From assembly GCF_013155545.1 (NCBI RefSeq), contig NZ_JABJVV010000011.1:1-64000 (forward strand): 64,000 bases of DNA, given 5' to 3'. Source of the DNA: Caenimonas soli (GTDB lineage: Bacteria; Pseudomonadota; Gammaproteobacteria; Burkholderiales; Burkholderiaceae_C). A program made the position numbers and the translations under genes. Shown in pieces: positions 1-64,000 of this stretch (positions are counted from its first letter, which is position 1; each line of letters opens with the position of its first letter). The notes beneath the pieces are model-generated. The model was not told the DNA's origin, made no database searches, and worked only from the letters and a program-made list of their open reading frames with translations.

Positions 1-224
1 GCGAGCTGCAAAGGCACGAACTCGCCGGCGCCCGCCAGCGCCGGGGCGACAGCCCCGCGCGCGTCTCGGCGCCACGTGTGAATCATGTTGGCATTAAGGC
101 CATGGGCCAGCGCCACCTTGGCTATCGAGGCGCCGGGCTGGCTGCATTCGGCCAGCACTTTCGCCTTGAACTCCGGGGCATACGCGCGCACTCGGGTGCG
201 CTTGGTGGGTTCGCTCGTGTCCAT
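1..224 (-). CDS. tnpA: IS66-family element accessory protein TnpA, 3' end off the window
   Basis: Reading leftwards from the ATG at 222-224, the protein starts MDTSEPTKRTRVRAYAPEF and continues through KAKVLAECSQPGASIAKVAL and the HGLNANMIHTWRR block. This is the helix-turn-helix N-terminus typical of the small first protein of IS66-family transposons, which is thought to bind the element ends. About 74 residues are visible and the rest lies beyond base 1, so whether the element is complete cannot be told. The presumed terminal repeat lies just upstream at 281-297, which fits this being the 5' end of the element. The family call is from motif memory. Confidence 0.85.
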   Translation of the reverse strand, partial: MDTSEPTKRTRVRAYAPEFKAKVLAECSQPGASIAKVALAHGLNANMIHTWRRDARGAVAPALAGAGEFVPLQL

Positions 225-280
225 TCCAATCCTCTCGTGGACACGATGCTCGCCGCAGCGGGCTAAGTCGGCAAGGATGG

Positions 281-297
281 GTTCGCCGGACGCTTAC
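281..297 (-). mobile_element. Terminal inverted repeat (right edge) of the IS66-type element
   Basis: Read on the minus strand this is GTAAGCGTCCGGCGAAC. IS66-family ends characteristically begin GTAAGCG, and the site lies 57 bp upstream of the TnpA start, as expected. It marks the boundary between the element and flanking DNA. The 8-bp target duplication cannot be confirmed because the other end is outside the window. The stretch 298-521 shows no convincing gene. Confidence 0.7.
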
Positions 298-521
298 ACT
301 CCGGCGGTGCTTTGCTCACCTGCCATTGCCGAGGAGGAGGGCAGACTCTCGCGATGCAGTGGCAAACTAGGATCCCACACCTCGCGACCGGAACTTTTGC
401 AAAGAAGGAAGAATGGCGGTTCGCTACTTTTGGGTGGCGACTGGCGGCACTCGACCCCCACAAGGTGTTTAGGCGGAAGAGGACGATCCCCGGATTGTGA
501 ATCCTTCGGTCACGGGAAGCG

Positions 522-782
522 TCAGATTCCGAAGTCCCGGCTTGCGCGGGCGGATGCCGCGCGGCCTCCCTCCGACAGAACATACGAGTCAAACTTTTCG
601 GGGTCTACAAACCAACGCCCGCTGATCATCAACAATGCCCCTATCTCGATGAGCGCCTCCTTGTGTTGCCGCAAGAACCAGGCCATTGATGTTTTAGACG
701 GGAATAGGTGCACCCGCTCAGCCCCATACTCTTGTAGAGCCTTAAGTCGAAGCAATTCGTCCCTCATACGAGATAGGGTCAA
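522..782 (-). CDS. Small protein of unknown function, probably mobile-element associated
   Basis: An 86-residue reading frame using TTG at 782; ATG at 767 (MRDELLRLKAL) is an alternative. It contains the block HKEALIEIGALLMISGRWFV followed by DPEKFDSYVL. From memory this resembles short DNA-binding-like proteins ('...IRQHKAELL.AGALV...G.W.VD..RF...') found beside integrases on genomic islands. No ribosome site is obvious before either start. Base composition is more A+T-rich than in the genes to the right. With the IS66 end next to it, the interval to about 1 kb is probably the eroded edge of an island. I can assign no biochemical function. Confidence 0.5.
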   Translation of the reverse strand: MTLSRMRDELLRLKALQEYGAERVHLFPSKTSMAWFLRQHKEALIEIGALLMISGRWFVDPEKFDSYVLSEGGRAASARASRDFGI

Positions 783-1025
783 TGCGGGGAGACCTGCCTA
801 AGCCTGCTCGTGCAGCCCCAATGGTCATTCGGTGCTCCTCGCGAGTAAACGTTTGGCGCGCGGCTTGTAATCGGTGGGTTCTAAGTTGGGTAAGTAGCGA
901 ACATCCCGCGAAGCCTCTCCACTCCTGGCGTTTGGTGGACTCCGTTTCCGCCAGATCATATCCTCCAAAAATGCCGGAAGGGTATTTCCATCGCGGCTTC
1001 TTCATTGGGAAAATCGGGGTAAAAC

Positions 1026-1493
1026 CTAAGGCGCCGCCCCCGCCGAAAACGCCGCAACTTCCCCCGGCCTACGCAGCATTTTGTCGACGTCGGCCGCATG
1101 CAGTTCTTCCGCATAAATCATCTGCCGGGCGAACTCTTCAAGCGCAACAGAGCGGCCTTCCACACACGTCAGCAGCTCGCGATACAGCGCCAGCGCGGCA
1201 GCTTCCGCATCGGCCGATTCCCGCAACATGGCCGCTATGTCGTGCTTGTGCGAGTCAAGCAACGGGCCTATGGCCAGCGAAGGGTAGGCGCCGAGTGTGG
1301 TGATCCACTCGCCAACCTGCTGGGCGTGCAGCAGTGATTCGGTGGCCTGGTCACGCAGCCAGGACACGATCGGTATGCGGGCGAAGCCGAACACCAGAAG
1401 TGAGTAATGCGTGTATCGCACGACACCGGCCAGCTCGGCTTCGAGCAAACGATTCAGCACGCCGACGACCTGTTTCTGATCAATCTGTTGCAT
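1026..1493 (-). CDS. Bacterioferritin-like ferritin family protein
   Basis: A 155-residue four-helix ferritin-like protein starting MQQIDQKQVVGVLNRLLEAE. An AAGGAG site lies 8 nt before the ATG, so the longer upstream extension is rejected. Diiron/haem-type bacterioferritin signatures can be seen: LLEAELAGVVRYTHYS in helix A, ESLLHAQQVGEWI in helix B, and MIYAEELHAADVD in helix D, supplying the carboxylate and His ligands. Length matches Bfr proteins (about 155-160 aa). The family oxidises and stores iron or protects DNA in the cytoplasm. It is transcribed away from the oxidoreductase gene to its right, and the two share a 130-bp divergent promoter region. Confidence 0.85.
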   Translation of the reverse strand: MQQIDQKQVVGVLNRLLEAELAGVVRYTHYSLLVFGFARIPIVSWLRDQATESLLHAQQVGEWITTLGAYPSLAIGPLLDSHKHDIAAMLRESADAEAAALALYRELLTCVEGRSVALEEFARQMIYAEELHAADVDKMLRRPGEVAAFSAGAAP

Positions 1494-1623
1494 CGCAGGG
1501 CTCCTTGAGGCAGCGGGCCAGTTTACGCCTTTGACGCTGCGCTCCAACTCAGCAATGCTCCCGATAAACGGCTCTTAGCAAGTGACCGCTTTCGATTTAC
1601 CGTATCGGCCAGGAGGAAACAAG

Positions 1624-3471
1624 ATGAATGAACTCCCGACCAGAAGGCGGCTGTTGCACATCGCGGCGGCGGCGCCTCTTTTCCCGGGTACCTGGTTTTC
1701 GCTTCTCGCACCGAAGCGTGCCGCGGCCGCCGCCGCCAAGCCCCGGTCTCGCGTCAGGCCGGGCGATCCGGCATGGCCGTCCGAGGAGCGCTGGAGGAGC
1801 CTGGGCCAGGAAGTCCAAGTGGCGCTGATCAAAGTACAGTCGCCGCTGGCAGGCTGCCTGGCTGCGCCTGCGGGGCCCGCCTGCGCGCAGATGTTCAAGA
1901 TGGCGAGCAATCCGTACTTTCTCGGTGATGAAGTCGGCCTCACGCAAACGCTCGCCTGGGTGGATGCCTGGACATCCAGGCCCAGCACGTATGCGGTGGC
2001 CGCCCGCACCACGAAAGATGTCGCCGCCGCCGTCAACTTCGCCCGGCAACACAACCTGCGCCTCGTCGTCAAAGGAGGCGGCCACAGCTATCAAGGCACG
2101 TCCAACGCGCCGGATTCGCTCTTGATCTGGACGCGAAAGATGAACGAGGTCACGCTGCACGACGCGTTCGTGGGCACGGGCTGCGAAGGGCGCGCGGCGC
2201 CGGTGCGGGCGGCCACGATCGGGGCCGGCGCTGTCTGGGCCCAGGCCTACGACGCCGTGTCGACTCGCTGGGGTGGGTATGTCCAGGGCGGCGGATGTAT
2301 GACGGTCGGCGTCGCGGGCCTGGTTCAGAGCGGGGGCTTCGGCAGTTTCTCCAAGGCCTACGGCCTGGCCGCGGGCAGCCTGCTCCAGGCCGAGGTGGTC
2401 ACCGCGGACGGGGTCGTGCGAATCGCCAACGCTTGCACGAACCCGGACCTGTTCTGGGGCCTCAAGGGCGGAGGCGGCGGCAGCCTGGCTGTCGTCACCC
2501 GGTTGACGCTGCGGGTCCACCCGCTGCCGGAGCAATTCGGTGCGGTCGACATGACGATCAAGGCCACTTCGGCGCCCGCGTTCCGCAAGCTGGTGGGCCT
2601 GATCATTGACTTCTGTAGCCAGAGCTTGCTCAACCCGAATTGGGGCGAACAGATCCGCTTTCGCCCGGAGAATGTTCTCAAGATTTCAATGGTGTTCCAG
2701 GGGCTCGACCGAAGCCGCGCCCGGGCGGTCTGGCAGCCGTTCCTGGACTCGCTCGCCACTGCGCCGGAAGACTTCAAGGTTGAACTCGGACTGTTCGGCA
2801 TCGTGTCGACCTCGGCCCGAGACTTCTGGGCACCCACGCTGTTCAAGAAGCTTCTGGGCTTCATCAGTACCGATGACCGGCCAGGCGCGCCGCCGGGCAA
2901 TGTGTTCTGGCCTGGCGACCAGGGGCAGGCGGGCCAGGTCCTGCATGGCTACCAGTCGGCGTGGCTGCCGGTGGCTCTTGTGCAGGACGCGCAGCGGCGG
3001 CAAGCCTTCTGCGATGCCCTCTTTGCCGCTACACGGCATTGGGGCGTGTCCTTGCACCTGAACAAAGGCCTTGCAGGCGCCCCCGCGGATGCAGTGGCTG
3101 CCGCCAAGGACACGGCCATGAACCCGGCGGTGCTCGATGCGTTCGCGCTGGCGATCTGCGGCGCGCAGGAGCCGCCTGCCTATCCGGGCGTTGCGGGCCA
3201 CGAACCCAACGCGGCGTTGGCTCGCGGGCGTGTACTGGCGATACAACGCGCCATGGATGAACTGCGCAAGGTGGTTCCCAACGCCGGTTCTTATCTGGCC
3301 GAGAGCAATTTTTTTGAGCCGAACTGGCAGCAGTCTTTTTGGGGGCCGAACTATTCGAGATTGCTCGCGGTCAAGGCCCGCTACGATCCCGACGGCCTTT
3401 TCTTTGTGCACCATGGCGTGGGCAGCGAACGCTGGAGCGCTGATGGCTTCACACAACTCGCGCCGCCCTGA
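1624..3471 (+). CDS. Tat-exported berberine-bridge-type FAD-dependent oxidoreductase
   Basis: A 615-residue secreted flavoprotein. The start MNELPTRRRLLHIAAAAPLF is chosen because AGGAGG stands 8 nt upstream; it also places a twin-arginine signal at the N-terminus, implying export of a folded, cofactor-loaded enzyme. The PCMH-type FAD domain runs from about 130 to 320 and includes VVKGGGHSYQGTSNAPDSLL, whose His is the usual 8-alpha flavin attachment site, and GGGCMTVGVAGLVQSGGFGS, whose Cys could give the second covalent link. The C-terminal BBE segment (NYSRLLAVKARYDPDGLF) closes the protein. The family oxidises sugars, alcohols or alkaloid-like substrates with O2; the substrate here is unknown. 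A SnoaL-like gene follows 88 bp later. Confidence 0.85.
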   Translation: MNELPTRRRLLHIAAAAPLFPGTWFSLLAPKRAAAAAAKPRSRVRPGDPAWPSEERWRSLGQEVQVALIKVQSPLAGCLAAPAGPACAQMFKMASNPYFLGDEVGLTQTLAWVDAWTSRPSTYAVAARTTKDVAAAVNFARQHNLRLVVKGGGHSYQGTSNAPDSLLIWTRKMNEVTLHDAFVGTGCEGRAAPVRAATIGAGAVWAQAYDAVSTRWGGYVQGGGCMTVGVAGLVQSGGFGSFSKAYGLAAGSLLQAEVVTADGVVRIANACTNPDLFWGLKGGGGGSLAVVTRLTLRVHPLPEQFGAVDMTIKATSAPAFRKLVGLIIDFCSQSLLNPNWGEQIRFRPENVLKISMVFQGLDRSRARAVWQPFLDSLATAPEDFKVELGLFGIVSTSARDFWAPTLFKKLLGFISTDDRPGAPPGNVFWPGDQGQAGQVLHGYQSAWLPVALVQDAQRRQAFCDALFAATRHWGVSLHLNKGLAGAPADAVAAAKDTAMNPAVLDAFALAICGAQEPPAYPGVAGHEPNAALARGRVLAIQRAMDELRKVVPNAGSYLAESNFFEPNWQQSFWGPNYSRLLAVKARYDPDGLFFVHHGVGSERWSADGFTQLAPP

Positions 3472-3559
3472 TCAGCAAAAAACGGCATTGTCGGCTTGGG
3501 CGAATTTGCAAGGACCGGAATAATGATCCGGGCCAACAAATTCAACCAAGGAGAGGCAG

Positions 3560-3961
3560 ATGAGCGAACTGAATCGGGCGCGCGCCATCCAGTGGATGGA
3601 AGACAACTGGAACAATCGCCGTGAAGAAGTCATCAACGAACTGATGCATCCAGCGTGCGTCGGCCGCATTGAAGGTGGGGAGATCAAGGGCCGCGAGGAG
3701 TGGCGCCAGGTTCGCAAGGAATTGCTGACCGCGTTCCCGGACCTCAAGATGGAGGTCGAGCAGTCGGTCGTCGAAGGCGACACCGTCGTCCTGCGATGGC
3801 GCGTGAACGGGACGCACGACGGCGACGCGATGGGACTCAAGCGCTCCGGCCGCAAGTTCGAGGCCGTCGGGTCAACCTGGATGAAGTTCGCCGACGGAAA
3901 GATGGTGTGGGGCTGCGACACCTGGAACCAAGGCGCCTTGATGACGAGCCTGGTTGCGTAG
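3560..3961 (+). CDS. SnoaL-like (NTF2-fold) polyketide-cyclase/ester-cyclase family protein
   Basis: A 133-residue protein starting MSELNRARAIQWMEDNWNNR with the site AAGGAG 9 nt upstream. The pattern matches the SnoaL/NTF2-like fold: an N-terminal helix pair, FPDLKMEVEQSVVEGDTVVL, then RWRVNGTHDGDAMGL and a closing strand with KMVWGCDTWNQGAL. Members are small cytoplasmic enzymes or ligand binders, and the fold alone does not give the reaction. It lies 88 bp behind the BBE-type oxidase and in the same direction, so the two may be co-transcribed; in actinomycete polyketide pathways the same two families act together, but no polyketide synthase is present here. Confidence 0.75.
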   Translation: MSELNRARAIQWMEDNWNNRREEVINELMHPACVGRIEGGEIKGREEWRQVRKELLTAFPDLKMEVEQSVVEGDTVVLRWRVNGTHDGDAMGLKRSGRKFEAVGSTWMKFADGKMVWGCDTWNQGALMTSLVA

Positions 3962-4065
3962 CAGGCTGTCCGTCACAACTCCTTGGCCGGGCCAACGAGC
4001 GAACAGATCCGCAGTTTTGCCTGTTCGCCCCCGCCGGGTCATCCCGAAAATAATACTGGTTTGGA

Positions 4066-4071
4066 TATAAT
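4066..4071 (+). promoter_or_regulatory. Perfect -10 box (TATAAT) for a probably leaderless mRNA
   Basis: The hexamer TATAAT ends 6 nt before the ATG at 4078, which puts the expected transcription start on or next to the A of the start codon. No ribosome site fits between them. The -35 position (about 4043-4048) does not resemble TTGACA. The mRNA of the downstream antitoxin-like gene is therefore predicted to be leaderless. Confidence 0.5.
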
Positions 4072-4077
4072 TCATTC

Positions 4078-4413
4078 ATGCCGAAGCCGAAAGCTGCGAT
4101 CCAAAAAACAGTTGCAAAACCAGCTGTCGCGAGGGCGGCGCAACGTTTCGCCAGCGTATTCGATGCACTGGCGGACACGCCACAAGAGGCGGCAAATATG
4201 CGCGCCCGCGCCCAGCTCGTTCGTCAGGTTACCGCTGCAATCAAGGAAAAAGGTTGGACTCAAGCAGTGGCTGCGGAGCATTGTGGAGTTACCCAGCCTC
4301 GGATCAATGACCTGATCAACGGTCGTATCTCTAAATTTTCCTTGGACGCTCTCTTCAACATCGCATCAGCAATTGGTGAAGTCAATGTTGAGTTGGAGCT
4401 TGAGCACGCCTGA
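4078..4413 (+). CDS. XRE-family HTH protein, HigA-type antitoxin without a visible toxin
   Basis: A 111-residue protein. After a basic N-terminal arm (MPKPKAAIQKTVAKPAVARA) comes an XRE-type helix-turn-helix at about residues 45-95: KEKGWTQAVAAEHCGVTQPR, INDLINGRISKFSLDAL. This layout is typical of the antitoxin half of HigBA/Gp49-like modules, where the toxin gene normally lies immediately upstream. Here the upstream neighbour is a SnoaL-like gene only 116 bp away and no toxin-sized frame was found on either side. It is either an orphan antitoxin or a stand-alone regulator, possibly of the peptide locus that begins 435 bp later. That last link is speculation. Confidence 0.75.
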   Translation: MPKPKAAIQKTVAKPAVARAAQRFASVFDALADTPQEAANMRARAQLVRQVTAAIKEKGWTQAVAAEHCGVTQPRINDLINGRISKFSLDALFNIASAIGEVNVELELEHA

Positions 4414-4848
4414 GGGGCTCTAGCTGTTGAAACATCTGAGCGAGCGGCAACGCCGGACCATCCTGGGCGACAGCTTGGCGGCGCGCAGTTCCGCTGACTA
4501 GATCGACGCGCTGGCGCAAGCCCCGCGCTCTTGTACGGCAGTGCACAGTACTTCTTGCAGTTTCAAGCAACTTGAAATCTGTGTAACGACAATCTCTGCA
4601 GTAGTCGAGTTGCATGCGCGGACGGCCCGGGGCGGCCGACACTCTCGTCCCACCCGGCGACCGCACTTCTTTGCCCGGCGCCGGACCGGACTCGTCGCAT
4701 TACAGTTCCTAACGCTGCTGAACCAGCCTGCCGCGATGTACTACAGCCTCAAGCTGTACTGCCTGCGACACGGTACCGGCTGACGAGCCGGGGAAGGAAG
4801 GAAGTTTGTACTGCCCCCGCGCTACTTTTGTCGCGATTAGGAGTTCAC
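4414..4848. other. Gene-poor interval upstream of the peptide locus
   Basis: No supported gene was found in these 435 bp. A short in-frame stretch after 4425 (translating as LKHLSERQRRTILGDSLAAR, then a stop) might be a gene remnant but matches nothing I recognise. A small hairpin CCGGC-TGACGA-GCCGG lies at 4776-4791. The promoter of the peptide operon should be here, but I see no strong -35/-10 pair or sigma-54 site. Confidence 0.4.
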
Positions 4849-5070
4849 ATGCGCAGCTTAAGGATTGAAGAACTGGAACTGGTTGCTGGCGGCGTCCCAG
4901 GCGAGGGGGGCGAACACTCACAATCAACGAAGAACAACGGCCTGGGGAATCTCGATCAAGGAGCTCCCGGCGGCTCCTTCCCCAACAACGGAGCCGAGAA
5001 CAACGTCAACGGAGCCTCGACTGGAAACCCGCCCGGTAGCGGCAACTTCCCCGTGGTCCCCAACCTCTGA
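4849..5070 (+). CDS. Double-glycine leader peptide precursor (microcin/RiPP-like)
   Basis: A 73-residue peptide. The start at 4849 is set by TAGGAG 6 nt upstream and gives the leader MRSLRIEELELVAGG. Against the double-glycine consensus it has Leu at -12, Glu -8, Leu -7, Val -4 and Gly-Gly at -2/-1, a good substrate for a C39 peptidase. The predicted mature core is 58 residues (VPGEGGEHSQ... to ...NFPVVPNL). By count it has 13 Gly, 11 Asn (three NN pairs) and 7 Pro, with no Cys, Trp or Tyr and no hydrophobic helix. It therefore resembles neither pore-forming class II microcins nor lanthipeptides. The adaptor, C39 exporter and a candidate modifying enzyme follow on the same strand. Activity (toxin, signal or surface peptide) is unknown. 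Confidence 0.8.
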   Translation: MRSLRIEELELVAGGVPGEGGEHSQSTKNNGLGNLDQGAPGGSFPNNGAENNVNGASTGNPPGSGNFPVVPNL

Positions 5071-5120
5071 GCCCTCGTACTCAAGGGCACGCTCGGTGTT
5101 GTCTTCATCGGGTGTGAGCG

Positions 5121-5151
5121 GTGCGGGTTCCGTGAGTTACCGGGCCCGCAC
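5121..5151 (+). promoter_or_regulatory. Stem-loop between the peptide gene and the export genes
   Basis: GTGCGGG (5121-5127) pairs with CCCGCAC (5145-5151) across a 17-nt loop, with no T-run after it. A separate perfect palindrome CTTGACGTCAAG lies at 5163-5174, just before the adaptor start. The hairpin could act as a partial terminator or processing site that makes more peptide mRNA than transporter mRNA, as is usual in such operons; this role is inferred from position only. Confidence 0.35.
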
Positions 5152-5179
5152 ATCAACCTCAACTTGACGTCAAGCTCGA

Positions 5180-6574
5180 ATGGCAGATCAAGCACATCTT
5201 CCCGCTGCACCGAGTGTGGCCGACGGCCAGGTCGACCGTTGGGTGCCGGCTGTCGCCGCGCGCACCGACGTCGAGCCCGGGAGCGCGGACTTGCGCCTGT
5301 TCCGCTCGGAGGTGCTGGAGGCGCGGCAGACGCAATGGCTCGGCACCGTGATGCTGGCGCCGCGGGCTTCATTCCGGCTGTTCACGCTCTTCGGTCTGGT
5401 CGCCGCCGCGGCGATCATCGCGCTGCTGTGCTTCGGCGAGTTCACGCGCACGGCGCGCGTCAATGGCTGGCTCCTGCCACAGGAGGGCGTGGTCCGCGTG
5501 CAGGCCCCGCGCCCAGGCATCGTCGGAAGTCTCGACGTCAAAGAGGGCGCCCAGGTGCACAAGGGCGATCGCCTGTTGACGCTCTCCGACGAACTGCAAA
5601 GCGCGCGCCTCGGACCCACGCAAGCCCAGATCACGCAGCGGCTCAGCGAGCGACGCGCCAGCATGACTGACGAGCGCAGCCAGCAACAGCGCCTGCTCGC
5701 CCAGCAGGATCGCGCGCTGGCCAATCGTGTGGCTGCCCTGCGCTCCGAAGAGGAACAGATCGAGCGCGAGATCGGCCTGCTTCGCCAGCGGGTCGAGATC
5801 GCCGTCCGCGCCGCCGCGCTGCACGCCCAGCTGCACGCCGATGGCTACCTATCCGAAATGCGCCTGCAGCAGGCGCAGTCCGAGCTGCTCGAACAGCGGG
5901 CACGGCTCGCCGCGGCCGGGCGCAGCCGGCTCAGCGCGGCGCGCGAGCGCATGAACATCGAAGCCGAGCGCGCCGACCTGCCGCTGAAGCTGGGACGCGA
6001 CACAGCGCTCCTCGATCGCGGCATCGCGGAACTCGAGCAGCAACGCGCCGAGGCCGAAGCGCGGCGCGAGATCGTCGTCGTCGCACCCCACGACGGCACG
6101 GTGACTGCGATCCATGCCGTACCGGGCGCAAAAGCCGATGCGGGCACACCGCTGTTGACCATCGTGCCCCCGAACACCCGACTCGAGGCGCACCTTTACG
6201 CCCCGAGTCGTGCCATCGGCTTCGTGCGCGCCGGGCAGCGAGTGCAGCTGCGTTACCAGGCCTTCCCGTACCAGCGCTTCGGTCACTACGAAGGCGTGGT
6301 TGCGGCGGTCTCGCGGGCCGCGTTGAGCCCGGCTGAACTGCCGGCGCAGTTGGCCGGGCTCACGAGCGTGACCGGAGGCGCGGCCGGTGCCGCGGCAGAG
6401 CCGATTTATCGCATCACGGTGAGCCTCGCCAGCCAGACCGTCACGGCCTACGGCGCGAAGACGCCGCTGCAGCCGGGAATGACGCTGGAGGCCGACGTGG
6501 CGCTCGAGCGGCGGCGCCTGTTCGAGTGGATGCTCGATCCCTTGTACGCCGTGACGGGCGCGCAGCGCGGATGA
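5180..6574 (+). CDS. HlyD/CvaA-type periplasmic adaptor of a peptide exporter
   Basis: A 464-residue membrane fusion protein. A cytoplasmic N-terminus is followed by one membrane segment near 67-90 (LFTLFGLVAAAAIIALLCFG), then a biotinyl-lipoyl half (VQAPRPGIVGSLDVKEGAQV). A long Arg/Glu/Gln-rich coiled coil (about 135-300) follows, then the second lipoyl half (VVVAPHDGTVTAIHAVPGAK) and a C-terminal beta domain. This order is that of CvaA/RaxA/HlyD adaptors, which join an inner-membrane ABC exporter to an outer-membrane TolC-like channel. No TolC gene is nearby, so a housekeeping channel is probably used. Its stop overlaps the start of the exporter gene by 4 bp (ATGA), indicating translational coupling. 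No clear ribosome site precedes 5180. Confidence 0.88.
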   Translation: MADQAHLPAAPSVADGQVDRWVPAVAARTDVEPGSADLRLFRSEVLEARQTQWLGTVMLAPRASFRLFTLFGLVAAAAIIALLCFGEFTRTARVNGWLLPQEGVVRVQAPRPGIVGSLDVKEGAQVHKGDRLLTLSDELQSARLGPTQAQITQRLSERRASMTDERSQQQRLLAQQDRALANRVAALRSEEEQIEREIGLLRQRVEIAVRAAALHAQLHADGYLSEMRLQQAQSELLEQRARLAAAGRSRLSAARERMNIEAERADLPLKLGRDTALLDRGIAELEQQRAEAEARREIVVVAPHDGTVTAIHAVPGAKADAGTPLLTIVPPNTRLEAHLYAPSRAIGFVRAGQRVQLRYQAFPYQRFGHYEGVVAAVSRAALSPAELPAQLAGLTSVTGGAAGAAAEPIYRITVSLASQTVTAYGAKTPLQPGMTLEADVALERRRLFEWMLDPLYAVTGAQRG

Positions 6575-8751
6575 ACCCACTCGACAAACTCGCGACCAGC
6601 TGGGGGTCCCGGCTGCCGATGGTCATGCAGACCGAGGCTGCCGAATGCGGCCTTGCATGCCTGGCGATGATCGTCGGCTACCACGGCCAGCCCTGCGAGA
6701 TCACCGAGCTGAGGCGGCAGCTGTCGGTCTCGATGAAGGGCACCAGCCTGAAGCACCTGGTTGGCATGGCCGAGCGGCTCGGGTTCGCCGCGCGCCCGGT
6801 GCGCCTGGAGCTGGATGAACTGCGCCAGTTGAGCACGCCGTGCATCCTGCATTGGGATCTGCACCACTTCGTCGTGCTCGCCAAGGTCACGGACGACGCG
6901 ATCGTGATTCACGACCCTGCGGTCGGGGTGCGCCGCCTGCCGCTGGGCGCGGTGTCGAGGCATTTCACGGGCGTCGCGCTCGAGTTGACGCCGGTGGGCG
7001 AACTGGCGCCAGCCAAGGAGCCGGCGCGCGTTCGCCTGCGCTCGCTGGTGGGCCACGTGGTCGGGCTGCGGCGCTCGCTCGGACAGTTGTTTGCTCTCGC
7101 CCTGGCGATCGAGGTGTTCGCGGTCATGAGCCCGCTGTTCATGCAGTGGGTGGTAGACCATGCCCTGGTCAGCGCCGACCGCGATCTGCTGCTCGTGCTG
7201 GCGCTCGGCTTCGGCATGCTGCTGCTGTTGCGAACGACGGTCTCCGCCATGCGCGGCTGGATCGTGATCGTTCTTGGCGCCTCGGTGAAGGTGCAGGGCC
7301 GAACCAACATCTTCAGCCACATGATCAACCTCCCATCGTCGTACTTCGAGGCGCGTCACCTCGGTGATGTGGTGTCGCGCTTCTGCTCGCAGGACACCAT
7401 CCTGCAGGCGATCACCACCGACGTCGTCGAGGCGGTTCTCGACGGTCTGCTCGTGAGCGTGACGCTGGTGATCATGTTCGTGTTCGCGCCGACCCTGACC
7501 TTCGTCGCCATCGCCGGCGCGCTCCTGTACGGCCTGCTGCGCTGGGTGTCCTACACGCCGTTGCGCCATGCCTCGTCCGAGGCGATCGTCTGGGGCGCGC
7601 GGCGCGACAGCCATGTGCTCGAGACGCTGCGCGGGGTCAAGACGATCAAGCTGTTCAATGGGCAGGACAGCCGGCGCGCCCACTGGATGAACCTGCTCAT
7701 CGAAGCGACGAATCGCCAGTTGACAACGCAGAAGCTGCAGTTGCTGGTTCGCACTGCCAACGGGCTGCTGATCGGCATGCTCGCCATCGTGGTGGTGTGG
7801 CTGGGGGCGAATCTGGTGCTCGAGAAACAGATGTCGATCGGCATGCTGCTCGCTTTCATTGCCTACAAGGACCAGTTCTTCAGCCGCGTCAGCAACCTGA
7901 TCGACCGCGCTGTCGATCTGACGATGCTGCGGTTGCACGCCGAGCGGCTGGCGGACATCGCGCTCACGAAGCCCGAGCCGCGCGGCGCCGCCGCCGACGC
8001 CTCCGAGACCGCGCGGCCGGTGGCGATCGAGGTGCGCAACCTGCGCTTTCGCTACAGCGAGACCGACCCCTGGGTGCTCGATCGCGTGAGTTTCAGGATC
8101 GAGCCCGGCGAGACGGTGGCGATCGTTGGCGCATCCGGATGCGGCAAGACGACGCTGCTCAAGATCCTGACGAGCCTGTTGACGCCCACCGAAGGCGAAT
8201 TGCTGGTCGACGGTCAGTCGCTGGCGAGTCTGGGCGCGACGCGCTGGCGCTCGATGATCGGCGTGGTCATGCAAGACGATCAACTGTTCGCTGGATCGGT
8301 GGCCGACAACATTTGCTTTTTCGCCGACCAACCCGACAAGCGCAGCATCGAAGACTGCGCGCGCCTGGCCGCTTTGCACGACGAGATCGCCGCCATGCCG
8401 ATGGGCTACCACACGCTGATCGGCGACATGGGAACCGTGCTGTCGGGTGGCCAGAAGCAGCGCGTGCTGATCGCGCGCGCACTGTATCGCCAGCCCGGTG
8501 TGCTGCTGCTCGACGAGGCGACGAGCGACCTCGACGTCACCAACGAAAAGCTGGTCAACGCGGCGATCCGCGCCACGCGGGTGACGCGCGTCATCGTCGC
8601 GCACCGGCCCGAGACGATCCGCTCGGCCGATCGCGTGATCAACCTCGACGAGATCGGCGGCCATGGTGTGGCGAACCTGTCCGTGCTGCAGGGCGCCGGC
8701 CGGGCCGCCGTCGGACACACCGGACCCGCGGTGCAGATCGGGGCGGCATGA
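6571..8751 (+). CDS. C39 peptidase-containing ABC exporter (PCAT)
   Basis: A 726-residue processing exporter. The N-terminal C39 peptidase (about 12-140) keeps its whole active site: Gln20 and Cys26 in QTEAAECGLACL, His99 in DLHHFVVL and Asp115 in IHDPAV. It should cut the double-glycine leader of the peptide encoded at 4849. Six membrane helices follow (about 160-440), then a complete nucleotide-binding domain with Walker A GASGCGKTTL, signature LSGGQKQRVLIARAL and Walker B VLLLDEATSDLD. Length matches CvaB/LagD-type PCATs. It sits in the inner membrane with the HlyD-like partner encoded just upstream. Its stop overlaps the next start by 4 bp, so the fused enzyme downstream belongs to the same operon. 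Confidence 0.93.
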   Translation: MNPLDKLATSWGSRLPMVMQTEAAECGLACLAMIVGYHGQPCEITELRRQLSVSMKGTSLKHLVGMAERLGFAARPVRLELDELRQLSTPCILHWDLHHFVVLAKVTDDAIVIHDPAVGVRRLPLGAVSRHFTGVALELTPVGELAPAKEPARVRLRSLVGHVVGLRRSLGQLFALALAIEVFAVMSPLFMQWVVDHALVSADRDLLLVLALGFGMLLLLRTTVSAMRGWIVIVLGASVKVQGRTNIFSHMINLPSSYFEARHLGDVVSRFCSQDTILQAITTDVVEAVLDGLLVSVTLVIMFVFAPTLTFVAIAGALLYGLLRWVSYTPLRHASSEAIVWGARRDSHVLETLRGVKTIKLFNGQDSRRAHWMNLLIEATNRQLTTQKLQLLVRTANGLLIGMLAIVVVWLGANLVLEKQMSIGMLLAFIAYKDQFFSRVSNLIDRAVDLTMLRLHAERLADIALTKPEPRGAAADASETARPVAIEVRNLRFRYSETDPWVLDRVSFRIEPGETVAIVGASGCGKTTLLKILTSLLTPTEGELLVDGQSLASLGATRWRSMIGVVMQDDQLFAGSVADNICFFADQPDKRSIEDCARLAALHDEIAAMPMGYHTLIGDMGTVLSGGQKQRVLIARALYRQPGVLLLDEATSDLDVTNEKLVNAAIRATRVTRVIVAHRPETIRSADRVINLDEIGGHGVANLSVLQGAGRAAVGHTGPAVQIGAA

Positions 8752-10556
8752 GCGCTGCACAACCATTTTCGACGCCTGGCCGCTTGACCGACGACGCTGT
8801 CGCACGCTGGAGCGCCTGGGACCGCTTCGTCGCGGCAACGCCCGATGCGGGATTCATGCAGTCATCGCCGTGGGCGCAGTTTCGGGCGCGCGCCGGATAC
8901 GAGCACTTCGCCGTCACGCTGAAGGACGGCGACGCGATTGTCGGTGGTGCGCTCGTTGGCAAGTGGACCTACGAGCCGGGGCACTGCTTTTATTACGTGC
9001 AGGAAGGGCCGGTGCTGCCCGCCGATGAGGCCGACGCGGCCGAAGTGTTCGACGCCGTGCTCGCCAGCATCGAACGCCATCGCAAGGCCGAGGATGCGAC
9101 GGTCAGCCACCTGCGGATCGAGCCGCGCTGGCAGCACTTGCCGGACTTCGTGCGTGGCTTTCGGCCGGCGGCGCTTTCAGAGCGCTACTCCGAGCCACGC
9201 GATACGCTGTGCATAGACCTGCGCCCCAGCGAAGAAGAGATCCTCGCGCAGATGAAGCCCAAGGGCCGCTACAACGTTCGCGTTGCGCGCAAGCACGGCG
9301 TCACGATCGTCAGGGACAACTCGTATCAGGGCTTGATCGACTTCATGCGTATTCAACGCTGCACGCTTGTTCGCAAGGGCATGAAGCCGATGACGCCGGT
9401 CTACTTCCGCGCAATGCTCACCGAGCTTCTTCCGCGGGGCCAGGCCTCGCTGTTCTTTGCCGAGCACCGCGGGCGGCGACTCGCCACCGCGCTCGTCGTC
9501 ACCTTCGGCCGGCGCGCAACCTACCTCTACGGCGGCTCGCTCCTGGCGCAGCGGCGCGTGATGGCGCCGTCCCTGCTTCATTTTGAAATCATGCGCAGGG
9601 CCAAGGCGTCGGGCTGCGAGTGGTACGACTTGTGGGGCGTCGCGCCATTCGACCAGCCGGACCATGCCTGGCAGCAGATCAGTGAATTCAAGCGCAAGTT
9701 GGGCGGCGTCGAGGTCCAGCTCGTGCCGACGCTCGACTACGTCTACGACGCCGCCGCCTACGACCAGTACCGGATTGCCGAAAGCGGCAGGGCGACGTCT
9801 CCGCGGACCATGGAGCGGCCGCCGGCGTCCGCACCACCGAGTGATACGAGCGATACGAACCGCGCCCTGGCGAGCGTCAGGCTGTTCGATCCGGCTGTGC
9901 CGCGCCGCGAGTTCAACGCGCTGCGGCGTGCCTTTCCGGAAAGCCATTTCCGGCGCCTGCTGCAGGAGGGGTTTCGCTTCTACCAGACGGCTTTCTGGTA
10001 CCCGCTCGATCGCGGGCCGGAGAACGTTTTCGAATCGATCATCAACAGCCTGCGGCCGCTGGCACAGCCGTCTGCGAGCGTGATCGGCGTCGAGTGGTGG
10101 TTCAGCGTAACGCTGACGAACTCGACGCCGCAGTGGTTGCTGCCGTGCCACTTCGACCGCAACGACCTCGATGAACAGGACTTGCAGAAGATCAGGCACC
10201 CTGAAACGGCGAGCGTGCTGTTTCTCACCTCGCCACCCTACGGCGAGCTGGTGGTGACCGATCAGGTGCTCACCGACAAGGGGGCACACCCGCAGCAGCC
10301 GAAGGACATGCGTTTCGTCAGCCCGAAAGCAAACCGGTACGCCACCTTCCCCGGCCACCTGTACCACGGCGTCATTGGGCGCATGTGGCGCCCGGTGAAG
10401 GATACGAAGCTGCGCGTCGCGATGGCCGTGAACTGGTGGACCCAGAAACCGGAAGCCGCTTACCTCAACGACTCACGCGCATGCATGGCCGCGTTGCAAC
10501 TCACAACTCCTTCGCCGCCTTCTGGATGCACTCCACCAACTGCTGCGTGGGCATAG
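8748..10556 (+). CDS. Fusion of FemA/FemX-like aminoacyltransferase and 2OG-Fe(II) oxygenase
   Basis: A 602-residue protein with two unrelated enzyme domains. Residues about 15-345 are a FemAB-type double-GNAT fold: MKPKGRYNVRVARKHGV, the RATYLYGGS strand, YDLWGVAP and FKRKLGGVEVQL. This family moves an amino acid from aminoacyl-tRNA to a peptide amine. After a low-complexity linker (about 350-385), residues 390-580 carry a double-stranded beta-helix oxygenase signature: His468-x-Asp470 in CHFDRND, distal His540 in LYHGVIG, and Arg556 in KLRVAMAVNWW as the likely 2-oxoglutarate ligand. The gene overlaps the exporter by 4 bp. I infer that it modifies the Asn/Pro-rich peptide before export, by adding an amino acid and/or hydroxylating Asn, Asp or Pro. 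Residues after about 584 lie on a LysR remnant and are probably not native. Confidence 0.8.
   Translation: MSAAQPFSTPGRLTDDAVARWSAWDRFVAATPDAGFMQSSPWAQFRARAGYEHFAVTLKDGDAIVGGALVGKWTYEPGHCFYYVQEGPVLPADEADAAEVFDAVLASIERHRKAEDATVSHLRIEPRWQHLPDFVRGFRPAALSERYSEPRDTLCIDLRPSEEEILAQMKPKGRYNVRVARKHGVTIVRDNSYQGLIDFMRIQRCTLVRKGMKPMTPVYFRAMLTELLPRGQASLFFAEHRGRRLATALVVTFGRRATYLYGGSLLAQRRVMAPSLLHFEIMRRAKASGCEWYDLWGVAPFDQPDHAWQQISEFKRKLGGVEVQLVPTLDYVYDAAAYDQYRIAESGRATSPRTMERPPASAPPSDTSDTNRALASVRLFDPAVPRREFNALRRAFPESHFRRLLQEGFRFYQTAFWYPLDRGPENVFESIINSLRPLAQPSASVIGVEWWFSVTLTNSTPQWLLPCHFDRNDLDEQDLQKIRHPETASVLFLTSPPYGELVVTDQVLTDKGAHPQQPKDMRFVSPKANRYATFPGHLYHGVIGRMWRPVKDTKLRVAMAVNWWTQKPEAAYLNDSRACMAALQLTTPSPPSGCTPPTAAWA
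10501..10554 (-). pseudogene. Remnant of the last 17 codons of a LysR-type regulator
   Basis: Read on the minus strand it gives MPTQQLVECIQKAAKEL plus stop, almost the C-terminus of the intact LysR protein at 20884 (TQQLVECIRKAAKEL). The DNA at 10501-10556 and 20884-20939 differs at only 5 of 56 positions by eye. Nothing of the rest of a LysR gene remains: the GntR gene ends 14 bp away. The remnant lies antisense inside the 3' end of the FemX-oxygenase gene, so a deletion or rearrangement joined the peptide cassette to an older LysR tail. Confidence 0.7.
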
Positions 10557-10569
10557 CCCGCTGGAGCGC

Positions 10570-11298
10570 CTAAAGGTCTACAGCAGTTGCCTGCGGTCGT
10601 TTCGCCGGCTTCGCGCCCGGCGCTGCGTCGCCGGCATCCAGCAGTTTCTGGTAGTTCTTGCGAAGGATGACGCCGGCGTAGTACACATGCTCGCGCATCA
10701 GTTGCTCTGCCCGTGCACTGTCACGGGCGACAACGGATTCGACGATTCGGTGGTGGTCGCCGTGAGAGCGCAGGATGACCGCGTGGTCGTCCCACAGGAT
10801 GATCCGGTCGGAGGCGAACGGAATGTTCTGCGCCTGCACCGCAAAACGCGTGACCCACGGGTTACCGGAGGCCTCCAGCAAGGTGTCGTGGATCGTGACG
10901 TTCATCTGCTGGTAGGGCTCGTGGTCCTCGGGACGTAGCTCGCCGCCGCCCAGGATGCGGTCGCCTTCCGCCAAGCTCGCCTTCAGCCGCATGGTCTGCG
11001 CTTCGGTGAGGCCGTGCACCGCGGCACTGCGGCACGCCAGCCCTTCCAGCACCGAGCGCACCTCGTACGCGGCGACTATCTCCTCCATGTCGAAGGCGCG
11101 AACCAGGTAGCCGCGCTTGGGCTGGTGATCGATCAGGCCCTCGCTTGCCAAAGTGCCGAGGGCAGCGCGGATGGGCGTGCGCGACACGCCCAGTTGCTCC
11201 GCCAGGGGGATTTCCTCGAGCCGCATACCGGGCCGCATCCGGCCATGGAGGATCCAGTCGCGAAGCGTGTCGGTGACGTTCTGGGCTAGTGTTTGCAT
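10570..11298 (-). CDS. GntR-family (FadR subfamily, FCD domain) repressor
   Basis: A 242-residue regulator. The N-terminal winged helix (about 5-70) has PLAEQLGVSRTPIRAALGTL and ASEGLIDHQPKRGYLVRAF; the C-terminal FCD ligand domain (about 80-215) has the Asp/His metal-site pattern including HDTLLEASGNPW and HGDHHRIVESVVARD. FadR-type proteins usually bind an organic acid and then leave their operator. The gene is divergent from the SDR-Liv operon that starts at 11457, and the 158 bp between them hold TATAC-centred palindromes, so autoregulation and control of that operon are likely. Its 3' end points at the peptide-export cassette. Confidence 0.88.
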   Translation of the reverse strand: MQTLAQNVTDTLRDWILHGRMRPGMRLEEIPLAEQLGVSRTPIRAALGTLASEGLIDHQPKRGYLVRAFDMEEIVAAYEVRSVLEGLACRSAAVHGLTEAQTMRLKASLAEGDRILGGGELRPEDHEPYQQMNVTIHDTLLEASGNPWVTRFAVQAQNIPFASDRIILWDDHAVILRSHGDHHRIVESVVARDSARAEQLMREHVYYAGVILRKNYQKLLDAGDAAPGAKPAKRPQATAVDL

Positions 11299-11326
11299 AG
11301 ACGTCGATTGTGTTCGTCGGCCTCAA

Positions 11327-11403
11327 GTATACATAGAAGGGTGGATTATTGGATTTATAGGGTAAATACGGATGTATTTGGCCTGTCATGTATACATAAT
11401 CCA
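11327..11403. promoter_or_regulatory. Probable GntR operator region
   Basis: Two copies of a TATAC-centred motif occur between the divergent genes: GTATACAT at 11327-11334 and the perfect palindrome ATGTATACAT at 11388-11397. GGATTAT at 11343 and ATAATCC at 11397-11403 form a wider inverted pair. A+T-rich palindromes of this kind, in the divergent promoter of a FadR-type gene, are the usual repressor sites. No -10/-35 pair could be assigned securely. Confidence 0.55.
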
Positions 11404-11456
11404 TCTCCACGCAGTGGCTGGCCTGTTGTCAGCGCGATCCGAGGAGACCTCCAGAC

Positions 11457-12305
11457 ATGACGTCCAGCACCCCCGAACAGCCTCTTGGCGGCTGGCTTGG
11501 CTTGAACGACCGCACTTGTGTCATTACCGGCGCTGGCGGCGACATCGGTGCCGAGATCGCGCGTCAATTGGTCGACGCCGGGGCTCGGGTGGCCCTCCTG
11601 GATCGAAACGAGGAAAGGCTGGCCACGGTACTGGCCGGTTTGCAGGACACCTCAGACAAGGCGATGGCTGTCCCTTGCGACGTGACCAGTGCAGCCAGCG
11701 TACAAGCGGCGGCCGACAAGGTGCAGGCCGCCTGGGGTGGCACGGCCCTGCTGGTCAACAACGCCGCGTCCCTTTACGCGGATGCCGTGATGGACATCGC
11801 CCTGGACAAGTGGAACCAGCTGCTGGCCGTGAACTTGTCCGGGTACTTGACGTGCGCGCAGGTCTTCGGGCGCCAGATGATCGCGCGGGGCGGAGGCGCC
11901 ATGGTGCATATCGCCTCCATCTCCGGGAGCGTTCCGCAGCCTTACAGCGGCGCGTACAGCGTGAGCAAGGCAGGGGTGAAGATGCTGTCGCAGCTGTTGG
12001 CGGTCGAACTGGGCGAGCAGGGTGTCCGCAGCAACGTGGTCAGCCCCGCGATGATCCGCACGCAGATGAGCGAGGTCATCTACAAAGATCCCGCGGTGCG
12101 GCTGCGGCGCGAGCAGATCGTTCCGGCCGGCCGCATCAGCACGCCGGCCGACATTGCCTCAGCCGTGCTGTTCCTGGCCAGCGACCGCGCCAGCTACATC
12201 AGTGGCCAGGAAATCCTGGTTGACGGCGGACTCACGCAGGCCTGGCTGAGCCTCATTCCCCGCCCCGGCTTCCAGAAGGAAGACGCCGCGGCTTCCGTCG
12301 CCTGA
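11457..12305 (+). CDS. Short-chain dehydrogenase/reductase, first gene of the Liv operon
   Basis: A 282-residue classical SDR of the Rossmann type. It shows the cofactor loop TGAGGDIGAEIA, the NNA motif in LLVNNAASLYAD, the catalytic Ser in HIASISGSVPQ, and Tyr/Lys in YSGAYSVSKAGV. The C-terminus DRASYISGQEILVDGG is also typical. A strong AGGAG lies 11 nt before the ATG. An acidic residue after the second strand (LLDRNEERL) suggests NAD rather than NADP. It probably oxidises or reduces an alcohol/ketone in the pathway fed by the importer encoded next. The substrate cannot be read from sequence. Confidence 0.88.
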   Translation: MTSSTPEQPLGGWLGLNDRTCVITGAGGDIGAEIARQLVDAGARVALLDRNEERLATVLAGLQDTSDKAMAVPCDVTSAASVQAAADKVQAAWGGTALLVNNAASLYADAVMDIALDKWNQLLAVNLSGYLTCAQVFGRQMIARGGGAMVHIASISGSVPQPYSGAYSVSKAGVKMLSQLLAVELGEQGVRSNVVSPAMIRTQMSEVIYKDPAVRLRREQIVPAGRISTPADIASAVLFLASDRASYISGQEILVDGGLTQAWLSLIPRPGFQKEDAAASVA

Positions 12306-12363
12306 TGGCGATTCATCGACCTACCCATCCCTTCCGTCCACCGAAACCCAAAAGGAGACATCC

Positions 12364-13572
12364 TTGAAGCTGACCAAGTCATTCATCGCGGCCGTCGCGA
12401 CCAGTGCCGCTACCCTCTGCGCTTGGGCGCAAACCGATCCCGGACTCACCGACAAGACGATCAAGATCGGCATGTTCGGCCCCTTGTCGGGCAATTCAAT
12501 GGCCTACGGCTTCGACGTCATCAATGCCGCGAAGATGTATTACGACAAGGTCAACAAGGAGGGCGGGGTCCACGGCCGCAAGATCGAACTGGTCGTCGAG
12601 GACGATCGCTGCAACGCTAACGACCTGCTGGCCGCGGTGAAGAAGCTGACCGAGCAGGACAAGGTCTTCCTGCTGAACGGCGGATCCTGCTCCGGTCCTG
12701 TCGTCGGCGCGCGCGAGTACGTCGAGCGGGCGCAGATTCCCCTGGTGATGCTCAACGCCTCCGGCGACGGCGCGCTCTACCCGCCGTCCAAATATATCTA
12801 CGGCGCCTTCTCGATCTCCCAGCGCGCGGTGGGTGGCTCGATGGTCCAGTTCGCGGCCGAGCACCTGAAGGCCAAGAAGATCGGCTACATCAACCATGAC
12901 GATGCCTACGGCGGCTGGAATCTCGAGGCTGCTGAATTCCAGGCCAAGAAGCTCGGCGCCAAACTGGAACTCCAGTCGATCAACCCCAACATCACGGACG
13001 TCACGGCGCCGATGCTCAAGATTCGCGCGGCCAACCCGGACGTGCTGGTCATCACGACCTACGCCCGGCCGGTGAGCCTGCTGGTGAAGAAGGCCCACGA
13101 ACTGGGCTGGAACAAGCCCATCGTCATTGCCGTCAACGGCACGGCGGACCTCAAGCAGCTGGTGGAAAACGTCGGCAACAAGGAGGCCTTCAAGAACGTC
13201 TACCTGCAGGAAGTGATGCTGGACGTGGCCGGCGGCTCCAAGCTGCAGTGGGTGTACGACATGTACAAGGCCTACTATCCGGACCTGGCCGCCAAGCCCG
13301 GCCATCCGCAGACCTACATGCCGTACGGTATCCCGTCGGCGATGGCGGTGGTCAACGCCCTCAAGGCCGCCGGCCCGCAGCCCACGCGCGAGAAATTCCT
13401 CGGCGCCATGGCCCAGACCAAGTTCGATTCGAAGGTCATGGCCGGTCCGATCGAGCTGACGGCAACCGACCACGCCGGCCAGAAGTCGGCCATCTACCTC
13501 AAGTTCGACGGCGACAACAAGACGCCCGTGCCGGGCTCGTATCGCAGCGCCTGGACCTACCAGCCCAAATAA
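12364..13572 (+). CDS. Liv-type ABC transporter periplasmic binding protein
   Basis: A 402-residue precursor using a TTG start preceded by AAAGGAGA. A Sec signal (MKLTKSFIAAVATSAATLCAWA) precedes a type I periplasmic binding fold of the LivK/branched-chain-amino-acid family (IKIGMFGPLSGNSMAYG, DDRCNANDLLAAVKKL). Binding proteins of this family in Burkholderiales often carry aromatic acids, urea or amides, so the gene name should not be taken as proof of amino acid transport. The matching permeases and ATPases follow directly, giving a complete importer. Confidence 0.9.
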   Translation: MKLTKSFIAAVATSAATLCAWAQTDPGLTDKTIKIGMFGPLSGNSMAYGFDVINAAKMYYDKVNKEGGVHGRKIELVVEDDRCNANDLLAAVKKLTEQDKVFLLNGGSCSGPVVGAREYVERAQIPLVMLNASGDGALYPPSKYIYGAFSISQRAVGGSMVQFAAEHLKAKKIGYINHDDAYGGWNLEAAEFQAKKLGAKLELQSINPNITDVTAPMLKIRAANPDVLVITTYARPVSLLVKKAHELGWNKPIVIAVNGTADLKQLVENVGNKEAFKNVYLQEVMLDVAGGSKLQWVYDMYKAYYPDLAAKPGHPQTYMPYGIPSAMAVVNALKAAGPQPTREKFLGAMAQTKFDSKVMAGPIELTATDHAGQKSAIYLKFDGDNKTPVPGSYRSAWTYQPK

Positions 13573-13620
13573 CCAGCCTCGGAGGCGGCGCGTCGGCCTC
13601 GTACGGTTCGACGCCCGCTC

Positions 13621-14529
13621 ATGATCATGACCTTTAGTGACGCTTGGTTGTTCCTGCAGCAGGGCTTGCTGTCCGGCCTGGTGACGGGCAGTGTGTATGC
13701 CTTGCTTGCGCTGGCCATCGTGGCAGTGTTCAAGACCACCGACGTGCCCAACTTCGCCCAGGGCGAGATGTTCATGATCGCCGGCTACATCGCCTTGAGT
13801 TTGCTGCTGATGGGCAAGCTGCCCTATGCGATCGTCATCCCGCTGACGCTGGCGGCGATGGCGATCGGCGGGGCGCTGTTCCAGCGGCTGGTGATGGAGC
13901 GCGTCACCGGATCGCGCGGCGTCGGCGTGCAGCTGGTGATCGCCACCCTCGGCCTCGCCTACGTCCTCAAGGGGCTGGTGCGGCAGACCGGGCTGGGCGA
14001 CACGCCGCGCTCGTTGCCTGCACTGGTCTCAAGCGACCCAGTGTTGATAGGCGATGCGGCGCTGACCCGGCTGGACGTCGCCATCTTCGTGGTGGCCGTC
14101 GTGGTCATGGTGCTGATCTACCTCATGTTCACCCACACCCGCATTGGCAAGGCGATGCGCGCCGTCGGCATGAACCCGCGTGCGGCCCAGATCGTCGGCA
14201 TCCGGCTGTCGCGCATCCGCATGCTGGTCTGGGCCATGGCTGGCCTGATCGGCGCGCTGGTGGCACTGCTGATCACACCGAAGGTGCTGATCACGCCGGA
14301 CATCGCGCACATCGCCATCCTGGCATATGCGGCGGCCATCGTAGGCGGTTTCACGAGCTTGCCTGGCGCAGTGCTGGGCGGCCTGGTGATCGGAGTCGTC
14401 GAAAACCTGGTGGGGCTGTTCATCTCCACCAACGCGATCGTCGTCGCACCGTTCCTGGCCATTCTGGTAACCCTGATCGTGCGGCCGCAGGGCCTGCTCG
14501 GCGGCAAGACGCAGGTGAAGAAGGTATGA
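13621..14529 (+). CDS. livH: LivH-type ABC permease
   Basis: A 302-residue inner-membrane protein with about eight hydrophobic helices and the family's N-terminal block GLVTGSVYALLALAIVAVFK followed by TTDVPNFAQGEMFM. It forms half of the translocation channel of the Liv-type importer. ATG at 13621 or 13627 is possible, and neither has a strong ribosome site. The stop overlaps the next start by 4 bp. Confidence 0.9.
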   Translation: MIMTFSDAWLFLQQGLLSGLVTGSVYALLALAIVAVFKTTDVPNFAQGEMFMIAGYIALSLLLMGKLPYAIVIPLTLAAMAIGGALFQRLVMERVTGSRGVGVQLVIATLGLAYVLKGLVRQTGLGDTPRSLPALVSSDPVLIGDAALTRLDVAIFVVAVVVMVLIYLMFTHTRIGKAMRAVGMNPRAAQIVGIRLSRIRMLVWAMAGLIGALVALLITPKVLITPDIAHIAILAYAAAIVGGFTSLPGAVLGGLVIGVVENLVGLFISTNAIVVAPFLAILVTLIVRPQGLLGGKTQVKKV

Positions 14530-15503
14530 AAAAGTTCACCCCCGACCACGTGGCGCTGCTGGTCGCGCTGGCAATCCTTTGCGTGCTGCCGTTCACGGTC
14601 ACCGGCTATGTGCTGTACGTGGTCAACCTGCTGATGGTGTTCGTGGTGCTTGCGCTGGGCATGCACGTGGTGATCGGCGAGGCAGGGCAGTTCGCGCTCT
14701 CGCACACCGCGTTCTATGGCATCGGCATCTACACCGCGGCCCTCATCAACACCACCTGGCACCCGCCGTTCGTGGTGTCCATCCTGGCCGGGGGCCTGCT
14801 CTCGGCGGTGCTGGGTTACGTGATCGGCTTCCTGGCGCTGCGCATGCGCGACATCTACCTGGCCCTGGCGACGTTCGCCTTCGGCGAGGCGATGCAGTGG
14901 GTTTTCCTGAACTGGGAACCGGTGACCGGCGGGTCCAACGGCATGCGCATGCAGCCGGCCGAGCTGTTCGGCCTCACGCTCACCAATGACCTTCAGGCGT
15001 ACCCGTTCGTGGTCGGCCTGACGGCGGTGATGCTGTGGATCACGGTCATGATCTCGCGCTCGCAGTTCGGTTCCGCGCTGCGTGCAGTTCGCGAGAGCGA
15101 CGTTGCGGCGATGGCCATGGGCATCAATGCCCGTGCAATGAAACAGTCTGCGTTCGCCATCTCGGCTGCCTTCGCCGGCATCGCCGGCGGCATGTACACG
15201 CTGTTCATCTCCTTCATCCACCCCGAGAGCCTGGGCTTTCAGACCACGATCCTGGTGCTGACCATGGTGGTGGTGGGCGGCATCGGCTCGGTGCGGGGCG
15301 CGGTGGCGGGGGCGATCACCTTCGGGATCATCTCGGAACTGCTGCGACAAGCCCTCTCGATCCAGGAAATAATTTACGGCGCCATTCTCATGGGATTCAT
15401 GATGTTCAAGCCCCGCGGCCTGTTCGCCGACCGCAAGAGCCGCGTCGCGCGGGCGCCGGCCGCGGTCACTAGCGGGGGTGATGCCCAGGAGATCCGCGCA
15501 TGA
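14526..15503 (+). CDS. livM: LivM-type ABC permease
   Basis: A 325-residue multi-helix inner-membrane protein. It carries the LivM signatures GEAGQFALSHTAFYGIGIYT near residue 60 and GINARAMKQSAFAISAAFAG near 200. It pairs with the LivH-type permease encoded upstream. Both ends overlap neighbouring genes by 4 bp, so translation is probably coupled across livH-livM-livG. The start MKKFTPDHVAL is chosen at the ATGA overlap. Confidence 0.9.
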   Translation: MKKFTPDHVALLVALAILCVLPFTVTGYVLYVVNLLMVFVVLALGMHVVIGEAGQFALSHTAFYGIGIYTAALINTTWHPPFVVSILAGGLLSAVLGYVIGFLALRMRDIYLALATFAFGEAMQWVFLNWEPVTGGSNGMRMQPAELFGLTLTNDLQAYPFVVGLTAVMLWITVMISRSQFGSALRAVRESDVAAMAMGINARAMKQSAFAISAAFAGIAGGMYTLFISFIHPESLGFQTTILVLTMVVVGGIGSVRGAVAGAITFGIISELLRQALSIQEIIYGAILMGFMMFKPRGLFADRKSRVARAPAAVTSGGDAQEIRA

Positions 15504-16256
15504 GCACCGTCCCCTTCCTCGACGTCCAGGGCATCACGGTGCGGTTCGGCGGGTTGACCGCCGTCAACAACCTGTCGTTCCAGGTGCAGAAAGGAACCGT
15601 GCATGCCTTGATCGGGCCGAACGGCGCCGGCAAGTCGACCACCTTCAACTGCATCTCGCGTTATTACCAGCCGAACGCCGGCCGCATCCTGGTGGACGGG
15701 CACGACGTGAGCCGGGCGCAGCCCCACCGCATGAGCGGCTTCGGTGTGGCGCGCACGTTCCAGAACCTGGAGCTGTTCGGCGAGCTGAGCGTCTATGAGA
15801 ACGTGTTGCTCGGCTGCTACCGGCACAGTGCCAGTACCGTCGGGCGCCTGCTGCGGCGTCCGGACGGCGAGACGCGGGACCTGGTGGACAGCCTGATCGA
15901 GCGGGTGGGGCTCACCCATGACCGCAACACGACGGCCCGTGAGCTGGATTTCGGTCACCAGAAGCTGCTCGAACTCGCGCGGGCGCTGGCGCTCAAGCCG
16001 CGGCTGCTGCTGCTCGACGAACCGGCGGCCGGGCTGCGCAACCGGGACATCGAGAGCCTGGACCGGCTGCTGACGGAGCTGGCAACCCGTGAGGGCATTA
16101 CCGTGCTGCTGGTCGAACACGTGATGCAACTGGTGATGTCGATCTCGGACCGCATCACCGTCATGTGCTTCGGCGAGAAGATCGCCGAAGGAACCCCGGC
16201 CGAGGTTGGCCAGGATGCGCGGGTGATCGAAGCCTACCTCGGCAAGGGAGCAGCCA

Positions 16257-16264
<8 letters not shown>
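15500..16264 (+). CDS. livG: LivG-type ABC ATPase
   Basis: A 254-residue ATPase. It shows Walker A in GPNGAGKSTTFN, a family-specific signature loop ELDFGHQKLLELARALALK in place of LSGGQ, and Walker B LLLLDEPAAGL followed by the switch His in LLVEHVMQL. The C-terminal KIAEGTPAEVGQDARVIEAY tail is typical of LivG. It drives the Liv-type importer together with LivF on the cytoplasmic face. It overlaps livF by 8 bp. Confidence 0.92.
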
Positions 16265-16976
<712 letters not shown>

Positions 16977-17003
16977 ACGGCGCCCGACCATGGAGATCAT
17001 TTC

Positions 17004-17756
17004 GTGACCTTGCTGAAAGACAAGCTCGCCCTCATCACCGGAGGCGGCGGCGGCCTCGGAGCGGCCATGGCGCGCGGCTTCGTGCGCGAGGGAGCCCGCG
17101 TCATCGTGGCCGACGTGCAGGCGGACAAGGCGCAGGCGGTAGCCGATGCGATCCGGAGCGACGGCGGCGAAGCCTGGGCCGAGGTGCTGGACGTGACGGA
17201 CCGCGGCGCCACGCAGCGCTTGGCAGAGTCGCTCACGCAGCGGCTCGGGGCCATCGACATCCTGGTCAACAACGCCGGCATCTCGGGCAAGGCCCGCATC
17301 GACGACCCGCACGCAGCCGAGGTATGGGACCGCCTGATCAACGTGAACCTGCAAGGTTTGTTCAACGTCACGCACGCGTTCGTGCCCGCGCTCAAGCAGT
17401 CCCGCGGCTGCATCATCAATCTGTCGTCCATCGTGGCGTTCGTCAGCGGCATCTCCTCGGCCGGCTATATCGCTTCCAAGGGAGCCGTGCGGTCCTTCAC
17501 GCAGGCGCTGGCGCGCGACCTGGCTCCGTTCGGCGTGCGCGCCAACGCGGTGGCGCCGGGTCTGATGCTGACGGAAATGGTGGCTCCGCAACTGCAGGTG
17601 CCGGGCGGCACCGACTGGTACATGAAACGCGTGCCGATGGCGCGCGGCGGCGAGGTGGACGAGATCGTCGGCCCCGTGGTCTTCCTGGCCTCGTCGATGG
17701 CCAGCTATGTGAACGGCGTGGTGCTTCCGGTGGACGGCGGCTTCCTTTCGGCATGA
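17004..17756 (+). CDS. Short-chain dehydrogenase/reductase
   Basis: A 250-residue classical SDR starting at a GTG. It has TGGGGGLGAAMARGFV, NNAG in DILVNNAGISGKARI, Ser in NLSSIVAFVSGISS and Tyr-x3-Lys in AGYIASKGAV. An Asp after the second strand (VIVADVQADK) favours NAD(H). It is one of two consecutive SDRs between the importer and the flavoprotein, probably acting on successive hydroxy/keto intermediates of the imported compound. Confidence 0.88.
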   Translation: MTLLKDKLALITGGGGGLGAAMARGFVREGARVIVADVQADKAQAVADAIRSDGGEAWAEVLDVTDRGATQRLAESLTQRLGAIDILVNNAGISGKARIDDPHAAEVWDRLINVNLQGLFNVTHAFVPALKQSRGCIINLSSIVAFVSGISSAGYIASKGAVRSFTQALARDLAPFGVRANAVAPGLMLTEMVAPQLQVPGGTDWYMKRVPMARGGEVDEIVGPVVFLASSMASYVNGVVLPVDGGFLSA

Positions 17757-17763
17757 GGCAACA

Positions 17764-18498
17764 ATGAATACAAGCAAACCGATTGCGCTGGTCACTGGCG
17801 GTGCCAGTGGCATGGGGCTGGCAACCGTCGAGCGGCTGGCTCGCGACGGCTTCTCGGTCGTGATGGTGGACCGGGTCCACGACTTGGCCGCGCGCGAGGC
17901 TCAGCGCCTGCAAGACCTGGGATTGGATGTGCAGGTACGCGTGGTGGACCTCACCGACGAAGCAGCCGTCCGCAGCATGGTGCAGGCGCTGCCGCCGGTC
18001 ACCGCGCTGGTGAACAACGCCGGGGTGTTCGACGAGCGCAAGTTCCTGGAGGTCACCAGCGACGACTTCCGCCGCGCCTACGAGATCAACCTGATCGCGG
18101 CCGCGACGCTGACGCAGGAGGTGGCGCGGCGCATGCCGGACGGCGGCCGGATCGTGAACATCGCCTCTCGCGCCTACCTCGGAGCCAGGAACCACCCCCA
18201 CTACGTCGCCTCGAAGGCGGCCATCGTGGGCTATACACGCGCCAGCGCGATGGAACTGGCGCCGCGTGGCATTCTCGTTAACGCCATCGCCCCCGGCTTG
18301 ATCGATACCCCTATCCTGCGGGCGCTCACGCCGGAGCGGTTGGGGGCACAGCTGGCCCTGCAGCCTACCGGCCAGGCCGGCCGGCCGGAAGACATTGCGC
18401 AGGCCGTGTCATTCCTGGTTTCGGCACAGACCGGATTCATCACGGGCCAGGTGCTGTTCGTCGACGGCGGCAAATCGCTCGGAGGGTCGGGCGCATGA
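17764..18498 (+). CDS. Short-chain dehydrogenase/reductase
   Basis: A 244-residue classical SDR with TGGASGMGLATVERL, NNAG in ALVNNAGVFDERKF, Ser in NIASRAYLGARN and Tyr-x3-Lys in HPHYVASKAAIVG. The end GQVLFVDGGKSLGG is typical of the family. It starts 7 bp after the preceding SDR and overlaps the following flavoprotein gene by 4 bp. It shares only family motifs with the SDR before it, so the two are not a recent duplication. Confidence 0.88.
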   Translation: MNTSKPIALVTGGASGMGLATVERLARDGFSVVMVDRVHDLAAREAQRLQDLGLDVQVRVVDLTDEAAVRSMVQALPPVTALVNNAGVFDERKFLEVTSDDFRRAYEINLIAAATLTQEVARRMPDGGRIVNIASRAYLGARNHPHYVASKAAIVGYTRASAMELAPRGILVNAIAPGLIDTPILRALTPERLGAQLALQPTGQAGRPEDIAQAVSFLVSAQTGFITGQVLFVDGGKSLGGSGA

Positions 18499-20225
18499 CT
18501 GCTGGCGGCTGGGAAAAGGAAGTAGACGTGCTGGTCGTTGGTGCCGGCGCGGGCGGCATGGCCGCTGCCATCACCGCACAGATCGGCGGCTGCTCGGTGC
18601 TGCTGGCCGAGAAGACCGACCGCATCGGCGGCTCGACCGCGATCTCCGGCGGAGCGGTCTGGGCGCCGTTGAACGCGCAGACCGACAAGGTCGGGCATCC
18701 GGACAGCTTCGACAAGGTCTGGACCTACATGCGCAACACCGTGGGTGATGCGGCGCCCGAGAGCATGCAGCGCGCCTTCCTGAAGTCTTGCGCGGCGGCC
18801 GTGGCCTTCCTGGAGAAGAACACCGAGGTCAAGCTCGCCGCCCGCAGCTATTCACCCGACTACTACCCGGATCGCGAGGGGGCGGCAATGGGCGGCCGGT
18901 CACTGGACCCGGTCATGTTCGACGGCCGCTTGCTCGGGCCGCACTTCCGCGAGCTGCGCGACCCTCTCCCCGAGTTCATGGTGCTGGGCGGGATGATGAT
19001 CACCATGACCGATGTCAAGCACCTGCTGGCGGTTACTCGCTCCTTCACCTCCTGGAAGGAGGGAGTGAAACTGGTCCTGCGATACTTCGGCGATCGGCTT
19101 CGCGGCTACCACCGCGGCACCCGGCTGGTGCTCGGCAATGCGCTGGCGGCGCGGCTCTTCAAGTGCGTGCTGGACCGACGCATCGAATACTGGCTCAACG
19201 CGCCGCTCAGGACACTCGAGGTCGAGGATGGCCGTGTGACCGGCGCGACGATCGTGCGCGACGGCCGGCCGCTGCGGGTGCGGGCGCGGCGCGGCGTGGT
19301 CGTGGCCACCGGCGGCTTCCCGTGGAGCCCGACGCTCCGCTCGCAGCTGTACCCGCAGCCCACCGGCCCCTGGTCCATGTCACCGCAGGACAATGTGGGG
19401 GAGGGCATCGAAATCGCCCGCGCCGCGGGGGCCACGCTCGGCAGCGGCCACTTCGCCCCGGCCTTCTGGGCCCCGGTGTCGATCTTGCAGCGCCCGGACG
19501 GCACGCACGTGCGCTACCCGCATCTGGTGTGGGACCGCGCCAAGCCAGGCCTGATGGCTGTGAACGCGGCGGGGCGCCGTTTCGTCAACGAGTCCACCTC
19601 CTACCACGAGTTCGTGCTGGCCATGTACCGCTCGCACCAGACGGTGCCCACGCTGCCCGCGTTCCTCGTTTGCGACAGCGACTTCATGGAGCATTGGGGG
19701 ATGGGCCTCGCGCTGCCCGGCGGCCGCCCTCGCGAGCACCTCGTTAGCGCCGGCTACCTGTACCGCGCCGACACGCTGGAGGAGCTCGCGGTGAAGCTGG
19801 GTATTGACGTGGCCGGCTTGAAGGAATCCGCGGAGCGTTTCAACCGGGCTGCCGATGCGGGCCAGGACGCGGAGTTCGGCAAGGGCAGCACGGCATACAA
19901 CCGCTACCTCGGTGACCCCGAGCACGAGCCGAATGCCTGCCTGGGGCCGCTGCGCAAGGGCCCGTTCTACGCGGTCAAGGTCTACGCCGGCGACATCGGA
20001 ACCGCCTGCGGCATCCGCTGCAACGAGGACGCGCAGGCGCTGGACGCGAACGGCCAACCGATTCCCGGCCTGTATGCGGCCGGCAACGACATGCATTCCG
20101 TGATGGGCGGGCAGTATCCGGCTCCCGGCATCACCCTGGGCCCGGCGCTCACCTTCGGGTGGGTCGCGGGCCGGCACCTTGCCCGACAGGCAGCGCAACA
20201 GCCGATGGCTCTGGAGACCGTATGA
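18495..20225 (+). CDS. 3-ketosteroid-1-dehydrogenase-like FAD flavoprotein
   Basis: A 576-residue flavoprotein of the fumarate-reductase/KstD superfamily. The N-terminal FAD site is VDVLVVGAGAGGMAAAITAQ with IGGSTAISGGAVWAPLN, the C-terminal FAD segment is GLYAAGNDMHSVMGGQYPAP, and the substrate-capping domain lies between. No signal peptide is present, so it is cytoplasmic. Members introduce double bonds next to a carbonyl (steroids, cyclic ketones) or reduce fumarate-like acids. With three SDRs, a dedicated importer and a GST, a degradation pathway for a cyclic or hydroaromatic compound is plausible, but the substrate is unproven. Confidence 0.82.
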   Translation: MTAGGWEKEVDVLVVGAGAGGMAAAITAQIGGCSVLLAEKTDRIGGSTAISGGAVWAPLNAQTDKVGHPDSFDKVWTYMRNTVGDAAPESMQRAFLKSCAAAVAFLEKNTEVKLAARSYSPDYYPDREGAAMGGRSLDPVMFDGRLLGPHFRELRDPLPEFMVLGGMMITMTDVKHLLAVTRSFTSWKEGVKLVLRYFGDRLRGYHRGTRLVLGNALAARLFKCVLDRRIEYWLNAPLRTLEVEDGRVTGATIVRDGRPLRVRARRGVVVATGGFPWSPTLRSQLYPQPTGPWSMSPQDNVGEGIEIARAAGATLGSGHFAPAFWAPVSILQRPDGTHVRYPHLVWDRAKPGLMAVNAAGRRFVNESTSYHEFVLAMYRSHQTVPTLPAFLVCDSDFMEHWGMGLALPGGRPREHLVSAGYLYRADTLEELAVKLGIDVAGLKESAERFNRAADAGQDAEFGKGSTAYNRYLGDPEHEPNACLGPLRKGPFYAVKVYAGDIGTACGIRCNEDAQALDANGQPIPGLYAAGNDMHSVMGGQYPAPGITLGPALTFGWVAGRHLARQAAQQPMALETV

Positions 20226-20836
20226 AAATCCTCTTCTCACCTTTTTCGCCGTACGTGCGCAAGTGCCTGGTCTCTGCGCACGAACTGGGGCTGAACGAGC
20301 GCCTGCAACTGCTGCCGTCCAATGCCCACCCGGTCAACCGCGATCGCGAGATCATTGCCGATAACCCGCTGGGGAAGGTGCCCACCTTCTTCAGCGACGA
20401 CGGCCAGGTGCTGTACGACAGCCGGGTCATCTGCGAATACCTCAACGAGCTGGCGGGGGGTGCCCTGTTCCCCGCGTCAGGCAGCGCACGGTGGCAGGCG
20501 CTGACGCTGCAGTCCCTGGGTGACGGCATTCTGGATGCGGCCCTGCTCGCGCGTTACGAGGACGTGGCCCGACCGGAAGCGCTGCGCTGGCCCGATTGGC
20601 GCGCGGCACAACTCGACAAAGCCGAGACCGCGCTGGCGCACCTGGATGCGAGGCCAGCATTGCTGGCTGGGCGCGTGGACATAGGCGCCATCGCCGTGGG
20701 CTGCGCACTCTGGTACCTGGACCTGCGCTTTGGCGATTTCGGCTGGCGCGAGCGGCACCCGCAGGTGGCGCAGTGGTATGCCGGCTTTAGCCAAAGGCCA
20801 AGCATGCGCGCCGCGTGGTCTCTTGATCCCACGTAG
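20222..20836 (+). CDS. Glutathione S-transferase family protein
   Basis: A 204-residue protein starting MKILFSPFSPYVRKCLVSAH at the ATGA overlap with the flavoprotein gene. The thioredoxin-like N-terminal domain has the GST pattern NPLGKVPTFFSDDGQVLYDS followed by RVICEYLNEL; an all-helical domain follows. The motif SPFSPYVRKC supplies a Ser/Cys near the glutathione. As the last gene of the operon it may isomerise or dehalogenate an intermediate, or act as a glutathione-dependent detoxifying enzyme. Confidence 0.85.
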   Translation: MKILFSPFSPYVRKCLVSAHELGLNERLQLLPSNAHPVNRDREIIADNPLGKVPTFFSDDGQVLYDSRVICEYLNELAGGALFPASGSARWQALTLQSLGDGILDAALLARYEDVARPEALRWPDWRAAQLDKAETALAHLDARPALLAGRVDIGAIAVGCALWYLDLRFGDFGWRERHPQVAQWYAGFSQRPSMRAAWSLDPT

Positions 20837-20883
20837 CAGTCGCCGATACGAAGGTGACCCACGGTCCTCGGTAAGCCGGGCTG

Positions 20884-21810
20884 TCACAACTCCTTTGCCG
20901 CCTTCCTGATGCACTCCACCAACTGCTGCGTGGTCGTAGTCAGCCTGCGTCCCCTCAGGGTGATCAGGCCCACAGGCGGCAGCTCGAATGGCACCTTCAG
21001 GTTCACGATCTTGACGACACCCTCGGCCTGAAAGTGGCGGGCTACGGAGCGGGCCATAAAGCCCGCCGCGCCACGCTGGCGCAGGAAAGTGGTGAGCGCC
21101 AGGAAGGAGGAGGTCTCCACGATGTCCTTCGGCGGCTCCAGGCCATGCTTGAAGAATTGCTGCTCGATCTTGACCCGCAGTGATGCCCAGGGCGGCGGCA
21201 GCACACAGGGCATGGCGGCCAGGTCGGCCCAGGTGGTCTTGGCCTTGGGCGCATGTTGGGGCCCGACGACGACGACCATGGGCTCCTCGTACAGGGCTTC
21301 CGTCACCAGGTCGGGCGAGGCGTAGCCCGGCTCGAGGCGACCGACGAAAACATCGAGTTCTCCCAGGCGCAGTTTGGGCAGCAGGTGGGTCAGGTCGCCT
21401 TCCTCCACCAGCACGCTGGCCTGGGCCGAACGCTGCTTCAGCAATTCGACGGCGCGAGCCAGTAGCACGGGCATGGTCACCACCATCGAGCCGACGCGGG
21501 TGCGGCCCGCCGCGCCGCTAGCGACAGCGGTGATCTCGTCGCGCGTGCGATCGTATTCAGCCAGCACTGAGCGGGCGAACTCGATCAGTAGGACACCGCT
21601 TGCAGTCGGCTCGGTTCCCCGGGTCGAACGCTCGAACAGCGTCAGGTCGAGCATGCTTTCGACCTCGGTCAGCATTTTCGAGACGGCGGGCTGGCTGACC
21701 GACATGAACTCGGCCGTACGGCCCAGGTGGCGGAACTGGTCGAGCGCCACGACCAGCTGCAAATGGCGCAGCTTGATGTTGGAACGCAGGACGCGGTCGA
21801 TCTGGGCCAT
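20884..21810 (-). CDS. LysR-family regulator of the adjacent sugar-acid operon
   Basis: A 308-residue regulator. The N-terminal helix-turn-helix is LRHLQLVVALDQFRHLGRTA with EFMSVSQPAVSKMLTEVE, and a periplasmic-binding-like effector domain follows from about residue 95. It is divergent from the Bug-dehydratase operon with 109 bp between them, including a TTCA-N5-TGAA box, so it very likely controls that operon in response to a pathway acid. Its final codons recur as an isolated scrap at 10501. Confidence 0.9.
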   Translation of the reverse strand: MAQIDRVLRSNIKLRHLQLVVALDQFRHLGRTAEFMSVSQPAVSKMLTEVESMLDLTLFERSTRGTEPTASGVLLIEFARSVLAEYDRTRDEITAVASGAAGRTRVGSMVVTMPVLLARAVELLKQRSAQASVLVEEGDLTHLLPKLRLGELDVFVGRLEPGYASPDLVTEALYEEPMVVVVGPQHAPKAKTTWADLAAMPCVLPPPWASLRVKIEQQFFKHGLEPPKDIVETSSFLALTTFLRQRGAAGFMARSVARHFQAEGVVKIVNLKVPFELPPVGLITLRGRRLTTTTQQLVECIRKAAKEL

Positions 21811-21825
21811 GTCTTTATCTTAACC

Positions 21826-21838
21826 TTCAGCTTATGAA
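21826..21838. promoter_or_regulatory. LysR-type binding box
   Basis: TTCAGCTTATGAA is an inverted repeat with the T-N11-A spacing of LysR-regulator boxes. It lies 16 bp upstream of the LysR start and 82 bp upstream of the divergent operon's first gene, the usual place for an autoregulatory and activating site. Confidence 0.55.
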
Positions 21839-21919
21839 GACATGCTGATATCTGATTGGATTGTTATGTCCCGTTGTCGAACAATAGGGCGAACCGCCGA
21901 TCCACCTGTGAGGAAGACA

Positions 21920-22924
21920 ATGCAATTCACCCCCAAGACCCCCGTCAGCCGCCGCTCCATCCTGACCGGAGGGGCTGCCGGTACCGCCGGCCTGCTGCTG
22001 CCGGCCTGGGCCACCGCCGCCGAGGAATACCCGGCGCGTCCCATCACGTTCATCTGCCCCTGGCCGGCCGGCGGCACCGCTGACCAATCCATGCGGGCCA
22101 TCTGCTCCGTGGCGGCGCGCGTGCTCAAGCAGCCGATCGCCGTGGACAACAAGGCCGGCGCCGCCGGCATGATCGGCGCCAAGGCCATTGCCAGCGCCAA
22201 GCCCGACGGCTACACCATCGGCCAGATCCCGATTTCGGTGACGCGCTTTTCGCAGCTGGGCACGCTGCAGGCTGACCCGCGCAAGGACTTCACGTACCTG
22301 GCCCGCACCTCCGGCCAGACCTTCGGCATCGCCGTGCTGCCGGAATCGAAGTTCAAGTCGCTGAAGGAAATGGTCGCCTACGCCAAGGCCAACCCCGGCC
22401 GCGTGACCTATGCGCACGCCGGTGTCGGCGGTGCCACGCACGTGGGCATGGAAGAGTTCGCGCTGGCCGCGGGCATCCAGCTCAACGCCATCGCCTACAA
22501 GGGCGGGGCCCAGGCCCTGTCGGACACGCTGGGTGGCCAGGTCGACATGCTGGCTGACTCCAGCTCCTGGGCGCCGCACGTCGAAGGCGGCAAGCTGCGC
22601 CTGCTGGCCACCTGGGGCGAGCAACGCACGCCGCGTTTCAAGGACACCCCCACGCTCAAGGAGCTGGGCTACAAGGTGGTGGTCGATGCGCCCAACGGCA
22701 TCGGCGCCCCCACGGGCCTGGACCCGGCGGCTGAGAAGCGCCTGCGCGACGCCTTCCGCTTCGCTGTGAACAGCGACGAGTTCAAGGCGGTGGCCGGCAA
22801 GATCGATGCGCCGCTGATGTACCTGGACGGGCCCGACTACTACAAATACGTGCTGGCCACGTACGAGAAGGAAACGCAGCTCATCGAGCGCCTGAAGCTG
22901 AAAGAACTGCTGGCGAAGGGCTGA
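21920..22924 (+). CDS. Bug-type (tripartite tricarboxylate) periplasmic binding protein
   Basis: A 334-residue precursor starting MQFTPKTPVSRRSILTGGAA with AGGAAG 7 nt upstream. The twin-arginine signal is followed by the Bug fold: PITFICPWPAGGTADQSMRA, VDNKAGAAGMIGAKAIASAK, and AHAGVGGATHVGMEEFALAAG. Bug proteins bind dicarboxylates, sugar acids or other carboxylates in the periplasm. No TctAB permease is encoded in this operon, so it may share a distant permease or act as a sensor. The following catabolic genes suggest a sugar acid as ligand. Confidence 0.88.
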   Translation: MQFTPKTPVSRRSILTGGAAGTAGLLLPAWATAAEEYPARPITFICPWPAGGTADQSMRAICSVAARVLKQPIAVDNKAGAAGMIGAKAIASAKPDGYTIGQIPISVTRFSQLGTLQADPRKDFTYLARTSGQTFGIAVLPESKFKSLKEMVAYAKANPGRVTYAHAGVGGATHVGMEEFALAAGIQLNAIAYKGGAQALSDTLGGQVDMLADSSSWAPHVEGGKLRLLATWGEQRTPRFKDTPTLKELGYKVVVDAPNGIGAPTGLDPAAEKRLRDAFRFAVNSDEFKAVAGKIDAPLMYLDGPDYYKYVLATYEKETQLIERLKLKELLAKG

Positions 22925-22927
22925 TCG

Positions 22928-24451
22928 ATGAACGCGAGCCCGCTGATCCGGCTTCACCCCCATGACAACGTCCTGGTGGCGAAGGCACCCCTGGCCCTGG
23001 GCCAGGACCTGCCCGAGTTCGGGGTGCGGGTGCGCGCGCAGGTGCCGGCGGGGCACAAGATCGCCTCCTGCCGCATCGCCGCCGGCGAGCAGGTCCGCAA
23101 GTACAACGCGGTGATCGGCGTGGCCGCGCGCGATATCGAGGCCGGCGACTACGTGCACACGCACAACCTGTCGATGGTCGAGTTCGACCGCGATCCGGGG
23201 TTCGGCCAGGACGTGAGGCCGGTGGCCTATGTGCCCGACGCCGAGCGCGCCACCTTCATGGGCTATGTCCGCGAGGACGGCCGCGTGGGCACCCGCAACT
23301 TCATCGGCCTCCTGTCGTCGGTCAATTGCTCGGCCACGGTCATCAAGAACATCGCCGCCTACTTCACGCCCGAGCGGCTGGCGGCGTATCCCAATGTGGA
23401 TGGCGTCGCTGCGTTTGCGCAGACCAGTGGCTGCGGCATGTCCTCGCCCAGCGAGCACTTCGACGTGCTGCGCCGCACACTGGCCGGCTATGCACGCCAC
23501 CCCAACCTGGCGGGCGTGCTGATCGTGGGCCTGGGCTGCGAACGCAATCAGGTGTCGTCGCTGGTCGAGTCGCAAGGCTTGGAGGCCGGGCGGCTGATGC
23601 GGACGATGGTGATGCAGGAAGTGGGCGGCACGCGCGTCACGATCGAAGCGGGCATCCGCGCGGTCGAAGAGATGCTGCCGCTGGCGAACGCTTACCAGCG
23701 CCAGCCGGTGCCGGCCAGCCACATCAAGATCGGCCTGGAGTGCGGCGGCTCGGACGGTTTCTCGGGCATCACCGCCAACCCCGCGCTCGGCGCGGCCATG
23801 GACATCCTGGTTCGGCACGGTGGCACGGCCATCCTGTCGGAGACGCCGGAGATCCACGGCGTCGAATACATGCTGACGCGCCGCGCGGTGACGCCGGCGG
23901 TGGGCCAGAAGCTGCTGGACCGTCTGGCCTGGTGGGAGAACTACACGCGCGGCCACAACGGCCAGTTCAACGGCGTGGTCGGCCCGGGCAACCAGGCCGG
24001 CGGCCTGGCCAACATCTTCGAGAAGTCGCTGGGCTCGGCCATGAAGGGCGGCACCACGCCGCTGCAAGCCGTGTACGAGTACGCCGAGCCGATCGACCAG
24101 CCTGGCTTCGTGTTCATGGACTCGCCGGGCTACGACCCGGTCGCCTGCACCGGTCAGATCGCCAGCGGCGCCAACCTGATCTGCTTCACCACCGGCCGCG
24201 GCTCGATGTTCGGCTCCAAGCCGGCGCCCACGATCAAGCTGGCCAGCAACACGCCGATGTACCGCAAGCTCGAGGAAGACATGGACGTCAATTGCGGCGC
24301 CATCCTCGATGGCGAGGTGGACGTGGAGCAGATGGGCCAGCGCATTTTTGAAGCCATCCTGCGCCACGCCTCGGGCGAGCCGACCAAGAGTGAAGCGCTG
24401 GGCCTGGGCGACCATGAATTCGTGCCCTGGCATCTGGGCATCGTGAGCTGA
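22928..24451 (+). CDS. UxaA/GarD-family sugar-acid dehydratase
   Basis: A 507-residue enzyme. The N-terminal SAF domain (about 1-100, PAGHKIASCRIAAGEQVRKY) is joined to the UxaA/GarD catalytic part: YVREDGRVGTRNFIGLLSSV, GLGCERNQVSSL, LECGGSDGFSGITANPALG and TTGRGSMFGSKPAPTIKLAS. The domain order and length fit altronate or galactarate dehydratases, which are iron-dependent and remove water from hexonates or hexarates. The broken aldolase gene downstream is of the GarL-like type, which favours a hexarate such as galactarate over altronate. It starts 3 bp after the Bug gene. Confidence 0.82.
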   Translation: MNASPLIRLHPHDNVLVAKAPLALGQDLPEFGVRVRAQVPAGHKIASCRIAAGEQVRKYNAVIGVAARDIEAGDYVHTHNLSMVEFDRDPGFGQDVRPVAYVPDAERATFMGYVREDGRVGTRNFIGLLSSVNCSATVIKNIAAYFTPERLAAYPNVDGVAAFAQTSGCGMSSPSEHFDVLRRTLAGYARHPNLAGVLIVGLGCERNQVSSLVESQGLEAGRLMRTMVMQEVGGTRVTIEAGIRAVEEMLPLANAYQRQPVPASHIKIGLECGGSDGFSGITANPALGAAMDILVRHGGTAILSETPEIHGVEYMLTRRAVTPAVGQKLLDRLAWWENYTRGHNGQFNGVVGPGNQAGGLANIFEKSLGSAMKGGTTPLQAVYEYAEPIDQPGFVFMDSPGYDPVACTGQIASGANLICFTTGRGSMFGSKPAPTIKLASNTPMYRKLEEDMDVNCGAILDGEVDVEQMGQRIFEAILRHASGEPTKSEALGLGDHEFVPWHLGIVS

Positions 24452-24521
24452 CATCTGCCTTGTCATTGCGGACTCGATCCGCAATCCACCTCGGCGCGCC
24501 ATTCCTTATTCGGAGATTCCC

Positions 24522-26006
24522 ATGCTGGACACCCTGTCTCGCAGCGAGCTGCTGCGCACCCAAAACTTCATTGCCGGCCGCTGGCAGGCTGCCTCGGGCG
24601 AAGAGCTGCTCGACGTGGTCGATCCCGCGACGCTGGACGTCATCGCGCGCGTGGCCGACAGCACGGCTGCCGATGCGCAGGCTGCGGTCGATGCGGCGCA
24701 GGCCGCCTTTCCCGCCTGGCGCGAGTGCAGCGGGCGCGAGCGGGCCCAGCTGCTCAAGCGCTGGCACGCGCTGATCGTGCAAAACCAGGACGACCTCGCC
24801 CGCATCATTTCGGCGGAGCAGGGCAAGCCCCTGGCCGAAGCGCGCGGCGAGGTGCTGTACGGCGCCTCCTATGTGGAATGGTTCGCCGAGGAAGCGACCC
24901 GCACCCACGGTGACATCATTCCCGAGCCGGTGCGCGGCAAGAAGCTGATGGCCGTGAAGGAGCCGGTGGGTGTGGTGGCCGCCATCACGCCCTGGAACTT
25001 CCCGCTGGCGATGATCGCCCGCAAGATCGCTCCGGCCCTGGCTGCCGGCTGCACCGTGGTGGCCAAGCCCGCCGAAGACACGCCGCTGACGGCGGCGGCG
25101 CTGGTGCGCTTGGCCGAGGAAGCGGGCTTTCCCGCGGGTACGGTCAACCTGGTGTGCGCCTCGCGCCAGCAGACCCCCGAAGTGGTCGATGTCTGGCTGG
25201 CCGACTCGCGCGTTCGCAAGATCACCTTCACCGGCTCGACGCCGGTGGGCAAGCACCTGGCCCGCCAATCGGCCGGCACGCTGAAAAAGCTCTCGCTGGA
25301 ACTGGGCGGCAACGCGCCCTTCATCGTCTTCGAAGATGCCAACCTGGATGCGGCCGTCGAGGGCCTGATGGTTTCCAAGTTCCGTAACGGCGGTCAGACC
25401 TGCGTGTGCCCGAATCGCGTGTTCGTGCACGCGGCGGTGCACGACCGCTTCGTCGACAAGCTGGCGGCCCGCGTCGGCGCCCTGCATGTGGGCCCCGCCA
25501 GCGATGAGCGCTCGCAGATCGGTCCGATGATCAACGAACGCGCCGTCGACAAGATCGATCGTCATGTGCGCGACGCGGTGGAGCAGGGCGCCAAGGTGGT
25601 GGTCGGCGGGCGCAAGCTGGCCTCGCCGCAGGTCGCAGGCGCCGGCCACTACTACGCGCCCACGGTGTTGGTGCAAGCCGGGCCGACCATGGCGCTGGCC
25701 CAGGAAGAAACCTTCGGCCCCGTTGTGCCGGTGTTTCGCTTCACCGCCGAGGACGAGGTCGTGGCGCTCGCCAACGACACGCCATTCGGACTGGCGGCCT
25801 ATTTCTACACGCAGGACCCGGCGCGCATCTGGCGCATCGCGGATCAGCTGGAGACCGGCATCGTCGGCATCAACGAGGGCGCGCTGGCCGCCGAGGCAGC
25901 GCCTTTCGGCGGCGTCAAAGAGTCGGGCTACGGCCGCGAAGGCTCGCGCCACGGCCTGGAAGACTATATGCATATCAAGTACCTGTGCCAGGGAGGCCTG
26001 CGATGA
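24522..26006 (+). CDS. NAD(P)-dependent semialdehyde dehydrogenase (GabD-like)
   Basis: A 494-residue aldehyde dehydrogenase. It shows the cofactor segment [34 protein letters not shown], general base Glu in [15 protein letters not shown] and catalytic Cys in [13 protein letters not shown]. It groups by motif with succinate-semialdehyde and 2-oxoglutarate-semialdehyde dehydrogenases. In a sugar-acid operon it would oxidise a semialdehyde formed by the dehydratase/aldolase steps. The 4-bp overlap with the next gene ties its translation to that of the aldolase remnant. Confidence 0.9.
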
Positions 26007-26598
26007 AACCCGGAAACCCCTTCAAGGCGGCCTTGGCCGAGAAGCGGCCGCAGATCGGCCTGTGGCTCTCCATGGCCGAGCCCTACCTGGCCGAGGTCAG
26101 CGCTACTGCCGGCTTCGACTGGCTACCCGCTACCCGCCACTGGGCATTCGCGGCGTGGGCAGCGCCGTGGGCCGCGCATCGCGCTGGAGCGCACGCACCG
26201 ACTACCTCGATGCGGCGGACGGCGAAGTCTGCCTGCTGGTGCAGGCCGGGACGGTGACCGCGCTGCGCAATCTCGAAGCCATCTGCGCCGTCGATGGCGT
26301 GGACGGCGTCTTCGTCGGCCCGGCGGACCTGGCGGCGTCGATGGGCTACCGCGGCCGGCCCGGTCATCCCGAGGTGCAAGCGGCGATCGAGCAGGCGATG
26401 AAGACCATCGTTCGCTCCGGCAAGGCTGCCGGCACGCTGACGTCGGATCCCAAACTGGCGCGGCGTTATCTGGAACTGGGCTGTACCTTCGTGGCTACGG
26501 GCGTGGACATCTTGCTTTTCGCCGGCGCGGCGCGCAAGCTGGCGGCAGATTTCATCGGCGGCGGCGCCGAAGCAGCGGGGCCGTCCGCCGCTTACTGA
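26003..26598 (+). pseudogene. HpcH/HpaI-family aldolase, inactivated by an internal deletion
   Basis: The start ([20 protein letters not shown] through SATAGFDW) is the normal N-terminus of a class II HpcH/HpaI aldolase such as GarL or HpaI. At about 26122-26125 the reading frame breaks. In the next frame the family resumes at [20 protein letters not shown] and continues to the C-terminus, including [19 protein letters not shown]. From family memory, roughly 60-65 residues (about 190-200 bp) are missing, including the IDGEH segment and the metal-binding Glu region. The enzyme would cleave a 2-keto-3-deoxy sugar acid to pyruvate and an aldehyde. Either this strain lost it, or the assembly collapsed here; flanking genes are intact. 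Confidence 0.8.
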
Positions 26599-26611
26599 CG
26601 CGAGGACCATC

Positions 26612-28096
26612 ATGAACGCAGCCTCTGCCCGAACCATCGCCGACGCGCTCACGGCCATCGTCGGCCCGCAGGCGTGCCTGACCTCCGCTGCGGATACCCA
26701 ACTGTTCGCCACCGACTACCGGCGGCTGTACCACGGCAAGGCCGTGGCCGTTGTGCTGCCATCGACCACCGAAGAAGTCAGCCGCGTGATGGCTTGGTGC
26801 TACCAGCATGACGTGCCGGTGGTGCCTCAAGGCGGCAACACTTCGCTCATGGGCGGGGCTGTTCCGGACGACACCGGCAAGGCGGTGATCATCAGCCTGA
26901 GCCGCATGAACAAGGTGCTCGCTGCCGATACGATCAACGACACCCTGACGCTGCAGGCCGGCGTCACGCTCAGCGCGGCGCGCAGTGCCGCCGAGGCCGC
27001 GGGCCGCTTGTTCCCGCTGCGCATCGGGTCGGAAGGTTCCTGCCAGATCGGGGGCAACCTGGCAACCAACGCGGGCGGCACGGCCGTGCTGCGTTACGGC
27101 AACATGCGCGACCTGGTGCTGGGCATCGAAGCAGTACTGCCCGATGGCCGCGTGATGTCCGCGCTGCGCGGGCTGCGCAAGGACAACACCGGTTTCGATC
27201 TCAAGCAGCTCTTCGTCGGTTCGGAGGGGACGCTCGGCATCATCACGGCCGCCGTGCTCAAGCTGATGCCGCTGCCCCGATCTTCATCGGTGGCGTTCGT
27301 CGCGGTGGAAAGCCCGGAGGCGGCGGTGAAGCTGCTGGGTGAGGCCAAGCAGGCCGCCGGCCAGTCCGTGAGCGGCTTCGAGCTGATCTCGGGTCCCGCG
27401 CTCGAGCTGGTTCTGGACTACCTGGGCGGCATGGCGTCGCCATTGGCGCAGCGGCACGACTGGATGGTGCTGATCGAGCTGACCTCGGGTGGCCAACAGG
27501 ATGCGCTCGAGCAGACGATGGTGCAGTTGCTGGAAGCCGGGCTGGAAGCAGGCCTGGTGCTCGACGCCGCCGTGGCGTCCAGCGTGGCCGACGCGCAGGC
27601 GTTCTGGCGCATCCGCGAAGAGATATCGGATGCCCAGACGCGCACCGGCGGCAGCATCAAGTGCGACGTCTCCGTGCCGCTCTCGCGCATCGCCGCCTTC
27701 ATCGGCGACGCCACCGCCAATGTGCTGCAGCTCGAGCCCCGAACGCGCATGGTGATTTATGGCCACATGGGCGACGGCAACGTGCACTTCAATCCTTTGC
27801 GGCCGAAAGACCAGTCGGCGGCGGAGTTCCTCGGAGCGCACTACCAGGCGATTTCGACCGTCGTCGATGGCCTCGCCCATGCGGAAGGCGGCTCGATCTC
27901 CGCCGAGCACGGGATCGGCGTCGCCAAGCGCGATGACCTGGTCCACTACAAGTCGAGCGTCGAGCTCGAATTGATGTGGCAAGTCAAACGCGCGCTGGAC
28001 CCGAAGAATCTGCTGAACCCCGGGAAGTTGCTACCGGCGCAGCACCATGCGCCTTCTACGGGAAGTGGGCTCCATCAAGCTTCAGACCTTCCCTAG
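26612..28096 (+). CDS. GlcD/D-lactate-dehydrogenase-type FAD-linked oxidase
   Basis: A 494-residue flavoprotein. The PCMH FAD domain has VPQGGNTSLMGGAVPDDTGK, GSEGSCQIGGNLATNAGGT and GSEGTLGIITAAVLKL. The FAD-oxidase C domain has IYGHMGDGNVHFNPLRP and GGSISAEHGIGVAKRDDLVH, with metal-binding His and Glu residues. The family oxidises D-2-hydroxy acids (glycolate, D-lactate, D-2-hydroxyglutarate). Here it would handle a hydroxy acid from the sugar-acid pathway. The last 41 bp overlap the convergent glycosyltransferase gene, giving a short non-conserved tail after LLNPGKLLPAQ. Confidence 0.88.
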   Translation: MNAASARTIADALTAIVGPQACLTSAADTQLFATDYRRLYHGKAVAVVLPSTTEEVSRVMAWCYQHDVPVVPQGGNTSLMGGAVPDDTGKAVIISLSRMNKVLAADTINDTLTLQAGVTLSAARSAAEAAGRLFPLRIGSEGSCQIGGNLATNAGGTAVLRYGNMRDLVLGIEAVLPDGRVMSALRGLRKDNTGFDLKQLFVGSEGTLGIITAAVLKLMPLPRSSSVAFVAVESPEAAVKLLGEAKQAAGQSVSGFELISGPALELVLDYLGGMASPLAQRHDWMVLIELTSGGQQDALEQTMVQLLEAGLEAGLVLDAAVASSVADAQAFWRIREEISDAQTRTGGSIKCDVSVPLSRIAAFIGDATANVLQLEPRTRMVIYGHMGDGNVHFNPLRPKDQSAAEFLGAHYQAISTVVDGLAHAEGGSISAEHGIGVAKRDDLVHYKSSVELELMWQVKRALDPKNLLNPGKLLPAQHHAPSTGSGLHQASDLP

Positions 28097-29120
28097 ACGC
28101 GGCGTTACTGACATATCGCGCCAGTGGCAACGCGAGCGCCCGGGGCAGAACGACGACTAACACCGCCCAGATCACAAGGCAAGATTTGAACAAGACCGAG
28201 AAGTCGGGCGAGTTCTTGAGCGCGTACCAAAGAGGGGCGGCCTGTGCTTGGCCAATTACCAGGCGCCTCACATATCGGGTTTCCCGAAGCGCCTCAACGA
28301 CAAACTCTTGTTTCTGCGTACTGAATGACACCAACCGTTCCGGCAGGTCGATGCCCAACCGTCGCTTGATATGCAACCTGAAGAGCGAGATCCTCGCTTT
28401 CAGTCTCTCCCTTTCATTGCCTAGCTTGGCTGCGTTTCCAAAGACCAGCGACGCCTTCTCCTCGCTGCGGGATCTGTGCAGACGATAGTGACCCAACACT
28501 GAATCCACGGCAACCACCATGCCCTTCAAACAACTGCCATAGACGGTAAAGAAGTCCGCACCGTGCTTGTCCTCAGTGACGGGAAGTGGGAAGAGATCCG
28601 TAAGCGCTTCCCGTGCGTATGCGTTGCCAGATCCCGGCGCGGAGGAATACAGCAGACCTCTGGTAGCAAGCAGGTGCCCCACGGCGCCGGACGACAATTC
28701 CCTGGGGGTATGTCCGTCTCGCTCCTCTCCTTGTGGCCCGATGAAAGAGAGCCGAAAGTGGGCCTTTGCCGTACCCGCATTCATGGCCGCCACAACCATA
28801 CGAGCCGCGTCTGGCAGATAAATATCGTCGGCATCCAGAAACATCACAATGTCCCCGGATGAAGCAGCAAAGCCTGCGTTGTATGCGGAGTACTGCCCCT
28901 CGTTATTCTGATAGATGGCCTTTACAGCGCCCGTCAAGACGAATTCATCGATGGCCGCTCTTGATGAATCAGTGGAACCATCGTCGACAACAATAATTTC
29001 TATGTTTTTGTATGTTTGCGCCAATGCGGAACAGACAGCGCAACGAATCAATCGAGCGTAGTTGTAGTTGCAGATGACTATGGAGACGAGGGGGCCTTGG
29101 CCCGATTGGAGAATCAGCAT
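28056..29120 (-). CDS. Family 2 glycosyltransferase with C-terminal membrane segment
   Basis: A 354-residue GT-A enzyme. The nucleotide-sugar site is PLVSIVICNYNYARLIRCAV with VVDDGSTDSSRAAIDEF, and the metal-binding DxD is in MFLDADDIYLPDAA. About 100 residues after the catalytic part end in a hydrophobic stretch (SCLVIWAVLVVVLPRALAL), so it is probably membrane-attached. It is lower in G+C than the flanking catabolic genes, as often seen in polysaccharide loci. It lies 26 bp downstream of a second GT2 gene, and both belong to the exopolysaccharide cluster. Confidence 0.85.
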   Translation of the reverse strand: MLILQSGQGPLVSIVICNYNYARLIRCAVCSALAQTYKNIEIIVVDDGSTDSSRAAIDEFVLTGAVKAIYQNNEGQYSAYNAGFAASSGDIVMFLDADDIYLPDAARMVVAAMNAGTAKAHFRLSFIGPQGEERDGHTPRELSSGAVGHLLATRGLLYSSAPGSGNAYAREALTDLFPLPVTEDKHGADFFTVYGSCLKGMVVAVDSVLGHYRLHRSRSEEKASLVFGNAAKLGNERERLKARISLFRLHIKRRLGIDLPERLVSFSTQKQEFVVEALRETRYVRRLVIGQAQAAPLWYALKNSPDFSVLFKSCLVIWAVLVVVLPRALALPLARYVSNAASREGLKLDGAHFP

Positions 29121-29146
29121 ATGCGCGGGCGCCTTCCTGCGCCAGA

Positions 29147-29974
29147 TCAGTAGTCGGACCTGTTGCGGGTGACCTGGCGCCGGCCGAAACTCAGGATGTA
29201 CTTGGCCAGCTTGGATTTAAGCAGGCGAAACTGGCCATTGCGCGCCATCCGGCTTGCGCGCCCGAGCTTGGTCCCCCAGTAATCCCGGAACAGCGGAAAG
29301 AAGTCGGCTCCGTGTTCCTTGGTCATCTGTCGCGCCTGGATCCAGAAGTCGTATTTGTAGAGGTCCGACCGCTGCCCCTCGCGAACGCGAAACGCGCTCC
29401 AATGGTCGTCAACGTAGAGAATCGGAAACTGCTTGCTGATCCGCAGAAACAGATCCCAGTCCTGTACCAGCGGATACCGTGTGTCGAGGGGCCCCACCCG
29501 CTCCAGCGCCTCGCGCCGGATGAACGCGCTTTCCACGGGGATGTAGTCACGCGCCAGCATCTCCTGCCAACTCGCCTGCTTCGTAAGTTCCCTGTCGATT
29601 TCGACGCTGTGCTCGTCGACCTGCAGGAAGTTGCAGTACACCAGGGCGACCCCCGGATTGCGCTTCAACGCATCCACCGCCTTGCTGATGGCGCCGGGCA
29701 GGTAGAAGTCATCGGCGTTGATCCAGGCAACGATCTCGCCGCGCGCGATCGAGAACCCGTGGTTGACCTTTGCGCTCAGCCCCTGCGGCGCGGGCGTCAC
29801 GAGGCGCACCGAAGGGTGGCGCGCCAAGATGGCCAGCGTCTCGTCAGTGGAGCCGGAGTCGAGCACGATGTGTTCGATGCGCGGGTAATCCTGCTGCTCG
29901 ACACTGCGCAAGGTCTCCTCGATGAAGGCGCCGCAGTTGAAGGAGGGCGTCACGATCGACACAAGAGGATTCAA
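29147..29974 (-). CDS. Family 2 glycosyltransferase
   Basis: A 275-residue GT-A enzyme with VSIVTPSFNCGAFIEETLRS, LDSGSTDETLAILARH, the DxD equivalent in AWINADDFYLPGAI, and the acceptor-side VQDWDLFLRISKQFP. It is typical of enzymes that add a sugar to a lipid-linked repeat unit on the cytoplasmic membrane face. It is divergent from the GT4 gene at 30065 with about 90 bp between them, and probably co-transcribed with the GT2 gene downstream. Confidence 0.87.
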   Translation of the reverse strand: MNPLVSIVTPSFNCGAFIEETLRSVEQQDYPRIEHIVLDSGSTDETLAILARHPSVRLVTPAPQGLSAKVNHGFSIARGEIVAWINADDFYLPGAISKAVDALKRNPGVALVYCNFLQVDEHSVEIDRELTKQASWQEMLARDYIPVESAFIRREALERVGPLDTRYPLVQDWDLFLRISKQFPILYVDDHWSAFRVREGQRSDLYKYDFWIQARQMTKEHGADFFPLFRDYWGTKLGRASRMARNGQFRLLKSKLAKYILSFGRRQVTRNRSDY

Positions 29975-30064
29975 GGTGCGCTCTCCTATTCAGGTGCGTT
30001 CGCGACCATCCTATCCGCTCCGGCAGCTGGATGGGAGATGTTGGTGCCCCAGCACAAATGTCCT

Positions 30065-31231
30065 ATGTCGATCGGGACAAAGCTCCCTTCTTGCGGCCCG
30101 CGGCTACGTTTTAATGCAATCGTGCGTGCAGGCATTGTCATCAACGGGCGGTTTCTGACCCAGAGGACGACGGGTGTCCAGCGCTATGCGCGAGAGATGG
30201 TCCATGCGCTTGACGAGCTCGACATCCCCGACGTCGCGCTGGAATTGATCTGCCCGCCAGGTGCCGAACGGTTGCCGGGCCTCAGGCACATCCGCCAGAG
30301 CTTTTCCGGGGTGGGTGGCGGCCAAGCGTGGGAACAGCTGCAATTGCCCTGGCTGGCGGCTGGAAGGCCCCTGCTGTGCCTGTGCAACCTCGCGCCGCTT
30401 GTCGGAAGGAACCGCGCAGTCGTGATTCACGACGCGGCAGTGTTCGATGTGCCTGCGGGCTACAGCCCGCTCTTCCGGGCCTGGTACCGCTTTGCCCAAC
30501 GCGCACTGGTCGCAAGCCGCGCCCAGATCATCACCGTCTCGCAATTTTCGCGTGGCCGGCTGGCCAAGGCCCTGAACGTGCAGCCCGAGCAGATCGAGGT
30601 CGTCGGTGAGTCGGCTGATCATGTCGCCCGAATCGAACCTGACCTGTCCTTGGCCGAGCGCCTGGGCCTGCGGGGCAGGCAGTTCATCCTGGCCATCGGA
30701 AGCTTGCACCCCAACAAGAACATCGCCACCCTGGAAGCGGCGATGAAGGATCCCCGCCTGGCCACACTCCAGCTCGTTGTCGTCGGTGGCCAGTCGCCAT
30801 CGGTCTTCCGCGCCGGAACACAGGGGGGCTGCGCGTCGAACGTTCATTACACCGGCTATGCAACGGATGAGCAGCTGGTCGGATTGCTGCAGAGCGCCAC
30901 CCTGTTCGTGTTTCCGTCACGGTACGAAGGGTTCGGTCTACCGCCGCTTGAAGCCATGCGCCTGGGCTGCCCCGTCCTGGTGTCCACCGCGGCATCAATC
31001 CCGGAGGTCTGCGGACGTGACGCCGCCGCCTACTTCGATCCGGAGGATGCGATGCAGCTCGCGTCCGCCATTGCGGATCTCGTCTCGAACGATGCGGAAC
31101 GTGCCCGGCTGATCGCAGCCGGACATCGCCGCGTCGAGCAGATGAAGTGGCCTGTCCAGGCGCAAATCCTCTTGAACCTGGTCCGGGATCGCTTTCCGGC
31201 GTTGGTGCCCCACCGGCCGAACTCGGCGTGA
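30065..31231 (+). CDS. Family 4 glycosyltransferase (GT-B)
   Basis: A 388-residue enzyme from the ATG at 30065; GTG at 30122 (VRAGIVINGRF) is an equally plausible start because conserved sequence begins there and neither has a clear ribosome site. GT4 signatures are GVQRYAREMVHAL in the acceptor domain, ILAIGSLHPNKNIATLEAAM at the domain junction, and the EX7E motif in VFPSRYEGFGLPPLEAMRLG. It is a retaining mannosyl/glucosyl-type transferase for repeat-unit assembly. The stop overlaps the start of the polymerase-like gene (GTGA). Confidence 0.85.
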   Translation: MSIGTKLPSCGPRLRFNAIVRAGIVINGRFLTQRTTGVQRYAREMVHALDELDIPDVALELICPPGAERLPGLRHIRQSFSGVGGGQAWEQLQLPWLAAGRPLLCLCNLAPLVGRNRAVVIHDAAVFDVPAGYSPLFRAWYRFAQRALVASRAQIITVSQFSRGRLAKALNVQPEQIEVVGESADHVARIEPDLSLAERLGLRGRQFILAIGSLHPNKNIATLEAAMKDPRLATLQLVVVGGQSPSVFRAGTQGGCASNVHYTGYATDEQLVGLLQSATLFVFPSRYEGFGLPPLEAMRLGCPVLVSTAASIPEVCGRDAAAYFDPEDAMQLASAIADLVSNDAERARLIAAGHRRVEQMKWPVQAQILLNLVRDRFPALVPHRPNSA

Positions 31232-32535
31232 GCGTGGACCTCGCCAGCCCATCCACCGGCCCGGTCCTTGCGCGCGAGCTGCCGTGGTGGACGCGCCCTT
31301 CGGCTCTCAACCTGCTGTTCGTCTTGCCCATTCTGATAGCAGTCATTTTTTGGGCAGGGGGGAGCGGCCTGGAGGTCCGGTCGCGCAACTACCTTTCGGC
31401 TCCGTACATCGCTCTCTACGTCGGGTTGGTCCTTGTCTCGGCCGCGGGCGCCTGGCTCGGCGAGAACGTCCGGCAGCGTGGCCTGCTGCAAAGTCCCGTT
31501 CAGCACCTGGCGCGCGCCGCCATCTCGGTGGGCGTGCTCGTTCTCGCGACGTATGTGTTCTGGTACCGGTCACTGATATTCGACCCGGCCTTGCTCATGA
31601 GCATCCTCATGGGCGGGGAGAAGCCCGAACGCGAAGCCATTGGTACCGTGACCGGCATCACCTCGCTCGTCAACTTGGCGCCCGTGTTCTTCTCCCTGGC
31701 CGGGTACGTGCTTTTCGTGCGCGGAACGCGGGATCGCATGCTGGCCGCCTTGACCATTGTCCTGTTGCTGTTCACCTTCTTCCGCGCCTACGTCTGGACC
31801 GAGCGCCTCGCAGTCGCGGAGGCGCTCATTCCGCTCGTCCTGGCGTTGCTCGGCAATGCCAGCCCGAAGCCGCATCAGCGCGTGCGCAGATTGTTCTGGC
31901 GCCTGGGACCCTATGCGGCGCTGCCAGCCGTGTTCCTGTTCTTCTCCGTGGCTGAATTCTTCCGGAGCTGGTCCTTCTACGCGGACCGCATGGCGTTCTG
32001 GGAATTCGCGTTCGGCCGGTTCGTGAATTACTACTACACGTCGCTCAACAATGGAGCCGGCATGTTGGCGACCGCCGCGGACTGGCCGACCGGGACATTC
32101 GAGCAGGTCCTGCGCTGGTTGCACTCGTTTCCTCTCGGCATCGGACCCTGGTTTTCGGAGACGGTTGGCCTGCACACCTACGTCGACGAGGTCTTTCTCC
32201 AGCGATATGGCGACCCGGAGTTCAACACGGCATCCAGCTTTGCCGGCGTCACTCTGGATCTCGGCGTGGCAGGAGCGACCCTGTACTTCTTCCTTTCCAT
32301 GTTCTGCTCGGGCATCCTGTACTCACGCTATCTGAAAAGTGACCCGCTGTCCGTGATGCTGTTCCCGTCCGTGCTGGTCGCGCTGTTCGAAAGCCTCCGC
32401 TATCCGTATTGGGGCACCTCAAGGGCGTTCGTCTGGCTGCTGGGAACCCTCGTCGTCCTGGCTGTGCTCTGGATCTGCGGCTCGATCGGAGCTGCGACGC
32501 CGTCCAGCAAAGCGCACCGATCTGCGACTTCGTGA
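31228..32535 (+). CDS. Wzy-like polysaccharide polymerase (putative)
   Basis: A 435-residue integral membrane protein starting at a GTG that overlaps the preceding stop by 4 bp. About ten hydrophobic helices are visible, with a large periplasmic loop around residues 270-330 (NYYYTSLNNGAGMLATAADW). Wzy polymerases are recognised by such topology, not by strong motifs. Its place beside glycosyltransferases, a flippase and chain-length proteins makes this the likely Wzy of the cluster. O-antigen ligase-like proteins look similar and cannot be excluded. Confidence 0.65.
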   Translation: MSVDLASPSTGPVLARELPWWTRPSALNLLFVLPILIAVIFWAGGSGLEVRSRNYLSAPYIALYVGLVLVSAAGAWLGENVRQRGLLQSPVQHLARAAISVGVLVLATYVFWYRSLIFDPALLMSILMGGEKPEREAIGTVTGITSLVNLAPVFFSLAGYVLFVRGTRDRMLAALTIVLLLFTFFRAYVWTERLAVAEALIPLVLALLGNASPKPHQRVRRLFWRLGPYAALPAVFLFFSVAEFFRSWSFYADRMAFWEFAFGRFVNYYYTSLNNGAGMLATAADWPTGTFEQVLRWLHSFPLGIGPWFSETVGLHTYVDEVFLQRYGDPEFNTASSFAGVTLDLGVAGATLYFFLSMFCSGILYSRYLKSDPLSVMLFPSVLVALFESLRYPYWGTSRAFVWLLGTLVVLAVLWICGSIGAATPSSKAHRSATS

Positions 32536-32699
32536 CTCGGCCAACGGCCAAAAGCGGCTCTGCAGCCCGGTACTTTGGCACTACAAAATGTGACAGTGGG
32601 CTGATCAGCTCGGCAGTATGTGTCGATTTCTAACCGGCAAAAACCTGCTGGCCACCCCGCAGCTGATCAATTACCTCAGCCTCAGCCGTTTTCCTACTG

Positions 32700-32716
32700 A
32701 AAGGTGACCTTTTTTA
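32700..32716 (+). terminator. Weak hairpin and T-run after the polymerase gene
   Basis: AAAGG-TGA-CCTTT is followed directly by more Ts. The stem is only 5 bp, so termination would be partial. The rest of 32536-32789 holds a GCTGATCAGC palindrome near 32600 but no recognisable promoter. Confidence 0.35.
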
Positions 32717-32789
32717 GACACAGATTCCAGCAATTGCATACGGGCGCGTCCGTTACTGTAGAGCTCTACAACTCATCGGTAAGGTCAGT

Positions 32790-34319
32790 ATGCAGTTCTT
32801 GTCCAGTTCGAAGTCTTGGTCGCTAGAGTCCCACGGCATTGTTTATTCAGCTATTTTCGCCGCTCTGCTGAGCGGCTGCGGCGGTGGCGGTTCCACCGAT
32901 GTCGCGGGCGTCGACTCAGACCTCACTGCCCAGATTGAGAGCGCGAGGAAGAAGCCTTCCGCAGCGCCCCCGTCAGCAACTGCTGAGAGTGCTCATGGAA
33001 CGACCGTTCCTGATGCTACTAGGCTCGTTGACGCCTCCGGCGTAACGTGGACTGTAGTTGGGGGCGTCATTTACAGAAACACCACCGCTACCGTTTCGTC
33101 CAGCGTTACGTTGTTGCTTTATTGGAACCACACGATCTACCAGCAGAACTCCTTTGGTGGCTGGTGGCTGTGGGTCGATACCAGCGGATGGCAAGCAACG
33201 ACAGACCCGCGTGGGACTTCCGCTCCGGCACCTGCACCCGCACCTGCTCCGGCACCGGCACCCGCACCCGCACCCGCACCCGCACCTGTTGGGGTCAACC
33301 TGACCGACTACGGCGGCAACTGCAATGGCGTGGCCGACAACAACGCTGCTATTGCGGCCGGCTTGGCCGCGGCCAAGTCGAGGGGCGTGCCATTGGTCAT
33401 CCCGACCGGGCAGTGCAACTTCAGCGACATCATCCGCATGGATGGGGTGAAATTGGCCGGTAGCGGCGCAAGTTCGGTGCTGTATGCGACAAACTGGCAA
33501 CGCTCTGCCATCTTCATGTCGGGCGCGGCGCCGTCGGTCTCCAACGTCAAGCTGACGGGCGTGGCCGCACCGTCGCGCCAGGCGCCTTGGGAAATGACCA
33601 AGATCACCATCTTCGGTGCCACCGACTTCGTGATCGACCGCGTCACTATCGAAGGCTCGCCGGCCGCGGGCATTCAGACCGCCCAGAAGCCGGCGCGCGG
33701 GCGCATTACGAACAACGTGGTGCGCAATACACTGGCCGACAGCATCCACATGACGGACGGCGCGAGTCAGATCCTCGTCGAAGGCAACCTGATCGAGAAC
33801 GCCGGTGACGACGGCATCGCCGTGGTGAGCTACAAGTACGATAGCGCCCGGGTCAACAACATCACCGCGCGCAACAACGTGATCCGCAACAACAAGTGGG
33901 GGCGCAACATGAGCGTCGTCGGCGGCAGCCAGGTGGTCTATGAGAACAACCTCATGCAGGGCAATCAGGCCGGATATGCATGTCTCTACATCGCGCAAGA
34001 GAACAGCTGGAACACCTACTCGGTCCTGGACGTCCAAGCCCATCACAATACGCTCGAGAACTGCGGCAGCTTGAACACGGGACACGCGGCGGCCATGGTC
34101 TTCAGTGACGGCGCCGAAGCCAACAACAACATCACGCTGCTGAGCAACGACGTCATCCAGAACGGCCAGGACGGCATCCGGTACTTCGGTACGCAGACCA
34201 ACGTCCGGCTCGAACAGAACCGGATCGCGGGCGCCCGTACGGCCTATGTCGGTGGCACCGTCTCCGGCGTGACGGTCATCCCGTACACCAGCGGGTCGGT
34301 CGGCTACGTCGCACCTTGA
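32790..34319 (+). CDS. Lipoprotein with Ala-Pro stalk and right-handed beta-helix domain
   Basis: A 509-residue exported protein. The lipobox LLSGC lies near residue 30, followed by Gly-rich and disordered sequence. An N-terminal Trp-rich module comes next (VDASGVTWTVVGGVIYRNTT, IYQQNSFGGWWLWVDTSGW, about 75-140), then an (Ala-Pro)11 stalk, then a pectate-lyase-like beta-helix (about 170-505) with repeated short N-rich coils such as NNVVRNTL and NNVIRNNKWGRNMSVVGGSQ. The helix resembles polysaccharide lyases or epimerases, but no catalytic triad can be assigned. It probably sits on the outer membrane and acts on the exopolysaccharide. The helix domain is duplicated in the gene at 38123. Confidence 0.75.
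   Translation: MQFLSSSKSWSLESHGIVYSAIFAALLSGCGGGGSTDVAGVDSDLTAQIESARKKPSAAPPSATAESAHGTTVPDATRLVDASGVTWTVVGGVIYRNTTATVSSSVTLLLYWNHTIYQQNSFGGWWLWVDTSGWQATTDPRGTSAPAPAPAPAPAPAPAPAPAPAPVGVNLTDYGGNCNGVADNNAAIAAGLAAAKSRGVPLVIPTGQCNFSDIIRMDGVKLAGSGASSVLYATNWQRSAIFMSGAAPSVSNVKLTGVAAPSRQAPWEMTKITIFGATDFVIDRVTIEGSPAAGIQTAQKPARGRITNNVVRNTLADSIHMTDGASQILVEGNLIENAGDDGIAVVSYKYDSARVNNITARNNVIRNNKWGRNMSVVGGSQVVYENNLMQGNQAGYACLYIAQENSWNTYSVLDVQAHHNTLENCGSLNTGHAAAMVFSDGAEANNNITLLSNDVIQNGQDGIRYFGTQTNVRLEQNRIAGARTAYVGGTVSGVTVIPYTSGSVGYVAP
33222..33287 (+). repeat. Tandem GCN-CCN hexanucleotide repeat coding (Ala-Pro)11
   Basis: Eleven consecutive Ala-Pro codon pairs, mostly GCACCC/GCACCT/GCTCCG. The repeat makes a stiff extended linker between the two exported domains of the lipoprotein. 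It can change in copy number by slippage in steps of 6 bp without a frameshift. Confidence 0.9.
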
Positions 34320-34347
34320 CGCCAACGCGGCACTGACGCGAAAAACG

Positions 34348-34375
34348 AAAGCTGCCTTCGGGCAGCTTTTTTTTT
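34348..34375 (+). terminator. Strong intrinsic terminator after the beta-helix lipoprotein gene
   Basis: AAAGCTGCC-TTCG-GGCAGCTTT is a 9-bp stem with a stable TTCG tetraloop, followed by an unbroken T-run to 34375. It separates this transcript from the epsF operon, which has its own promoter 35 bp further on. Confidence 0.9.
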
Positions 34376-34409
34376 GGCCGGTCTTGATGGCGCTTCCCGT
34401 TGGCTAGCC

Positions 34410-34425
34410 GGGCACACGGCTTGCC
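34410..34425 (+). promoter_or_regulatory. Sigma-54 (-24/-12) promoter of the epsF operon
   Basis: GGGCACACGGCTTGCC matches the TGGCAC-N5-TTGC consensus, with GG and GC at exactly the required spacing. It lies behind a strong terminator and 81 bp before the epsF start, giving a leader of about 70 nt. A near-identical copy stands before the initiating transferase gene at 43133. RpoN control of exopolysaccharide genes through PrsR-type regulators is known in related EpsF/EpsG loci; no such regulator lies in this window. Confidence 0.75.
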
Positions 34426-34505
34426 CTGCAGTTGAAGTTGGTGAATTCCTACAAACTGTCGAGCGAGCAAATGTGCAAAATTACCAAGGCTTGGTCCAAA
34501 CCAAT

Positions 34506-35945
34506 ATGACCGTCCAACAGTTCTTTCTTGCCCTTCGGTACCGCTGGCGCACCGCGCTCGCGGTCTGGGGCGCAGCTCTGCTGATAGTCGCAGGGCTCGC
34601 GTCCTTGCTCATGCCGATCCAATACCGCGCCACTTCGGAAATGCTGATCGAGGAGGAAAACCTTGACCCCATCGACGGTGTGACGCTAGCGGGATCCGGC
34701 CTGAGCGTGCCAAGCCGCATGGCGACGCAGGTAGACATCCTGCGAAGCGAACGCGTCATGTTGCGGGCCCTGCGAACGATGGGCCTGCAGAACGACCGTG
34801 CACTGCGGGACCGCTGGACCTCCCAGGCCGGCGGCCGAGGTGACTACGAAGCCTGGCTCGTGGAACGCCTGCAAAAGAAGACCGACATACGCCCTTCGCG
34901 CGACTCCAAGGTGCTGTATGTGTCTCATTCCGCGAAGGACCCCAAGTTCGCGGCACAGTTCTTGAACGCCTTGGTCGATGCGTACGTCCACACGGGACTC
35001 GAACTGCGGCTCGAGCGGGCGCGGCAGTACAACGCCTTCTTTGACGAGCGCTCACGCCAGCTGCGCGAACGGCTCCAGGAAGCCCAGAAGAAAGCATCCG
35101 AGTTCTACCGCCTCAATGGCATCACCGGCGCCGACGAAAAGGCCGACGTGGAGGAAGCCCGGCTGGGGCTGCTCAGCGCGCAAGTGGTGGCGCTACAAGC
35201 CAGTGCCGAGGAGGCGCAGAGACGTCGAAGGGAGGCCGCCTCCAACCCGGACCGGATGGAGGAAGTGCTCAAGGACCCGCTGGTTGCTTCGCTGGAAGCC
35301 ACACTGTCGCTCCAGGAACTGCAACTGAACGAAAACACGTCGCGGATGGGCGACCGCCATCCGAAAGTCCTTGAGTTGCTTGCCACCACCGCCGGGCTGA
35401 GGGCGCGCCTTCAGGCTGCCAAGCGCCGTGCGGCCACCGGCTTCGAGGGAAGCAGCAACGTGTCCGCCAGTCAGCTGGCCGAGCGCACCCGTGCATTGGA
35501 GGCTCAACGCGAGAAGGTGCTGCAGCGCAAGGGCATTCGTGACCAGGCCCGGCTTTTGCAAAACGAGGTGGACGGGGCGCAAAGGGCATTCGACGCGGTG
35601 GTCGCACGCCTGAACAAGACCGCAATGGAGAGGAGCGACACGCAGCCCAACGTATCCATCTTGAAGGTGGCCACAGTTCCGTCGGTGACCGCATCCGCCT
35701 CTCACATTGCGACACTTTCAGCCGCGGCCGTGGTCGGCCTGCTGCTGGCTCTCTTCACGATGGTGATCATCGAGATGCGCGACCGCAGGCTGCGCAACGC
35801 AGAGGACGTGGAGTCCACACTGAAGCAACCCCTGCTCACAGTCCTGCGGCGGCGGCGCCCGCCCGGAGCACCTTCGTCGGTGCGCCAGCTGCTGATTCAG
35901 CCCCGTCCCGCCCTCCCCAACGAAGGAATCCATGCTGGAAATTAG
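34506..35945 (+). CDS. epsF: EpsF-type exopolysaccharide chain-length determinant
   Basis: A 479-residue inner-membrane protein of the Wzz/GNVR class. An N-terminal helix (ALAVWGAALLIVAGLASLLM) and a C-terminal helix (IATLSAAAVVGLLLALFTMV) flank a long periplasmic coiled coil (about 160-400). It has no kinase domain of its own; the partner is the next gene. Together they set polymer length and form the periplasmic part of the export machine. The start MTVQQFFLALRYRWR is chosen because conserved Wzz sequence begins there. The 3' end overlaps epsG by 14 bp. Confidence 0.87.
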   Translation: MTVQQFFLALRYRWRTALAVWGAALLIVAGLASLLMPIQYRATSEMLIEEENLDPIDGVTLAGSGLSVPSRMATQVDILRSERVMLRALRTMGLQNDRALRDRWTSQAGGRGDYEAWLVERLQKKTDIRPSRDSKVLYVSHSAKDPKFAAQFLNALVDAYVHTGLELRLERARQYNAFFDERSRQLRERLQEAQKKASEFYRLNGITGADEKADVEEARLGLLSAQVVALQASAEEAQRRRREAASNPDRMEEVLKDPLVASLEATLSLQELQLNENTSRMGDRHPKVLELLATTAGLRARLQAAKRRAATGFEGSSNVSASQLAERTRALEAQREKVLQRKGIRDQARLLQNEVDGAQRAFDAVVARLNKTAMERSDTQPNVSILKVATVPSVTASASHIATLSAAAVVGLLLALFTMVIIEMRDRRLRNAEDVESTLKQPLLTVLRRRRPPGAPSSVRQLLIQPRPALPNEGIHAGN

Positions 35946-36837
35946 TTCCATTCCCGTGAAACCGAATGCGGGCAACGGCGAGGACCAGTTGCCGGCTCTC
36001 TCGCGCGACCGTCCGATTGGCTATCTCCTTTGCCAGTCCAAGGGACTGCAGCCCTCCCAGGTCGAGCAGATCCTTGTGCATCAGCGCCGGCATGGCGGGA
36101 GATTCGGCGAGGCGGCAATCGCTTTGGGCCTGGCGACGGAAGAAGACATTCTCGAGGTACTGGCCAGGCAGTTCGAATACCCCTACGTGCGCACCTTCGA
36201 CGACAGCGCCATCGATGCTGAACTGGTCTGCGCTTGCGACCCCCTTGGGGAAGATGCGCAATCCTTTCGCGAACTTCGAAGCGAGCTTCTGACGGGGGTG
36301 CTGGACAGATCGACGCCGCGCGCCCTCGCCGTATTGAGTCCGCAAATCGGAGACGGACGCAGCTACGTGGCGGCGAACCTGGCATTGGCCTGCGCGCAGC
36401 TTGGCGGCAGGACCTTGCTGGTCGATGCGGACATGAGGACGCCCCGGCTGCACACGCTGTTCGAGATCGACGATTCCGTGGGCCTGAGCAAGCTGCTGCG
36501 CGGCGGTGTGATGCAGGAAGTCGTCCAGCAGGCTCACAAGTTCCCCGGCCTTTTCCTGCTCGCGGCCGGACCCACCCCGCCCAATCCCCTGGAACTGTTG
36601 CAGCGGTCAGCCTTTTCCAAACTGTTGCGGGAATGGCTCGCCAAGTTCGATCACGTGGTGCTGGATACACCGGCGGCCAGCTATGGGCCGGAGGCGCGGG
36701 TGATCGCTGCCACTGCCGGAGCGGCGCTGGCAGTCGCGCGGCCGCACGCCACGCGGATTGCCGACTTGCAGCGCCTTCTGTCCTCCATCGAGAAAGGTCC
36801 CGCAGCGCTGGCAGGTGTCGTGATGAACGAACACTGA
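35932..36837 (+). CDS. epsG: EpsG-type chain-length-associated BY-kinase-like ATPase
   Basis: A 301-residue protein. The N-terminal MshEN-like domain (about 25-85: RPIGYLLCQSKGLQPSQVEQ, GEAAIALGLATEEDILEVLA) is followed by a CpsD/MinD-type ATPase domain. That domain has the Walker A region LSPQIGDGRSYVAANLALA and Walker A' LLVDADMRTPRLHTLF. The P-loop Lys is replaced in GDGRS, as I recall for EpsG proteins generally, and no C-terminal Tyr cluster is present, so true tyrosine kinase activity is uncertain. It works with the EpsF-type protein. Its stop overlaps the flippase start by one base (TGATG). Confidence 0.83.
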   Translation: MLEISSIPVKPNAGNGEDQLPALSRDRPIGYLLCQSKGLQPSQVEQILVHQRRHGGRFGEAAIALGLATEEDILEVLARQFEYPYVRTFDDSAIDAELVCACDPLGEDAQSFRELRSELLTGVLDRSTPRALAVLSPQIGDGRSYVAANLALACAQLGGRTLLVDADMRTPRLHTLFEIDDSVGLSKLLRGGVMQEVVQQAHKFPGLFLLAAGPTPPNPLELLQRSAFSKLLREWLAKFDHVVLDTPAASYGPEARVIAATAGAALAVARPHATRIADLQRLLSSIEKGPAALAGVVMNEH

Positions 36838-38126
36838 TGAACCAAGACGGGGCAAGCCCTTCAGTTTCAGTCCCGCTCAGCCGGGACCCCCGGCACATGG
36901 CGGGTACTGGCATCAAGATGGCGGAGCTTTCGATTGCGCAGGTTGCCATCTACGCCTTTCCCCTGATCTTTGCAGTGGTCTGCGCGCGAAATCTTGGGCC
37001 GGCCAATTACGGTGTCGTCGCCTTCTACACGGCGCTGACTTCATTCCTGTGCATGTTCATCGAGTTCGGGTTCGACTCTATCGGGGTGCGCGAAGTCCAT
37101 GCAATGAGCAGGCGCGAGGACCCAGAGCAGGTGATGTGGAACGTGACGTTGGCCAAATTGATCGTGTGCCTGCTGACTTGCATAGTGGCCGTGCCGGTGC
37201 TCCTGGCGACCAGAAGCTCCGCGGAGGCGTCGATGTCTTATGCGATGCTGATCTACATGGTTGCATTTGCTCTCGACACGAGCTGGTACCTGCGTTCGCT
37301 GGAGCTGATGCGGTCGGTCATGTTCGTGGCTGCGGCGTCCCGGTTGGCCGGCATCGTCTTGCTGGTCTGCGTGGTGACCGGGCACGACGACGTGGGCGCG
37401 GCGATGTGGACCTACGCCTTCGTGGCTTGGGCGAATGCCATCGTGGGCTGGCTGCTCATGCGCCAGTCGCTAGGGCTCGGCAAGCCGCGGCTTGAGGTGC
37501 CACACCTGAAGTCGCTTTTCAGGAGCGGGGCCGCGATCGTGGTCGGCAATCTCAGCGGGGCCTCGCTTACCAGTGGCGGAATCGCCGTACTCGGTGTGCT
37601 CGCAGACCCGGTGCTGACGGGGGCGGCCAACATGGCCCTGCGGATCAAGACCGCCGGACAAGCCGTCATGCTGCCGCTGAGTCAGTTGGGCTTCGTTCGA
37701 CTGAGCACCCTGGTGGGATACGACCCCACGGCCGCCGTAGCCCTCGGGCGCCGGCTGTTCTACGCACTGATGGCCATCAGCCTGACAGTCGCATTGCTGA
37801 TCATCATCAATGCCGACTTGATAGCGGCGCTCGCCTACGGGCTCCCAAAAGCCCCGGAACCAGCAGGTGTGCTGGTGCGTCTTCTCGCGGTAGGCATCCC
37901 GGCTAGCGTAGCGGGGAACTTGTTTGGCTTGCAATGCCTGACCCTCTTCAAGCAGGAACGTGCTTATGTGCTCGTGTTGTTGGCTGCGGCGGCCATCTTC
38001 TTCGGACTGCTGCTGTTCTCCGATGCCAGCAACTCCCCGAACTACGGTTGGGCCTTTCTGACGGCCGAATCGTGGGTCTTCCTGGCCGCAGGGCTGCATC
38101 TTCGCCGCGTTGTCAGGGCCTCATGA
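36837..38126 (+). CDS. Wzx-like lipid-linked oligosaccharide flippase
   Basis: A 429-residue polytopic protein of the MATE/MOP superfamily. A cytoplasmic N-terminus of about 30 residues is followed by twelve or more helices. Family features include AVVCARNLGPANYGVVAFYT in the first helix pair, GFDSIGVREVHAM after the second, and the C-terminal helices LVLLAAAAIFFGLLLFSDAS. It would flip the undecaprenyl-linked repeat unit to the periplasm for polymerisation. Both ends overlap neighbouring genes by 1-4 bp, placing epsF-epsG-wzx and the second beta-helix gene in one operon. Confidence 0.83.
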   Translation: MNQDGASPSVSVPLSRDPRHMAGTGIKMAELSIAQVAIYAFPLIFAVVCARNLGPANYGVVAFYTALTSFLCMFIEFGFDSIGVREVHAMSRREDPEQVMWNVTLAKLIVCLLTCIVAVPVLLATRSSAEASMSYAMLIYMVAFALDTSWYLRSLELMRSVMFVAAASRLAGIVLLVCVVTGHDDVGAAMWTYAFVAWANAIVGWLLMRQSLGLGKPRLEVPHLKSLFRSGAAIVVGNLSGASLTSGGIAVLGVLADPVLTGAANMALRIKTAGQAVMLPLSQLGFVRLSTLVGYDPTAAVALGRRLFYALMAISLTVALLIIINADLIAALAYGLPKAPEPAGVLVRLLAVGIPASVAGNLFGLQCLTLFKQERAYVLVLLAAAAIFFGLLLFSDASNSPNYGWAFLTAESWVFLAAGLHLRRVVRAS

Positions 38127-39241
38127 TGACGCATGATTTTCGCAGCGGCGCCCCCGGGCTGATCGCGTGCGCGCTTGCATCTTTCCTTGCGACCAGCCAT
38201 TCATCGGTTGGGGTCAATCTGACCGACCACGGCGGTGTGTGTAACGGGGCGACGGATAACTCGGCTGCTATCGCGCTTGGCTTGGCGGACGCCAAAGCGA
38301 AGAACCTGCCCTTGGTGATCCCCACCGGGCAGTGCAATTTCAGCGACATCATTCGCCTGGACGGGGTGAAGTTGACTGGTAACGGCGCAAGTTCGGTGCT
38401 GTACGCGACGAACTGGCAACGCTCTGCCATTTTCATGTCGGGAGCGGCGCCTTCCGTCTCCAATGTCAAGCTGACGGGGGTGAGCGCACCGTCGCGTCAA
38501 GCCCCTTGGGAAATGACCAAGATCACCGTGTTCGGTGCCACCGATTTTGTCATCGACCGGGTCGTGATCGAAGGCTCTCCGGCCGCCGGCATCCAGACGG
38601 CGCAGGCGCCTACTCGCGGGCGCATCACCAACAATGTGGTCAGGAACACGCTGTCCGACGGCATTCACATCACGGGCGTGGCCAGTCATATCCTTGTGGA
38701 AGCCAATTTGGTGGAATACACCGGCGACGACGGCATCGCAGTAGTGAGCTACCGGAGCGATGCGGGTCGGGTCAACAACGTCACGGCTCGCAACAACGTG
38801 GTACGCAACAACCGCTTCGGCCGCAACATGAGCGTCGTGGGTGGCAGTCAGGTGCTCTACCAGAACAACCTGATGCAGAACAACCTGGCCGGACTGGCCT
38901 GCCTCTACATCGCTCAGGAGGGAGGAGGGATGCCAACCCAGGGCAACGACGACGTCAAGGTCGAGCGCAATACTTTGGAGAACTGTGGCGGGCCTGCCGC
39001 GGGCCACGCTGCAGTGATGATCTTCAGCGACGGCAACGAAGCCAACAACAACATCTGGCTGCTCTACAACGACATTCGGCAGTCGGGACGGGCTGGCATT
39101 CGCGTCTACAGCCCCCGGAATCTCGGTGTGCGCCTGGAGGCCAACCGCATCACTGGTGCTTCCTTACCCTTGAACGTCAGCAGTCCTTCTACCACGGTCA
39201 TCCCGTACACGAGCGGGCCGGTCGGCTATGTGAGTCCGTGA
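38123..39241 (+). CDS. Exported right-handed beta-helix protein, duplicate of the lipoprotein's domain
   Basis: A 372-residue exported protein. A Sec signal (PGLIACALASFLATSHSS) leads directly into the beta-helix, without the lipobox, Trp-rich module or Ala-Pro stalk of the gene at 32790. The helix is very similar to that protein, for example IPTGQCNFSDIIR, GASSVLYATNWQRSAIFMSG and APSRQAPWEMTKIT. The product is predicted to be periplasmic or secreted. It may be a lyase, epimerase or polymer-binding protein. The ATG overlaps the flippase stop (ATGA); MMTHDF could also start at the second Met. Confidence 0.75.
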   Translation: MMTHDFRSGAPGLIACALASFLATSHSSVGVNLTDHGGVCNGATDNSAAIALGLADAKAKNLPLVIPTGQCNFSDIIRLDGVKLTGNGASSVLYATNWQRSAIFMSGAAPSVSNVKLTGVSAPSRQAPWEMTKITVFGATDFVIDRVVIEGSPAAGIQTAQAPTRGRITNNVVRNTLSDGIHITGVASHILVEANLVEYTGDDGIAVVSYRSDAGRVNNVTARNNVVRNNRFGRNMSVVGGSQVLYQNNLMQNNLAGLACLYIAQEGGGMPTQGNDDVKVERNTLENCGGPAAGHAAVMIFSDGNEANNNIWLLYNDIRQSGRAGIRVYSPRNLGVRLEANRITGASLPLNVSSPSTTVIPYTSGPVGYVSP

Positions 39242-39257
39242 TCTCAAGGGCGGTGGG

Positions 39258-40850
39258 ATGGCTTTAAGGGCACTGGACCAAACCCCTTCTCAAACTACTG
39301 AGCTGGCTGCCTCAGTTTGTATCATCGGCGCAGGGATCGCGGGCCTGATTGCGGCGGTTCGCCTTGCCCGGAACAAGCAGCGACGAATCATCGTAGTGGA
39401 AAGCGGCCTGAAGAATGGCGACCCCGCTCTTAGCGCTCTCAACGAGATCGACAATCCCGCCAACAACTACGAGGGGGCTCTGGCGGGGAGATCCAGAGGT
39501 TTGGGAGGCACCTCGTTGCTCTGGGGCGGAAAACTCCTTCCTCTCAGTTCGCACGATACGCTGCCCCGTCCCTACCTGGACCTGGACGGATGGCCCTTCG
39601 ATGTTGCGGAACTCGCTCTGTACTACCAGGAGATCGAGTCGCTGATGCGAGTGGATGGTGAAGCTCACGATGGTGAAATAACGGAACAACTCGATCCCAG
39701 GGGGTTCCTTCCCAGAGACGATGTCGATTTTTTCCTTCGATGGCCCAAAAGGCCGACTCCCAGGAATCACAACCTGGCCTATATCTTTCGAACCGAAATT
39801 GAACGACTCGACAATCTCGAGATCTGGGTCGGGGCGACCGTGTCGGGTTTTGACTTCGACTTGTCTTCCAGAATCAAAGCGCTTACCGCCATCAACCATG
39901 CCGGAAAGACCTTGCGCGTGCTCGCGAACGAATATCTCATCACCGCGGGGACATTGGAGTCCACTCGGCTGCTCTTGATTGCAGACCAGCAATCGAACCA
40001 CACCATATCTCGTGACTGCAACGCGCTCGGTCGCTACTTCAACGATCATTTGGGGTTCAATGCAGCGATTCTTCGCCCGCGCGACAAAACGTTAACCAAT
40101 CTCATCCTGAGCGACCGCTACATTTTCTCCACGCAGCGACATTTGCATTTTGAGCTGCGTGCCGAAGCCCAGGAAAAGAGCGGCATTGGCAGCGCCTACT
40201 TTGATGTGGGGGCGGAGCTCCTGGACGATTCCGCTTTGACAAAAGCCAAGCACGTGGTGCAAGGACTGAAGCGAGGAAAACTGGACTTTACTTTCGTGGA
40301 TCTAAAGGCAATCCTTGAAGATTCGCCCTCCTTGTTCTCGACGGCGCAATGGCAATGGACGCGAAAACAAAAATATTGGCCGCCGAATGCAGTCCTGCAA
40401 ATCAAGATTTGGGTTGAACAGCTGCCTCGATGGCAAAACCGCATTTGCCTTTCGGACCACAAGGATGCCCTGCAGCTTCCCAAGTTGAACCTCGAGTGGA
40501 CGAAAACGGCTGCGGAGGAAAAGAGTTTCAGGACGATGGTCGAGAAAATCCGTCGATATTGGGATCGCCACCTGGCGCGCGTTTGCGAGTTGGAGTGGAA
40601 ACCTGAGGCTTTGAATCCTGAATTGCGGATCGTAGATTCGGCGGGTGACCATTTCCACCCCGCTGGCTCGACTCGAATGGGAAGGGATCCTTCGGATTCG
40701 GTCGTGGATTCGCATTTGAGAGTTCACCGCATCCCGAATCTAAGCGTTGCCAGCGCTTCTGTTTTTCCAACCTCCGGGAGCGCCAATCCGACGTTGACCG
40801 TCATGTGCCTGGCCATGCGTGCAGCCGATGCGCTCGCCAAGCACTGTTAG
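39258..40850 (+). CDS. GMC-type FAD-dependent oxidoreductase of the polysaccharide locus
   Basis: A 530-residue flavoprotein. The dinucleotide site is VCIIGAGIAGLIAAVRLAR, the GMC/glucose-dehydrogenase-like loop is SRGLGGTSLLWGGKLLPLSS, and the C-terminal active-site region is AGDHFHPAGSTRMGRDPSDS followed by SVFPTSGSANPTLTVMCLAM. No signal peptide is seen. G+C is lower than in the surrounding genes, hinting at separate acquisition. Similar enzymes in surface-polysaccharide clusters are thought to oxidise a sugar or lipid intermediate. It starts 16 bp after the beta-helix gene and ends 7 bp from the convergent glycosyltransferase. Confidence 0.8.
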   Translation: MALRALDQTPSQTTELAASVCIIGAGIAGLIAAVRLARNKQRRIIVVESGLKNGDPALSALNEIDNPANNYEGALAGRSRGLGGTSLLWGGKLLPLSSHDTLPRPYLDLDGWPFDVAELALYYQEIESLMRVDGEAHDGEITEQLDPRGFLPRDDVDFFLRWPKRPTPRNHNLAYIFRTEIERLDNLEIWVGATVSGFDFDLSSRIKALTAINHAGKTLRVLANEYLITAGTLESTRLLLIADQQSNHTISRDCNALGRYFNDHLGFNAAILRPRDKTLTNLILSDRYIFSTQRHLHFELRAEAQEKSGIGSAYFDVGAELLDDSALTKAKHVVQGLKRGKLDFTFVDLKAILEDSPSLFSTAQWQWTRKQKYWPPNAVLQIKIWVEQLPRWQNRICLSDHKDALQLPKLNLEWTKTAAEEKSFRTMVEKIRRYWDRHLARVCELEWKPEALNPELRIVDSAGDHFHPAGSTRMGRDPSDSVVDSHLRVHRIPNLSVASASVFPTSGSANPTLTVMCLAMRAADALAKHC

Positions 40851-40857
40851 CCGACCT

Positions 40858-41979
40858 TCATGGACGCGCCTGCAACGCTTCGTCGACCAGCCGCTTCAAC
40901 GAGGTCCGGAACAGGTCGAGCGAAAAACGCTCGGCGTTGTTCCTGCACGCTTGCGGGCAGATCTGCGCGCCGGCCTTCTCGAAGCGCGTCACCGCATCGA
41001 CGATTGCCCCGGGCAGCTGCTCGTCGAAGAAGACGCCGGTGGGCGCCGGCGAACTGCCGAGCGGCTGCACGATCTCGCGCGCGCCCCCGCGGCCGAATGC
41101 GATGACGGGCGTTCCACAGGCCTGCGCCTCGACCAGGGTGATGCCGAAGTCCTCCTCCGCGGCGAATACGAACGCTCTCGCGCCTTGCATGTACTCGCGC
41201 AGCTTCTCGAACGGCATGTAACCGACGAGTTCGATGTTCGGCGTCGCAAGCTTGCGGCAACGGTCCAAATCGGGGCCTTCGCCGACAACCACGAGGCGCT
41301 TGTCCGGCATATGCGCGAAGGCTTCGACGATGACGGGCATTTTCTTGTACGGGACCATGCGCGCGGCGGCGAGGTAGTAGTCGCCTTTCTGGCGCCGGAA
41401 GGTGAACGCCTCGATATCCACCGGCGGCGGCAACACGGTGCTGTCGCGCCCGTACACCTTGCGCACCCGCCTGCCGATGTAGGCGGAGTTGGTGAGGAAC
41501 ACGTCCACACCGGACGCGGTGCGCACGTCCCACATCCGGATGTAGTGCAGGACGATCCGCGCGAGCACGCCGCGCACCCCGTTCAGGCGCGACTCCTCCA
41601 GGTATTGATGCTGCAGGTCCCAGGCGTACCGGATTGGCGAGTGCACATAAGAGATGTGCAGCTGGTCCGGCCCGGTGATCACGCCCTTCGCGACAGCGTG
41701 GCTGCTCGAGATCACCAGGTCGTACCCGCGCATGTCGAGCTGTTCGATCGCGAGGGGCATGAGCGGCAGGTAGGCTCGGAACATGCGCCGTGCGAACGGC
41801 AGGCGCTGGATGAAGGTGGTTTTGACCGTACGACCGCCGAGGAAGGCGCGCTCGTCCAGGGAGAGGAAATCGGTGATCGCGAAAACGTCCGCCTGCGGAA
41901 ACACCTGGAGGATTTGCTCCACGACACGCTCCGACCCAGCGTATGTTGCGAACCACTCGTGTACTACGGCAACCTTCAA
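40858..41979 (-). CDS. Family 4 glycosyltransferase
   Basis: A 373-residue GT-B enzyme starting at a TTG (MKVAVVHEWFATYAGSERVV) that overlaps the preceding stop by 4 bp; the frame stays open upstream but has no conserved sequence. The signatures are HSPIRYAWDLQHQYLEES, YYLAAARMVPYKKMPVIVEA and EX7E in EEDFGITLVEAQACGTPVIA. Enzymes of this subtype commonly transfer mannose in exopolysaccharide repeat units. It is co-transcribed with the truncated transferase upstream and convergent with the GMC gene. Confidence 0.86.
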   Translation of the reverse strand: MKVAVVHEWFATYAGSERVVEQILQVFPQADVFAITDFLSLDERAFLGGRTVKTTFIQRLPFARRMFRAYLPLMPLAIEQLDMRGYDLVISSSHAVAKGVITGPDQLHISYVHSPIRYAWDLQHQYLEESRLNGVRGVLARIVLHYIRMWDVRTASGVDVFLTNSAYIGRRVRKVYGRDSTVLPPPVDIEAFTFRRQKGDYYLAAARMVPYKKMPVIVEAFAHMPDKRLVVVGEGPDLDRCRKLATPNIELVGYMPFEKLREYMQGARAFVFAAEEDFGITLVEAQACGTPVIAFGRGGAREIVQPLGSSPAPTGVFFDEQLPGAIVDAVTRFEKAGAQICPQACRNNAERFSLDLFRTSLKRLVDEALQARP

Positions 41980-42860
41980 CTGGAGCCTCGCTCGCGTTCG
42001 AGGGTAGGCACGCGAGGTCGTACTCGGGCCGTGGTGCCGACGAACGGCGGATCGCACACGGACACCAGGGGCAGTCCGGCGATCATGGTCACGCTTACCT
42101 GGGTCAGGTCGTGGATGAAGATGTCCGGAACGAAGCAGACCGAGGCTGTGGTGTCGCGCAAACTGTCCAGCAGGCCGTGGACGCGCGCGCCCCGCGACAT
42201 GGGCAAGGAAATATAGATGACATCGATCGCATGCTTCTTCACGTACTCTGCGACGCTGTCGATGCGGCCGAGCAGCGGCAGCGGACCGGGAGCGTCGAGA
42301 CGCTCGGTGCTGCGGTCCTCGAAGTAGCCGACGAAGTGCTGCCCTTCGGCCTCGCGGTCCTCGATCAGCTGGGCCATGCGCAGCGCGACACTGGTCACGC
42401 CGACCACCACGACCCGCCTCTTCGCGTAAAGCGGCCAGAACAGCGGCGCGATTCTGGGCGACGCCATATGCAGCAGCAGCAGGATGCCTGGCGCCGTGAG
42501 CAGCCAGTACATCACGACGGCGGGCTCTGTCCGGAAGTTGTCGCGCAGGTACAGCTTGGCAGCCCAGAAGAAACACACGCCGCAAACCACCTTGAGCCAA
42601 TTACCGAGGAGGTGCCCCGCGACCCCCGTGGAGAAGCGGCGGAACGGCACTTCGGCGGGGAAGCCGATGGTGAACGCCAGGACCATGAGGATCAAGTCGT
42701 CGTGCGAGAAAGGCCGGGCATACAGCTTCAGAACGGCGACGTACGCCAACACAGCCACGAGCGGGTCAATCGCCGATCGCACTAGCGACCAAGGGTGTCC
42801 CGCGCAAGATACTGCCGAGGGCAGGCTGTGCGAGTGGATTCGCGAGGTGGCGTGCTTCAT
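41976..42860 (-). CDS. Truncated polyprenyl-phosphate sugar transferase lacking its catalytic domain
   Basis: A 294-residue protein equivalent to the first two thirds of a WcaJ/PssY-type initiating transferase. It has four or five membrane helices and the CoA-binding-like domain (RRVVVVGVTSVALRMAQLIE, AIDVIYISLPMSRGARVHGL, ASVCFVPDIFIHDL). It stops after GLPLVSVCDPPFVG, exactly where the intact paralogue at 43182 continues into the phosphosugar-transferase domain. The tail after that point (TTARVRPRVPTLERERGSS) is unrelated. It cannot start a repeat unit by itself. It may be a decayed paralogue or a regulatory partner. Its stop overlaps the following TTG start. Confidence 0.8.
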   Translation of the reverse strand: MKHATSRIHSHSLPSAVSCAGHPWSLVRSAIDPLVAVLAYVAVLKLYARPFSHDDLILMVLAFTIGFPAEVPFRRFSTGVAGHLLGNWLKVVCGVCFFWAAKLYLRDNFRTEPAVVMYWLLTAPGILLLLHMASPRIAPLFWPLYAKRRVVVVGVTSVALRMAQLIEDREAEGQHFVGYFEDRSTERLDAPGPLPLLGRIDSVAEYVKKHAIDVIYISLPMSRGARVHGLLDSLRDTTASVCFVPDIFIHDLTQVSVTMIAGLPLVSVCDPPFVGTTARVRPRVPTLERERGSS

Positions 42861-43181
42861 CCAGCCTCGCCCGGTGTGCGCGACAGCACCAGAAAGTGAA
42901 GCGTCTTATTGTTTTCCACGTAACAGGTTATAGAAGGCGCTCATCCCGACCGGTGAAACAGTTCATTGTTGGCCGATCAAGCCCGGACGTGGGCGCAGGG
43001 GATATAAGCGAACCCCAGCAAGGACAAACTGCTCGAGCGGTAGCGTGCCGTTGTTTGTGCAAATTACAAGCCGCTACAGGTCGGCATCGGGCGGCATCGA
43101 GTAAGTTGCCGCGACCGCCGGCGATGGGACTCGGGCACACCGTTTGCCCTGCTAAGAGTCCGGCGGCCCGCAACAACTTAA
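42861..43181. promoter_or_regulatory. Divergent intergenic region of the two initiating-transferase paralogues
   Basis: These 321 bp separate the truncated (leftward) and intact (rightward) genes. The only signal I can support is the sigma-54 promoter at 43133-43148, serving the rightward gene. No matching -24/-12 site was found for the leftward gene. Confidence 0.5.
43133..43148 (+). promoter_or_regulatory. Sigma-54 (-24/-12) promoter of the initiating transferase gene
   Basis: GGGCACACCGTTTGCC fits the RpoN consensus with exact GG/GC spacing. The wider 22-bp context (CGGGCACAC..., ending ...TTGCCCTGC) is shared with the epsF promoter at 34410, differing only in the spacer and last base. 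The predicted transcript start is near 43159, about 23 nt before the ATG at 43182. Confidence 0.75.
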
Positions 43182-44567
43182 ATGAAGATTTACGCCAACG
43201 AATCCCCTGCCACGATTGCCAGGTCGGGGCGGCCTTGGTCGGTGCTTCGGTCGCTGATCGATCCCGTCATCATCGTGGGTACCTATCTGGGCATCCTGGC
43301 CTTCGTCCGCAAGCCGTGGGCTGAAGCAGACTTCCTCGTCATCTTGCTTGCCCTGGTGCTCACCTATCCCGGAAAGGTCCCGTTCAACCGGTTCTCCGCG
43401 CACATTGCCTTCGCCATCCTGAGCCAATGGTTCTGGGTGCTAGTGGTGTTGCTCTTGTTCCGCTGGGCCATCGGTACCGAGCACGCCCCCATCTTCTCGG
43501 TATGGGGTGCTACCGCGCCGCTGGTCCTGCTCGGCATTCATTGGCTGTCGCCCGTGCTGGCGCCTTACCTGCGATGCTTCTACAAGCAATCGAAGGTCGT
43601 CATCGTTGGTGCCAACGAAATCGGCTGGCGGTTTTTCGAGCTGATCCGCAGGGGCGAGGCGGACGGGCAGAACGTCATCGGATTCTTCGACGACCGGGAA
43701 GCCCATCGGCTGGACCTGATCGGCCCGCATTTGTTGAAGGGACGCATCGACGAGGTGAGCGGGTACGTGAAACGCCACGGCATAGACGTGATCTACATCG
43801 CCTTGCCGATGTCGTCGCAGCGCCGAGTCGTCTCGCTGCTGGAGCAGTTGCGGGAGACAAGGGCGTCGATCTATTTCATCCCCGATATCTTTGTGGCCGA
43901 CCTGATCCAGGCGCGTGTCGATACGGTCGGGGGCGTGCCCCTTGTGTCCGTCTGCGATACGCCGTTCCAGGGTATGCCCGGTGCCATCAAGCGAGCATTC
44001 GATCTCATCCTCACGCTGCTGGCACTGCCGCTTCTGCTCCCCGTTCTTGGCTTGGTGGCGCTGCTGATCCGGCTCACCTCACCGGGGCCGGTGATCTTCA
44101 AGCAACGGCGCTACGGGCTGGACGGGAGGGAGATCCTGGTGTGGAAGTTCAGGACGATGAAGACCCTGGAAGACGGTGACAAGACCTACCATCAGGTGAC
44201 CCGCGACGACGACCGCGTGACGCCGCTGGGAAGGCTGTTGCGCAAGACTTCACTCGATGAGTTGCCGCAGCTGCTCAATGTGCTCGCTGGGAACATGAGC
44301 CTGGTAGGGCCACGCCCCCACGCGCTGGCCGTGAACGAGCAGTTCCGAAAGTTGATTCCCGGCTATATGGTGCGACACAAGGTAAAGCCGGGCATCACCG
44401 GCTGGGCCCAGGTGAACGGGTGCCGGGGCGGCGACGACCTGGAATCGATGCGCAGGAGGACCGAGTACGACTTGGAGTACCTGAGGTCGTGGTGCCTGAC
44501 GCTGGATCTGGTCATCATCTGGAAGACCGCCAGGCTGCTCATCGTGGGCGATGAGAAAGCGTATTGA
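43182..44567 (+). CDS. Undecaprenyl-phosphate glucose/galactose phosphotransferase (WcaJ-like)
   Basis: A 461-residue polyisoprenyl-phosphate hexose-1-phosphate transferase that starts repeat-unit synthesis at the inner membrane. N-terminal helices (about 15-130) precede a CoA-binding-like domain (VVIVGANEIGWRFFELIRRG) and the full bacterial sugar transferase domain from about residue 265. That domain has KRAFDLILTLLALPLLLPVL, SPGPVIFKQRRYGLDGREIL, KFRTMKTLEDGDKTY, LRKTSLDELPQLLNVLAGNM and SLVGPRPHA, with the catalytic Asp-Glu pair in SLDELPQ. It has its own sigma-54 promoter. Confidence 0.92.
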   Translation: MKIYANESPATIARSGRPWSVLRSLIDPVIIVGTYLGILAFVRKPWAEADFLVILLALVLTYPGKVPFNRFSAHIAFAILSQWFWVLVVLLLFRWAIGTEHAPIFSVWGATAPLVLLGIHWLSPVLAPYLRCFYKQSKVVIVGANEIGWRFFELIRRGEADGQNVIGFFDDREAHRLDLIGPHLLKGRIDEVSGYVKRHGIDVIYIALPMSSQRRVVSLLEQLRETRASIYFIPDIFVADLIQARVDTVGGVPLVSVCDTPFQGMPGAIKRAFDLILTLLALPLLLPVLGLVALLIRLTSPGPVIFKQRRYGLDGREILVWKFRTMKTLEDGDKTYHQVTRDDDRVTPLGRLLRKTSLDELPQLLNVLAGNMSLVGPRPHALAVNEQFRKLIPGYMVRHKVKPGITGWAQVNGCRGGDDLESMRRRTEYDLEYLRSWCLTLDLVIIWKTARLLIVGDEKAY

Positions 44568-44678
44568 CAGCATCAAAGGGTTTTTTCTCACAGGAAACAG
44601 CGGCACCCTGTCGCAGGCAAAAACCGTGTCAGGTTCCTAAACTCGCGGGCGTCTATTCAGGAGAGCAGGAGAGCCCGC

Positions 44679-44957
44679 ATGCGCAACCGGTCCGAATACC
44701 CGCTCGCCGCCCCGGCGGAGTCCGTCCATTCTGAGGCGGAAAGCCGGCGAAACCGCGAAATGCGCACTTGGGCAGCCAGCATGGGCACAACTGTCGAGCG
44801 GCTCGAAAAAGCAGTCAACGCGGTCGGAATCTCGCCCCGAAAGGTGCGCTCTTACCTGAGGGCTTACAGCGAGATGCCTGCGGTCGTTCCCAGGTACCGC
44901 TCGAGCACGGCCATCTCGGCGGCGCTGGGTGCGCCCTTGCCGGTGATCACCGAATAG
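44679..44957 (+). CDS. DUF3606-like small protein
   Basis: A 92-residue protein with AGGAG 7 nt before the ATG. Residues about 20-62 (EAESRRNREMRTWAASMGTT, VERLEKAVNAVGISPRKVRS) match my memory of the DUF3606 pattern (basic start, W near the middle, a VxAVG turn), found in short uncharacterised proteins of Burkholderiales. Family members usually end soon after this motif. Here the frame continues 94 bp into the antisense 3' end of the GH5-like gene, so the last 30 residues are probably an accidental extension. Function unknown. Confidence 0.6.
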   Translation: MRNRSEYPLAAPAESVHSEAESRRNREMRTWAASMGTTVERLEKAVNAVGISPRKVRSYLRAYSEMPAVVPRYRSSTAISAALGAPLPVITE

Positions 44958-47353
44958 ACATTGCCCATGAAGCTGTCGCGCGGGTAGTAGCCCAGGAAGC
45001 CCCAGCCGATCAACATCTGCGTGAACTGGCTCGGGGCCAGGCTGGCGTAGCTGTTGGCAACGACGGCGGTGTTCACGCGCAGCGTTTGCGCGCCCGGCCG
45101 CGACGTCATGGCCACGACCGATGGGGTGTTGGCCGGTAGCTGTGACGGGCTGGTGATCTCGACGGTCTGGCCGCCGGCATCCACCCAGCGGGCGCGGGGC
45201 TGGCCGTTGCTGAAGCCCAGATCGGCGTTCTGGTAGTCCTCGCTCTTGGAGGCCTGGAAGACGGAGCCGGTGTTGCCGTTGCCCGGGATGCTCACGGCGG
45301 CGATGGCGAAGTGCGCATCCTCGACGTTGTACGGCACCTTGTTCTTGGGGTTGGCCTGTACGCCGGGCATGCTCTCGGCCTTCTTGCACCAGAAGCCGAA
45401 GGTGTCGTAGGTGGTGTGGTCAGAGTTCTTCTTGCCGTTGGTCACGCGCATCACCGGCACGGACATGGTGCCCGTGGCGCCCATTTCCTTGTTGATCCAG
45501 TTGAGCATTTCCATCGCGTTGCCCGGGCTGGAGCCAAAGCCCGAGTCGGAGACGGCGCGCACCGGCTGGCCGTCGGCCGCGGGGCCGCCTTGCAGGTAAT
45601 CGGTGTAGCCGTCGGCCATCTCCCACTTGCAGGCGCTGTACTTGGCCAGGATCGCCATGGCCGCATCGGACAGGCTGGTGGCCGCGTAGGCGACCGGGTC
45701 GGCCAGCGAATAGACCTTGCGCGCGGGCGGCACCTGGCGGCCATCGCTGCTGCTGTAGCTGAGCGTGGTGACTGTGTTGGAGGCCGCGGTGTAGGTGTAG
45801 CTGTCCTGGCCGTTGGCACCGGCGGGGATCGTCAGCACCGATTTGCTCAAGGTGCCGCCGTTGTTGGAAGACACCGTGATGTTGACCGGGCTGGTGAGGT
45901 TGCCGCGGGCATAGACGGTGATGGTCACCGACGTGCCGGCCGGTGCGAAGCCGCCACCGGCGTCGAACAGCGTGGCCTGCGAAATGCCCGCCGACGCCTT
46001 CATCGGGCCGGACACGGACGGCTCCAGGGTCTTGTTCTGGTGCCAGCCGGGCACATGGTTGATCGGGTGGGCGCGGATCGGCCAGTGATTGCCGCCCATC
46101 CAGCTGTAGATCTCCACGCCTTCCTGGCGGGCGTGTTCCATCGTGCGCTTGAACATTTCCTGCCAGCGCGGATCGTCGATGGGCATGCCTATTTCGGTCA
46201 GCGCCAGCTTCACGCCCTTGGCACGGGCCCAGTCGGTGGCCAGCTTGAGGCGGTTCAGGCCGGTGTCCACATGGATCGAGCCCACGCCGAAGCCGGCGCT
46301 GTAGTTCTTCGCCACTTCGGTGTCGTAGTCGAACCCGAAGCCGTTGCTGAACGCGTCCAGGTACATGTGAACCTCATAGATGAGGTTGCTGCCGGCCAGC
46401 GGCCAGGCCGGGTTCTTTGTCGCCAGCGACATGGCGGCCTGCCACTCGTTACCGGCTACATAGATGGGGTTGGTGCCGTCGACGGCGCGGATGGCAGCGA
46501 TCGCGGCCTGGGCGAAGACGGGCCAGATCATCAGGTCTTCGCCGCCGCCGTAGGCAGCGTCGGTCCCACCGGGCGCGGGCAAGTCGTGCGGCTCGTTCAT
46601 GAGGCCGTAGCCGCCAAAGCCGGGGTGGTTTTTCCACCGGTTGGCCGCGCGGGTCCAGAAGTCGGCGAAGTTGGCGGGCTTGAGCGTGGCGCCGGGCGCC
46701 AGCGCGAAGATGCGCTCGTGCACCTGGGAAGAGTCCGTGGTGTACGGGCGGATGAGCAGGTTGCCGGGTTGCGTCAGGCCGATGACGGAGCCGTCGCCCT
46801 GGAACCTGAAGTCCTGGTAGCGGCAGTAGTTGTGCAAGTCGATGATGCACTTGGCGCCGACGGCGGCGTGGGCGTCCAGCACGCCGGTGATGTAAGCGGC
46901 GTAGCCTTCATGGAAGACACCGGGTGCGCCGATCAGCGACCGGGCCGTGCCATTGGCAAAGGTGTCGTGCAGCATGGGCTGCAGCAGTTCCCACTGGATC
47001 GGCAGGCGATTCTTGTTGTAACCGTTGGAGGCCAGGTACGCCACGTCGGCCGCGCGGGGCACCGTGAAGTTCAGGTTGGGCTGGGTGCTCTGGCCGTAGC
47101 GCAGGCCGGGCCGGGTCCATTCCATGCCGGACAGGTTGGTGCCGATCGCCAGGCCGGAGAGGCTGATGGCCGTGGGCAGGTTACCGCCGCCGTTGCTGCC
47201 GGATGAGCTGGAAGCTGAGCCGCCGGTGGCGGACCCCAAGGTTCCCGCGCTGCCTGCGGTGGTGCCGCCACCTCCGCCTCCGCCACACGCGGTGGTGGTA
47301 AGGGCTACTGCAGCGGCAGCGGTCGCGACCTTGGAAAATTCACGTCTTTGCAT
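44864..47353 (-). CDS. GH5-like cellulase-family lipoprotein hydrolase
   Basis: An 829-residue exported enzyme. The N-terminus MQRREFSKVATAAAAVALTT has a twin-arginine-like start and ends in the lipobox TTAC, followed by a Gly/Ser-rich linker. The catalytic domain (about 65-420) is a TIM barrel of glycoside hydrolase family 5: IIDLHNYCRYQD, the acid/base Glu in GYGLMNEPHDLP, IYEVHMYLDAF and the nucleophile Glu in LALTEIGMP. A beta-sandwich and further C-terminal domains follow (GTSVTITVYARGNLTSPVNI). It probably trims or degrades a beta-glucan-type exopolysaccharide at the cell surface. It is transcribed toward the DUF3606-like gene. Confidence 0.82.
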   Translation of the reverse strand: MQRREFSKVATAAAAVALTTTACGGGGGGGTTAGSAGTLGSATGGSASSSSGSNGGGNLPTAISLSGLAIGTNLSGMEWTRPGLRYGQSTQPNLNFTVPRAADVAYLASNGYNKNRLPIQWELLQPMLHDTFANGTARSLIGAPGVFHEGYAAYITGVLDAHAAVGAKCIIDLHNYCRYQDFRFQGDGSVIGLTQPGNLLIRPYTTDSSQVHERIFALAPGATLKPANFADFWTRAANRWKNHPGFGGYGLMNEPHDLPAPGGTDAAYGGGEDLMIWPVFAQAAIAAIRAVDGTNPIYVAGNEWQAAMSLATKNPAWPLAGSNLIYEVHMYLDAFSNGFGFDYDTEVAKNYSAGFGVGSIHVDTGLNRLKLATDWARAKGVKLALTEIGMPIDDPRWQEMFKRTMEHARQEGVEIYSWMGGNHWPIRAHPINHVPGWHQNKTLEPSVSGPMKASAGISQATLFDAGGGFAPAGTSVTITVYARGNLTSPVNITVSSNNGGTLSKSVLTIPAGANGQDSYTYTAASNTVTTLSYSSSDGRQVPPARKVYSLADPVAYAATSLSDAAMAILAKYSACKWEMADGYTDYLQGGPAADGQPVRAVSDSGFGSSPGNAMEMLNWINKEMGATGTMSVPVMRVTNGKKNSDHTTYDTFGFWCKKAESMPGVQANPKNKVPYNVEDAHFAIAAVSIPGNGNTGSVFQASKSEDYQNADLGFSNGQPRARWVDAGGQTVEITSPSQLPANTPSVVAMTSRPGAQTLRVNTAVVANSYASLAPSQFTQMLIGWGFLGYYPRDSFMGNVYSVITGKGAPSAAEMAVLERYLGTTAGISL

Positions 47354-47528
47354 CTTAAATCCATGTAAAGGCGCGGTTCAAGGTGCGGGCTGTGCGGCCC
47401 GGTGCTCATCCGCGCGGATGATTTTTGTTGGGTGCCGCAGGCTCAAGCTCAACGGCTGCGCGGATCGTAGTAGGACATGTCCGACACGGCGATAAGCATC
47501 CGCCTACAGAACGTAAGCAAAGGGTGTA

Positions 47529-47541
47529 AGCGGTTACCGCT
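47529..47541. promoter_or_regulatory. LacI-type palindrome upstream of the GH5-like gene
   Basis: AGCGGTTACCGCT is a perfect 13-bp inverted repeat inside GTAAGCGGTTAC, similar to LacI/GalR-family operators. It lies about 180 bp upstream of the hydrolase start. A second inverted repeat, CATAAC-TTAC-GTTATG, is at 47583-47598 and its half CGTTATG recurs near 47610. No regulator gene of this family is in the window. The rest of 47354-47690 appears empty. Confidence 0.4.
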
Positions 47542-47691
47542 GAGTTGACTCATCAGCAGGTGATCGATCTCAAGCTCAGCCGCATAACTTACGTTATGTC
47601 GCAACTCGAACGTTATGAAAAACGGCTTTTGACCAAGGGGGCCGTTTATCCAAGGATGAGTAAGCGGTCCGGGCGCCCCTGGAAAAACAAA

Positions 47692-47714
47692 AAAGCCGCC
47701 CGAAGGGCGGCTTT
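47692..47714 (-). terminator. Intrinsic terminator of the small exported-peptide gene
   Basis: AAAGCCGCCC-GAA-GGGCGGCTTT forms a 10-bp stem. On the minus strand it is followed by a run of Ts (complement of the A-rich stretch 47683-47694), so it ends transcription of the gene at 47736-47867, whose stop is about 20 bp away. In the plus direction it has only a short T-run. Confidence 0.8.
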
Positions 47715-47735
47715 GTGCTGGCCGAATGGCGCGGG

Positions 47736-47867
47736 TCAGTGTGCGAGCGACACCGTTTCACGTACGGCCCGGGCCTGGGACTGGACCGGCAGGCCGTAGG
47801 AAGCCGCCGTCACTGCCAGGATCACCGAAACGCGTTGCAGGATCGAGGTGGTCCTGTGTTGGTTCAT
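47736..47867 (-). CDS. Small exported peptide, 43 residues, unknown function
   Basis: Starts MNQHRTTSILQRVSVILAVT with GGAGAG 7 nt before the ATG and ends ...RETVSLAH. A basic N-terminus, a hydrophobic core (VSVILAVTAASYGLPV) and AQ/AR sites resemble a signal peptide with a very short mature part, or a single-span membrane peptide. It has its own ribosome site and a strong terminator directly after the stop. These support it as a real gene. It is divergent from the aminotransferase operon. I recognise no family. Confidence 0.55.
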   Translation of the reverse strand: MNQHRTTSILQRVSVILAVTAASYGLPVQSQARAVRETVSLAH

Positions 47868-47997
47868 TGAATGTCTCTCCCTGTTTTCGAACTACAACGA
47901 TGAGTATGAGCTTCCAATGTTCAACTGCCGTGACAGAGCGGTACGCCAGACAAAGTGGGACGGTGCTTACACTTCGCGGCATCATCTGGGGATTGAC

Positions 47998-49335
47998 ATG
48001 AGCAGCAACACTCGAGTTTTTCACCGCCATCTGCACTACACACCGCCCACGGCCACCGGCGGAAGCGGGGTTTACCTCACAGACAGCACCGGCAAGCAGT
48101 ACCTCGATGCGTCGGGCGGGGCCGCCGTGTCCTGCCTGGGCCACGGACACCCCGACGTCCTCGCCGCGATGCACGCCCAGATCGACAAGCTGGCCTACGC
48201 GCATACCAGTTTCTTCACGACCGAAGTGGCGGAGGAACTGGCGCAGCACCTGATAGCCCGTGCGCCCGAGGGCATGAGCCACGCCTATTTGGTCAGCGGT
48301 GGCTCCGAGGGCGTCGAGGCCGCGATGAAGATGGCGCGCCAATACTTCGTGGAGATCGGCCAGCCGCAGCGCAGCCACTTCATTGCGCGCCGGCAGAGTT
48401 ACCACGGCAATACGCTGGGCGCGCTCTCCGTGGGCGGCAACCAGTGGCGGCGAGAACCGTTCGCGCCCATACTGATCCCGGCGACCCACGTGGCGCCGTG
48501 CTATCCGTATCGCGAGCAAGGGCCCGGGGAAACACCCGAGCAGTACGGCCAGCGGCTGGCGCGCGAACTCGATGCCACCATCGAACAGTTGGGCAGCGAC
48601 AAGGTCATTGCGTTCGTCGCCGAAACCGTGGGTGGCGCGACCGCGGGCGTGCTCACCGCGGTGCCCGGTTACTTCAAGGCCGTGCGCGAGGTCTGCGACC
48701 GCCACGGCGTGCTGCTGGTCCTCGACGAGGTGATGTGCGGCATGGGGCGCACCGGCAGCCTGCACGCCTGCGAGCAGGAGGGTGTCGTGCCGGACCTCCT
48801 CGTCATTGCCAAGGGCCTGGGCGGCGGCTACCAGCCGATAGGGGCGGTGCTCGCGCAAAAGAAAGTCGTCGAGGCGATGTCCAGGGGCTCCGGCTTTTTC
48901 CAGCACGGCCATACCTACCTGGGCCATGCCGTAGCCTGCGCCGCGGCGCTGGCCGTGCAACGGGTGATCGAGCGCGACGGGCTGCTGGCCCGGGTGCGCG
49001 ACGGCGGTGCCAGGCTGGAGCGAATGCTGCGCGACGCTTTCGGCTCGCATGCCCAGGTGGGCGACATCCGCGGCCGCGGGCTGTTCTGGGGTATCGAGCT
49101 GGTGCGGGAGCGAGGCAGCAAGGCCCCGTTCGATCCGGCGCTGCAGCTTCACGCCCGGATCAAGAAGGAAGCCTTCGCCCGGGGCTTGATGGTTTACCCG
49201 ATGGGCGGCACGGTTGACGGCCGCTATGGTGACCACGTGTTGCTGGCGCCGCCGTTCATCGCCAGCGATTCCGAGCTCACCCTCATTGCGCAGCGCCTGC
49301 ATGACGCAATTCAGGCCGCTCTTCGATCCGTCTGA
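47998..49335 (+). CDS. Class III PLP-dependent aminotransferase
   Basis: A 445-residue enzyme with the class III layout: YLDASGGAAVSCLGHGHPDV, SGGSEGVEAAMKMARQYF for phosphate binding, the Asp of LLVLDEVMCGMGRTG, and the PLP Lys in VIAKGLGGGYQPIGAVL. It starts MSSNTRVFHRHLHYTPPTAT; an upstream in-frame extension is not conserved. Such omega-aminotransferases use amino acids or amines. The TRAP transporter and racemase-like genes that follow suggest catabolism of an imported amino compound. The exact substrate cannot be deduced. Confidence 0.88.
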   Translation: MSSNTRVFHRHLHYTPPTATGGSGVYLTDSTGKQYLDASGGAAVSCLGHGHPDVLAAMHAQIDKLAYAHTSFFTTEVAEELAQHLIARAPEGMSHAYLVSGGSEGVEAAMKMARQYFVEIGQPQRSHFIARRQSYHGNTLGALSVGGNQWRREPFAPILIPATHVAPCYPYREQGPGETPEQYGQRLARELDATIEQLGSDKVIAFVAETVGGATAGVLTAVPGYFKAVREVCDRHGVLLVLDEVMCGMGRTGSLHACEQEGVVPDLLVIAKGLGGGYQPIGAVLAQKKVVEAMSRGSGFFQHGHTYLGHAVACAAALAVQRVIERDGLLARVRDGGARLERMLRDAFGSHAQVGDIRGRGLFWGIELVRERGSKAPFDPALQLHARIKKEAFARGLMVYPMGGTVDGRYGDHVLLAPPFIASDSELTLIAQRLHDAIQAALRSV

Positions 49336-49359
49336 TTTTTTCAACCCAGGAGTGTCCCC

Positions 49360-50340
49360 ATGTCCCGCAAATTCGTGTTCCATACGCTGGCCACCGCGGC
49401 CATCCTGTCGGCCGGCTTCGGCAGCGCGCCCGCCTTCGCGCAGCAGAAGTTCGTCACCATCGGAACCGGCGGCGTCACGGGGGTCTACTACGCCGCCGGC
49501 GGCGCGATCTGCCGCCTGGTGAACAAGGACCGCGCCAAGCACGGCATCCGCTGCTCGGTGGAGTCGACCGGCGGCTCGGTATTCAACGTGAACACGATCA
49601 AGGCCGGCGAGCTCGACCTGGGATTCACCCAGTCCGACGTGCAGTACAACGCGACCAAGGGTCTGGGCCAGTTCAAGGACCCCGGCGCCTGGGGCGACCA
49701 GCGTGCGGTGTTCTCGGTGCACCCGGAACCATTCACGGTCGCGGCGCGCAAGGAGGCCAACATCAAGGCCTTCACCGACTTCAAGGGCAAGCGCTTCAAC
49801 GTGGGCAATCCCGGCTCCGGCACCCGCGCCTCGATGGAAGAGCTGCTCGTCGCCATGGGTTGGAAGCTGAGCGACTTCTCGCTGGCCTCCGAACTGAAGG
49901 CCGATGAGCATGGCTCCGCACTGTGCGACGGCAAGATCGACGGCTTCTTCTATGGCGTTGGCCATCCCAGCGCCAACATCCAGGACCCGACCACCAGCTG
50001 CGGTGCCAAGCTGGTTTCGATCACCGGCCCGGCGGTGGACAAGCTGGTCGCCGAGAAGCCGTACTACGCCAAGGCGGTGATCCCGGGCGGCCTGTACCCC
50101 AACAACCCCGAGCCGACCAACACCTACGGCGTGCTGGCGACCGTCGTGGCCTCGGCCAAGACGCCGCCGGATACGGTCTACCAGGTGGTGAAGGCCGTGT
50201 TCGACAACTTCGACGAATTCAAGAAGCTGCATCCGGCACTGGCCAACCTGAAACCCGAGAACATGGTCAAGGACGGGCTGTCGGCACCGCTGCACGAAGG
50301 CGCTGTGCGCTATTACAAGGAAAAAGGCTGGATCAAGTAA
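49360..50340 (+). CDS. TAXI-family TRAP transporter binding protein
   Basis: A 326-residue precursor with a Sec signal ([19 protein letters not shown]) and the TAXI fold: [40 protein letters not shown] and [24 protein letters not shown] proteins bind acidic or amino compounds such as glutamate in the periplasm and hand them to a fused TRAP permease. The gene lies 24 bp after the aminotransferase and 15 bp before the permease. Confidence 0.93.
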
Positions 50341-50355
50341 GCGGCTCGCGTCCCC

Positions 50356-52953
50356 ATGGCGCAGCTTGAAAAGCTTTCCACCGAGGAACTCGACCAGCTC
50401 GTCAAGGAGGCCGACCTGGGCGGGCGCGAGCCCGGCGGCGCCATCGGCATGGGTCTGGCCGTCGTGGCGGCGCTCTGGTCGCTGTTCCAGGTCTGGTACG
50501 CCTCGCCGCTGCCGTTCACCTTCGGCTTCGGCATCCTGAACGACACCGAAGCGCGGGCCATCCACCTGGCCTTCGCGGTGTTCCTGGCTTTTTGCGCCTT
50601 CCCCGCCTTCAAGCGGTCTTCGCGCACGGTCATCCCGTGGAGCGACTGGGTGCTGGCGCTGGTCGGCGCCTTCTGCGCGGCCTACCTGTTCCTGTTCTAC
50701 CGGGAGCTGGCTACGCGGCCCGGCTCGCCCACGACGATGGACGTCGCGGTGGGGCTGGCGGGCGTGGCCATCATGCTGGAGGCCACCCGCCGCGCCATGG
50801 GCTTCGGCATGCTGGTGACCACGGGCGTTTTCATCGCGTTCGTGTTCCTCGGGCCCTACATGCCGGAGGCGATACAGCATCGGGGCGTTTCGTTGTCGCG
50901 CTTCATTTCGCACATGTGGCTGACCACCGAGGGTGTGTACGGCGTGGCTCTGGGCGTGTCGGTGCAGTTCATCTTCCTGTTCGTGCTGTTCGGCACGCTG
51001 CTGGACATCGCCGGGGCCGGCAACTACATGCTGCAGGTTTCGCTGGCTTTGCTCGGCCACCTGCGCGGCGGGCCGGCCAAGGTGGCGGTGATGTCGTCGG
51101 CGCTCAACGGCATGGTGTCGGGCTCGTCGGTCTCCAACGTGGTTTCCGGCGGCATCTTCACCATTCCCCTGATGAAGCGCACCGGGTACTCGGGGGTGAA
51201 GGCGGGGGCGATCGAGGCCGCGTCCTCCATCAACGGGCAGATCATGCCGCCGGTGATGGGCGCCGCGGCGTTCCTGATGGTCGAGTACGTCGGCATCCCG
51301 TACTCGGAGATCATCAAGCACGCGGCCTTGCCCGCCATCATTTCGTATGTCGCGCTGTTCTACATCGTGCACCTGGAAGCGCTGAAGTACGACCTGAAGC
51401 CGCTGGTACGGGATCGGCAACCCACCTGGCGCGAGCGCATGCTGGGCTGGGCCATGGGTCTGTCCGGAACGATGGTGGCCTTCGCCGCGATCTACTACCT
51501 CATCACCGCGGTGCAGGCGCTCGCCGGGCCGGCAGCCGGCTGGGTGTTGGCGCTGGTGGGCCTGGTGGCGTATGTGGTGCTGATGGCCTATTCGTCGCGC
51601 TACCCGGACGTTGCCGTCGACGATCCATTGGCGCCTGAAGTCAAGCTGCCGCTGCCGTGGCCCACGGTGCGCGCCGGTCTGCACTTCTTCATACCGATCG
51701 TGGTGCTGCTGTGGGCCTTGATGGTGGAGGAGCTGTCGCCGGGCCTGTCGGCGTTCTGGGCCACCGCCACCACCATGGCGATGGTGGTGCTGCAGCCGGT
51801 GATGCTGTCGATCTTCCGCCCGGACGGGGCAGGGCGCACCGTGGTTCAGGGCCTGCTGCGCGGCGTCGCGGACTTATGGAAGGGACTGGTGCTGGGCGCG
51901 CGCAACATGATCGGCATCGGCGTGGCCTGCGCCAGCGCGGGCCTCATCGTCGGTGTCATCACGCTGACCGGCATGGGCCTCATGATGACCGACTTCGTCG
52001 AGGTGGTATCGGCCGGCAACGTGCTCGTGATGCTGGTCCTCACGGCCTTCATCTGCCTCTTGATCGGCGCGGGCGTGCCCACCACCGCCAACTACATCCT
52101 GGTGGCCACGTTGATGGCGCCTGTGATCGTGGAGCTGGGCGCGCGCAGCGGGCTGGTGATCCCGCTGATCGCGGTGCACATGTTCGTCTTCTATTTCGGC
52201 ATCCTGGCGGACGTGACGCCGCCGGTCGGCCTCGCCTCGTATGCGGCGGCTGCGATCTCCGGCGACGACCCGAACGCCACCGGCTGGCAAGCGACCTGGT
52301 ACAGCCTGCGAACCACGGTGCTGCCGTTCGTCTTCATCTTCAACCCGCAACTGCTGCTGATCGGCCTGGGTTCGTGGGCCGAGGTGGTCATTGTCTGCAT
52401 CACGGGCACGGTGGCTTCGCTGCTTTTCGCGGCGGCCACGATGCGCTGGTTCCGCACGCGCTGCACCTGGCTCGAGGTGGGAATGCTCCTTATCGCGACA
52501 TTCCTGTTCTTCCGGCCGGATTGGGTGATCGACCGCTTCTCACCGAAGTACGTAGCGGCGCCCGCAGCCGACATCTACAAAGTGGCGGACCGCCTGACCG
52601 AAGACCAGTGGCTGGTGGTCGGCATCGCAGGCGAAACACTGGATGGCAAGCCGCAGACCAAGACGGTGGCCATTCCCATGGGCAACGGCGCCACCGGCCG
52701 CGAACGGCTGCGCGATGCCGGGGTGACCTTGAGCCAACTGGGCGCCGAGTTGGAGGTCGCTCAGGTCAAGTTCGGCAGCCGCGCCAAGAAGCTGGGCCTG
52801 GAACAGGGCTACAAGATCATGGAGTTGAAACTGCCCAACCCGGCCCGTCCGTCGCAGCATTGGGTCTTCATCCCTGCCGCGGCCCTGGCGTTCGCGGTGT
52901 GGTGGCTGCAGGGCTTGCGCGTGCGGCGCGATACGACGCTGGCGGCGGCATGA
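50356..52953 (+). CDS. Fused TRAP transporter permease (DctQM type) with DUF3394 tail
   Basis: An 865-residue inner-membrane protein. The first four helices (about 28-140) are the small DctQ-like part. The large DctM-like part (about 145-690) has MVSGSSVSNVVSGGIFTIPL, AAASSINGQIMPPVMGAAAF-type loops (seen here as EAASSINGQIMPPVMG) and CLLIGAGVPTTANYILVATL. The last 170 residues (from FFRPDWVIDRFSPKY) resemble the DUF3394 extension seen on such permeases. It is a Na+- or H+-driven secondary transporter paired with the TAXI protein. Its stop overlaps the racemase-like start by 4 bp. Confidence 0.92.
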   Translation: MAQLEKLSTEELDQLVKEADLGGREPGGAIGMGLAVVAALWSLFQVWYASPLPFTFGFGILNDTEARAIHLAFAVFLAFCAFPAFKRSSRTVIPWSDWVLALVGAFCAAYLFLFYRELATRPGSPTTMDVAVGLAGVAIMLEATRRAMGFGMLVTTGVFIAFVFLGPYMPEAIQHRGVSLSRFISHMWLTTEGVYGVALGVSVQFIFLFVLFGTLLDIAGAGNYMLQVSLALLGHLRGGPAKVAVMSSALNGMVSGSSVSNVVSGGIFTIPLMKRTGYSGVKAGAIEAASSINGQIMPPVMGAAAFLMVEYVGIPYSEIIKHAALPAIISYVALFYIVHLEALKYDLKPLVRDRQPTWRERMLGWAMGLSGTMVAFAAIYYLITAVQALAGPAAGWVLALVGLVAYVVLMAYSSRYPDVAVDDPLAPEVKLPLPWPTVRAGLHFFIPIVVLLWALMVEELSPGLSAFWATATTMAMVVLQPVMLSIFRPDGAGRTVVQGLLRGVADLWKGLVLGARNMIGIGVACASAGLIVGVITLTGMGLMMTDFVEVVSAGNVLVMLVLTAFICLLIGAGVPTTANYILVATLMAPVIVELGARSGLVIPLIAVHMFVFYFGILADVTPPVGLASYAAAAISGDDPNATGWQATWYSLRTTVLPFVFIFNPQLLLIGLGSWAEVVIVCITGTVASLLFAAATMRWFRTRCTWLEVGMLLIATFLFFRPDWVIDRFSPKYVAAPAADIYKVADRLTEDQWLVVGIAGETLDGKPQTKTVAIPMGNGATGRERLRDAGVTLSQLGAELEVAQVKFGSRAKKLGLEQGYKIMELKLPNPARPSQHWVFIPAAALAFAVWWLQGLRVRRDTTLAAA

Positions 52954-53621
52954 GTGGAGGCCGACCACGGATCGCCCTGATCCACGCGCTGGCGCATTCG
53001 ATAGCGCCGATCAACGAGGCGATGGCGCGGGATTGGCCCGAAGCCACTCGCATGAACGTGCTGGACGACAGTTTGTCGGCGGACCTGGCCGCCGGGGCAG
53101 GGCTGGATGCGGCCATGCACGAACGCTTCCAGCGTCTTGGGCAGTACGCCATCGATTGCGGCAGCGATGCCATCTTGTTCACATGCTCGGCGTTTGGCTC
53201 TTGCATAGAGCAGGTCGCCAAAAGGCATGCTGCGGTTCCCGTGCTCAAGCCCAACGAAGCAATGGTGGCGGACGCGGCGGCGCTGGGGTTGCGCGTCGGA
53301 TTGATCGCCACGTTCGCGCCGACGCTGCAATCCATGCCAGCGGAGTTTCCGGCCGGCGCGCAGCTGGAATGCATCCTGGCCGAGGGCGCCTTGGCTGCGC
53401 TCAACGAAGGCGATGCGCAGCGACACGATGCTCTGATTGCACAGGCGGCGATGGACGCCGCGCGGCGCGGTTGCGGCGTGATCGCGCTGGCCCAGTTCAG
53501 CATGGCGCGTGCTCAGGCGCGAGTCGCCGCCGAAACGGGCTTGCCGGTGTTGACGACGGTGGAGAGTGCGGTGCGCGCCCTCAAGCGCCTTGTCATGCCG
53601 GACCTGATCCGGCATCCATAG
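52950..53621 (+). CDS. Asp/Glu/hydantoin racemase-family protein
   Basis: A 223-residue protein with the two-domain racemase fold. The first catalytic Cys is in AILFTCSAFGSCIEQVAKRH, and the second is likely in RRGCGVIALAQFSMARAQAR. The family includes aspartate/glutamate racemases, maleate isomerase and arylmalonate decarboxylase. Linked by a 4-bp overlap to a TRAP permease and near an aminotransferase, it may convert a D-amino acid or similar compound to the form used by the transaminase. The start is at the ATGA overlap. Confidence 0.8.
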   Translation: MSGGRPRIALIHALAHSIAPINEAMARDWPEATRMNVLDDSLSADLAAGAGLDAAMHERFQRLGQYAIDCGSDAILFTCSAFGSCIEQVAKRHAAVPVLKPNEAMVADAAALGLRVGLIATFAPTLQSMPAEFPAGAQLECILAEGALAALNEGDAQRHDALIAQAAMDAARRGCGVIALAQFSMARAQARVAAETGLPVLTTVESAVRALKRLVMPDLIRHP

Positions 53622-53714
53622 CGGAGATGGATCCCGGGTCAGACCCACTACTGTCCGGAGATTTCAGCTATTGCAGGCCTGCGGGTGGGCGGCGAAGCCG
53701 CGTGCGGGCGGGCT

Positions 53715-54120
53715 TCAGACTAATCGTGGACTGTCCTCGCACCCCGGAGAGGCCCGCGCGCTGATCGCGCGCAACGCCCGCAAGTCCATTCCCCGACGCC
53801 TCGGGCAGCCCTGATTGCGCGCCCCAGCCCGCCCACACGCGGCTTCGCTCGAACTTGGTTGGCGCGCCGAGGGCTTTCGCACGCCAACCGCGCTTGTGCA
53901 AGGCTGTGCGTCGGTCGGCTGCGGCGCGCAATCGGGACCAGGCGAGATGCGGAGGTCGAGTTTGCGGCCGTTTGCGCGCGATCAGCGCGCAGGACATCTC
54001 CGGAGCGCGGGGACAGACCACGATTAGTCTGAAGGCCGCAAACTCGACCTCCGCATCGTTTCGGCGCTCCCGGCGCCGAACGGCTGGTCCGCGCGCCGCA
54101 GCCGACCGGCGCACAGCCTT
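53715..54120. repeat. Block of nested imperfect inverted repeats in a 540-bp gene-free region
   Basis: Three pairs of arms were found by eye. (1) 53715-53773 with 53972-54031, both carrying CAGACTAATCGTGG at the outer edge. (2) 53946-53969 with 54034-54057, a perfect 24-bp pair containing GAGGTCGAGTTTGCGGCC. (3) 53900-53929 with 54091-54120, one mismatch in 30. Pairs 2 and 3 would fold one arm of about 100 nt. No gene is supported in 53622-54162, although frames stay open because of high G+C. It looks like a clustered intergenic repeat family, whose copy number elsewhere in the genome cannot be seen here. Confidence 0.75.
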
Positions 54121-54162
54121 GCCGCGAGGTGTTGGCGCGCAACTTAGCGATCGCGCGTGACT

Positions 54163-54588
54163 CTAGCTCTTCCCGTCGTTGTCGACCGACGCGCTCCAAC
54201 GGTCGCCCCAGCCCCGCTGCGCATCGTCGAGTTCACGCCGCCCGCGTTTGGTGGGCCGGCCCTGCTCGATCGAATGGGCGGGTTCGGGCGCCAGCCGGCG
54301 CTGCTCGGCGGCCTGCTCGCGTGCCTTCAGGCTCTCGGCGGTTTCCTCATACAGCATCTGGGCCACGGGCGCTGGGCCTCGCATGCCCGAGAGCGCCTTG
54401 ACCACGACGCTGCGTGTCACGGGCCCCTGGCGCATCGATACCGTGTCGCCGACTTTCACTTCGCGCGCCGGTTTGACCTCTTGCCCATTCACTTCCACAC
54501 GGCCCTTGACGACCTCCTCGCTGGCGAGCGTTCGCGTCTTGTAGAACCTGGCGGCCCACAGCCATTTGTCGATGCGCAGTTTGTCCAT
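54163..54588 (-). CDS. hslR: RNA-binding S4-domain protein, Hsp15 (HslR) family
   Basis: A 141-residue protein starting MDKLRIDKWLWAARFYKTRT with the S4 RNA-binding motif LASEEVVKGRVEVNGQEVKP. A basic C-terminal tail follows (EQGRPTKRGRRELDDAQRG). Hsp15 binds stalled 50S subunits carrying nascent chains and helps recycle them. The ATG overlaps the stop of the sensor kinase gene by one base (TAATG), so a heat-shock/ribosome-rescue gene is coupled to a two-component system. I see no functional reason for this. Confidence 0.88.
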   Translation of the reverse strand: MDKLRIDKWLWAARFYKTRTLASEEVVKGRVEVNGQEVKPAREVKVGDTVSMRQGPVTRSVVVKALSGMRGPAPVAQMLYEETAESLKAREQAAEQRRLAPEPAHSIEQGRPTKRGRRELDDAQRGWGDRWSASVDNDGKS

Positions 54589-56006
54589 TACGCCTGATTC
54601 TCCGCCAGCGGCAACCGCACGGTGGTATCCAAACCTTCGCAACGTCCGTGGGCTTCGCGATTATCCAGGCTGATCGTGCCGCCGAGTACACGCACGATTT
54701 CGTTGCAGATGGCCAGGCCCAGGCCCGAGCCGCTGCGCGCATTGCCCGGCGAGAACGGCTGGAACAGCCGGGGTCGAAGCTCGGCGGGGATGCCCGGCCC
54801 GCTATCGGCCAAGGTCAGCGCAACCGAGTTCGCGTCGGCGATGACTCGCACGGACAGCGCGCCGCCGTCCGGGCTGTGCTTGATGGCGTTGTGCAGAAGG
54901 TTGCGGGTGAGCTCGCGCAGCATCCACTCATGGGACCGGACCGGTGCGGACATGGTGTCGATGTCGAAATCGAGGTCCTTGTCGGCGATCAGCGGCGAAA
55001 GCTCGAGCGCGACCGAGCGCACCACTTCGGCGAAGTCGTTCACCGACGCATCGGGCTGCTGGCGCAACTGCTCGACCTTGGCCAGCGACAGCATCTGGTT
55101 GGCCAGCACGGTGGCTCGCTCGACGGTATCGCTGATTTCCAGCAGGGCCTGGCGCGGCTCCACGTCGCCGCGCAGCGCCGACTGCACCTGGGTCTTGAGT
55201 ACTGCCAGCGGCGTGCGAAGCTGATGCGAGGTGTCGCGCACGAAGCGCTTCTGGTTGTCCAGCAGATGTTGCAGCCGGGTCATGACGTGATTGGTGGCGT
55301 CGAGCAGCGGAAGCAACTCTCGCGGCGCGTCGGCCGCCGAGATGGGCGTCAGGTCGCCCTCGGCCCTGGCCTGCAGTTCCTCGCTGACGCGGCGGACCGG
55401 GCGGGTGGCCCGCTGCACCACGATCACGGCCACCAGGGCGATCACCGCCACCAGCACGGCTTGGCGCCACAGGGTGTCGATCAGGATCTTGCGGGTGAGG
55501 GTCTGCCGCAGCTCCAGCGTTTCGGCCACCTGCACCACGGCCATGCCGCGGCCGTTGGCGCTGGCGACGGGCTGCAGCAACACGGCGATGCGCACCGGTT
55601 CGCCACGGAACGAGTCGTCGTAGAAGTCGACCAGGGCTGCATAGGTGTTGCGGTCGGGCAGGGTACCTCGCCAGAATGGCAATTCACCAAAGCCGGACAC
55701 CATCTCGCCGCCCAGTGTGGACACCCGGTAGAACATGCGGCTCTGATTGTCGGCCTCGAACGCTTCCAGGGCGGCGTAGGGCACGGTGACGCGCAGCTCG
55801 GCGGCCTCGTCATAGCCGCGCACGTCGAGCAGCTCGCCGATGGACTTGGCCGATGCCAGCAGGGTGCGGTCATAGGCTGTGTTCACAGCCCCCAGCGTCT
55901 GGCGGTACAGGCTCACGGCATTGACCAGGACGAACAGGCCCACGGGCAGCAGGATGCCCAGCAGCAAATACAGGCGAAGCGATACGGCGCGGCGCACCTG
56001 CTTCAC
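54588..56006 (-). CDS. tctE: TctE-type sensor histidine kinase
   Basis: A 472-residue membrane kinase. Helix 1 (LYLLLGILLPVGLFVLVNAV), a periplasmic sensing domain of the 2CSK_N type (about 35-180) and helix 2 (AVLVAVIALVAVIVVQRATR) lead to a HAMP domain. The phosphoacceptor is His261 in RDTSHQLRTPLAVLKTQ. The ATP domain has LLHNAIKHSPDGG, LADSGPGIP and GSGLGLAICNEI. It probably senses a tricarboxylate or similar carboxylate and controls the divergent tctCBA genes. The start overlaps the tctD stop by 4 bp. Confidence 0.9.
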   Translation of the reverse strand: MKQVRRAVSLRLYLLLGILLPVGLFVLVNAVSLYRQTLGAVNTAYDRTLLASAKSIGELLDVRGYDEAAELRVTVPYAALEAFEADNQSRMFYRVSTLGGEMVSGFGELPFWRGTLPDRNTYAALVDFYDDSFRGEPVRIAVLLQPVASANGRGMAVVQVAETLELRQTLTRKILIDTLWRQAVLVAVIALVAVIVVQRATRPVRRVSEELQARAEGDLTPISAADAPRELLPLLDATNHVMTRLQHLLDNQKRFVRDTSHQLRTPLAVLKTQVQSALRGDVEPRQALLEISDTVERATVLANQMLSLAKVEQLRQQPDASVNDFAEVVRSVALELSPLIADKDLDFDIDTMSAPVRSHEWMLRELTRNLLHNAIKHSPDGGALSVRVIADANSVALTLADSGPGIPAELRPRLFQPFSPGNARSGSGLGLAICNEIVRVLGGTISLDNREAHGRCEGLDTTVRLPLAENQA

Positions 56007-56677
56007 CCGCTGGTCTTGAGCAGGTAGCCCAGGCCGCGCAGCGTCATCAACGTCACCCCGGTGTCCGCCAGTTTCTTGCGCAACCGGTAGACGACGACCT
56101 CCACGGCCTCGTACTGCACATCGGCCTCGCCCGGAAATACCAGTTCGAAAAGGCGTTCCTTGCTCACTGCATGGCCGGGCCTGGCCATCAGGGCTTGCAG
56201 CAGCGCCAGCTCGCGCGGCGTGAGTTCCAGCACCTGATCGCCGTGGTAGATGGCGCCGCTGTCGCGGTCGTAGCGCAGCGCGCCCACGCTATAGGAGGGC
56301 GCCTGGTCGCCGCTGGGCGGGCGGCGGCGGTGCAGGGCGCGAAGGCGCGCCTCCAGCTCGTCCAGGTCGAAGGGCTTGGGCAGGTAGTCGTCGGCGCCGG
56401 TGTTCAGGCCTATCACCCGGTCCCCCACGGTGCCGCGCGCGGTCAAGATCAGCACGGGCGTCTGCATGCCGGCCCGCCGTGCCTGCTCCAGGACCTGCAG
56501 CCCATCCAGCCCTGGCAGGGTGAGGTCCAGCAGCACCACGTCGGGGGCGCCGGTGCGCCAGCGCTCGAGCGCAAGGCGCCCGTCGGCGCAAGCCGTGACC
56601 TCCATGCCGCGGCGGCTCAGTGTGCGCTGCAGGGTGGCCTGCATCGATGGGTCGTCTTCGACGAGCAGAAGTTTCAT
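56003..56677 (-). CDS. tctD: TctD-type OmpR-family response regulator
   Basis: A 224-residue regulator starting MKLLLVEDDPSMQATLQRTL. The receiver domain has the acidic pocket VEDD, phosphoacceptor Asp51 in VVLLDLTLPGLDG, Thr in LILTARGTVGDRV and Lys in DDYLPKPFDLDEL. The OmpR winged helix is at about 130-220 (LELTPRELALLQALMARPGH, DVQYEAVEVVVYRLRKKL). It is divergent from tctC with 125 bp between, and TctD activates such transporter operons in known systems. No clear repeat operator could be picked out in that gap. Confidence 0.92.
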   Translation of the reverse strand: MKLLLVEDDPSMQATLQRTLSRRGMEVTACADGRLALERWRTGAPDVVLLDLTLPGLDGLQVLEQARRAGMQTPVLILTARGTVGDRVIGLNTGADDYLPKPFDLDELEARLRALHRRRPPSGDQAPSYSVGALRYDRDSGAIYHGDQVLELTPRELALLQALMARPGHAVSKERLFELVFPGEADVQYEAVEVVVYRLRKKLADTGVTLMTLRGLGYLLKTSG

Positions 56678-56802
56678 GGAAGCTGCCGAGGTTAGCGCCC
56701 GCCGGCGCGGGTTGTTCAGTAGTTTCCCCAATAAGGGGGACAGCCGAATGACAGGCAGACGGCGCATGATGGCGAGGTTTCGAATCCCCAAGGAGACTAT
56801 AG

Positions 56803-57762
56803 ATGCGCCGCGATACCTTCCTCAAGACCCTGGCCGCGCTTGCCGCAGCAGGCGCCTTGCCCCTGACGGCCCGTGCGGCCGCCAACGTCAAGATGATGAT
56901 TCCCGCCAATCCGGGTGGCGGCTGGGACACGACGGGCCGCGCGCTCGGCAAGGCGCTGGTGGACGCCAAGGTCGCCGACAGCGTGAGCTACGAGAACAAG
57001 GGCGGCGCCGCCGGCGCGCTGGGCTTGGCGCAGTTCGTCAACGGCAGCAAGGGCGACCCGAACGCGCTGATGGTGATGGGCGCCGTCATGCTGGGCGGCA
57101 TCATCACCGGCAAACCGCCGGTCAGCCTCAGCCAGGCCACGCCGATCGCGCGCCTGACCAGCGAATACAACGTGTTCGTCCTGCCGGCCAACTCGCCGCT
57201 CAAGAGCATGGCCGACGTGGTCGCGCAATTGAAGAAAGATCCCGGCAGCGTGAAGTGGGGCGGCGGTTCGCGCGGCTCGACCGAGCACATCGCCGCGGCC
57301 ATGATCGCGCGCGAAGTGGGCGTCGATCCGGCCAAGATCAACTATGTGGCCTTCCGCGGGGGCGGGGAAGCGACTGCGGCCATCCTGGGCGGCAACGTCA
57401 CGGTGGGCGGCAGCGGCTACAGCGAGTTCGCCGAGTACATCAACACCGGCAAGATGAAGGCCATCGGCGTCACTTCCGCAAGCCGCCTGAAGGGCATCAA
57501 CGTGCCCACGCTCAAGGAGCAGGGCATCAACGTGGAAATCGGCAACTGGCGCGGCGTCTACGGCGCGCCTGGCATCACGGCCGAGCAGCGCAAGCAGCTG
57601 ACCGACTTGGTGCTGGCGGCCCTGAAGACCAAGAGCTGGGCCGAAGCGGTTGAAAAGAACAACTGGACTCCGGCGGTTCTGTCGGGTGCGGCGTTCGAGA
57701 AGTTCGTCGATGATGACTTTGCGAGCCTGCGCGCGACCATGGTCAAATCCGGCATGGTCTGA
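56803..57762 (+). CDS. tctC: TctC-type tripartite tricarboxylate binding protein
   Basis: A 319-residue precursor with AAGGAG 10 nt upstream. An export signal (MRRDTFLKTLAALAAAGALP) precedes the Bug/TctC fold: MMIPANPGGGWDTTGRALGK, YENKGGAAGALGLAQFVN and KWGGGSRGSTEHIAAAMIA. It delivers a carboxylate to the TctAB permease encoded just downstream. A close paralogue in inverted orientation lies behind tctA at 59853. A hairpin after the stop probably sets the excess of binding protein over permease. Confidence 0.92.
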   Translation: MRRDTFLKTLAALAAAGALPLTARAAANVKMMIPANPGGGWDTTGRALGKALVDAKVADSVSYENKGGAAGALGLAQFVNGSKGDPNALMVMGAVMLGGIITGKPPVSLSQATPIARLTSEYNVFVLPANSPLKSMADVVAQLKKDPGSVKWGGGSRGSTEHIAAAMIAREVGVDPAKINYVAFRGGGEATAAILGGNVTVGGSGYSEFAEYINTGKMKAIGVTSASRLKGINVPTLKEQGINVEIGNWRGVYGAPGITAEQRKQLTDLVLAALKTKSWAEAVEKNNWTPAVLSGAAFEKFVDDDFASLRATMVKSGMV

Positions 57763-57784
57763 CCAGACTGCGGATGTTCAGCGG

Positions 57785-57809
57785 CGCCCGGTCACACCGG
57801 GCGTTTTTT
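57785..57809 (+). terminator. Attenuating terminator between tctC and tctB
   Basis: CGCCCGG-TCACA-CCGGGCG is a perfect 7-bp GC stem followed by TTTTTT. It lies 22 bp after tctC and 24 bp before tctB. It would stop part of the transcripts, giving more binding protein than permease. Confidence 0.8.
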
Positions 57810-57832
57810 CGTGAATTCCCGGGGGAAAAGCT

Positions 57833-58336
57833 ATGACACAAACTCGGAAGATGCAGACTGCTGTCGGCGGGGGCGTGCTCCTGATCGGGCTGGCGCTGGC
57901 AGGCGGCGCCCTGTCGATTCCATCGGCGGCAGGCTATGGGGGCGTGGGTCCCAATTTCCTGCCGTGGGTGGTGGCGGTTTCGCTGGTGGGCTGCGGCCTG
58001 CTGATCGTGCGCGAGGCGCTCACCGGCGGCTTTCGTGCCATGGATACTCCTTCGGGCGCCGAGCATCCCTATTGGCCGGCCTTCGCCTGGGTTTCCGCCG
58101 GGCTGCTCGCCAACGCCGCGCTGATCACCACTATAGGCTTCATCCTCAGCTGCACGCTGTGCTATGTGCTCGCCGTGCAGGGATTGCGGCGCGCGAGTGG
58201 ACAGGATGCCGGCCACCCGCGCGGCCTGGCCATCGACGCATTCACGGGCGCCGCCATCGCCGCGCCCGTCTATTGGGCCTTCACGAAATTCCTGGGCATC
58301 AATTTGCCGGGATTGACCAGTTCTGGGTGGCTCTGA
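57833..58336 (+). CDS. tctB: TctB-type small permease subunit
   Basis: A 167-residue inner-membrane protein with four predicted helices ([78 protein letters not shown]). The short charged loop after helix 2 is typical of TctB. It lies one base before tctA, with which it forms the Na+-coupled permease. TctB subunits vary greatly in sequence, so the name rests mainly on topology and position. Confidence 0.88.
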
Positions 58337-58337
58337 C

Positions 58338-59846
58338 ATGGACATACTCAACGCACTGCTGCAGGGCTTCGCCACCGCGATCAGCCCGGCGAACCTGTTG
58401 TGGGCCTTCATCGGCTGCGTGCTCGGCACCGCCGTGGGCGTCCTGCCCGGCATCGGCCCCGCTGTGGCCGTGGCCATGCTGCTGCCCATCACGGCCAAGG
58501 TCGAAGTCACGTCGTCGATGATCTTCTTCGCGGGCATCTACTACGGCGCCATGTACGGCGGCTCCACTACTTCCATCCTGCTGAACACGCCGGGCGAGAC
58601 GGCGACCATGGTCACGGCCATGGAAGGCAACAAGATGGCCAAGAGCGGCCGTGCCGGCGCGGCGCTGGCCACGGCGGCGATCGGGTCGTTCGTGGCCGGG
58701 ACCATCGCCACCGTGATCGTGACTCTCTTCGCTCCGGTGGTGGCCGAGTTCGCGGTCAAGCTCGGCCCGCCCGAGTACTTCATGCTGATGGTGCTGGCCT
58801 TCACCACGGTGAGCGCCGTCCTGGGCAAGAGCACGCTTCGCGGCATCACGGCGCTGCTGATCGGCCTGGCCGTGGGCTGCATCGGCCTGGACCAGATCTC
58901 CGGGCAGCCGCGCTACACGATGGGCAAACCGGAGCTGCTGGACGGCATAGAGATCGTGCTGGTGGCCGTCGGCCTGTTCGCCGTCGCCGAGGTGCTCTAC
59001 GCGGCCATGTACGAAGGCCGCTCGGTCGAGGCGCAGAACCCCCTGAGCAAGGTCTACATGACCGGACGCGATTGGCGCCGTTCCGTTCCCGCCTGGCTGC
59101 GCGGAACCGCCATCGGGGCTCCTTTCGGCTGCATCCCCGCCGGTGGCACCGAGATCCCGACTTTCCTCAGCTATGCCACCGAGAAGAAGCTGGCCAAGGG
59201 CGAGAACCTGGCGGAGTTCGGAACCAAGGGAGCGATCGAGGGCGTCGCGGGACCCGAGGCCGCCAACAACGCCAGCGTGACGGCGGCGCTGATACCGCTG
59301 CTGACGCTGGGCATCCCCACTTCCAACACCACGGCCATCATGCTGGGGGCCTTCCAGAACTACGGCATCCAGCCCGGCCCGCAGCTGTTCAGCAGTTCCG
59401 CGGCGCTGGTGTGGGCGCTGATCGCTTCGCTGTATATCGGCAACGTGATGCTGTTGATCCTGAACCTTCCCATGGTGAAGCTCTGGGTCCAGCTGTTGAA
59501 GATCCCGAAGCCGCAGCTCTACGCCGGCATTCTGATCTTCGCGACCGTGGGTGCTTACGGCATGCGCCAAAGCACTTTCGACCTGGTCCTGCTGTACGGC
59601 ATCGGCGTGTTTGGCGTGCTGATGCGGCGCTACGACTTCCCGACGGCTCCGGTCGTTGTCGGCATGATCCTCGGCCCGCTCGCGGAAGCGCAGCTTCGCA
59701 ATGCGGTTTCGATCGGGGAGGGGAGTTTCAGCGTCTTCCTGCAGCGCCCGATGTCGCTTGGGCTGCTGGTGCTGGTGGTCGCGATCCTCGTGCTGCCGCG
59801 CCTGGCCAAAGCGCGCGCAGCGCGCCGGGCACAGGCGCCTATCTAA
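58338..59846 (+). CDS. tctA: TctA-type large permease subunit
   Basis: A 502-residue inner-membrane protein with about eleven helices and the strongly conserved TctA motifs: [40 protein letters not shown] near residue 65-85, [15 protein letters not shown], and the second-half repeat [20 protein letters not shown]. It carries out the actual carboxylate transport. It is convergent with the second tctC gene, with only 6 bp between the stops. Confidence 0.94.
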
Positions 59847-59852
59847 GCGGTT

Positions 59853-60812
59853 TCAGACCATGCCGGACAGGTACATGATGGCGCGCAGGCTGGAGAACTC
59901 GTATTCCACGAAGTCTTCGAACTCCTTGCCCACCATCACGGCCGGCGTCCAGCCATGCTTGGCCAGCGCTTCCGTCCATGCTTTCGACTTGGTGGCGGCG
60001 ACCACCATGTTGGTAAGCGCGGCGCGGTCGTCGGCGCTGATGCCGGGCGCGGCGTAGACGCCGCGCCAGTTGCCCAGGATCACGTCGTAGCCCTGCTCCT
60101 TCATCGTGGGGATTGCGATGCCGGGGAGGCGCTTTTGCGAAGTGACGGCGATGGGGCGCATCTTGCCCGAGGCGATGTGCTCGGCGAACTCGCTGTAGCC
60201 GCTGCCACCCACGGTGACGCTGCCGCCAAGGATGGCGGAAATCGCTTCGCCGCCGCCGCGGAACGCCACGTAGTTGACCTTCTTGGGATCCACGCCGATA
60301 TTGCGCGCCAGCATGCAGGCGGCGATGTGCTCGGTGGAGCCGCGCGAGCCGCCGCCCCATTTCACGCTGCCGGGGTCCTTCTTCAACTGGGCGACCACGT
60401 CCTTCATGGTCTTGAGCGGCGAGTCGGCCGGCACGACGAAGACGTTGTACTCGCTGGTGAGGCGGGCGATCGGCGTCGCCTGGCTCAGCTGGACGGGCGG
60501 CTTGCCGGTGATGATGCCTCCCAGCATGACGGCCCCCATCATCAATAGGGCATTGGGATCGTTCTTGCTGGCATTGGCGAACTGAGCCAGGCCGATGATG
60601 CCGGCCGCACCGCCGCGGTTTTCATATTGCACGCTGTCGGCGGCCTTCGCCTCGGTCAGCGCACGGCCCAGCACGCGCCCGGTGGTGTCCCAGCCGCCAC
60701 CCGGATTGGCGGGGATCATCATCTTCAGGGTGGGTGCCGCATGCGCCGCAAGCGGCAGGCCGCCTGTGACCGCAAGTGCGGCGATGGACTTGAGGAAAGC
60801 GTCACGGCGCAT
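59853..60812 (-). CDS. Second TctC-type binding protein, close paralogue in opposite orientation
   Basis: A 319-residue precursor, the same length as the tctC product at 56803 and clearly homologous over its whole length. Shared blocks include MMIPANPGGGWDTTGR, GAVMLGGIITGKPPV, LSQATPIARLTSEYNVFV and KKDPGSVKWGGGSRGSTEHI. Differences cluster in the surface helices and the end. It may bind a related carboxylate and use the same TctAB. It is divergent from the sigma-54 activator gene (115 bp apart). Confidence 0.9.
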   Translation of the reverse strand: MRRDAFLKSIAALAVTGGLPLAAHAAPTLKMMIPANPGGGWDTTGRVLGRALTEAKAADSVQYENRGGAAGIIGLAQFANASKNDPNALLMMGAVMLGGIITGKPPVQLSQATPIARLTSEYNVFVVPADSPLKTMKDVVAQLKKDPGSVKWGGGSRGSTEHIAACMLARNIGVDPKKVNYVAFRGGGEAISAILGGSVTVGGSGYSEFAEHIASGKMRPIAVTSQKRLPGIAIPTMKEQGYDVILGNWRGVYAAPGISADDRAALTNMVVAATKSKAWTEALAKHGWTPAVMVGKEFEDFVEYEFSSLRAIMYLSGMV

Positions 60813-60927
60813 GGAGTCTCCTGGTAGTTGGCTCTACAGGTTGACCGGGCGAGCTGTCGTTTGGCTGTCAGTCCTTCTCCTTCATCCTGGGGCAAACCCG
60901 GATTCGTGGCTCGCCCGGCAAGGTAGC

Positions 60928-62409
60928 ATGCATGCGATGCCCGCGCCCCTTTCGTCACCCCAAACGCTGCCACTCGACGCACAGAGCATTCTGGAACTGG
61001 CCGCGCGCTCCATGTTCCAGCTGTTTTCCAGCATCAGCCAGGGCATGTTCCTGGTCGATCGGGCGGGCCGCATCGTGTGGGTCAACGAGGGCTACAAGCG
61101 GTTCCTTCCGGCCTTGGGCTTTTCATCGGTCGACCAGTTCGTGGGCCACATGGTCGACGACGTGGTGCCCAACACGCAGATGCGCAGGGTGCTGGAAACC
61201 GGCCAGGCCATCCTGATCGACCTGCTCACCAACCGGGCCGGCACGTTCGTGGTGAGCCGCCTGCCGCTGCGCGACGAGCAAAGCGGTGAGCTCATTGGCG
61301 CCATCGGCATCGTGCTGTTCGACCACCCCGAAACCACATTGCAGCCGTTGATCAGCAAGTTCGCGCACCTGCAGCGCGACCTGGACGACGCCCGCCGCGA
61401 ACTGGCGAGCCAACGCCGCACCAAGTACACCCTGGCCAGCTTCGTCGGCGGCAGCCCGGCGGCGGTGGAGGTCAAGCGGCAAGCCAGACGGGCCGCGCTG
61501 TCGTCCAGCCCGGTTCTTCTGCTCGGTGAAACCGGCACCGGCAAGGAACTGCTGGCCCATGCGATCCACGCGGCTTCGGCCCGCGCTGCCGGACCGCTGG
61601 TCAGCGTCAACATCGCGGCCGTGCCCGACACCCTGCTCGAGGCGGAATTCTTCGGCGTGGCGCCGGGCGCCTACACCGGCGCCGACCGCAAGGGCCGCGA
61701 CGGCAAGTTCAAGCTGGCCGACGGCGGCACGTTGTTCCTCGACGAGATCGGCGACATGCCGCCCAGCCTGCAGCCCAAACTGCTGCGCGCGCTGCAGGAA
61801 GGCGAGATCGAGCCGCTGGGCTCCAACAAGGTGATCCCCTTCGATGCCCGCGTCATCGCCGCCACCTCGCGCGATCTCGCGGCCTTGGTGCGCGAGGGCA
61901 AGTTCCGCGAGGACCTGTATTACCGTCTGAACGTTCTGCCGATTCGCGTGCCGCCGCTGCGCGAGAGAAGGCCCGACATCCCGGCCCTGGTCGAGGTGCT
62001 CGCGGAGGATATGGCGCTGCGCAGCGGGTCGGCGCCGCCGGAGCTCAGCGCCGACGCGGTCGCGCTGTTGTCGGCGCAGACCTGGCGCGGCAACATCCGC
62101 GAGCTGCGCAACGTGCTGGAACAGGCGGCGATGCGCAGCGATTCCCAGCACATCGAGGTGCAGCATCTCGAGGAAGTGCTGCGCGAGTCGGGCGTCAAGC
62201 AGATTGCCCCACCCATTCCAGCAGCGCCCATACCGACGGACGGCTCGCCGTCGCGGGTGCTGCGGCCCCTGGCCGAACAAGTGGCCGAACTGGAGCGGCG
62301 GGCGATAGACGCCGCGCTCACGGCGACCGGCGGCAACAAGCTGGCGGCCGCCAAACTGCTGGGAATTTCCCGCGCCAAGCTCTACGAGCGCCTGGAAGCC
62401 AGTGTCTGA
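60928..62409 (+). CDS. Sigma-54-dependent transcriptional activator with PAS sensor
   Basis: A 493-residue enhancer-binding protein. It has an N-terminal PAS domain (about 25-130: MFQLFSSISQGMFLVDRAGR, IVWVNEGYKRFLPALG) and a coiled linker. The AAA+ domain (about 165-395) has Walker A LLGETGTGKELLAHAI, the sigma-54 contact loop as GAYTGA (Tyr replacing the common Phe, an accepted variant), Walker B GGTLFLDEIGDMPP and the Arg finger region. A Fis-type helix-turn-helix ends the protein (ATGGNKLAAAKLLGISRAKL). It very probably acts on the promoter at 62514, immediately downstream, through the two palindromes beside its stop codon. Confidence 0.93.
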   Translation: MHAMPAPLSSPQTLPLDAQSILELAARSMFQLFSSISQGMFLVDRAGRIVWVNEGYKRFLPALGFSSVDQFVGHMVDDVVPNTQMRRVLETGQAILIDLLTNRAGTFVVSRLPLRDEQSGELIGAIGIVLFDHPETTLQPLISKFAHLQRDLDDARRELASQRRTKYTLASFVGGSPAAVEVKRQARRAALSSSPVLLLGETGTGKELLAHAIHAASARAAGPLVSVNIAAVPDTLLEAEFFGVAPGAYTGADRKGRDGKFKLADGGTLFLDEIGDMPPSLQPKLLRALQEGEIEPLGSNKVIPFDARVIAATSRDLAALVREGKFREDLYYRLNVLPIRVPPLRERRPDIPALVEVLAEDMALRSGSAPPELSADAVALLSAQTWRGNIRELRNVLEQAAMRSDSQHIEVQHLEEVLRESGVKQIAPPIPAAPIPTDGSPSRVLRPLAEQVAELERRAIDAALTATGGNKLAAAKLLGISRAKLYERLEASV

Positions 62410-62463
62410 TTTTCAGACATATGTATGGCAATCAGTCAGATTGCGCTGTCTGAAAATCAGACA
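62403..62463. promoter_or_regulatory. Two copies of a palindromic activator-binding site
   Basis: TGTCTGATTTTCAGACA (62403-62419) and TGTCTGAAAATCAGACA (62447-62463) are exact reverse complements of each other. Each is a 7-bp perfect inverted repeat around 3 nt. Centres are 44 bp apart (about four helical turns) and end about 50 bp before the -24 element, a typical arrangement for a sigma-54 activator. The first site includes the activator gene's own TGA stop. Confidence 0.85.
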
Positions 62464-62513
62464 CAGGAGAGCCGCGTAGTAAATTTTCCTTTATGAATCA
62501 ACGAGGTTCAGAT

Positions 62514-62529
62514 TGGCACGACACATGCT
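62514..62529 (+). promoter_or_regulatory. Sigma-54 (-24/-12) promoter of the binding-protein gene
   Basis: TGGCACGACACATGCT matches TGGCACG-N4-TTGCW with one change (A for the first T of the -12 element), and GG/GC spacing is exact. It lies about 40 bp before the ATG at 62571 and downstream of the paired activator sites. The A+T-rich stretch 62480-62500 could let the DNA bend or hold IHF, but no good IHF match was found. Confidence 0.82.
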
Positions 62530-62570
62530 GTACTCAGCCGCTATCCGTAGTTACTAATAGGAGACATTCC

Positions 62571-63764
62571 ATGCAACGTCGCACCTGGGTCGCGCTCGCA
62601 GCGCTCGCAGCCACCGCTTTCGCCTTGCCCCAAGCCTTCGCCCAAGGCAAGGACATCAAGATCGCCCACGTCTACAGCCGCACCGGCCCGCTCGAGGCCT
62701 ATGGCAAGCAGACGCAGACCGGCCTGTTGATGGGCCTGGAGTACGCGACCGGCGGAACCATGACCGTGAACGGCCGCAAGATCGTGCTGATCGAAAAGGA
62801 CGACCAGGGCAAGCCCGACCTGGGCAAGTCGCTGCTCGCCACCGCTTACTCCGACGACAAGGTGGATCTGGCCATCGGCCCGACCTCTTCGGGTGTGGCG
62901 CTGGCCATGCTGCCGGTCGCCGAGGAATACAAGAAGATCCTCCTGGTCGAGCCGGCCGTTGCCGATTCGATCACCGGCGAAAAATGGAACAAGTACATCT
63001 TCCGCACCGGGCGCAACAGCTCGCAGGACGCCATCTCCAATGCGGTGGCCCTGGACAAGCCGGGTGTCACCATCGCCACCCTGGCCCAGGACTATGCGTT
63101 CGGCCGTGACGGCGTGAAGGCCTTCAAGGAGTCGATCAAGACCGCCAAGATCGTCCATGAGGAATACCTGCCGGCCAACACCACCGACTTCACCGCGGGC
63201 GCGCAGCGCCTGATCGACAAGCTGAAGGACCAGCCCGGCCGCAAGGTGATCTGGATCGTCTGGGCCGGCTCCGGCAACCCGTTCAAGATCGCCGACCTCG
63301 ACCTGAAGCGCTATGGCATCGAGATCGCCACCGGCGGCAACATCCTGCCGGCGATGGTGGCCTACAACCAGTTCCCGGGCATGGAAGGCGCGAGCTACTA
63401 CTACTTCGGCTTCTCCAAGAACCAGCCCAACCTGTGGCTGGTGACCAACCACTACCAGCGCTTCCAGAGCCCGCCCGACTTCTTCACGGCCGGTGGCTTC
63501 TCCGCTGCCATGGCCATCGTCTCGGCGCTGAAGAAAACCAACGCCGACACCACCACCGACAAGCTCATCACCGCCATGGAAGGCATGAGCTTCGACACGC
63601 CCAAGGGCATGATGACCTTCCGCAAGGAAGATCACCAGGCCATGCAGTCGATGTACCACTTCCGCGTGGCGCCCGGCGCCAAGCAGGGCGCGATGGCCGA
63701 CCTTCACCTCGTGAAGGAAATCAAGCCGTCGGAAATGAACGTGCCGATCCGCAACAAGCGGTAG
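62571..63764 (+). CDS. Liv-type ABC transporter binding protein under sigma-54 control
   Basis: A 397-residue precursor with TAGGAG 8 nt upstream of the ATG. The Sec signal is MQRRTWVALAALAATAFALP ending in AFAQ, followed by a type I binding fold (IKIAHVYSRTGPLEAYGKQT, DLAIGPTSSGVALAMLPVAE). An earlier in-frame ATG at 62493 would overlap the sigma-54 promoter and is rejected. It is only distantly similar to the binding protein at 12364. No permease gene follows; the next gene is a probable PHA depolymerase. Confidence 0.9.
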   Translation: MQRRTWVALAALAATAFALPQAFAQGKDIKIAHVYSRTGPLEAYGKQTQTGLLMGLEYATGGTMTVNGRKIVLIEKDDQGKPDLGKSLLATAYSDDKVDLAIGPTSSGVALAMLPVAEEYKKILLVEPAVADSITGEKWNKYIFRTGRNSSQDAISNAVALDKPGVTIATLAQDYAFGRDGVKAFKESIKTAKIVHEEYLPANTTDFTAGAQRLIDKLKDQPGRKVIWIVWAGSGNPFKIADLDLKRYGIEIATGGNILPAMVAYNQFPGMEGASYYYFGFSKNQPNLWLVTNHYQRFQSPPDFFTAGGFSAAMAIVSALKKTNADTTTDKLITAMEGMSFDTPKGMMTFRKEDHQAMQSMYHFRVAPGAKQGAMADLHLVKEIKPSEMNVPIRNKR

Positions 63765-63775
63765 ACCGTTTCCAC

Positions 63776-63797
63776 AGGGGCGGCCGCCCCTCTTTTT
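63776..63797 (+). terminator. Intrinsic terminator after the binding-protein gene
   Basis: AGGGGCGGCCGCCCCT is a self-complementary 16-bp sequence followed by CTTTTTG. It lies 11 bp after the stop. Read-through to the depolymerase gene is possible but should be reduced. Confidence 0.75.
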
Positions 63798-63870
63798 GCT
63801 TCGTTTGAGAAAACCCCCGGAGACACGGGGGGAGGGATCGGTTTGCCGATCACCAACTGGAGACAACTCA

Positions 63871-64000
63871 ATGACGTTCAAATTGCTTCGTATATGCGCT
63901 GCTTCGGCGGCCCTGTTGTCGGGGGCGGCCTTCGCCGCGGTCAACCTGCCGGCCCTCAATATCGACAAGACCCAGACGACAGTCTCGGGCCTGTCGTCGG
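63871..64000 (+). CDS. Probable extracellular polyhydroxyalkanoate depolymerase, 3' part off the window
   Basis: Only the first 43 codons are visible. The start MTFKLLRICAASAALLSGAA is a Sec signal ending in AFA. The mature part begins VNLPALNIDKTQTTVSGLSS, which matches my memory of the N-terminus of type 2 short-chain-length PHA depolymerases and related PHB-depolymerase-family esterases, where this block continues ...GGFMAVQ. Catalytic residues lie beyond the window, so the call rests on one motif. The ribosome site is GGAGA 9 nt upstream. It follows the sigma-54-controlled binding protein gene. Confidence 0.65.
   Translation, partial: MTFKLLRICAASAALLSGAAFAAVNLPALNIDKTQTTVSGLSS

Follow-up and report, generated by a model that had tools for sequence, protein, structure and literature searches.

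The 64,000-nt stretch of Caenimonas soli DNA analyzed here (the window; contig NZ_JABJVV010000011.1) carries a peptide-export cassette of four genes on the same strand (4849-10556, + strand), the last of which joins a FemABX-type transferase to a second domain. This raises the question of whether a single self-contained system makes a peptide, modifies it with the fused enzyme and exports it. On balance we favor this reading and regard it as fairly probable. The features of the locus are as follows:

4572..4604, + strand: conserved upstream box TTGAAAyCkGyGTAACsACA..CTCkGC, a candidate promoter/operator, from the alignment of three fusion loci
4765..4779, + strand: conserved upstream box GCGACACGGTACyGG, a candidate regulatory site with one variable base across the three fusion loci
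4849..5070, + strand: precursor peptide gene (73 aa), with leader MRSLRIEELELVAGG and a 58-aa core holding STKNNGLGN
5180..6574, + strand: HlyD-type periplasmic adaptor (Pfam HlyD_3, E 6.2e-20)
6571..8751, + strand: C39 peptidase/ABC exporter, with C26/H99/D115, Walker A/B and LSGGQ, also placed by an exporter tree
8748..10556, + strand: FemAB fusion gene, whole (PF02388, E 9.8e-36)
8748..9764, + strand: FemABX (aminoacyl-tRNA-dependent transferase) domain (PF02388), with K315 within the stretch aligned to the FemX catalytic Lys
9765..9896, + strand: fast-evolving linker, dN/dS 0.76 and 1.2 against two relatives
9897..10508, + strand: orphan C-terminal (Ox) domain, probable 2OG-Fe(II) oxygenase, with H468-x-D470 ... 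H540 ... R556 and dN/dS 0.16-0.24
10509..10556, + strand: C-terminal extension and stop, about 15 extra residues absent from two relatives

We observed that open reading frames and Pfam matches agree with the layout proposed in an earlier note on this DNA: a precursor with a double-glycine leader, followed on the same strand by an HlyD adaptor, a C39-ABC exporter and a FemAB fusion, these three overlapping by 4 bp. Both overlaps (HlyD/C39-ABC and C39-ABC/FemAB fusion) are real according to the ORF check, and an AGGAG sequence is located 5 nt upstream of the precursor ATG. The intact Cys/His/Asp set claimed for the exporter was recovered as well, and of the claimed FemA/FemX-2OG fusion the FemAB half held (PF02388) while the 2OG half, which has no match in Pfam or NCBIfam, came out as probable only. 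Two further genomes of the genus contain the whole cassette as well; the fusion is present in 3 of 60 same-genus genomes, every time within the same cassette. Compared with two same-genus relatives, the leader, HlyD, ABC, Fem and Ox parts show dN/dS values of 0.06-0.27. Recurrence of the entire set in both of these genomes, at low dN/dS, makes the cassette more than a chance arrangement. A sequencing or assembly artefact as the origin of the fusion was ruled out by the three loci, by selection on both domains and by one single-contig genome. The cassette copy in one of these genomes, a MAG (L006), has HlyD and ABC genes that seem disrupted or wrongly assembled. No sigma-70 consensus was found in 4300-10800.

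The exporter gave Pfam matches to Peptidase_C39 (E 1e-37), ABC_membrane (E 8e-37) and ABC_tran (E 6e-35). As in C39 systems, the peptidase forms one protein with ABC membrane and ATPase domains and carries Cys, His and Asp (C26, H99 and D115, which we take to be the catalytic residues), and the precursor has a GG leader. The combination of double-glycine leader, C39-ABC exporter and adjoining HlyD adaptor resembles class II microcin/C39 (PCAT) systems. However, the cassette adds the FemABX fusion with its probable oxygenase domain, its core is acidic and Asn/Gly-rich, the cores of its relatives have Ser repeats, and a separate immunity gene was not recognised in the cassette. The best NCBIfam model of the exporter is that of NHLP-type RiPP export (TIGR03796; 479 bits, under the 853-bit cutoff), and the adaptor scored 150 bits against the type_I_hlyD model, under its cutoff of 208.65. 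Plasmids carry many relatives of the exporter (1081 records, E up to 1e-80), including those of genera that we take to be known for microcins.

The precursor matches no Pfam or NCBIfam model. Its 15-aa leader has a double-glycine end and is better conserved than the core, with dN/dS values of 0.06 and 0.14 (15 codons only). The core is 31% identical to that of the same-genus relative G949, yet TK(x0-2)NNGxGN is kept; in the window it contains a single Lys, and the majority of its residues vary. We see a peptide core and a FemAB-Ox linker that drift, and two enzyme domains under purifying selection. As expected for a RiPP locus, the precursor gene adjoins genes for modifying enzymes, the functions of which are predicted.

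The FemABX domain reached 123.9 bits against a PF02388 cutoff of 24. A profile of six sequences matched FemX structures over the whole domain including the Lys motif (E 1e-21 to 4e-18), among them 6snr (E 1.2e-21) and 4ii9 (E 7e-19), and the FK of FKxx (K315) was aligned with FK in 6snr at high and in 4ii9 at low confidence. K315 is invariant in all six aligned sequences, that of the window included; the catalytic Lys of FemX-Wv is Lys305. FemABX enzymes act on amines and do so without ATP. The domain resembles the transferases FemX, FemA, VlmA, DhpH-C and Orf11 in its profile match, but differs from them in being located in a peptide-export cassette and fused to an oxygenase-like domain. Apart from the fusion and its homologue, no other PF02388 protein was found in the C. 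soli genome or in G949, and for this reason we rejected a housekeeping peptidoglycan enzyme.

The C-terminal domain is probably a 2OG-Fe(II) oxygenase, judged from its sequence motifs. H468, D470, H540 and R556 (HxD...H...R) are invariant in three same-genus sequences and the nearby H537 is not; presumably H468/D470/H540 form the metal triad and R556 is the distal Arg of such oxygenases. The domain matches phrog_274 (E 4.5e-4), as does a phage protein that Pfam assigns to 2OG-FeII_Oxy_3, and since the match of this 2OG protein covers the same part of the profile, we rejected the label 'DNA endonuclease V' given to phrog_274. An AlphaFold model from a two-sequence alignment had a pLDDT of 39.5, and a Foldseek search with it returned nothing relevant (best E 0.73). 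Searches for relatives of the Ox domain hit the own genome only, both among 274 class genomes (plus an E 0.008 fragment with an internal stop, which was not counted) and among 299 phylum genomes. Outside the genus none were found in Pfam, PDB, plasmids, phages, viral contigs or sampled genomes, and viral contigs contained no relatives of the whole fusion.

For better evaluation of the fused enzyme we compared it with its relatives. The FemAB part falls into one clade of seven loci (support 100/100), and at all of them, from two phyla, FemAB is accompanied by a precursor and by a gene of export type. Fusion homologues lying mostly away from peptide exporters had been named in the earlier note as evidence against its proposal; all three fusion loci lie in the cassette and a C39 exporter adjoins six of the seven clade loci, the seventh adjoining an M50/HlyD export-type gene. 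The four non-fused members of the clade encode a protein of about 320 aa, the P0007 family, together with precursor cores of Ser/Lys repeats; in Steroidobacter, a non-fused FemAB and its P0007 protein go with a GSK-repeat core. This family has no Pfam match above the cutoff and probably a ParB/serine-kinase fold. The fused loci are without a P0007-family protein and their cores are of the NNGxGN type. On a Blastomonas plasmid, an NNGxGN precursor is accompanied by a separate, Pfam-supported 2OG oxygenase, which gave no usable BLASTP alignment with the Ox domain (E 4.8); this locus has a divergent exporter (41%), no FemAB was found there, and its other core is rich in Ser-Lys. In ten cassettes compared, a Ser-repeat core was present in 7/7 with a P0007-family gene and in 0/3 without, and a 2OG-type domain or gene in 4/4 with an NNGxGN precursor, although the numbers are small and the loci not independent of each other, since a single lineage accounts for all three fusions. 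At the other six cassettes no 2OG-type gene was found among the annotated or scanned genes (L005, L007 and L008 were scanned in part). As non-fused, fused and Blastomonas loci pair them differently, core type and enzyme set change together; within a wider modular cassette family, the fusion is the derived form seen in one genus.

Beyond this clade the components are sparse. Among 399 order genomes the FemAB profile matched only that of C. soli itself, and distant FemAB proteins occur in G906 (same genus, 31% identity) and G223 (same family, 32%). All 35 distant FemAB loci (26-41% identity) were without a detectable C39, HlyD, P0007-family or Ox gene, some of their contigs being only 4-7 kb long; 31 further plasmid records with FemAB matches (at most 34% identity or unlisted) lie outside the exporter comparison. 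The P0007 profile matched 2 of 398 phylum genomes, both of one genus, with no C39 or HlyD nearby and a generic ABC ATPase 3-4 kb away; it matched 0 of 8 genomes and, in a search without a positive control, 0 of 279 genomes in the class of G880. Two more P0007 relatives are located on viral contigs with no adjoining exporter, making four in all away from such cassettes. These sparse matches point to a rare system and to a P0007 family whose members are not all linked to the cassette.

For the proposed system we envisage the following course. The precursor would be recognised via its double-glycine leader, and the fused enzyme would act on the core in the cytoplasm, ahead of C39 cleavage and export. 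The FemABX domain may transfer an amino acid from aminoacyl-tRNA onto the core, where the most likely acceptor would be the side-chain amine of its sole Lys, within STK-NNGLGN. The probable 2OG-Fe(II) oxygenase at the C-terminus could hydroxylate a residue of NNGxGN or one close by. Cleavage after GG by the C39 domain would come next, and the ABC/HlyD pair would export the product with a TolC that we assume to be encoded elsewhere. Across the family, tailoring would follow core type, with the ParB/serine-kinase-like protein accompanying Ser repeats, FemAB accompanying [Ser/Thr]-Lys and the 2OG oxygenase accompanying NNGxGN. The earlier note had the fused enzyme decorating the core before export; this is supported by the way in which core type and enzymes vary together, and it is the peptide as substrate, the modified residues and both enzyme activities that we infer.

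Alternatively, the FemABX fusion could be an immunity factor that alters the producer's peptidoglycan, the bacteriocin or microcin being exported unmodified. Lif and Zif are FemABX-like immunity proteins that alter the producer's cell wall and are encoded beside a secreted antibacterial protein (according to the available part of PMC8538875). That the FemAB gene follows the exporter, that the genome yielded no other PF02388 gene, and that many exporter relatives are plasmid-borne would also fit. However, the cases named in the same part of PMC8538875 act on Gram-positive cross-bridges and come without mention of an oxygenase domain. We did not find the Lif/Zif arrangement of a FemABX gene beside a peptidoglycan hydrolase bacteriocin, the candidate product here being a 58-residue peptide, and a peptidoglycan role leaves the fused oxygenase-like domain and the co-occurrence of P0007 and Ser repeats in the clade unexplained; we consider this explanation unlikely. 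Just as improbable is a FemAB domain that modifies the peptide next to a C-terminal domain that is inactive as an oxygenase and serves a binding or structural purpose, recruiting the NNGxGN core. The lack of Pfam and NCBIfam matches, the low pLDDT and the weak PHROG match would be expected in that case, but the HxD, distal His and Arg are conserved more strictly than H537, and the Blastomonas NNGxGN precursor has its own 2OG oxygenase. Even less probable is that FemAB targets a lipid, a small molecule or a protein N-terminus, and that the peptide is a signal or structural product merely encoded alongside. Several antibiotic pathways employ FemX-like enzymes with small-molecule targets (available part of PMC12945691), and the FemAB profile also matches 9wqy/9wqw, 'aminoacyl-tRNA-dependent peptide synthase', but precursor and export-type gene are kept at every close FemAB locus in both phyla. 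We retain modification of the exported peptide by both domains as the preferred reading.

Aminoacyl-tRNA-dependent enzymes acting on ribosomal precursors are of the LanB and PEARL types in the available part of a 2026 review (PMC12945691). The LanB-like enzymes resemble the logic proposed here, in that aminoacyl-tRNA serves to extend or decorate a ribosomal peptide, but add at the C-terminus with ATP (same source). Our literature search found no paper describing this combination of enzymes and exporter, and nothing in it contradicted the earlier view that no described RiPP or microcin class has such enzymes. Taken together, our findings suggest that the cassettes and their relatives in other bacteria represent a peptide-modification system that is rare, modular and as yet undescribed. 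A broader proposal, to which we give only a small chance, is an undescribed modular class of secreted ribosomal peptides in which every tailoring module recognises its own core feature: the kinase-fold protein phosphorylates Ser in (G)SK/SN repeats, the FemX-type enzyme aminoacylates Lys from tRNA and the 2OG oxygenase hydroxylates NNGxGN. The Ser/Lys-repeat products would then be polyelectrolytes similar to diatom silaffins, which are phosphorylated and Lys-modified, and the fusion lineage would have swapped the kinase and Ser/Lys core for the oxygenase and NNGxGN core. If the preferred reading is true, it would bring the FemABX fold into ribosomal peptide modification, provide a natural aminoacyl-transferase/oxygenase fusion working on one peptide, mark the P0007-type family as a candidate peptide Ser kinase, and offer a few cassettes that allow enzyme content to be set directly against core sequence.

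All four open reading frames that the earlier note had assigned to a peptide-export cassette were found at the places it gave, on the + strand of the window (C3:1-64000 of the own genome, which has 5.64 Mb in 51 contigs):

4849-5070, + strand, precursor
5180-6574, + strand, HlyD adaptor (Pfam HlyD_3, E 6e-20)
6571-8751, + strand, C39-ABC exporter (Pfam Peptidase_C39 1e-37, ABC_membrane 8e-37, ABC_tran 6e-35)
8748-10556, + strand, FemAB fusion (Pfam FemAB 9.8e-36)

The cassette is flanked by an HTH_37 antitoxin-like gene (Pfam) and, judged by eye, by ordinary catabolic and transport genes. The HTH_37 gene (4078-4413) lies directly upstream; no toxin partner was recognised by eye, and a sequence search of L006 (a Ramlibacter MAG locus) and locus L057 gave no match to it. 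Neither RNA families at the gathering threshold nor tRNAs were found in the 64-kb window. The own genome holds a second strong C39 exporter (G000:C49:151729-152115, in locus L079), whose neighbours by eye are TolC-, HlyD- and foldase-like genes, with no PF02388 gene beside it.

The fusion was matched at E <=1e-6 in 4 of 60 genus genomes, three of which hold it: the own genome, G939 (86%) and G949 (80%), the fourth match being a distant FemAB. Counting L006 and G939, whose contigs share a length of 21,592, as one locus, we obtained three distinct fusion loci. The cassette is intact in G949, a single-contig genome; the outer flanks are unlike among the fusion loci by eye, and two upstream boxes are common to all three in the alignment. 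We calculated dN/dS pairwise between the window and its relatives (Nei-Gojobori, own script) and observed 0.06 and 0.14 for the leader (15 codons), 0.27 for HlyD, 0.16 for the ABC exporter, 0.17 for the Fem domain, 0.16-0.24 for the C-terminal Ox domain, and 0.76 and 1.2 for the linker. The fusion is real and under selection, with its domains retained and its linker drifting. For the core the values were 0.27 (L006) and 0.53 (G949, at 31% identity and with dS near saturation); it diverges yet retains TK(x0-2)NNGxGN, a motif picked after viewing the alignment, which arose in 0 to 1 of 20,000 shuffles per core for four cores.

Structures of FemX (E 1e-21 to 4e-18) and FemA (2e-6) were matched by a FemAB profile of six sequences, the window included, as was one of an 'aminoacyl-tRNA-dependent peptide synthase' (1e-9). 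The FKxx motif with K315 aligns to the FK of 6snr with high confidence and to that of 4ii9 with low confidence; the review PMC12945691 singles out Lys305 of FemX-Wv as the sole reactive residue close to the substrate. Searching with PF02388 we found no further FemAB protein in the own genome or G949, and one additional weak one in the same-family genome G168. The fusion's final 226 residues matched no Pfam model and nothing in NCBIfam or PDB, a structure model of this Ox domain failed, and no relatives outside the genus were found among the sampled genomes, plasmids, phages and viral contigs. H468-x-D470, H540 and R556 are invariant across the three genomes, while the neighbouring H537 is Gln in G949. 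The domain is matched by phrog_274 (E 4.5e-4), which we read as a 2OG-type profile because PiuC of P-SSM2, a Pfam 2OG-FeII_Oxy_3 protein, matches the same region of it (1.3e-8); the PHROGs v4 label of phrog_274, 'DNA endonuclease V', looks wrong in the light of that match. From its sequence, the Ox domain is probably a 2OG oxygenase.

Scanning genome contigs for FemAB gave 38 loci, three of them at least 62% identical (L006, L007 and L008); at the remaining 35 (26-41% identity), on contigs of which some span only 4-7 kb, no C39, HlyD, P0007-family or Ox match was found at 1e-4. Together with G168, Methylobacterium nodulans pMNOD02 and G949, the window and these three make up seven close loci, which group as one clade (support 100/100) in a tree that also includes 6 of the 35 distant loci; branching within the clade is mostly unresolved. 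Close FemAB genes occurred in 2 of 250 genomes of the family, counting the own, and in 1 of 399 genomes of the order (the own). Such loci are rare and scattered over the window's genus and family, Steroidobacter, Methylobacterium and one Candidatus Eisenbacteria MAG. HlyD and C39-ABC lie on the same strand in six of the seven, with apparently broken genes in L006. The exception is L007 (Candidatus Eisenbacteria), with an M50/HlyD protein and a precursor whose leader differs; this precursor (4181-4351), beside the M50-HlyD protein, P0007 and FemAB, has a leader of unusual sequence, LEQRIAPGG, and its core consists of GSK/GSN/GSH repeats. A CHRD and RTX-repeat protein, possibly a second type I secretion substrate, is encoded downstream of the cassette in M. 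nodulans (L004:18475-19857).

All four non-fused close loci share a protein of about 320 residues, the P0007 family, which occurs on 4 of 72,556 plasmid records (M. nodulans, Paracoccus, Rhodobacter and Blastomonas), in all four alongside C39-ABC and HlyD.

P0007-family proteins in export cassettes with Ser-repeat precursors
L004:5119-6078, M. nodulans pMNOD02
L005:1310-2293
L007:6928-7965, Candidatus Eisenbacteria
L008:3506-4408
L046:8926-9903, Paracoccus plasmid
L047:8941-9891, Rhodobacter plasmid
L048:1619-2593, Blastomonas sp. RAC04 plasmid pBSY18_3

No Pfam model matched P0007 above cutoff, and its profile matched a free serine kinase (5x0j) weakly, over the GxHR region (E 0.02). For a structure model with pLDDT 57, 22 of the top 25 Foldseek matches were ParB, Noc, PadC, SerK, SbnI or Srx structures, with E never <0.06 and low TM-scores throughout. 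The model suggests that P0007 likely has a ParB/Srx fold; that it is a kinase is only a guess. A survey of ParB folds (PMC12704722) lists SerK and SbnI and has neither FemAB nor peptidase as a word in its main text. Relatives of P0007 also lie on viral-classed contigs, near apparent terminase genes and without exporters (L061:600-1571, L062:5016-5945). On the Paracoccus and Rhodobacter plasmids, 'ATP-binding protein' genes (sensor-kinase-like by eye) and a response regulator follow the exporter and overlap its end (L046:13320-15576, L047:13445-15552), possibly reflecting regulation by the exported peptide.

We compared ten cassettes (the window, L006, G949, G168, L008, L004, L007, L046, L047 and L048). 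P0007 is present in seven, every one with a Ser-repeat core (KSKSK, GSKGSK, SNSNS), and was not found in the window genome, L006 and G949, whose cores are without Ser repeats. Precursors with NNGxGN occur at four loci, the three fusions and a second Blastomonas precursor, each of them accompanied by a 2OG-type domain or gene; in the six remaining cassettes no 2OG-type gene was found among annotated or scanned genes, L007 and L008 having been scanned partly and the flanks of L005 by eye. In Blastomonas (L048:1334-3698) a Ser/Lys-repeat and an NNGxGN precursor flank the P0007-family gene and a Pfam-supported 2OG-Fe(II) oxygenase, adjoined on the opposite strand by C39-ABC and HlyD genes. Because all three fusion loci belong to a single lineage, independent co-change events are few. 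In a midpoint-rooted exporter tree of 11 rows, built without L006 and L007, the fusion loci nest within the P0007 group; support reaches the strict level on 2 of 8 inner branches and 81-91 bootstrap on the others, and the long branch of the Blastomonas exporter is of unsure placement. Plasmid exporters >60% identical to the window's were those of Paracoccus, Rhodobacter and M. nodulans only, the next being at 55%. These data are most simply read as a loss of P0007 and the Ser/Lys core in the fusion lineage, along with a gain of the oxygenase domain and the NNGxGN core.

FemAB is present in seven of the ten cassettes, all seven cores having [Ser/Thr]-Lys; where it was not found, two cores are without [Ser/Thr]-Lys and the Blastomonas core has many, which weakens this link. 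As readings of the cassette, modification of the peptide by FemAB only is unlikely, and we consider it improbable to the same degree that the fusion is an immunity protein protecting the producer; action of FemAB on an unrelated target appears less probable still. Papers joining FemAB and RiPP concern, by their titles, bacteriocin producers, bacteriocin immunity, lysostaphin or lipid II amidation (among them PMC8538875). No paper on FemAB with double-glycine peptides was found in the literature searched, most subscription papers lying outside it, so that a description elsewhere is possible. The cassette appears to work like a RiPP system and is a candidate member of that class. On balance we favour a RiPP-like modified-peptide export system in which the FemABX-oxygenase fusion would be the tailoring enzyme.
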